A stretch of 21,191 bases of DNA from a virus. The stretch is taken from IMG/VR virus record IMGVR_UViG_3300031601_000048, positions 1 through 21,191 of that record; one strand, given 5' to 3'. The position numbers and the translations under genes were made by a program. This document shows positions 1 through 21,191 of this stretch, in pieces. Position 1 is the first letter of the stretch; every line of letters begins with the position of its first letter. The notes under the pieces are model-generated. The model saw only the letters and a program-made list of their open reading frames with translations. It was not told the DNA's origin and did no database searches.

Positions 1-10
1 TACGGGTTTA

Positions 11-86
11 GAGTCGGGGCGATGCGGACGGTGAGGAGGAGGACCGCCCGAGGACCGGCACCCGCATACCGTCACCGCCCCGACTC
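11..86. repeat. Long inverted repeat after the tail tube gene
   Basis: An 11-base arm GAGTCGGGGCG at 11-21 is perfectly complementary to CGCCCCGACTC at 76-86. A second inner pairing is possible between ATGCGG at 22-27 and CCGCAT at 62-67. The structure begins about 10 bases beyond the tail tube stop codon on the transcribed minus strand. No T-run follows it, so it is not a convincing intrinsic terminator. It could be an mRNA processing or stabilising hairpin between tail genes. A 26-codon open frame on the minus strand runs through it, but it looks non-coding. Confidence 0.55.
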
Positions 87-95
87 ATTTCGGGT

Positions 96-1241
96 CTAGT
101 CAAACACGAACGTGCATTCGTCACCACCGGAGGAGGCAGATGCAAAGGCCGGGCCCGTGGCGCTCCATTTCTCCACGCCCTCTTCCGGGCTGTCCTGGTC
201 GCCGGCGTCAAATTCCACCTTGGGCGCGTCGATCTTGAACCTATCAGCGGCCGTGTCGCCAAGCGTCAGCAGCAAATCTTCCTCGCCCTTGGCGCGGAAC
301 TCGTTGACCAGGTCGTTGTTCTCGCGCGTGACCAGGAAGGACAGGTTAGGCGTCACCTCCCGAATGCCGGCAGCCAGCACGTCCGATGCCTTGGACTGCA
401 GGGCCTCCTGCGTCATCAGTGTCACGCCGTTGGCCACGTCGAACGTAGACGGCAGATGGACGATGGTAGTGGCCCCGGCGTCCAGCGACAGAGACCCGGC
501 GGTGCCACCAAGCGGGTCACCCGTGTATGTGGGATCAGGCAGGAAGGCCTTGACGGACGAACTGGAGGCCACAGACGTGGCGGCGGAGAGCGTCAAGTCG
601 TTCCCGGATATGCTCTCAATCCTGAATCCGGCGCCGGTGTTGTCATCATCGCCGAGCTGGACTATCCCATATGCGCTGAACTGTGACCCGTCGTCAACCG
701 TCAGCAGCGTCGAGCTGGTGCTGATGGTGGCCAACGCGTACCCGGCATTGATGTAGTCCGTCCCCTCGCCGGAGAACGACACCTTCGCCAATCCTTCGCC
801 CCACGATACCGTGGCTTTGTTGACGACGGCCCCATATACCCCCTCCTGCGTCTCGGAGCGGGCAACGTAGATGCTCGCAGACAGGGACGTGGGATCCTCC
901 AAGAACGAATAGGTCACGGATATCCCTGTGTCTATGCTCTCCGTGCCGAACAGGTGCTTGAGGACGTTGCCGATATCCGGCGCCGTCCCCGCCGTCCCGG
1001 AGGGTCGCAGATAGCAGTCAATCGTCCACGGTATGACCGGCTGACGCAGGGCGATGCGCTCGAACCTACTACGCGCGCCGCGGTGGTCGGCTAGGGTTTC
1101 GTAGCCCTTCGGTCTCCCGATGGTAGCCGAGAGGGCCCGGAAGGCATCGCCCGCCACGGGGATCTTCGGAGTGAGCAGAGAGTCTTCCGGCGAGAAGAAC
1201 ACCGCCAGGTCAGACCCTACGTTGTAATTACGGTTTCCCAT
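96..1241 (-). CDS. Major tail tube protein
   Basis: This 381-residue protein is probably the structural subunit that polymerises into the inner tail tube. The N-terminal part (about 1-170) contains a segment around GTAPDIGNVLKHLFG (residues 85-99) of the kind seen in phage tail tube proteins, and beta-rich tube-like sequence resumes after about residue 240. Residues 176-236, rich in Ser, Thr and Asp, look like an inserted beta-rich domain that would decorate the tube exterior. The start ATG has an AAGGAG site 8 bases upstream. It is the last complete gene of the structural operon here and follows the tail terminator and glycosyltransferase genes, where tail tube genes usually sit. The assignment rests on position, size and composition rather than on a decisive motif. 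Whether the tail is contractile cannot be told, because no sheath gene is visible. Confidence 0.72.
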   Translation of the reverse strand: MGNRNYNVGSDLAVFFSPEDSLLTPKIPVAGDAFRALSATIGRPKGYETLADHRGARSRFERIALRQPVIPWTIDCYLRPSGTAGTAPDIGNVLKHLFGTESIDTGISVTYSFLEDPTSLSASIYVARSETQEGVYGAVVNKATVSWGEGLAKVSFSGEGTDYINAGYALATISTSSTLLTVDDGSQFSAYGIVQLGDDDNTGAGFRIESISGNDLTLSAATSVASSSSVKAFLPDPTYTGDPLGGTAGSLSLDAGATTIVHLPSTFDVANGVTLMTQEALQSKASDVLAAGIREVTPNLSFLVTRENNDLVNEFRAKGEEDLLLTLGDTAADRFKIDAPKVEFDAGDQDSPEEGVEKWSATGPAFASASSGGDECTFVFD

Positions 1242-1259
1242 GGTCGAGCTCCTTGTGAG

Positions 1260-2021
1260 TTACTCCAGCTGCCATTTGGCCTGATGCTCCGGGATCTTGC
1301 CGTTCTCGGCGCCCGAATCGATGATTTCCCCCATGACCAAGTGCCCGATGCGCAGGTCCAGGTCCACGTGTACGGTGTATCCAGCTGCACGGGCAGCCGC
1401 ACAGAACCACATATCCTCCGAGATTTGCTCCTGCGGCTTCAGCTGTGGAATCTGCCGACCGTCAAGGAAATACTTGCCCGCCAGGTGCGGAAGCGCCTTG
1501 TCGATGGCGTCGAAAACCTCCATGTCGATCAGGAGGCAGGCCCCACCGGTGGCGTCGCACTGGTGCAGGCCAAGGCCCGGGGGCTGCTCGAAGTGCAGCC
1601 ATCCGTCATCGTCCAGCACCCACACGCACATGTTGAACGGGCTCCTACGCTGCCGACAGAGGCCGCCGACGATGGGCTTGTCGTGGCCTATCAGCCGCTC
1701 CAGCGTATCCGGCGGAGGCGTCATATCCGCGTCGATGAAAAACAGCTTTTTGACTTGCAGCTCGCGGGCCTTGGAGACCGCGGTATTTCGCATCTCGTCA
1801 ATGGCGTCGCCGTCAACCTGGATGAATCGGGCGTTGTGCTTGAACATGGCGGACATGCAGGACATATGCCGCTTGTACACGTGATCCCAGTTCAGCGGGC
1901 TGGCGATGAGCACGTCGGAGTAATCGTCACGCGGTGCGGCGGGCAGCGCAGACGATGCCATCTCCGGCTTGAGTGTTTGGGCCAGCCTGCTAAGGTTCGA
2001 GCCGAATACGGGCTTGTCCAT
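1260..2021 (-). CDS. Family 2-like (GT-A) glycosyltransferase
   Basis: This 253-residue protein is predicted to transfer a sugar from a nucleotide-sugar donor. A DAD metal/nucleotide-binding motif lies at residues 97-99 inside FFIDADMTPPPDTLERL, followed by KPIVGGLCRQRR at 116-126. A likely catalytic SED triad lies at 201-203, and a late His is at 227. These match the compact GT-A enzymes often found in phage structural operons. The start has a GAGGAGGAG ribosome site about 6 bases upstream. No signal peptide or membrane anchor is seen, so it should act in the cytoplasm. Its position between the tail terminator and tail tube genes suggests that it glycosylates virion proteins; that target is inference. 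The acceptor could equally be a host molecule or DNA, but no modified-base pathway is visible nearby. Confidence 0.85.
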   Translation of the reverse strand: MDKPVFGSNLSRLAQTLKPEMASSALPAAPRDDYSDVLIASPLNWDHVYKRHMSCMSAMFKHNARFIQVDGDAIDEMRNTAVSKARELQVKKLFFIDADMTPPPDTLERLIGHDKPIVGGLCRQRRSPFNMCVWVLDDDGWLHFEQPPGLGLHQCDATGGACLLIDMEVFDAIDKALPHLAGKYFLDGRQIPQLKPQEQISEDMWFCAAARAAGYTVHVDLDLRIGHLVMGEIIDSGAENGKIPEHQAKWQLE

Positions 2022-2044
2022 GATAGCTCCTCCTCAGAAGCGAG

Positions 2045-2545
2045 TCAGGTGGTGATGATGCCGACGGAAATGGCCAGACGCTGCTCGAAGTTCGGGGCCT
2101 GGTCGTCCAAGGCGCGAGCGAAAGGCTCCGCGTCCGTGACCAGCACCTCATCTGCCCATTTCGTGCCGGACAAGGTCAGGTTGTTGTTCTCCTCCAGTAT
2201 GTCAACTACGGCCTCCCAATAGCGCCACAGCAACGCAACGACTACCTCCTGGGGTGAGAGCGTGCCCACGACCGTATTGCCGCCGGCGACAACACCCACC
2301 AACACTTCCTGCATGTTGACGCGCTCGCCGCCCCGGTAGTCTCTCTCGCTCCCGCCCGAAGCCACGACGATATTCAGATCGCCGCCGAAGTCGCGCTGCG
2401 GGCTGTTGTACCAGTTGTCCACAGCCACCAGCGTGACACCGTCGTCATACGCCGTATTGATGGACGCGATCTTGGCAACCCACCCTGCCTCCAGGACAGC
2501 CCGGACTTTCGTGGCCGTAACCTGGGCGTTCTTAGATCCGGCCAT
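2045..2545 (-). CDS. Putative tail terminator / tail completion protein
   Basis: This 166-residue protein has no signal peptide or membrane segment. It is encoded immediately after the gpG-like morphogenesis protein, whose gene it overlaps by 14 bases, and before the tail tube gene. That is the usual slot of the tail terminator (gpU/Mu gp37-type), which caps the tail tube and joins it to the head. The alternating hydrophobic pattern and a length of about 160 residues fit that small alpha/beta family. An AAGG element upstream is a modest ribosome site. The sequence itself carries no signature I recognise, so the function is inferred from gene order. Confidence 0.5.
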   Translation of the reverse strand: MAGSKNAQVTATKVRAVLEAGWVAKIASINTAYDDGVTLVAVDNWYNSPQRDFGGDLNIVVASGGSERDYRGGERVNMQEVLVGVVAGGNTVVGTLSPQEVVVALLWRYWEAVVDILEENNNLTLSGTKWADEVLVTDAEPFARALDDQAPNFEQRLAISVGIITT

Positions 2546-3047
2546 CGTTGACCTTGGGCTTCATAAAGTCGTAGAAGGAATCCTGCATGGCCTTGGAATA
2601 GTCGTTCTGGAAGGGCTGCGGCAGGCCGATCAGCGCCCGCATGGGCAGGAGCCCCCGGCCCGGTGTCACCTGCTGGTGGTACTTCATATAAGGCACGTGC
2701 GTGCCAAATTCGGCAGCCGTCGCCCTGCTATTCCGCTTCGCAACGTGGTCGCGCCCGTTGGGCTGGATGAACGACCTGATCAGCCGCAGCTTGCGGTGCA
2801 TCAGCGAGCGGCCCGGGTAGTGCTGCTCCTTCCAATGCCGGTAGCCCTCAGACAGCGGCGGCCACGGCTTCCCCAGCACCCCACCTTGCGTCTCCCAGAC
2901 CTTCTCCGAGTGCTTGACGAATATCTTATCGAGCTTGCCGACCAACCCCTTGTCCGCGTAGAACGGCCGCCGCATCCACTCGCCACCAGACAGGAGCGCG
3001 TGCTGTAGCGAACTGAACCCCTCGACGCGGACATTGAGCTTAAGCAT
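2532..3047 (-). CDS. Phage virion morphogenesis protein (Mu gpG / tail S family)
   Basis: This 171-residue protein resembles the Phage_tail_S (virion morphogenesis) family, which acts at head-tail joining or tail completion. The family pattern is visible in order: a helical N-terminus, then WPPLSEGYRHWK (about residues 62-73), PGRSLMHRKLRLIRSF (78-93), and the hallmark GTHVPYMKYHQ (115-125) close to the C-terminus. The length is typical. The gene overlaps its upstream neighbour by 8 bases and the tail terminator candidate by 14, so translation is probably coupled. In Mu the equivalent gene lies directly after gene F. Here it has moved downstream of the connector gene. Confidence 0.82.
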   Translation of the reverse strand: MLKLNVRVEGFSSLQHALLSGGEWMRRPFYADKGLVGKLDKIFVKHSEKVWETQGGVLGKPWPPLSEGYRHWKEQHYPGRSLMHRKLRLIRSFIQPNGRDHVAKRNSRATAAEFGTHVPYMKYHQQVTPGRGLLPMRALIGLPQPFQNDYSKAMQDSFYDFMKPKVNDGRI

Positions 3048-3396
3048 CGGCCTTCTTGGCTTTCGCGGCGACCTTCACCGGCTGCGGAGCCCACAGCGCC
3101 ATGCCCGACTTGTACCCGGCCATCAGCACCTTGTTGCCAGTGCACCGCGCCGCAGCACCTACGGCATTGTTCCGCTTCCCCTGCCGCATGGCGATGGGGT
3201 CCGGTGCACCAAGTCCAGCCGATGCGCGCGCGGCCTGCATGTCCTCAAATACCGAGACGATGCACTCCCGCAGCTTCTCCCGCGCCTTCGACTCCTCCGG
3301 CGGCAACAGCTCGCCGGGCTCGTACACAAATTCCCGCACGTCGCACACACCACAATAGCAGTTGGCGCCGTGCCTCAAGACCGTTTTCTCTACCAT
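3040..3396 (-). CDS. Hypothetical protein with N-terminal Cys cluster
   Basis: This 118-residue protein is not recognised. Near the N-terminus are three cysteines in the arrangement CYCGVC (residues 13-18), possibly a metal-binding knuckle. A helical acidic stretch follows, then a basic C-terminal tail (VKVAAKAKKADA). The gene overlaps the connector gene by 7 bases and the gpG-like gene by 8. The start ATG has only a weak ribosome site (GGAT), so expression likely depends on translation of the upstream gene. Its place between connector and gpG-like genes suggests a small neck or head-completion factor, but no motif proves this. Confidence 0.55.
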   Translation of the reverse strand: MVEKTVLRHGANCYCGVCDVREFVYEPGELLPPEESKAREKLRECIVSVFEDMQAARASAGLGAPDPIAMRQGKRNNAVGAAARCTGNKVLMAGYKSGMALWAPQPVKVAAKAKKADA

Positions 3397-3866
3397 TTCG
3401 TATCCATTTCAAAAATGGGCTCTTCCTCGTCCCCGTCATCGTCAAGGCGGGCCTGACCGGATGGGACATGCGCATAGTGTGGCAGCTGCGTGCTCGTCCC
3501 CCTCGGGGCGTCTGGCAGCTCGAACGACGAACCCATCAGCAGCTTGAGGCCATCGCGCCATTCGGTCAGCCAGTCTTTGCTGCGGCCGCTGGAACCGTCC
3601 ATGCCGGGGAATGCGTTGTCAGCATCGACAGCAGCACCGAGGCAGTTCAGGGCCTTCAGGACTTGGGACGATTCTGTGTACGCCACACCGATGGGGACGG
3701 CGTACCCCCGCCCCTTCAGCACGGCGTTAATCGTCCGCGCGCGCTCCTTGATCCACGATTCCACTTGTGCCGTCGTTGGCACCGTAGCTGTGGAGTAGGT
3801 GCGCCCCGTCCTGGCGGTTACCTCTGCCGCCTCGCAGTATCCGTCTGTGTTCTGCGTGATTGACAT
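3390..3866 (-). CDS. Head-tail connector / head completion protein (gp6-like)
   Basis: This 158-residue, mostly helical protein has the profile of small head-tail adaptors that bind under the portal. It has a short N-terminal region with YCEAAEVTARTG, a helix containing WIKERARTINAVLKGRGY, then a VLKALNCLGAAVDADNAF segment and a WLTEWRDGLKLLMG helix. The charged C-terminus carries a DDDGDEEE run. This order matches Mu gp36- and HK97 gp6-like adaptors. The start was set at ATG 3866, which has a GAGGG site about 5 bases upstream. An upstream ATG at 3905 adds 13 residues but has weaker support. It follows the fibre gene and precedes neck genes, which fits. Confidence 0.68.
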   Translation of the reverse strand: MSITQNTDGYCEAAEVTARTGRTYSTATVPTTAQVESWIKERARTINAVLKGRGYAVPIGVAYTESSQVLKALNCLGAAVDADNAFPGMDGSSGRSKDWLTEWRDGLKLLMGSSFELPDAPRGTSTQLPHYAHVPSGQARLDDDGDEEEPIFEMDTKW

Positions 3867-3953
3867 ACGGCCCTCGCAGGGTGCAGCCACCAGGCTGCAC
3901 CCCACAGATAGAGGAGCGGTCGGGCGCCATATCGACGCCCGACCAATGGATCA

Positions 3954-6236
3954 TCACAGCGTTACCTCAAGGATGAGAGAGGCGCCGGCGAACTCGGTGG
4001 TCCCATCTTCCTGCACCATCTGGATCGCGACCTCGTCACCCGCCGCGACGGCGAGCGAGACAGAGGTGTCGCGCTCCATCACATCCCCCCCGGTCCATGT
4101 GAACGTATCCACGGTGCCCTGGGTGGTATTGATGAGCACGAAGATGCTATCGTTGTTCGTGGCCGAGTTTGTGGTGGCGTGAGCCTGCACCGCGGAGATG
4201 GTACCGGCAATCGGCATGTAGATACCCGAGCCCACGTCAGACTCAAGGATCCATACCTGCGTGCCAACAGGGGTCGTGCTGTAATCGGCCACCACGCAAC
4301 GCGCCCGAATCCAAAATGCAGACTGGGTGTTGACGGTGGTAGCGGCCCAGTCAGTCGGGGGCGTGAAGGTGGTAAAGTAGGTGCTTGTCCCGGCGGTGAA
4401 GCTGATGGAGTCGTCCACGAACTGCGACGTCTCCAACGTGACAAACGCGGCGCCGCTCCAGTACTCCCAGGTGATGGAGCTCAGGGCAGTTCCACCAACC
4501 ACCCCAGCCGTGCCGACGGTCAGCTTGATACCGGAGAAGATGCTATCCTGCCCGAAGTAGTAGGCGTCACTTGTCGCCTCAGTCGCCGGCAGCAGCGTCA
4601 TGTCATTGGCGCCGGCGCTGTTGGCTTCGGCCGTCTCGTCGGTGAATGCCCCGCCATCGTCGGCATAGGCATAATCCACAGCCGATGCCGTCAGCGTGCC
4701 CACAAGGACGCCGTCCGCCGCGGCCCCACCACGGTTGGCGAGGGTAGCCGACAACCCCACGGTGACCGGAACGGTGAGCGTCATCTTGGCGGAGGTGACA
4801 GCGTCGTCGCCGATGTTGGCCGTTGCCGCCACCAACGTGACCGCTGTGATGTAGCAATTGAACGCACCGGCAGTCCCCGCCGTTACGATGGTCGCATCCA
4901 GCGCCTCAGTGGCCGGCAGACGGCAGATGCCCTCGAACCTGTCGCCGATAGCCCACGCCCCAGCGGCGAAGTCGTCAACGATGGCATTGGGGTCCGTCGT
5001 TTCCGAACCAACGTCCACATCAGGCGTTCCCGCCGCGGCTTCCGTGGCCACAGCCCTGACGAAGACGAGACGGTCATTGCTGGCATCAGCCGCCAGCAGC
5101 TCGAACGGCGAAGCGTCGGCATGGTCCAGAGCCACCGCCACGCTCTCGAACTGACCCAGCGCCAGCTCAGGAATCTTCGCACCCGTGACCGAATCTGCCG
5201 TGAGGTGCTCTGTATCTACGGCGTCGTCGGCCAGCTTCGTGCCGTCGATAGCGTCAGCGGCTATGTTGGCCGTCTCTGCCACCAATGTAACAGCCGTGAT
5301 GTAGCAGTCGAACTTGCCCGCCGTGCCCGCAGCGGTGATGGTTGCGTCAAGGGCCTCGGTCGCCGGTAGTCGACAGATACCCTCGAAACGATCCCCGACC
5401 ACCCAGGCGCCTGCCTCGAAATCATCGACGATAGCATTCGGGTCCGTCGTCTCAGAACCAACGTCAACGTCGGGAGCGCCAGCGGCGGCCTCGGTGGCCA
5501 CGGCCCTGACCAGGACGATGCGGTCATTGCTCGCATCCGCGGCCAACAGCTCGAACGGGCTCGTGGCTGCATGATCCAGCTCCACAGCTGCGACCTCGAA
5601 GGATCCCAAAGCGCTCTCAGGGATCTTGGCGCCCGTGGCAGAGTCGGCCACAAGGTGCTCCGTGTCCACGGCACCATCGGCCAACTTCGTGCCGTCGATG
5701 GCATCCGCAGCTATGTTAGCCGTCTCCGCCACCAGCGTTATGGCCGTGATATAGCAGTTGAACTTGCCAGCCGTTCCGGCCGTGACGATGGTAGCGTCCA
5801 AAGCCTCACCCGCCGGCAAGCGGCAGAGCCCCTCGAAGCGATCGCCAATGGCCCAGACGCCGGAGCCGTAGTCGTCCACGATGGCGTTGGGATCGGTGGT
5901 CTCGGAGCCCACGTCGATGTCAGGGGTGCCCACGGCGGCCTCAGTGGCAACGGCCCGCACCCAACAAAGGCGGTCGTTGCTCGCGTCAGCGGCCAGCAGC
6001 TCGAAAGGACTGGTGGCGGCGTGATCCAGAGCCACCGCCGTCTGCTCGATGGAGCCCAGAGCACTCTCGGGGATATTGGCCCCCAGTACGGCGCCCGCCT
6101 GGATGTGTTCGGAGCCGACCGCATCATCAGCGATCAGCGTGTCGTCGATAGCGTCAAGCGCTATGTCCGCCGTGTCCACCAACAGGGGCGCGTCGAATCC
6201 CCCGGTCAGCTCAAAGCGGCCTCTGTGTTTCAGCAT
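3954..6236 (-). CDS. Repeat-rich head fibre / surface protein
   Basis: This 760-residue protein is the largest product here. A 21-residue leader is followed by three tandem 150-residue repeats (22-171, 172-321, 322-471) and a truncated fourth start (472-485). Each repeat begins with an AIDGTKLADGAVDTEHL-like segment typical of phage head or tail fibres, then a beta-rich unit containing DHAATSPFELLAADASNDR and GDRFEGICRLPA. The C-terminal part carries a WEYWSGAAFVTLE / FTPPTDWAATTVN / FWIRAR module (about 588-645), a pattern common in phage surface proteins. It ends with a beta-rich tip (about 676-760). The start has a GAGAGG site. Lying between the capsid and connector genes, it is more likely a head fibre or decoration protein than a tail fibre. 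A role in adhesion to cells or surfaces is inference. Confidence 0.72.
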   Translation of the reverse strand: MLKHRGRFELTGGFDAPLLVDTADIALDAIDDTLIADDAVGSEHIQAGAVLGANIPESALGSIEQTAVALDHAATSPFELLAADASNDRLCWVRAVATEAAVGTPDIDVGSETTDPNAIVDDYGSGVWAIGDRFEGLCRLPAGEALDATIVTAGTAGKFNCYITAITLVAETANIAADAIDGTKLADGAVDTEHLVADSATGAKIPESALGSFEVAAVELDHAATSPFELLAADASNDRIVLVRAVATEAAAGAPDVDVGSETTDPNAIVDDFEAGAWVVGDRFEGICRLPATEALDATITAAGTAGKFDCYITAVTLVAETANIAADAIDGTKLADDAVDTEHLTADSVTGAKIPELALGQFESVAVALDHADASPFELLAADASNDRLVFVRAVATEAAAGTPDVDVGSETTDPNAIVDDFAAGAWAIGDRFEGICRLPATEALDATIVTAGTAGAFNCYITAVTLVAATANIGDDAVTSAKMTLTVPVTVGLSATLANRGGAAADGVLVGTLTASAVDYAYADDGGAFTDETAEANSAGANDMTLLPATEATSDAYYFGQDSIFSGIKLTVGTAGVVGGTALSSITWEYWSGAAFVTLETSQFVDDSISFTAGTSTYFTTFTPPTDWAATTVNTQSAFWIRARCVVADYSTTPVGTQVWILESDVGSGIYMPIAGTISAVQAHATTNSATNNDSIFVLINTTQGTVDTFTWTGGDVMERDTSVSLAVAAGDEVAIQMVQEDGTTEFAGASLILEVTL
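4824..6173 (-). repeat. Three tandem 450-bp coding repeats
   Basis: Three consecutive 450-base units lie in frame at 5724-6173, 5274-5723 and 4824-5273. Matching segments recur at exactly 450-base spacing: for example the stretch encoding CYITA(I/V)TLVA near 5740, 5290 and 4840, and that encoding SPFELLAADASNDR in each unit. The first unit is the most diverged at its 5' end, while units 2 and 3 begin almost identically. The repeats are inside the fibre gene and are suited to copy-number change by recombination. Confidence 0.93.
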
Positions 6237-6248
6237 GTCAAACCTCTC

Positions 6249-6530
6249 TTAGGCCTCGGAATAGACGATCTCTACGACGGGGCTCGTCCCGGTGACGGTG
6301 GCGAAAATGCCGGTGGTGAAAAATTCTCCCAGGCCAGGAAATGACCTGCTGCGCTCATTCGTCGCCTGCGAACGGCAACCCGAAACGCGCGTCCCGCCAG
6401 TGCTGACGGCGTTGGCTATCACCACGGCTGCGGTATCGTCGCCGGCCTCCACATATAGCTCGTGGAGGTAGCAACGGCCCGTAAAGACCAGCGTATCGGC
6501 GCTTACTGATGTACTACGTTGTGCAGCCAT
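6249..6530 (-). CDS. Small beta-rich head-associated protein
   Basis: This 93-residue protein is short and beta-rich, with a FTGRCYLHELYVEAG opening strand pair and a FATVTGTSPVVEIVY closing segment. Small proteins of this shape are common beside phage capsid genes, where they may be capsid-associated, but none is diagnostic. The start was placed at ATG 6530 because a GGAGG site lies 4 bases upstream. An ATG at 6545 overlaps the previous stop as ATGA but has no ribosome site of its own. It lies between the gp35-position protein and the fibre gene, so a capsid or fibre-attachment role is plausible but unproven. Confidence 0.6.
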   Translation of the reverse strand: MAAQRSTSVSADTLVFTGRCYLHELYVEAGDDTAAVVIANAVSTGGTRVSGCRSQATNERSRSFPGLGEFFTTGIFATVTGTSPVVEIVYSEA

Positions 6531-6541
6531 GGGGCCTCCGG

Positions 6542-6781
6542 TCATCCATTGCGCGACAGGTATTGCGCGTCGCCGTGCTCCAGCTCCTCGTCACCAAGCG
6601 GTTGCGGGATGGGAGCCGGGCGCGGTGGTGCATCCGGCTCCCCAATTGCCCCGCAGTCCACCAAGGCCCTGATCTGCTTGGGAGTGAGCTTCACACCCCC
6701 AGGAAAGACGGTGCCCGGCTCAAATATGGTGCCGCTGGCGAACACGCGCCGCAAGGTGACATAGGTGCGTCTCTTGGCCAT
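6542..6781 (-). CDS. Hypothetical protein downstream of the capsid gene
   Basis: This 79-residue protein has a basic N-terminus, a beta-rich FASGTIFEPGTVFPGG segment (residues 14-29), and a short helical motif KLTPKQIRALVDCGAI (31-46). A proline-rich linker (PPRPAPIPQPL) and an acidic tail follow. The motif resembles a small binding domain seen in Mu-type proteins encoded just after the major head gene, so this may be the counterpart of Mu gp35, but the resemblance is loose. A strong GGGGGAGGC ribosome site precedes the start. No catalytic motif is visible. Confidence 0.6.
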   Translation of the reverse strand: MAKRRTYVTLRRVFASGTIFEPGTVFPGGVKLTPKQIRALVDCGAIGEPDAPPRPAPIPQPLGDEELEHGDAQYLSRNG

Positions 6782-6806
6782 CAGAATGCCTCCCCCTTAC
6801 GAGTTG

Positions 6807-7733
6807 TCAAGCCACGGCGTTGGTGAACAGGTAGGCGCAGTCAGTCGCGATGACCTTCTGCAGGTACCTGTCCTGCACGAGCTTCCAGGTGCCCTCGGGG
6901 TCGTTGCTCGCCCACTCTCTGACCTGTCGTGATGCACCCCGCGCCAACGTGGCAAAGGCCGTCATAGTGCGCGGCCGCGGGCTGTCCTCGATGTGCGCCA
7001 ACACGGCGTGCTTGCCCCAGATGTAGGACAGGCTGCCCGTCTGGCCCTCGTCGGTCGTGTTGCGCCGCGCCGTGCCCACCAGGAACTTGGCCGGGTCGAT
7101 GTCCAGCAGGCCCGCGAACTGATCCCGGGTGATACCTCCGCCGGCGGTGTACTGATACCGGCTGACGATGTCGGGATGCTGGCGCAGATACTGCCACACC
7201 TGAGCGCCGCAGACGAAGGCGTTGGCGTTGGCGTTGAGCGAATCCCGCGCCGTCTCGATCAGCGTCAAGGGGGCGCTGGTCTCGTCCGACCACTGGTCTG
7301 TCCCGGTCAGCGTTGCGCCGGTAGTCACGTAGGTGGCAGAGAAACCGATGGACGCCGCGCGATACTCCCGCCCAACCAACAGGTGGTCAGTCAGGAACTC
7401 GGTGGCGTCCTCCTCGGGATCAATGGGCGAGTCGGCGTTGTCGATCTCTTCCTGCGTCACCAGCTCCTTGAGAGCGTAGCGATCCAAGGTGAAGGACGTG
7501 GTGCTGAGTGCGTAGTTGACCTCGGGCGCCGGGGTTCTGGTACCCAAGGGGCCGTCGCGCTCGACACGAAGGGAGTCCTTCGGGTATACGAAATACTTTC
7601 CGGCGTCCTTGCTGTCCCACTGCACGGACTGCTGGACGGGAAACATCCTGTCGGCGATGTAGTCATCGTTTCCGTAGGCCAAACTGAAGCCCGTCATCGC
7701 CTTGTCTACGCGTGCTTGCGAAGGCAGCGGCAT
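6807..7733 (-). CDS. Major capsid protein
   Basis: This 308-residue protein is very likely the HK97-fold major head subunit. Features in order are a short N-terminal region with FSLAYGNDDYIADRMFP, a YALKELVTQEEIDNAD segment (about 89-104), a long helix-rich middle, and a DIDPAKFLVG...WGKHAVLAHIE stretch. The last part contains FATLARGASRQVREW and ends in CAYLFTNAVA. The length equals that of Mu T-type capsid proteins, about 300 residues. Its position directly after protease/scaffold and decoration genes is the classic head order. An AAGGAG site lies 8 bases before the start. There is no large N-terminal delta domain, consistent with the scaffold being a separate product. Confidence 0.85.
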   Translation of the reverse strand: MPLPSQARVDKAMTGFSLAYGNDDYIADRMFPVQQSVQWDSKDAGKYFVYPKDSLRVERDGPLGTRTPAPEVNYALSTTSFTLDRYALKELVTQEEIDNADSPIDPEEDATEFLTDHLLVGREYRAASIGFSATYVTTGATLTGTDQWSDETSAPLTLIETARDSLNANANAFVCGAQVWQYLRQHPDIVSRYQYTAGGGITRDQFAGLLDIDPAKFLVGTARRNTTDEGQTGSLSYIWGKHAVLAHIEDSPRPRTMTAFATLARGASRQVREWASNDPEGTWKLVQDRYLQKVIATDCAYLFTNAVA

Positions 7734-7816
7734 TTTGCTTGCTCCTTGGTGTTTATCACAGCGGGCCGCGCCTCCACGCTCCCCGCCCTCAAATGGACGT
7801 CATGCGGGTATTGTGC

Positions 7817-8206
7817 TTACACGCCGATGTATCCGCCGCCGTTGGGGTAGACAATGGCGTAGTCGCCGGAGTCCCACGTCTGGTCCACCTGGCCGATGAC
7901 CCAGTCCTTGTCGGTCGTCTTGCTCTCCAGCAAGCCGGTGGCTGTCGTGCCCACGTTGCCCACCGATACGCCGGCAGAGGCCACGACGACCTTGAACGGG
8001 CGACCGGGGGCCAGGGAGGCGATATCGGCACCGTCACCCGCCGCGGACGGCAGGTTGTAGATGGAGCCGATGGCCAGGTCGGTGGCCGCGGTGCACACGG
8101 CTACCTGCCCAGCCGTGGCGGTGTGCATTACCAGGTAGTACTGGGACGAACTGAAGTCTCCGTTCGCCTGCAGACCCGGATAGAAAAGGGGGGCCTCGGT
8201 AGCCAT
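7817..8206 (-). CDS. Capsid decoration-like protein
   Basis: This 129-residue, glycine- and alanine-rich beta protein sits between the protease/scaffold and major capsid genes, the usual place for a head decoration or stabilising protein. It has no transmembrane segment or signal. Visible features are a repeated small-residue strand pattern, including VVVASAGVSVGNVG (residues 73-86), and a C-terminal YAIVYPNGGGYIGV. This fits the DUF2190-like or gpD-like class. Its ATG overlaps the protease stop by one base (TAATG), with AAAGG just upstream, so it should be translationally coupled. The gap of 83 bases to the capsid gene is GC-rich and holds no gene. Confidence 0.65.
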   Translation of the reverse strand: MATEAPLFYPGLQANGDFSSSQYYLVMHTATAGQVAVCTAATDLAIGSIYNLPSAAGDGADIASLAPGRPFKVVVASAGVSVGNVGTTATGLLESKTTDKDWVIGQVDQTWDSGDYAIVYPNGGGYIGV

Positions 8207-8874
8207 TACGCATCATCCTTTCGGGTCGGATAGCGCCACGCATCGACGACATCCTGGGGGAACTGTGCCATCGCCTCGCGCAATGCCATGCTCTTGGCCT
8301 CGGCGGGGGCTTTCTTCAGCGTCATCAGCTCGGCCTCGCGCGTCGCAATGAAGTCAGCCACAGCCTGCGTGTCCGGCGTCGCGCTGGTCTCATCGTCGCC
8401 GACTTCGGCGAAGTCGATGACGGGCGAGCGGTTGTCCAGGTTCGCCTGGAAGATGTCCATATCCAGCTTGGCCAGCTTCGTCAGCTCATCGCGTTCCGCT
8501 GGCTTGATCTTGCCGGCGGCCTGTGCGGTGTCCAGCGCATCGCTGATATCCTTCTCGGCCAGGCTCTTCGCTGCCTTGGCGCCCTCTGCGGCATCTGCCC
8601 GCAGCGTGTCTAGGTCGCCCTTGGAGAGCACCACCTGATCAGCGGCAGGCTGCGCAGCCGTCAAAGCCTCGTACTGCTCGGCCGTCAGGATGACCTTTCC
8701 GGCTACATCAGCCGCGGCCATCTCGGCGTCGCCGTCGGGCGTGCGCACGGACAGCGGCGCGCTCAACGTCAGGTTGTCCTCGTGCACCTTGGAAAGGGCC
8801 TGGCTCTGGTGATCGGCGGTTACTTCGACGTCGTCACTCAGGCCAAGCACCTCACGAATCTCTTTCTCGTTCAT
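8206..8874 (-). CDS. Predicted internally initiated scaffold (Mu Z-like)
   Basis: This is an in-frame internal product of the protease gene, starting at Met249 (ATG 8874) and ending at the same stop, for a length of 222 residues. Its ATG follows GGAGGTAAC with a spacing of about 9 bases, better than the start of the full-length protein. The product begins MNEKEIREVLGL and is rich in Ala, Asp, Glu and Lys, with long predicted helices (for example AEGAKAAKSLAEKDISDAL), the character of a capsid scaffold. In phage Mu, scaffold Z is likewise made from an internal start in protease gene I. It would assemble with the capsid protein and be removed by the protease. Expression is predicted, not shown. 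Confidence 0.72.
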   Translation of the reverse strand: MNEKEIREVLGLSDDVEVTADHQSQALSKVHEDNLTLSAPLSVRTPDGDAEMAAADVAGKVILTAEQYEALTAAQPAADQVVLSKGDLDTLRADAAEGAKAAKSLAEKDISDALDTAQAAGKIKPAERDELTKLAKLDMDIFQANLDNRSPVIDFAEVGDDETSATPDTQAVADFIATREAELMTLKKAPAEAKSMALREAMAQFPQDVVDAWRYPTRKDDA

Positions 8875-9618
8875 TTCGGAGTTACCTCCGGTTGTGGGTT
8901 GGGCCTGCGCGGTAACGTCTCCGAGCAATGCCTGTAATTGTTCCGGGTCGATGTCCTTGAGTCCAAGACTGGCCGTGATCGCTCCGGCCATATCGGTTGC
9001 AGCTGCGTTCGGTTTCTCCGGCGTTTCGATGAATAGCTTGCGCCCGCGCACCCAAGCGGCCGCCAGGGCGTTTTCTGGTCCATAAGCAAGAGATCCGTGG
9101 TTGTAGTCCACCACCATCTCGGTGTCCGGCTGGTCAGCATCGGCGGAGACGGACCGGAAGACCTCGCCCTGGTTGTCTATCATGCTCTGCAGGTCATCAG
9201 GCGTGACCGTGAACTTGCCGTACCAGGGGTGATACCAGACGCCCGTCAAGAACACCTGCACCGCTGACATGGTCTCACCCGGGGCGAGCTCCACCGCGGC
9301 CATGCCAGACAGAAACGGGCGGTTGACCAATCCAATGGCCAGCAATGCGGCCCCTTTGTGCTCCTCGTCCTTCTCGCTCTGCCAATCCAGGTCGAACTCT
9401 GGCGAAATGTAGCGGAACTCCCCGGCGCGGATGTACTCCTGCGCCCGCGGTGTCCAGTCGCACTCGGCCCACAATTCTGCGTATGGCGCCTTGGGATCGT
9501 CCGCCAGGCGCAACGCCGGACCCATCGCCGCGGCGAGACTACCGCGGATGCGGTCGGGGTGCTCCTGCTGTAGAGACAGGAGGGAGGCCAATAGGCCAGG
9601 ATGCGTCAGAACGGTCAT
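8206..9618 (-). CDS. Mu I-like prohead protease with scaffold, permuted domain order
   Basis: This 470-residue protein combines a Mu I-like maturation protease with a C-terminal scaffold. In the usual family order, a HPWYGKFTVTPDDL segment and the DYNHGS motif come first, then AAAWV, and finally WTPRAQEYIRAGEFRYISPEF and GLVNRPFLSGM. Here the order is reversed. WTPRAQEYI/FRYISPEF occupies 55-75 and GLVNRPF 96-102, followed by HPWYGKFTVTP at 130-140, DYNHGS at 171-176 and AAAWVRG at 186-192. No second copy of either half exists. The candidate catalytic residues Ser72 and His174 are inferred by analogy with other prohead proteases. Residues 249-470 are acidic, alanine-rich and helical, as expected for a scaffold. 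The gene starts directly after the portal stop. Confidence 0.83.
   Translation of the reverse strand: MTVLTHPGLLASLLSLQQEHPDRIRGSLAAAMGPALRLADDPKAPYAELWAECDWTPRAQEYIRAGEFRYISPEFDLDWQSEKDEEHKGAALLAIGLVNRPFLSGMAAVELAPGETMSAVQVFLTGVWYHPWYGKFTVTPDDLQSMIDNQGEVFRSVSADADQPDTEMVVDYNHGSLAYGPENALAAAWVRGRKLFIETPEKPNAAATDMAGAITASLGLKDIDPEQLQALLGDVTAQAQPTTGGNSEMNEKEIREVLGLSDDVEVTADHQSQALSKVHEDNLTLSAPLSVRTPDGDAEMAAADVAGKVILTAEQYEALTAAQPAADQVVLSKGDLDTLRADAAEGAKAAKSLAEKDISDALDTAQAAGKIKPAERDELTKLAKLDMDIFQANLDNRSPVIDFAEVGDDETSATPDTQAVADFIATREAELMTLKKAPAEAKSMALREAMAQFPQDVVDAWRYPTRKDDA
8881..8889 (-). promoter_or_regulatory. Internal ribosome-binding site for scaffold
   Basis: On the minus strand this reads GGAGGTAAC, a near-perfect anti-16S match inside the protease coding frame, with the ATG at 8874 after a suitable gap. 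It decides the start of the predicted scaffold and would let the phage make scaffold in excess over protease. Confidence 0.8.
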
Positions 9619-11757
9619 CTATGCCCCCGTGCGGAAGATGTAGTTGTACATGCACCGGCACTTGTTGGCGCCGCTGGCCGTGGATAGGCACTCCTTGTCC
9701 GGCGGCATCTGCTTGAAATACTCAGGCGTGCCCACGGTGTATTCGTTGCCATCCTTCGCCCTGCACACTTCGCAGACGTTGCCGTCGAGGATCGCAGAAC
9801 GCCGGGCTACCCGGATGTCATCTTTGACCTGCTGGGCGATGTCGTCACGCCCCCAGTTGAACGACGTTGAGACCATGGACCGCGCCCGGTCAAAGGCGGT
9901 CGGCTCGAACAGCGGCCGCGCGCTCACCTCGACAACTGGATTGCCCTCCAGGCGGTCGCGTATCTGCGCCACGCCATCGCCTTCCGCCGCGTCAAGGATG
10001 TCCTCGTCAATGGCGCGCACGGAGGCGGTCAAAGCATCTTCCCGCTCGGTGCGGTATAGGTCCTGCGCACCCTCGCGGGCAGCGTTGTCCATCATACTGG
10101 CGAGCGTCGCCATGTAGAGTTCAGCCGCGGCCTTGTATGCCTTGGTGTTCTCCACCCTGTCTGGCGACTCGTCCCGCGCCGTGCTGCTCTGCTGCCGCTT
10201 CTTCTCTTCGCGCACCTTGGCCTGGCCATAGCGGAATACCTCCCGCTGTATCGCCACCAGGTCATTGCTGCGGCTCTGCACCATCGCCTTTGGGATGGAG
10301 ATGTCAACGATGTCCGACGGGTCCCCATCGGCCAGGGCCGTCTTGATTTGGACCATCAGCTCGTCCACCCATATGGGCCGCAGGGCACGGAAGACGTTGA
10401 CGATCTGCTCCTCGGCGTCGTCCTGCTTCCCGGCGATCTCACCCAGGGACATCGTTTTCTCGATGTCGTCCAGCTCGCGCCAATAAGGAGAGCTGGCCAA
10501 CTGCTTTGCCTGGATGGCCGGAGGCCGCGACGCCTGAGCCACTGGCGCCGCATCCCGCTGCGGGGCCTTCATAATGTTGCGTATCCAGCCTTCTGTCTCG
10601 TCGTCAGCCGTTAGGAAGCCGCCCCGCGCGAGGCGCTCCATGGCCGTCGCCACGGCGTCGATCTGCACAACCTGCAGGTCAGACCAACGCACCTTGGCTT
10701 GTACGCTCTCTGGGTTGGCGACGTTCCACTCCAGCCATCGGGCTATCAGCTGGTCATTGACGCCATCGGCAATCCAGTCTGCGATCCCCTCCAGCCCGAG
10801 CTGGAACACGTCCAGGAGATTCTTGGCCAGCGCATACGAGCCGGTGAAGGACCTGCCGAGCACCAGCACCATGGCAAGCACGGCAGTGGCTATGCCCTCG
10901 TCGCAGTAGCGGATCAGCGGCATAGGATCATAGCGGCCCGCGTCACCCTGGCCGGCTATGTCAAACGACCACCCGTCGGGCAGGTATAGATGGGACTTGG
11001 CCCCGGCGCGGTAGTTCTTCGCCAGCTTGGCCGCGGCCGTCTTGTCCGTGGAGTCGTATTCCTTGGGGGAATGGATCTCCGGCGTGCCGAGGCCGAAGCG
11101 CTCCAGCGCCATGGCGGCAATGCGTTCCGTGGTGTCTTTGATGAACCACGGCTTATAGGCGGCACGTAAACCACTACGTCCTACAAAGTTATTGCCGATC
11201 TGATCATAGGCGAGATGGAACAGGATGTCACCGGGAATAGGGATCTTCTTGAACTTGTTGTCCTTCCACACCTGTTGCGTGATGCCGGCAAGTTCCCCGT
11301 CGGCGTCCGTCTGCCACTCCTTGACGGTAGCCTGCCCGCGGTGGGCGAGCTTCTTGAACCAGAATTGCCCGCCATCATCCTCCGGGACGATCTCCATCAG
11401 CTCAAAGCCGTACGTCCAAGCCAACAGGGCATGCTCAAGGAAGCGGGGGAAAGAGATGCGCTGGAACAGAGCCTCCTCCAGGGCGGCTTTGATGCCCTTG
11501 TCCTCGCAGTCTACCTCCCACGTCGCCGCGCGGATGGGCAAGTGGACGATGTTCTCAGAGGCCTGCACCTGGGGATCCGTCAGCATCTTGGTGATATTCT
11601 CGATGCCCGTGGAGCCCTGTAGCTTGGGGTTGTATTCGTCGTTGTCGATGAAGCCACGATAAAACGACGTACCGGTAGCCCCCACTTCGGCCGTGCTGGC
11701 TGATTTGGCGGCTACCTTCCGCGCTGCTGTCTTGCTCTTGCCTCTGCGTCTGCTCAT
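9619..11757 (-). CDS. Portal (Mu gp29/DUF935-like) fused to Mu F-like head protein
   Basis: This 712-residue protein forms the portal through which DNA is packaged. The basic N-terminal tail is followed by the DUF935 portal pattern: DPQVQASENIVHLPIRAATWEV (about 61-82), LLAWTYGFELMEIV, GRSGLRAAY (193-201) and ERFGLGTPEI (219-228). The C-terminal 300 residues resemble the Mu gpF head-morphogenesis protein. They end in a Cys cluster, CEVCRAKDG (662-670) with later cysteines at 690, 700 and 702 (CRC), a typical zinc-binding tail of that family. In Mu, portal and F are separate genes, so this is a fusion. The start ATG follows a GGGG element. It is the first gene after the internal promoter at 12009-12036 and directly abuts the protease gene. 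Confidence 0.87.
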   Translation of the reverse strand: MSRRRGKSKTAARKVAAKSASTAEVGATGTSFYRGFIDNDEYNPKLQGSTGIENITKMLTDPQVQASENIVHLPIRAATWEVDCEDKGIKAALEEALFQRISFPRFLEHALLAWTYGFELMEIVPEDDGGQFWFKKLAHRGQATVKEWQTDADGELAGITQQVWKDNKFKKIPIPGDILFHLAYDQIGNNFVGRSGLRAAYKPWFIKDTTERIAAMALERFGLGTPEIHSPKEYDSTDKTAAAKLAKNYRAGAKSHLYLPDGWSFDIAGQGDAGRYDPMPLIRYCDEGIATAVLAMVLVLGRSFTGSYALAKNLLDVFQLGLEGIADWIADGVNDQLIARWLEWNVANPESVQAKVRWSDLQVVQIDAVATAMERLARGGFLTADDETEGWIRNIMKAPQRDAAPVAQASRPPAIQAKQLASSPYWRELDDIEKTMSLGEIAGKQDDAEEQIVNVFRALRPIWVDELMVQIKTALADGDPSDIVDISIPKAMVQSRSNDLVAIQREVFRYGQAKVREEKKRQQSSTARDESPDRVENTKAYKAAAELYMATLASMMDNAAREGAQDLYRTEREDALTASVRAIDEDILDAAEGDGVAQIRDRLEGNPVVEVSARPLFEPTAFDRARSMVSTSFNWGRDDIAQQVKDDIRVARRSAILDGNVCEVCRAKDGNEYTVGTPEYFKQMPPDKECLSTASGANKCRCMYNYIFRTGA

Positions 11758-11770
11758 TTTCCCCAGAACG

Positions 11771-11816
11771 CAAAAGCCCCGAACACAGGAGTCGGGAGTC
11801 TCCTATGCCCGGGGCT
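11771..11816 (-). terminator. Terminator-like hairpin just before the portal gene
   Basis: AGCCCCG and CGGGGCT (11775-11781 and 11810-11816) form a perfect 7-bp outer stem. An inner 5-bp stem AGGAG/CTCCT (11787-11791, 11800-11804) stacks within it. On the minus strand the outer stem is followed by TTTTGCG, a short T-run. It could end or attenuate transcripts starting near 12002, only 14 bases before the portal start codon. The short U-tract makes partial termination or an mRNA 5'-end structure more likely than a strong stop. Confidence 0.5.
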
Positions 11817-12002
11817 GCGTCGTTGGTCCGGCATTGAGCCGGGGCGCGTCAGTGGGCCCGTATCGTATTCGCGGTGGATGATAGGTTACATGGTCAGGGC
11901 TCCGTGTGTATGGTGGGCGAGCAGTCTAGGCGCCAATCCCTTGCGAGACAGACGCCGCGCGCGGCAACGCCGACGGCCCCCCCTGCCGCAATCTGGAAGT
12001 CA
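11771..12002 (-). ncRNA. Candidate structured leader or small RNA upstream of portal
   Basis: This stretch of about 230 bases has no convincing ORF. It is preceded by a good sigma70 promoter (12009-12036) and ends in a terminator-like hairpin (11775-11816). Inside it are other potential stems: CCGGC/GCCGG with a 5-base loop at 11828-11842, a self-complementary GCCGCGCGCGGC around 11953-11964, and GGCG/CGCC around 11915-11934. It could be a free phage RNA or the 5' leader of the portal mRNA. I do not recognise any known RNA family, and no tRNA fold is apparent. Confidence 0.35.
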
Positions 12003-12008
12003 GGGCCT

Positions 12009-12036
12009 AATATACAAACGCCTGACGTGTTGTCAA
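12009..12036 (-). promoter_or_regulatory. Sigma70 promoter upstream of portal gene
   Basis: On the minus strand the sequence reads TTGACA (12036-12031), a 16-base spacer, then TATATT (12014-12009) followed by AG. The -35 box is the perfect consensus, and the -10 matches those of the other promoters in this window. Transcription should begin near 12002 and give a leader of about 245 nt before the portal ATG. The -35 overlaps the stop codon of the preceding small gene. Confidence 0.72.
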
Positions 12037-12263
12037 GGAGTGCCCCCGAAGTCGAGCAGCGCCAGCAGCGCATCCGGTGTGCCGTCCACCTTGAGCACGC
12101 AGTGATACCGCTCACCCTGCTTGCTCGTGTCTAGCTTGGCCTTGTCGCCGAATAGGGCATCCACAGTATCTTCCAGGCGGCGCAGGGCCTCGCGGCGCTT
12201 CCGGGCAGCCGGCGGTGGGCATGGCGGCGGATTAGGGATGCTTGGGACTCCGGGCCGGTTCAT
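12033..12263 (-). CDS. Small proline-rich hypothetical protein
   Basis: This 76-residue protein starts with a proline-rich stretch containing PNPPPCPPPAARKRREALRR (residues 11-30). A charged helix follows, then the segment YHCVLKVDGTPDALLALLDFG (about 53-73), which looks like a small folded alpha/beta core. Its ATG overlaps the upstream stop codon as ATGA and has GGAGG 7 bases before it, so it is coupled to its neighbour. Its stop codon sits in the -35 box of the promoter at 12009-12036. It is the last of three consecutive proline-rich products. The function is unknown. Confidence 0.6.
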   Translation of the reverse strand: MNRPGVPSIPNPPPCPPPAARKRREALRRLEDTVDALFGDKAKLDTSKQGERYHCVLKVDGTPDALLALLDFGGTP

Positions 12264-12682
12264 TTGGCCGCCTCCGGTGCGGGGTTCAGTATGGGCGGCC
12301 CAAAGCCCAGGATCCTCTCCATGGCATCATTGGCCGCCACCTCGTCGAAGCCGTCGAGATAGCCGACATACGGATCTAGCACCAAAAAGGCGCCATTCTC
12401 ATCCCACAGGCATGACACCTGATTCGCCAGGTCCATGGAAGCCATTGCGAGGGCCCTCACGTCCTCCGCATAGACCGGGGTGCCGTTAGGCATGACCAAG
12501 GCTTGCTCATCGGCAGGGCCGGCGCCTGTGATGGCTTTCGCTCGGCCAGGGGTGGCCTGCACCCATTCGTACGGGCCAGGCCCTCTCGGCAGCGAGACAG
12601 ACAAGTATCGCGGCGGTGGCGGTGGCGGTGGCGGTGGCGGGCGAACGAGGCCCTTGGGCGGTGGCGGGTTGAATTTTCTCAT
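12260..12682 (-). CDS. Polyproline-containing hypothetical protein
   Basis: This 140-residue protein begins MRKFNPPPPKG and soon contains ten consecutive prolines, encoded by a GGTGGC-type repeat on the plus strand. The rest is a compact region with VMPNGTPVYAEDVRALAMAS, LWDENGAFLVLDPYVGYLDGFDEVA and a short proline-containing tail. The start at ATG 12682 is chosen because it overlaps the upstream stop as ATGA. A longer frame back to 12790 would overlap the neighbouring membrane protein extensively. Ten prolines in a row usually require EF-P for efficient translation, which is family-independent knowledge. No function is recognised. Confidence 0.6.
   Translation of the reverse strand: MRKFNPPPPKGLVRPPPPPPPPPPRYLSVSLPRGPGPYEWVQATPGRAKAITGAGPADEQALVMPNGTPVYAEDVRALAMASMDLANQVSCLWDENGAFLVLDPYVGYLDGFDEVAANDAMERILGFGPPILNPAPEAAK
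12612..12640. repeat. GGTGGC microsatellite encoding polyproline
   Basis: The hexamer GGTGGC is repeated about four times (12615-12638), flanked by related GGC-rich sequence. It lies in the coding region of the protein at 12260-12682 and encodes its run of ten prolines on the minus strand. Slippage in units of six bases would change the proline count without breaking the frame. Confidence 0.85.
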
Positions 12683-13053
12683 CTGGCCCCCAGGGTTATC
12701 CCGGCAAGGTAGAGGACAAGGAGAGTGATGCCGAGAGCCGCCGTGGTGCTGAGATACTGCACCAAGAACAGCCGCCAGCAACCGGGCCACGGCATCTTGC
12801 CCCAGTCGATGCAGTAAGCGGGGATCTTACAGTCCAGAAGCTCGCCCATCTTGTCAGAGGCGATATCATCATCGGCGTCTGGTGCGGTTGAATAGGGTTC
12901 CATTTTGATGCCTCCTGATGGGCCCGGGGTGATCTGCACTGATTCGGGCGGGTCAGACCCTCCCGGCGGAACCGGTGCAGCAATGAATGGGGGCGGCAGC
13001 GGTGGAGCGTAACGCCCACCCGGATCCCACGGCCACCACAGCACATCGTTCAT
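12679..13053 (-). CDS. Small C-terminally anchored membrane protein, possible dual start
   Basis: This 124-residue protein has a proline-rich N-terminal half (RYAPPLPPPF, PVPPGGSDPP), an acidic middle with DADDDIASD, and one hydrophobic helix near the C-terminus (about residues 96-120, LVQYLSTTAALGITLLVLYL). The ATG at 13053 lies 3 bases after the stop of a preceding tiny ORF. An internal ATG at 12903 (Met51) has a perfect AGGAGG 7 bases upstream (12911-12916), better than the first start. A 74-residue short form is therefore likely, alone or beside the long one. A holin or lysis role is possible but nothing proves it. It overlaps the next gene as ATGA. Confidence 0.58.
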   Translation of the reverse strand: MNDVLWWPWDPGGRYAPPLPPPFIAAPVPPGGSDPPESVQITPGPSGGIKMEPYSTAPDADDDIASDKMGELLDCKIPAYCIDWGKMPWPGCWRLFLVQYLSTTAALGITLLVLYLAGITLGAR

Positions 13054-13056
13054 AGC

Positions 13057-13104
13057 TCAGCCTTCGCGGACTATACGCGGCTGCAGGTCCTTGGGCTTGT
13101 CCAT
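13057..13104 (-). CDS. Tiny 15-residue ORF coupled to the large terminase stop
   Basis: This is a very short frame, MDKPKDLQPRIVREG, starting at an ATG that overlaps the terminase stop as TGATG. A GGAGGAG ribosome site lies within the last terminase codons. It ends 3 bases before the next gene's ATG at 13053. The tight spacing and strong ribosome site suggest real translation, perhaps only as a coupling leader that hands ribosomes to the membrane protein gene. A chance match at a purine-rich gene end is the alternative. Confidence 0.4.
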   Translation of the reverse strand: MDKPKDLQPRIVREG

Positions 13105-14717
13105 CAGAACTCCTCCGTCAGCATGCTCTCGCCAAAGCTCACGTCCTCGATGCTCGCATCTGCACGGCCAACTTCCTCCACGGGGTAGCTCCGCCCAGCG
13201 CGCGACCGTGCCCAATTCGCCAGGACCATGGCGTCCGCCTCATCCGGTGATCCCACGCGGCGCGTCTGTAGCTGCCGATGGCCCTCCACTTTGTAGCGCG
13301 TGCCGTCGAAGTGCACCTGGATGCTGGTCAGTTGCGCCACCAGCTTCTTGCTGGCCTGCCCCTCCGGCAGCGACAGCCCGACATCCGGGTCCTGCTCGCC
13401 CGGGGGCTTCAGACTGTCCTGATATCCGGCCTTCAGCTCACGGGCGACCCACATCCACATCTCGGTCTTGTTGTTGGCGTAGATGTCCGGCCGCTTCATC
13501 AGATCTTTGGCGCCGAAGTTGACCTCCGAGACGTTTTTGCCGGCCTGCACCAGGATGTCAGAGACACCGCCGCCCACTCCGCTGTCATCGACGGCGATAC
13601 GGTTGAACGTCAGCACCCGCTGCATATCAAGGGCTTTGCCGGCCGTCCAGGTCGTGCGCTGCCCGTTGGCTGTGACCGGAGGCTGCACCTGGCGGCCTAT
13701 CATAGCCACGAGCGCCGTGAAGTCCGCGCCCTTGCGCGCAACGTCAATGCCCAACGACTTGGGGCCAGTGGTAGACACAACGCGCCCAACCGCGGCCTGG
13801 GCATGGGCCAGGGGGATCAGCGTCTCTTCTCCCTCAGTCGGGAATTCGCCCAGATCCATGGCGATGAACAGCGGCGAATCCTCCCCGAGATCCTCCGCGT
13901 CCTCGGCTACCTGCTCCAGCGTCACCCGCTCAGACTGATAGGCGCTGCAACGAAACGTCTTCCACCTGTGCGCCTGATCGCCGTTCGTGATCTCCCAGAA
14001 TGGGCCAACGGGCGACCCGGGTGACGACAGGCAGACGAACCAGAACATACAGTCCGGGGCGCCACGTAGGATCCGCCTCACAGCGTCAAAGATGTCCTGC
14101 GGGATCGCCTTGGCCTCATCGAGGATCACCATGGCATAGCGGCCGTGCACGCCCTCGAACGTGTCCGGATTGTCAGCAGCTCGTGCGATGGCCGCCCAGT
14201 CCGGGGCAATATCGATCTGCGTCTTGCCTATGCCCTCGGCCGCCCCATCTGCGGCAATGGGCATCATGGTTAGGCTGCCCCAGTGCGCTATCTCGCGCCA
14301 CAGCTGTTCCTTGAGCTGCGACCAGGTGCCGGCCGATGTCAGGAGCTTCCCACCCGGGTAGCAGTCCAGGAACCAGTGAGCGAGGATAGCCGCGGTCGCC
14401 GTCTTGGCCGTGCCGTTGGCCCACTGCATCGCATAACGCCCGCCGCTCAATGCTCCATCTCGCACCCGCCCGGGGTCGGCCATCGCGTCGAGGGCCTCCG
14501 CCTGGTAGGATCTGGCCTCGTCGAGAATGAACCCGTCCGTCTCCAGCTTGGCACGCAGCCATTCGTGGGACAGGTCGCCCTGGGTCCCAAGCCACACCTC
14601 CACGTCTTCGCGCGGGCGGTAGCGCGCCAGGTCGATACGCAGCTTGTGGCGCGCCCACATGGATGGAGACTTGCGGTAGATGCGCAGCTGGCGAGCAGGC
14701 TGAGAGAGGGTTGTCAC
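13104..14717 (-). CDS. terL: Terminase large subunit (ATPase-nuclease)
   Basis: This 537-residue enzyme is the DNA packaging motor. It cuts concatemers and pumps DNA through the portal using ATP. Using the GTG start at 14717, the ATPase part shows a Walker A-like WANGTAKT (99-106), Walker B VILDEA with the catalytic Glu (197-202) and a CLSSPGS coupling motif (229-235). The RNase H-like nuclease follows with GIDVARKGAD (323-332), VDDSGVGGG (376-384) and DEADAMVLAN (492-501), giving the expected acidic residues. The Walker A is unusual, with Ala where Gly normally precedes Lys. GTG 14717 overlaps the upstream stop as GTGA, with GGGGGCG just before it. A longer frame back to 14834 overlaps a membrane protein and looks non-coding. 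Confidence 0.93.
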   Translation of the reverse strand: MTTLSQPARQLRIYRKSPSMWARHKLRIDLARYRPREDVEVWLGTQGDLSHEWLRAKLETDGFILDEARSYQAEALDAMADPGRVRDGALSGGRYAMQWANGTAKTATAAILAHWFLDCYPGGKLLTSAGTWSQLKEQLWREIAHWGSLTMMPIAADGAAEGIGKTQIDIAPDWAAIARAADNPDTFEGVHGRYAMVILDEAKAIPQDIFDAVRRILRGAPDCMFWFVCLSSPGSPVGPFWEITNGDQAHRWKTFRCSAYQSERVTLEQVAEDAEDLGEDSPLFIAMDLGEFPTEGEETLIPLAHAQAAVGRVVSTTGPKSLGIDVARKGADFTALVAMIGRQVQPPVTANGQRTTWTAGKALDMQRVLTFNRIAVDDSGVGGGVSDILVQAGKNVSEVNFGAKDLMKRPDIYANNKTEMWMWVARELKAGYQDSLKPPGEQDPDVGLSLPEGQASKKLVAQLTSIQVHFDGTRYKVEGHRQLQTRRVGSPDEADAMVLANWARSRAGRSYPVEEVGRADASIEDVSFGESMLTEEF

Positions 14718-14950
14718 AGCGCCCCCAGAATCAGTCCGGCCAGGCCCCAGATCAGACTCAAGACAACCCAGGCCCAGGCAGCGAGGCAAATCAGCAGCAA
14801 TAGCACCGAGAGTCCAAATACCCACCGCTCCCATATCGGTCTACCCCGAAATGTTCTGGTCATCGGCCTGCCCGCCAACCGGTATGCACACAGCGGCACC
14901 ACGGCAACCGCAACGACCAGGCCAGCGAAGATCACGGCTTGCAGTATCAT
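14714..14950 (-). CDS. Small multi-pass membrane protein A
   Basis: This 78-residue, very hydrophobic protein has an N-terminal helix (ILQAVIFAGLVVAVAVVPL), a short basic loop (RPMTRTFRGRPIWER, about residues 28-42), and a long second hydrophobic region. That region probably forms two passes and ends in GLILGAL. The start at ATG 14950 overlaps the previous stop as ATGA, with TGGGGGCGCT immediately upstream. It is adjacent to another two-helix protein with a similar ending. A pair of small membrane proteins could be holin-like, but no endolysin is visible, so lysis is only a guess. Confidence 0.68.
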   Translation of the reverse strand: MILQAVIFAGLVVAVAVVPLCAYRLAGRPMTRTFRGRPIWERWVFGLSVLLLLICLAAWAWVVLSLIWGLAGLILGAL

Positions 14951-15177
14951 AGCGCCCCCAGGCCAGCGAGCGCCAGAATGAGGACCATCACACCCACGCA
15001 GGAGGCCCCGATGAACAACAGCAGCAAGGCGCCAGGTAGCCAATTCTGCGGGCCCCTGCCTGACAGCGCGTTGCGTATTGCCGTCATAGGCGACACCACC
15101 ATCAGCATCATAGCCACCACGGCGAAGAGGCCGGCGAGCGCGATGCACCGAGACCAGAACATCCCGAGCTTGAGCAT
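14947..15177 (-). CDS. Small two-helix membrane protein B
   Basis: This 76-residue protein has two hydrophobic helices: an N-terminal one rich in A, V, L and M (about 11-30, LAVVAMML-like) and a C-terminal one (GALLLLFIGASCVGVMVLILAL, about 49-70). They are separated by a polar loop that includes RNALSGRGPQNW. The start ATG has an AGGAGGAGG site about 7 bases upstream. Its last codons carry the TGGGGGCGCT element that serves as the start region of the next gene. Holin-like topology is possible. There is no catalytic or receptor motif, so the function is unknown. Confidence 0.7.
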   Translation of the reverse strand: MLKLGMFWSRCIALAGLFAVVAMMLMVVSPMTAIRNALSGRGPQNWLPGALLLLFIGASCVGVMVLILALAGLGAL

Positions 15178-15178
15178 A

Positions 15179-15364
15179 TCATTCCTCCTCCTTCAGCTCC
15201 CAGCGCTGCGCCGTAGAGTCGCCTTCTGGTGCATCTGCCTTGACAAAGCGGCCCGCCTCCGCCACGCTGCCGTCCTTTGTGTGGTGCAGTAGCATAGGGG
15301 GCCTTGTCGTCTTCCCGTCTACCTCGAAGGGGCCAGCACTCCAGAACTCGGTAGGGGGTTGCAT
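15179..15364 (-). CDS. Small hypothetical protein
   Basis: This 61-residue polar protein opens with PPTEFWSAGPFEVDGK, has a mixed charged middle with a LLHHTKDGSVAEAG segment, and ends in an acidic tail (ELKEEE). A GAGGTGG site precedes its ATG, which lies one base after the upstream stop. It is one of a string of short cotranscribed genes between the two terminase subunits. It contains no known motif, signal peptide or membrane segment. Confidence 0.55.
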   Translation of the reverse strand: MQPPTEFWSAGPFEVDGKTTRPPMLLHHTKDGSVAEAGRFVKADAPEGDSTAQRWELKEEE

Positions 15365-15365
15365 G

Positions 15366-15635
15366 TCAGTCCCACCTCAGTTCAGTCCTCGCACGCTCTA
15401 CATTCGTCCCATGATATACGGCATACCGGAATCCCTCATTCTCCAGGGCAACAACGACATTTCCCCACTGCCGGCTTGTCGGATATCGTGTGAAGCGGTC
15501 GAGTGGGTCCACGACAAGCCATTGGCCGGCGCTCGCCGCTTCCTCTACCATCCTGTGCACATCGCACAATATCTCCTCGATGGGCGCCCCGCCTTGGTTG
15601 GCGACACTCAGCTCTCGTGCTTCGTCTGCGTTCAT
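15366..15635 (-). CDS. Hypothetical protein
   Basis: This 89-residue protein has a helical acidic N-terminal half (EEILCDVHRMVEEAASAG) and a beta-like half with WLVVDPLDRFTRYPTSRQWG and a FRYAVYHG strand. The start was set at ATG 15635, which follows AGGAGA about 9 bases upstream. A longer frame starting at 15797 would overlap the neighbouring coding region and looks like out-of-frame Arg/Ser-rich sequence. I do not recognise it, and no signal or membrane segment is present. Confidence 0.55.
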   Translation of the reverse strand: MNADEARELSVANQGGAPIEEILCDVHRMVEEAASAGQWLVVDPLDRFTRYPTSRQWGNVVVALENEGFRYAVYHGTNVERARTELRWD

Positions 15636-15639
15636 GTGA

Positions 15640-16155
15640 TCAATCTCCTCTACAGCGGGTGTGAAACGCCTTGCGGAACTGGGCGGCGATCTGTTCCACT
15701 TCGTGCTTGAGCGACTTCCAGTCGATCTCCCCATGCCCATCGCACAGGGGATATGCCAACGCCTTGTTCGGCTTCCGTGTGGAGAAAATCGCATCAAGAA
15801 GCGCCTTTTTGCATCTGTCTACCGCCACGGCGAGCCGTTGGAAGGACGCGAATAACGTGCGGTCCATGGCCTCCGCATACCCCTCGCTCAGCTCGATATT
15901 GGCTGGGTGTGATGCCGTCTTGTCCGGGGCCAATGCGCTCATGGGCTCATTCCTTACGACAGCCATCACCCAGCGGGTCTGGGACGGCATGGCACATTCC
16001 GGCCAGTCCTTCACAACGACACGGAATTGGCCATCTACAAAACTGGGGCCGAAGGACACCCGGTAGGCATCGCGACACACCGTCAAGAACTCTGTGTCCC
16101 CATAATCGGCCTTTGTGATGCCACGTTGCTCTGCGATAAATTCCCCCTCAGACAT
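15640..16155 (-). CDS. Hypothetical protein
   Basis: This 171-residue protein contains a central WVMAVVRNEPMSAL segment and a helical C-terminal half that includes LFASFQRLAVAVDRCKKALLDAIF. A basic tail follows. The start at ATG 16155 lies 5 bases after the upstream stop codon, with GGAGAGG somewhat far upstream. The frame extending to 16284 overlaps the neighbour and has shadow-like composition. There is no recognisable domain, signal peptide or membrane segment. It belongs to the cluster of unknown genes between the terminase subunits. Confidence 0.55.
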   Translation of the reverse strand: MSEGEFIAEQRGITKADYGDTEFLTVCRDAYRVSFGPSFVDGQFRVVVKDWPECAMPSQTRWVMAVVRNEPMSALAPDKTASHPANIELSEGYAEAMDRTLFASFQRLAVAVDRCKKALLDAIFSTRKPNKALAYPLCDGHGEIDWKSLKHEVEQIAAQFRKAFHTRCRGD

Positions 16156-16160
16156 GATAT

Positions 16161-16637
16161 CTAGGATTCCTCTCCGCACAGCGTCAGCGTCAGCCGCTTG
16201 TAGGCGTCGCGGGCGGCTTCCTCGGTGGGATAGAGAAACATCTGTCCTCTGTCCTGTGGCCTGAGCTGGCAGGATACAAACCATGGCTCGTTCATGCCCC
16301 CGGCAGGCTCCGGCCCTCTCGTCTTGATGATGGCGTTCAGGTCCACCACCGTGTCGTCTATGTCGCCCAGACGGTAGTGACGCGGCTTGATGGCCTCCAT
16401 GGCTGGCCCTGGGGCCTCAATAGGCCAGTCAAGGGGCGCCCCGCCGTGGCACCATCTCGTTCCATCCGGTGGCGGAAACCAGGCGGACGCGGCCGGGCTC
16501 TCCTTTTCCACCGTCTCATCATCCGCAGTCTCGCCCTCCTCATCGTCCAGGCGCTCCAGCTCCTCCAGCTCCCGGTCGTCCAATTCATCGACAAGACCCG
16601 CCACCTGTGCTTTTAGGTAGGCGATCTCGTTCTGCAT
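16161..16637 (-). CDS. Coiled-coil hypothetical protein
   Basis: This 158-residue protein has a coiled-coil N-terminal region (MQNEIAYLKAQVAGLVDEL and a very acidic continuation, residues 1-47). A proline/tryptophan-rich middle follows with WFPPPDGTRWCHGG, then a C-terminal domain containing PWFVSCQLRPQDRG and EEAARDAYKRLTLTLC. The ATG at 16637 lies inside the end of the methyltransferase gene, overlapping it by 53 bases in another frame. The open frame continues upstream for about 38 codons with coiled-coil-like charged residues, but it offers only a TTG start at 16751. The true start may therefore lie upstream. The function is unknown. Confidence 0.55.
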   Translation of the reverse strand: MQNEIAYLKAQVAGLVDELDDRELEELERLDDEEGETADDETVEKESPAASAWFPPPDGTRWCHGGAPLDWPIEAPGPAMEAIKPRHYRLGDIDDTVVDLNAIIKTRGPEPAGGMNEPWFVSCQLRPQDRGQMFLYPTEEAARDAYKRLTLTLCGEES

Positions 16638-17322
16638 GTCTTCCCGGCTCAGTTCCTCGGCCTTCTCGCTCTCGTCTCTCGAATAGCACCACCAGCACGC
16701 CGTTCCACCAGGGACGGCGCCAGACGGCTGCCACGGTGTCGTCGTCGTCAAAACTCAGTTGACACAGCGCCCGGATAGTGCCGGCTGCCACGTCGTCTCC
16801 GTCGAAGTCGTCCACGATCAGCACCCGGGGGTCGGCCTCCGATACCAGCCGCCTGATGTTCTTGTATGTCGCCGCCTCCGAATGATCGCCATCATACAGC
16901 AGCACGTCCTGGGGGCCTATGTCCCACTCTGCCGAGTCGCCCTCGAAGAGCCAGAACCGGTCGCCCAGGTGCTTCCTCAAATTGGCCTTGCAGATGTCCT
17001 CCACCCTCGCCGTAGAGTTCTCCGCGCGGCGCGTACCCCGAACCGCGAAGTCCACCAGCTGGAATTGCGAGAAGTTGTCGCAGACAGAGACGTCCACGCT
17101 GTCATTGCATCCAGCAGCGCAGGCCGTGGCGCCCATATGAGCGCCGACTTCGGCATAGCGGGTGATATTGGGGTGTTTGGTGAGATGGTGCAGAAATGAA
17201 CGGACGTGGGCCGATGTCATACCGGGAATGGCAAGGACATCTGCCGGCAGGTCGCCAGCCATCTCGGCCTCGGCGGCTGAGATGCACGCGTCTATCCATG
17301 TGCGCATGTCGGGTGCGTCCAT
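16585..17322 (-). CDS. SAM-dependent methyltransferase (Methyltransf_24-like)
   Basis: This 245-residue class I methyltransferase is of a type often acting on sugars or small molecules. Motif I is AEVGAHMGATA (57-67), the SAM-binding loop. An acidic residue follows in VCDNF (80-84), then LLYDGDHSEA (141-150) and IVDDFDGDD (169-177), the standard order in this family. A strong AGGAGGAGGAG ribosome site precedes the ATG. The domain seems complete near LVVLFERR (210-217), and the last 28 residues are low-complexity and overlap the next gene. It stands between the lipoprotein and unknown genes. One idea is modification of a surface or virion sugar made by the phage glycosyltransferase, but the substrate cannot be read from the sequence. 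Confidence 0.78.
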   Translation of the reverse strand: MDAPDMRTWIDACISAAEAEMAGDLPADVLAIPGMTSAHVRSFLHHLTKHPNITRYAEVGAHMGATACAAGCNDSVDVSVCDNFSQFQLVDFAVRGTRRAENSTARVEDICKANLRKHLGDRFWLFEGDSAEWDIGPQDVLLYDGDHSEAATYKNIRRLVSEADPRVLIVDDFDGDDVAAGTIRALCQLSFDDDDTVAAVWRRPWWNGVLVVLFERREREGRGTEPGRHAERDRLPKSTGGGSCR

Positions 17323-17343
17323 GGGCTCCTCCTCCTGTTTGGG

Positions 17344-17715
17344 TCACTCTATGGTAAACACCATAACCGGGTATGTCAACCGCAGGGCCTCCTCGATCTT
17401 CCTCAACAGCCGCGCCGTCGCGCCGTAGTCGATGGCTTGGGCCACCATCGCCTGAATTGTCAGCCTGTCGGGCTCAATGCGCACGACCACCCGGTATACT
17501 TTCGGGCCCGTCGCCAGCCCGGTGAACTGCACATACTGCCCCGTGATCAGCCGCGAGCTCGGGTTCTGCGTGATGATGTCAACGCCCACCCGGGACAGGG
17601 CCATTACGCAATCGGCATACACCGCGTCGGGCGGCCCTGGGAGCGCTGTATTGGCCACCCTGAGCGTCTGCATGGTGCATCCTGCGATGAGCAACAACGG
17701 GACTATCCACCTCAT
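17344..17715 (-). CDS. Phage-encoded lipoprotein
   Basis: This 123-residue protein has a 12-residue signal peptide (MRWIVPLLLIAG) ending in a lipobox (IAGC, Cys13), so it should be lipid-modified and membrane-anchored. Residue 14 is Thr, not Asp, which in diderms favours outer-membrane sorting. The mature part has an alternating pattern from PPDAVYADCVMALSRVGV through SSRLITGQYV to a helical C-terminus with ARLLRKIEEALR, resembling small alpha/beta domains in bacterial lipoproteins. ATG 17715 follows GGAGGG. A longer frame from 17826 overlaps terS and lacks a plausible signal. Possible roles are superinfection exclusion or a spanin-like function; neither is shown. Confidence 0.74.
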   Translation of the reverse strand: MRWIVPLLLIAGCTMQTLRVANTALPGPPDAVYADCVMALSRVGVDIITQNPSSRLITGQYVQFTGLATGPKVYRVVVRIEPDRLTIQAMVAQAIDYGATARLLRKIEEALRLTYPVMVFTIE

Positions 17716-17737
17716 GGTCCTACCCTCCTGTGCGGGT

Positions 17738-18310
17738 TTACTCCTCCTCCGCCTTCTCGAACGCCGCCAATTCTTCGTCCGCTGCCCGCAGCTGGGCCAG
17801 GTATTCGATGGGGCCACCTGCGGCACCGGTGAGCTCGCGCTTGTCTGCTGCGTATGCCCCGATCATCCGAATGCACTGGTCCCGCGCTTTGGCCCGATCT
17901 ACCAGCTTGAGCCGGGTCTTCAGGATCGGCAATCCGTCGTCCGGGTCCCCGATCATCTCCACGTCCTGCGTCAGCTCCGTCAGGGCAGTTATGTCCTCCC
18001 TGCTGCAGCCTCTCATATCGATGCGGGCCGCCCCGTCCTCGTCAACCGTCATGAATTTGTCGAGCGTTGCCGTGGCGTCCTTGTATGCGTCCTGCAGCAG
18101 CATATCGGCCGTGATCTCCAGGCGTTCGGCACGTTTCGCCTGGGCGGCTTGGATGGCCTCTTGCACGTTATCATTAGCTAACAAGATGGACCCACGCACC
18201 GATGCCCCGTTCTCACTGTATCCCGCCCGTATCGCGGCCTGGGTGGCATTCAGGTCCACCAAGTATTCCGCGACAAACGCCTTCCGCTTGGGATTCAACG
18301 TCTTTCGCAT
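17738..18310 (-). CDS. terS: Terminase small subunit (Terminase_2 / XtmA-like)
   Basis: This 190-residue protein recognises the packaging site and recruits the large terminase. The N-terminal part contains the family signature LNPKRKAFVAEYLVDLNATQAAIRAGYS (6-33), a helix-turn-helix-like DNA-binding region. A helical VQEAIQAAQAKRAERLEI segment follows, then a long helical oligomerisation part and an acidic C-terminus ending EKAEEE. The length is typical. An AGGA site is 6 bases before the ATG. It is followed by the lipoprotein gene rather than directly by terL, which lies about 3 kb downstream. A second, P27-like small terminase candidate precedes it. Confidence 0.88.
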   Translation of the reverse strand: MRKTLNPKRKAFVAEYLVDLNATQAAIRAGYSENGASVRGSILLANDNVQEAIQAAQAKRAERLEITADMLLQDAYKDATATLDKFMTVDEDGAARIDMRGCSREDITALTELTQDVEMIGDPDDGLPILKTRLKLVDRAKARDQCIRMIGAYAADKRELTGAAGGPIEYLAQLRAADEELAAFEKAEEE

Positions 18311-18317
18311 CTCGTTC

Positions 18318-18584
18318 CTATCCTAACCCTATCTGTCGCAGCACCTTATCGGCCTTGACGCCGCGCATCTTCGCCAGCACGGCACCTGCCGCCGTCTCGA
18401 TCTTCAGATACGGGTTCTCAATCGGCGCCCCGGTCCGCGGATGCATTACGATTGCTCCATTTTCGCGCACGTTCGCCGATGCCTCTTTGTACACCTCTAG
18501 GGCGTCGGCGAATACCCGCAGGTCCACGACCCGCCGGCCGGGATTCTCCTTACGCAGCTCCCCCAGTACGTCTATTTCGCCCAC
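18318..18584 (-). CDS. P27-like small terminase-related protein
   Basis: This 88-residue protein has features of the P27 (Terminase_4) small-subunit family. The helix DLRVFADALEVYKEASANV (about 21-39) is followed by ENGAIVMHPRTGAPIENPYL (41-60) and a C-terminal helix AAGAVLAKMRGVKADKVL. The P27 hallmark is a glycine turn, an NP(Y)L element and a final helix, in that order. It starts at GTG 18584, inside the end of the PLD-like gene (13-base overlap), with a GGGAG site upstream. It precedes a complete Terminase_2-type small subunit, so the phage may carry two kinds of small terminase, or this one may be a regulator. It is short for the family. Confidence 0.6.
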   Translation of the reverse strand: MGEIDVLGELRKENPGRRVVDLRVFADALEVYKEASANVRENGAIVMHPRTGAPIENPYLKIETAAGAVLAKMRGVKADKVLRQIGLG

Positions 18585-19198
18585 ACCTTGACTCCCGCAA
18601 ATATCTCCAGCTGGTCGGCGTCAAAGGCGTCGCCGACGCGACTTGCCTTGTATGCGTCCATCCCTGCTATCTCCCCCCGGAGCATCGGCAGCTCTCCCTC
18701 GATCTGTTTCACCAAGTCAAAGTCCGGGCCGCCCTCCGTGATGTCGAGCTGCTCGAACCGCGGATTGAAATTCAGGTTCATCGATCCGCGCAGCAGCAGC
18801 TTGTATCCCGCGCTCCTGATGGTGGCAATCTTCGCGTGATTCAAAACGTAGCGCACCGAATCGGCGCCGTAGTTGTCGCGCCAGCGGTCGATCAGCCCAG
18901 CGTTCTTGTATCGCGCCCCGTGATCAATCACCAACGTCCCGCCGGTCACCCGCCCGTCGTTCTGCAAGCGCTCCATACACTCAACCTCGTATTCGGCGAC
19001 CGTCCAGGTCCACAGCGACAGCTCCGCCGGCCCGGTCTGGTCCAGGCAGGCCAGAATGGCGTCGATCATTGAGAACTGACCGCGCGTCACTGCGAAAAGT
19101 GCCAGGCCCGGCTCTATCTGGCCGATGCACTCCGCTGCCGTCTTGAAGCTCTCCACTGCCCGCGTCCTGCGGGTTGCGATTGCTGATGCCCTCGCCAT
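18572..19198 (-). CDS. Phospholipase D-like phage protein, degenerate HKD motif
   Basis: This 208-residue protein has one PLD-superfamily module. HAK (121-123) supplies the His and Lys, RGSMNLN (137-143) supplies the following Gly-Ser-x-Asn, and NPRFEQ (145-150) is typical of a phage subgroup. The Asp expected five residues after the Lys is Arg128, so the HKD motif is incomplete. Whether this is a nuclease, a lipase-like enzyme or a non-enzymatic relative cannot be decided. It is the first gene of the packaging operon, about 25 bases downstream of the predicted start of transcription. AGGGGGGCG is its ribosome site. PLD-like genes commonly occur beside terminase genes in phages. Confidence 0.72.
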   Translation of the reverse strand: MARASAIATRRTRAVESFKTAAECIGQIEPGLALFAVTRGQFSMIDAILACLDQTGPAELSLWTWTVAEYEVECMERLQNDGRVTGGTLVIDHGARYKNAGLIDRWRDNYGADSVRYVLNHAKIATIRSAGYKLLLRGSMNLNFNPRFEQLDITEGGPDFDLVKQIEGELPMLRGEIAGMDAYKASRVGDAFDADQLEIFAGVKVWAK

Positions 19199-19229
19199 AC
19201 CGCCCCCCTGTGGTTGGTCCTAGTCTTAT

Positions 19230-19258
19230 AATATACCACAAGCAAGGCAATATGTCAA
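19230..19258 (-). promoter_or_regulatory. Sigma70 promoter for the packaging/structural operon
   Basis: The minus-strand sequence reads TTGACA (19258-19253), a 17-base spacer, then TATATT (19235-19230). Both boxes and spacing are near consensus. Transcription should begin around 19223, giving a short leader before the PLD-like gene. It faces the plus-strand promoter at 19327-19355 and is a strong candidate for the main promoter of the minus-strand genes. Confidence 0.83.
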
Positions 19259-19283
19259 GGGCTTTCTCGGCGTTCGGCATGGC

Positions 19284-19299
19284 ACGCTTTTTGTAGCGT
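19284..19299. promoter_or_regulatory. Short inverted repeat between divergent promoters
   Basis: ACGCT and AGCGT (19284-19288 and 19295-19299) form a perfect 5-bp inverted repeat with a 6-base spacer. It lies in the 68-base gap between the two divergent -35 boxes. Its central position would suit an operator controlling both promoters, but a 5-bp arm can occur by chance. No regulator gene is visible in this window. Confidence 0.3.
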
Positions 19300-19326
19300 C
19301 AGGGGCATACAATCTTGCCTTTTCTC

Positions 19327-19355
19327 TTGACTTCTTAACTCGTATGTGCTATATT
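19327..19355 (+). promoter_or_regulatory. Sigma70 promoter for plus-strand genes (copy 1)
   Basis: TTGACT (19327-19332) and TATATT (19350-19355) are separated by 17 bases, then followed by AGT. It is nearly identical over about 40 bases to the promoter at 19889-19917. It drives the gene at 19401 and probably those after it. Confidence 0.82.
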
Positions 19356-19400
19356 AGTGGTAGAGATTGAAAAACACACACCAGCACAGGAGATCAGACG

Positions 19401-19856
19401 ATGACACAGACAATCCGCATCCGCCCGACTGTCGGCAGCAACTCCGGTCGCCGTACCGGCTGGATCAAGCAAATCACCAGCGTTGACAGCAGCAAACGCA
19501 ACGGCTACGCATTCGAGGGCGAGTTCTTGACAGCGGGCCAGGAAGTTGACTTGCCCGTCGGCGCCATTTTGGTCCGCGTCGATCCCGAGGGCAGCGTCAA
19601 GAACGCATATCAGTCCGGGCATATCTACCGGCTCCAGGCCGATGGTGAGATGGAAGAGCTGGAGTCGGGCGACTGGAGAGACGATTTCTTGACTCTCCGT
19701 GATGCCGCATCCAATGCCCTGCAGGTGCCCGAGCCCGCCGTTGACCTGACCGCCATTTCGACAGCCGATCTGGTCGCAGAGATCCAGCGCCGCGGAGCCG
19801 TCGTCTGCGCTCGTACCGGCTGCCAGGACATTGAGCAGATGGCGCTGGGCTTCTGA
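19401..19856 (+). CDS. Hypothetical early-type phage protein
   Basis: This 151-residue protein starts MTQTIRIRPTVGSNSG. It has a mixed alpha/beta core including EGEFLTAGQEVDLPVGAILV (about 39-58) and ends with a short helix containing DLTAISTADLVAEIQRRGA (114-132), a small motif found in many phage proteins. The ATG has AGGAG 8 bases upstream and is preceded by its own promoter (19327-19355). It is the first gene of the divergent plus-strand unit. No enzymatic motif, signal or membrane helix is visible. By location it is probably an early or middle gene. Confidence 0.68.
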   Translation: MTQTIRIRPTVGSNSGRRTGWIKQITSVDSSKRNGYAFEGEFLTAGQEVDLPVGAILVRVDPEGSVKNAYQSGHIYRLQADGEMEELESGDWRDDFLTLRDAASNALQVPEPAVDLTAISTADLVAEIQRRGAVVCARTGCQDIEQMALGF

Positions 19857-19888
19857 TCCATCTTTCTGCACCTTTCTCGCTTTTTCTC

Positions 19889-19917
19889 TTGACTTCTCAG
19901 CTTGTATGTCGTATATT
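19889..19917 (+). promoter_or_regulatory. Sigma70 promoter for HNH gene (copy 2)
   Basis: TTGACT (19889-19894), a 17-base spacer, then TATATT (19912-19917) and AGT. Flanking sequence including TTTTCTC before the -35 box and GTATGT in the spacer matches the copy at 19327-19355, so the promoter has been duplicated. It lies in the short gap before the HNH gene. Confidence 0.82.
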
Positions 19918-19957
19918 AGTAACAGCAGCAGAGAACACCCCACCAGGAGACCCCGAG

Positions 19958-20359
19958 ATGACACACGCGACCGGCCCACTCGCAAACGCTGCACCGGCAG
20001 GCGAATGGCACGGAGCCCATTGGATCCGCGACGAGAGGCGCCTAGCGATCTACCTACGCGACGGGCTGGCTTGCGCATACTGCGGGACGACAATCGAGGA
20101 CGGCGCAATACTGTCCCTCGACCATCTCAAGCCACGAAGCCGGGGCGGAAAGAACGACAGTCGCAATCTGGTGACGTGCTGCCGTCGATGCAACAGCCGA
20201 CGCGGCAATCGCTCGGTGCGATCATTCTGCCGCATAGTCGCAGAATACAACGGAGCACGCGAGACGGCAGCAATCGAGCGGCATGTGCGCAACTGCGCGC
20301 GGCGACAGCCGGACATGGATGCAGCACGGCACATCATCGCACAGAGAGCAGAATTCTGA
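19958..20359 (+). CDS. HNH endonuclease
   Basis: This 133-residue protein is a predicted HNH nuclease with a structural zinc site. CAYC (39-42) and CRRC (75-78) supply the four Cys. Between them are LSLDHLKPRSRGG (53-64) with the catalytic Asp-His pair, SRN (68-70), and the terminal Asn79 in CRRCNSRRG. The order and spacing match phage HNH proteins, which nick or cut DNA. The start ATG was set at 19958 because AGGAGACCCCGAG precedes it; an upstream GTG/TTG extension would run into the promoter. It may help the terminase, as HNH proteins do in some HK97-like phages, or be a homing-type element; the choice is inference. Confidence 0.87.
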   Translation: MTHATGPLANAAPAGEWHGAHWIRDERRLAIYLRDGLACAYCGTTIEDGAILSLDHLKPRSRGGKNDSRNLVTCCRRCNSRRGNRSVRSFCRIVAEYNGARETAAIERHVRNCARRQPDMDAARHIIAQRAEF

Positions 20360-20409
20360 GCCCTGGCACCCGCACCATCCCACAGGACCCACACACAGGA
20401 GAACCCGAG

Positions 20410-20664
20410 ATGACCTTCACCCCGATCAGCCGCGAGACGACGGAACTCATCGACGCAGCCTGGTGGACAGTTGTTGGTTTTGGCCCTTGCTCTAATCGTG
20501 GCGGGCTATATAGCACGCGAGATGCGGCAAGCCATCGGCGGATCAGCAAGGCCGTCGGGGACTGGAGTCTCGCAAATTCCCGAGTCTATGCATACTCCAG
20601 CCGCGCAGGGGCCATGGATGGAGACATCTCTGATGACATCGGGACGGACGGACGGATCAAATAA
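20410..20664 (+). CDS. Small hypothetical protein, possibly frameshifted
   Basis: This 84-residue ORF begins with MTFTPISRETTELIDAAWWT after a CACAGGAG ribosome site and ends just before the next gene's ribosome site. After residue 20 its sequence becomes polar and irregular. In the +1 frame from about 20471, the same DNA encodes a clear membrane helix (LVLALALIVAGYIAREM). The natural continuation of WWT may therefore be that helix, and a single-base insertion around 20455-20475 may have shifted the frame. If so, the 84-residue product is a damaged small membrane protein. The alternative is that the hydrophobic stretch is a shadow frame. Confidence 0.5.
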   Translation: MTFTPISRETTELIDAAWWTVVGFGPCSNRGGLYSTRDAASHRRISKAVGDWSLANSRVYAYSSRAGAMDGDISDDIGTDGRIK

Positions 20665-20687
20665 CCCACTCACACAGGAGGAACATC

Positions 20688-21125
20688 ATGACACAGACTA
20701 CAGACGCAGAGGCGTTTTTGCGGAAGTGCGACACGGCCATAGACGTGACGGAATCGTTCGCGAAACTGGAGATCGAGGGGGAGCAGGACTGGCGCGCAGG
20801 ATCCACGACCTACGAGCTGCCGGACGGCTCCAAGATCCGCGTCTGCGGAACGGACGCCGTGGCTTTGCCGGCAGTGGTCCCCACGCTTCAGGTCGATGCG
20901 TCGATGCTGGGATCTGACTTCAACGGCCCGCATCTCGGCACATTCTGCTCGATCCTGCAGACCATCGTCGGACCCGCGGTTGAGATCGTCGCGGTGACCC
21001 ACAGTTACAACGGAGCTGTAAACGGATGCCCCGGGGACGGGTTTGATGAGGTGATCCCAGAGGCGCAGTGGAACCAGGCCCTGGACGCCTTCGCGACGGA
21101 ATGTCCCGAGTCCTGGGACTGCTAA
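20688..21125 (+). CDS. Hypothetical protein
   Basis: This 145-residue acidic protein starts MTQTTDAEAFLRK, very like the beginning of the protein at 19401. It contains a beta-rich middle with TYELPDGSKIRVCG (41-54) and a C-terminal region with Trp and several Cys, ending ATECPESWDC. The ATG has a strong AGGAGG about 6 bases upstream. It belongs to the plus-strand row of short phage genes and was probably read from the promoters at 19327 and 19889. No known domain is recognised. Confidence 0.68.
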   Translation: MTQTTDAEAFLRKCDTAIDVTESFAKLEIEGEQDWRAGSTTYELPDGSKIRVCGTDAVALPAVVPTLQVDASMLGSDFNGPHLGTFCSILQTIVGPAVEIVAVTHSYNGAVNGCPGDGFDEVIPEAQWNQALDAFATECPESWDC

Positions 21126-21145
21126 CACACAAAAGGAGATCACCG

Positions 21146-21191
21146 ATGCCACGACGCAAAACCGATAGCCCCAACTGGGGCGGCAAACGAG
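21146..21191 (+). CDS. Partial hypothetical CDS, cut by window end
   Basis: The first 15 codons of a gene (MPRRKTDSPNWGGKR) follow an AGGAGATCACCG ribosome site typical of this unit. The basic start gives no clue to function, and the remainder lies beyond the window. Confidence 0.6.
   Translation, partial: MPRRKTDSPNWGGKR

Follow-up and report, generated by a model that had tools for sequence, protein, structure and literature searches.

A circularly permuted prohead protease gene

The gene at 8206..9618 very probably codes for a fusion of a scaffold with a prohead protease of the Mu I type (assemblin fold), in which the protease domain underwent a single ancestral circular permutation. The Ser-bearing half that was originally C-terminal now stands ahead of the His-bearing half that was originally N-terminal, a few residues connect the former termini, and the new break in the chain falls in the beta-hairpin loop that links the 'AAGWV' strand to the 'ELWAEVEWT' strand. 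The sequence analysed (the window) is IMG/VR record IMGVR_UViG_3300031601_000048, a metagenomic viral fragment of 21,191 bases, and all of its features described below are on the minus strand.

The gene is a single uninterrupted reading frame of 470 residues with a dN/dS well under 1. PF10123 (Mu-like prophage I protein) was the one family matched by Pfam (96 bits, E 4e-27, cut-off 25.2), and the match fell into three stretches, as did the PHROGs match to phrog_328, head maturation protease. When the protein was cut apart, residues 49-110 corresponded to profile positions 78-134, residues 151-194 to positions 26-69 and residues 228-416 to positions 133-302. The match is not colinear in the window protein, since positions 78-134 lie ahead of positions 26-69. 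Rearrangement of the halves into the canonical order gave a single colinear match of 107 bits, as compared with 96 bits in three stretches, indicating that the order is rotated and that this is more than a set of rearranged motifs. A home-made canonical profile, constructed from 34 canonical relatives and 139 positions long, matched the window protein with positions 71-136 (residues 46-111, 70 bits) and then with positions 3-64 (residues 116-192, 41 bits). The equivalent pattern was found in the related contigs L003, L016 and L032, and in L140 positions 68-134 were followed by 3-64. The window gave one match to itself.

Each half is present once, in swapped order and in one frame, with the old termini joined, as in a circular permutant. 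The sequence-only reading had proposed such a swap and had named a colinear profile alignment as a result that could overturn it; both PF10123 and the canonical profile returned the rotated, non-colinear order. The motifs on which the proposal was based were located where it had placed them, WTPRAQEYI, FRYISPEF and GLVNRPFLSGM within residues 55-106 and HPWYGKFTVTPDDL and DYNHGS within residues 130-176. It was also correct that each half occurs once in an uninterrupted frame, and that the candidate Ser (72) comes before the candidate His (174). The halves themselves had been correctly located, with boundaries that were slightly too tight.

Active-site residues and boundaries of the permuted domain

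The canonical C-terminal half occupies residues 46-111 (9286..9483; profile 71-136). It includes the putative nucleophile Ser72 (9403..9405), which aligns with the invariant canonical S103, and Asn99 (9322..9324) of the L(T/V)NRP motif, which is invariant in permuted and canonical forms. The canonical N-terminal half (profile 3-64) occupies residues 116-192 (9043..9273) and includes the putative catalytic His174 (9097..9099), which aligns with canonical H54. Both His54 and Ser103 are invariant in the canonical alignment, and the equivalents of Ser72 and His174 are retained across all permuted lineages. Most permuted members have Val in place of the Thr found in the LTN motif of canonical members.

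The only canonical positions unaccounted for are 65-70, which form the loop at which the chain is opened. About 2-6 residues bridge the former C- and N-termini; in the window this new join consists of residues 112-115 (9274..9285), which are modelled with high confidence. Residues 1-45 (9484..9618) are a poorly conserved N-terminal extension of low pLDDT. No homology of this extension to either protease half was detectable (the match to the canonical strand profile was not significant), nor was there a significant match to the extensions of canonical relatives. At the other end of the domain, a non-conserved linker, residues 193-248 (8875..9042), runs from the opened hairpin to the scaffold. 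The earlier statement that the scaffold follows the protease directly is nearly correct, with this linker lying between the two.

Structure models of canonical and permuted proteases

The AlphaFold2 model of the canonical sister L052 (pLDDT 90) has the succession of elements E-E-E-H-E-E, E-H-E-E. The model resembled the VZV protease (Z 10.9, rmsd 2.4 over 110 residues) and T4 gp21 (Z 9.2), and the canonical sister is predicted to have the herpes-assemblin/T4 gp21 fold. Its strands 68-76 and 79-86 form the hairpin that corresponds to the opened loop of the window protein.

Residues 1-215 of the window protein were modelled in the same way. The first part of the model consists of E48-55, H57-64, E70-76 and E91-98, and the second part of E117-124, E126-130, E134-138, H140-148 (with H150-157), E169-172 and E186-198. 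These are the elements of the canonical sister in rotated order, so the predicted secondary structure agrees with the swap that had been proposed. The overall confidence was moderate (pLDDT 76, pTM 0.74, with disordered ends); means over blocks of ten residues lay at 82-95 for residues 41-150 and at 71-83 for residues 151-200. The alignment behind the model consists mostly of half-domain fragments, and the contacts between the halves consequently rest on few full rows. Foldseek with the window model found no assemblin match, the best match in the viral library covering 68 columns, as expected for a permuted model since the method is order-dependent. The best Z obtained with VIA-align against the PDB was 2.8, which is uninformative for a permuted chain because this method also follows chain order. 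A sequence search of solved structures gave no match, and the solved and predicted structures that were searched included no full-length permuted counterpart.

The possibility was considered that the enzyme is domain-swapped, with each active site made up of the C-terminal half of one subunit and the N-terminal half of its neighbour. The join is short and prohead proteases occur in many copies, both of which would favour such an exchange. However, the model of the monomer packs the two halves as one domain with a confidently predicted join, and joins of 2-6 residues suit an intramolecular permutation, in which the old termini should lie next to each other. A domain-swapped enzyme is improbable.

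Scaffold, nested start and neighbouring genes

The scaffold region comprises residues 249-470 (8206..8874; PF10123 positions 133-302) and begins at a nested start, Met249. A GGAGG Shine-Dalgarno-like sequence (8885..8889) lies 10 nt before this start. The start is conserved in L016 and L032, where AAGGAG precedes the equivalent ATG, and the PF10123-type C-terminal scaffold with an internal in-frame start is present in all three sequences. Mu I/Z and lambda C/Nu3 show the same kind of nesting between protease and scaffold.

If translation also began at Met117, the N-terminal half and scaffold would be made as a separate chain that acts in trans with the C-terminal half, and the GGGTGAG before Met117 in the window is a passable ribosome-binding site. 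However, this Met is not conserved, being replaced by GTC in L016, by GTT in L032 and by Lys-Thr-Ser in L140, which makes a separate chain unlikely. Moreover, the join stays in an open frame in all lineages, and there is very little probability that the protease is split.

The upstream neighbour is a Mu-type portal gene (9619..11757; PF06074, 149 bits), the C-terminal part of which is weakly Mu F-like (PF04233 below cut-off). Downstream, a gene for a small protein (7817..8206), with no family match and conserved in L002, L032 and L033, occupies the position of a decoration protein, a function suggested by its place. The major capsid protein is encoded at 6807..7733 (PHROG 1005, 218 bits). The place of the protease between portal gene upstream and capsid gene downstream is thus kept as in canonical relatives.

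Several other features were recorded. ARAGORN reported a tRNA-Ser (GGA) at 9891-9984 inside the portal gene, which is probably spurious since it sits within a conserved coding region. In L032 the portal gene (1143-3284) is in two frames and in the matching contig L033 it is intact; the split in L032 probably reflects either an error in sequencing or assembly or a gene that is broken. The product of 1260-2021, among the head-tail genes, has weak similarity to glycosyltransferases (Pfam below cut-off; PHROG 12406, E 6e-5). In an open reading frame of 760 residues at 3954-6236, an in-frame tandem repeat of 450 bp is present in 2.8 copies (4813-6084), and L002, a 95% relative of the window, has a shorter version of 472 residues with one repeat copy. 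This difference in repeat number represents a recent in-frame tandem duplication or loss within the same phage group.

Selection on the permuted domain

Comparison of the window with its 95% relatives gave dN/dS values of 0.08-0.09 for the C-terminal half, 0.02 for the N-terminal half and 0.22 for the scaffold. Both protease halves are under purifying selection in the permuted state and are more constrained than the scaffold. These values bear on the idea that the protease has decayed, leaving the permuted domain as a structural relic beside a scaffold that alone matters. The replacement of the Thr of the LTN motif in most permuted members would be consistent with decay. However, the low dN/dS of the halves relative to the scaffold, the retention of Ser and His in every permuted member and the lack of a second protease gene of the PF10123 family in the permuted records make decay highly unlikely.

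Recurrence in other viral contigs

The same order of halves was found in nine other viral contigs from different assemblies, representing four divergent lineages, when other phage genomes were searched as the sequence-only reading had suggested. Three are 95% relatives (3300022890_000133, 3300005935_000583 and 3300005939_000306), and six are divergent (3300004641_000043, 3300038364_000070, 3300028188_000023, 3300010883_028708, 3300036808_000396 and 3300035698_009536). A fourth close contig, L005, has the scaffold part only. In each of the nine records the canonical profile matches exactly twice, once per half, within one open frame, and a search with that profile found no canonical copy of the protease in any of them. 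The protease region of L016 is 54% identical to that of the window and that of L032 is 50% identical. The window is a metagenomic fragment, and an assembly artefact that joined the halves of a normal gene in the wrong order could be supposed; however, the same break and join in nine contigs from different assemblies across four divergent lineages, some only about 45-54% identical, exclude misassembly for all practical purposes, and reads are not needed for this conclusion.

Canonical open reading frames accounted for about 100 among the first 133 loci retrieved. A search of cultured phages and plasmids gave nothing beyond short matches to 12-22% of the query, and bacterial and archaeal genome contigs yielded two relatives, both canonical, and no permuted form. 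The permuted form was found here in uncultivated viral contigs only.

Phylogeny and route of origin

The permuted sequences, five representatives of which were included, were rotated before the tree was calculated. The permuted genes formed one clade (bootstrap 100, SH-aLRT 96), nested in a 100/99 group with the canonical L051-L053 and L020-L022. Trees of the single halves, which have few columns, kept the clade with support of 96 for the C-terminal half and 83 for the N-terminal half. The simplest reading is a single origin of the permutation in an ancestor.

As the sequence-only reading had proposed, the permutation probably arose by tandem duplication, in frame, with subsequent loss of the outer halves, and such an origin is plausible judging by permuted proteins in general. 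Remnants of the lost outer halves beside the kept halves, scored against shuffles, were not significant, and no duplicated intermediate was found among canonical relatives; the duplication-deletion route is consequently inferred.

Proposed function and significance

The product is most likely a working prohead protease. The permuted chain would fold into the same three-dimensional protease, and Ser72 and His174 would meet as they do in canonical members. Scaffold digestion and trimming of capsid proteins in the prohead are the role of Mu I, HK97 gp4 and T4 gp21. The permuted enzyme would likewise digest the scaffold and trim the capsid proteins within the prohead, after which packaging would follow. 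As the chain is opened at the hairpin, the scaffold tether would now depart from that point instead of from the original C-terminus.

Self-cleavage of T4 gp21 relieves a block of its active site by the N-terminal region (PMC9958956). Since both the N-terminus and the scaffold tether have been relocated in the permuted protein, its activation could differ. The permutation may have been non-neutral, the relocated tether and the new N-terminal extension having altered how the protease is kept inactive and then released in the prohead, to give this clade an activation geometry unlike that of other prohead proteases, a proposal that is regarded as doubtful.

The prohead proteases of phages and herpesviruses constitute one ancient fold family. 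A natural permutation maintained for a long time suggests that neither the fold nor its link with the scaffold is destroyed by complete rewiring. The event is a clean one, with canonical sisters available for comparison, and it becomes testable whether activation depends on the end at which the scaffold is attached. Furthermore, tools that depend on order report permuted genes as fragmentary matches, and others may have been missed for this reason.

Comparison with known systems

Judging by titles and abstracts, papers that mention both circular permutation and prohead proteases apparently concern permuted genomes and not proteins, and circular permutation of a prohead protease of the Mu I type is apparently undescribed in the literature searched. 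The potato type II inhibitors (PMC2259423) are unrelated, naturally permuted proteins with the same kind of topological change, reported to have arisen by tandem duplication, the route also proposed here; in contrast to these inhibitors, no duplicated intermediate was seen for the phage protease.

The closest relatives in the tree, the canonical sisters L051-L053 and L020-L022 of uncultivated phages, have the same portal-protease order and, unlike the window, the canonical order of halves. A PPTEM(V/M)VD insertion ahead of the His motif is common to L051-L053 and the permuted genes. L051-L053 also have long N-terminal extensions, which bear no relation to the extensions of the permuted genes. 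The protease open reading frames of L051 and L053 have about the first 180 residues in common (63% identical), and this segment is absent from L052 and from the permuted genes.

The window protein is like the Mu I family (PF10123 Mu-like_Pro; PHROG 328) in having both halves, the invariant Ser and His, a C-terminal scaffold with a nested start and a gene located between portal and capsid genes. It differs in that its halves are swapped and its scaffold is attached to the opened hairpin and not to the original C-terminus. The His comes before the Ser in canonical Mu I and likewise in herpesvirus assemblin and T4 gp21, whereas in the window protein the Ser comes before the His.
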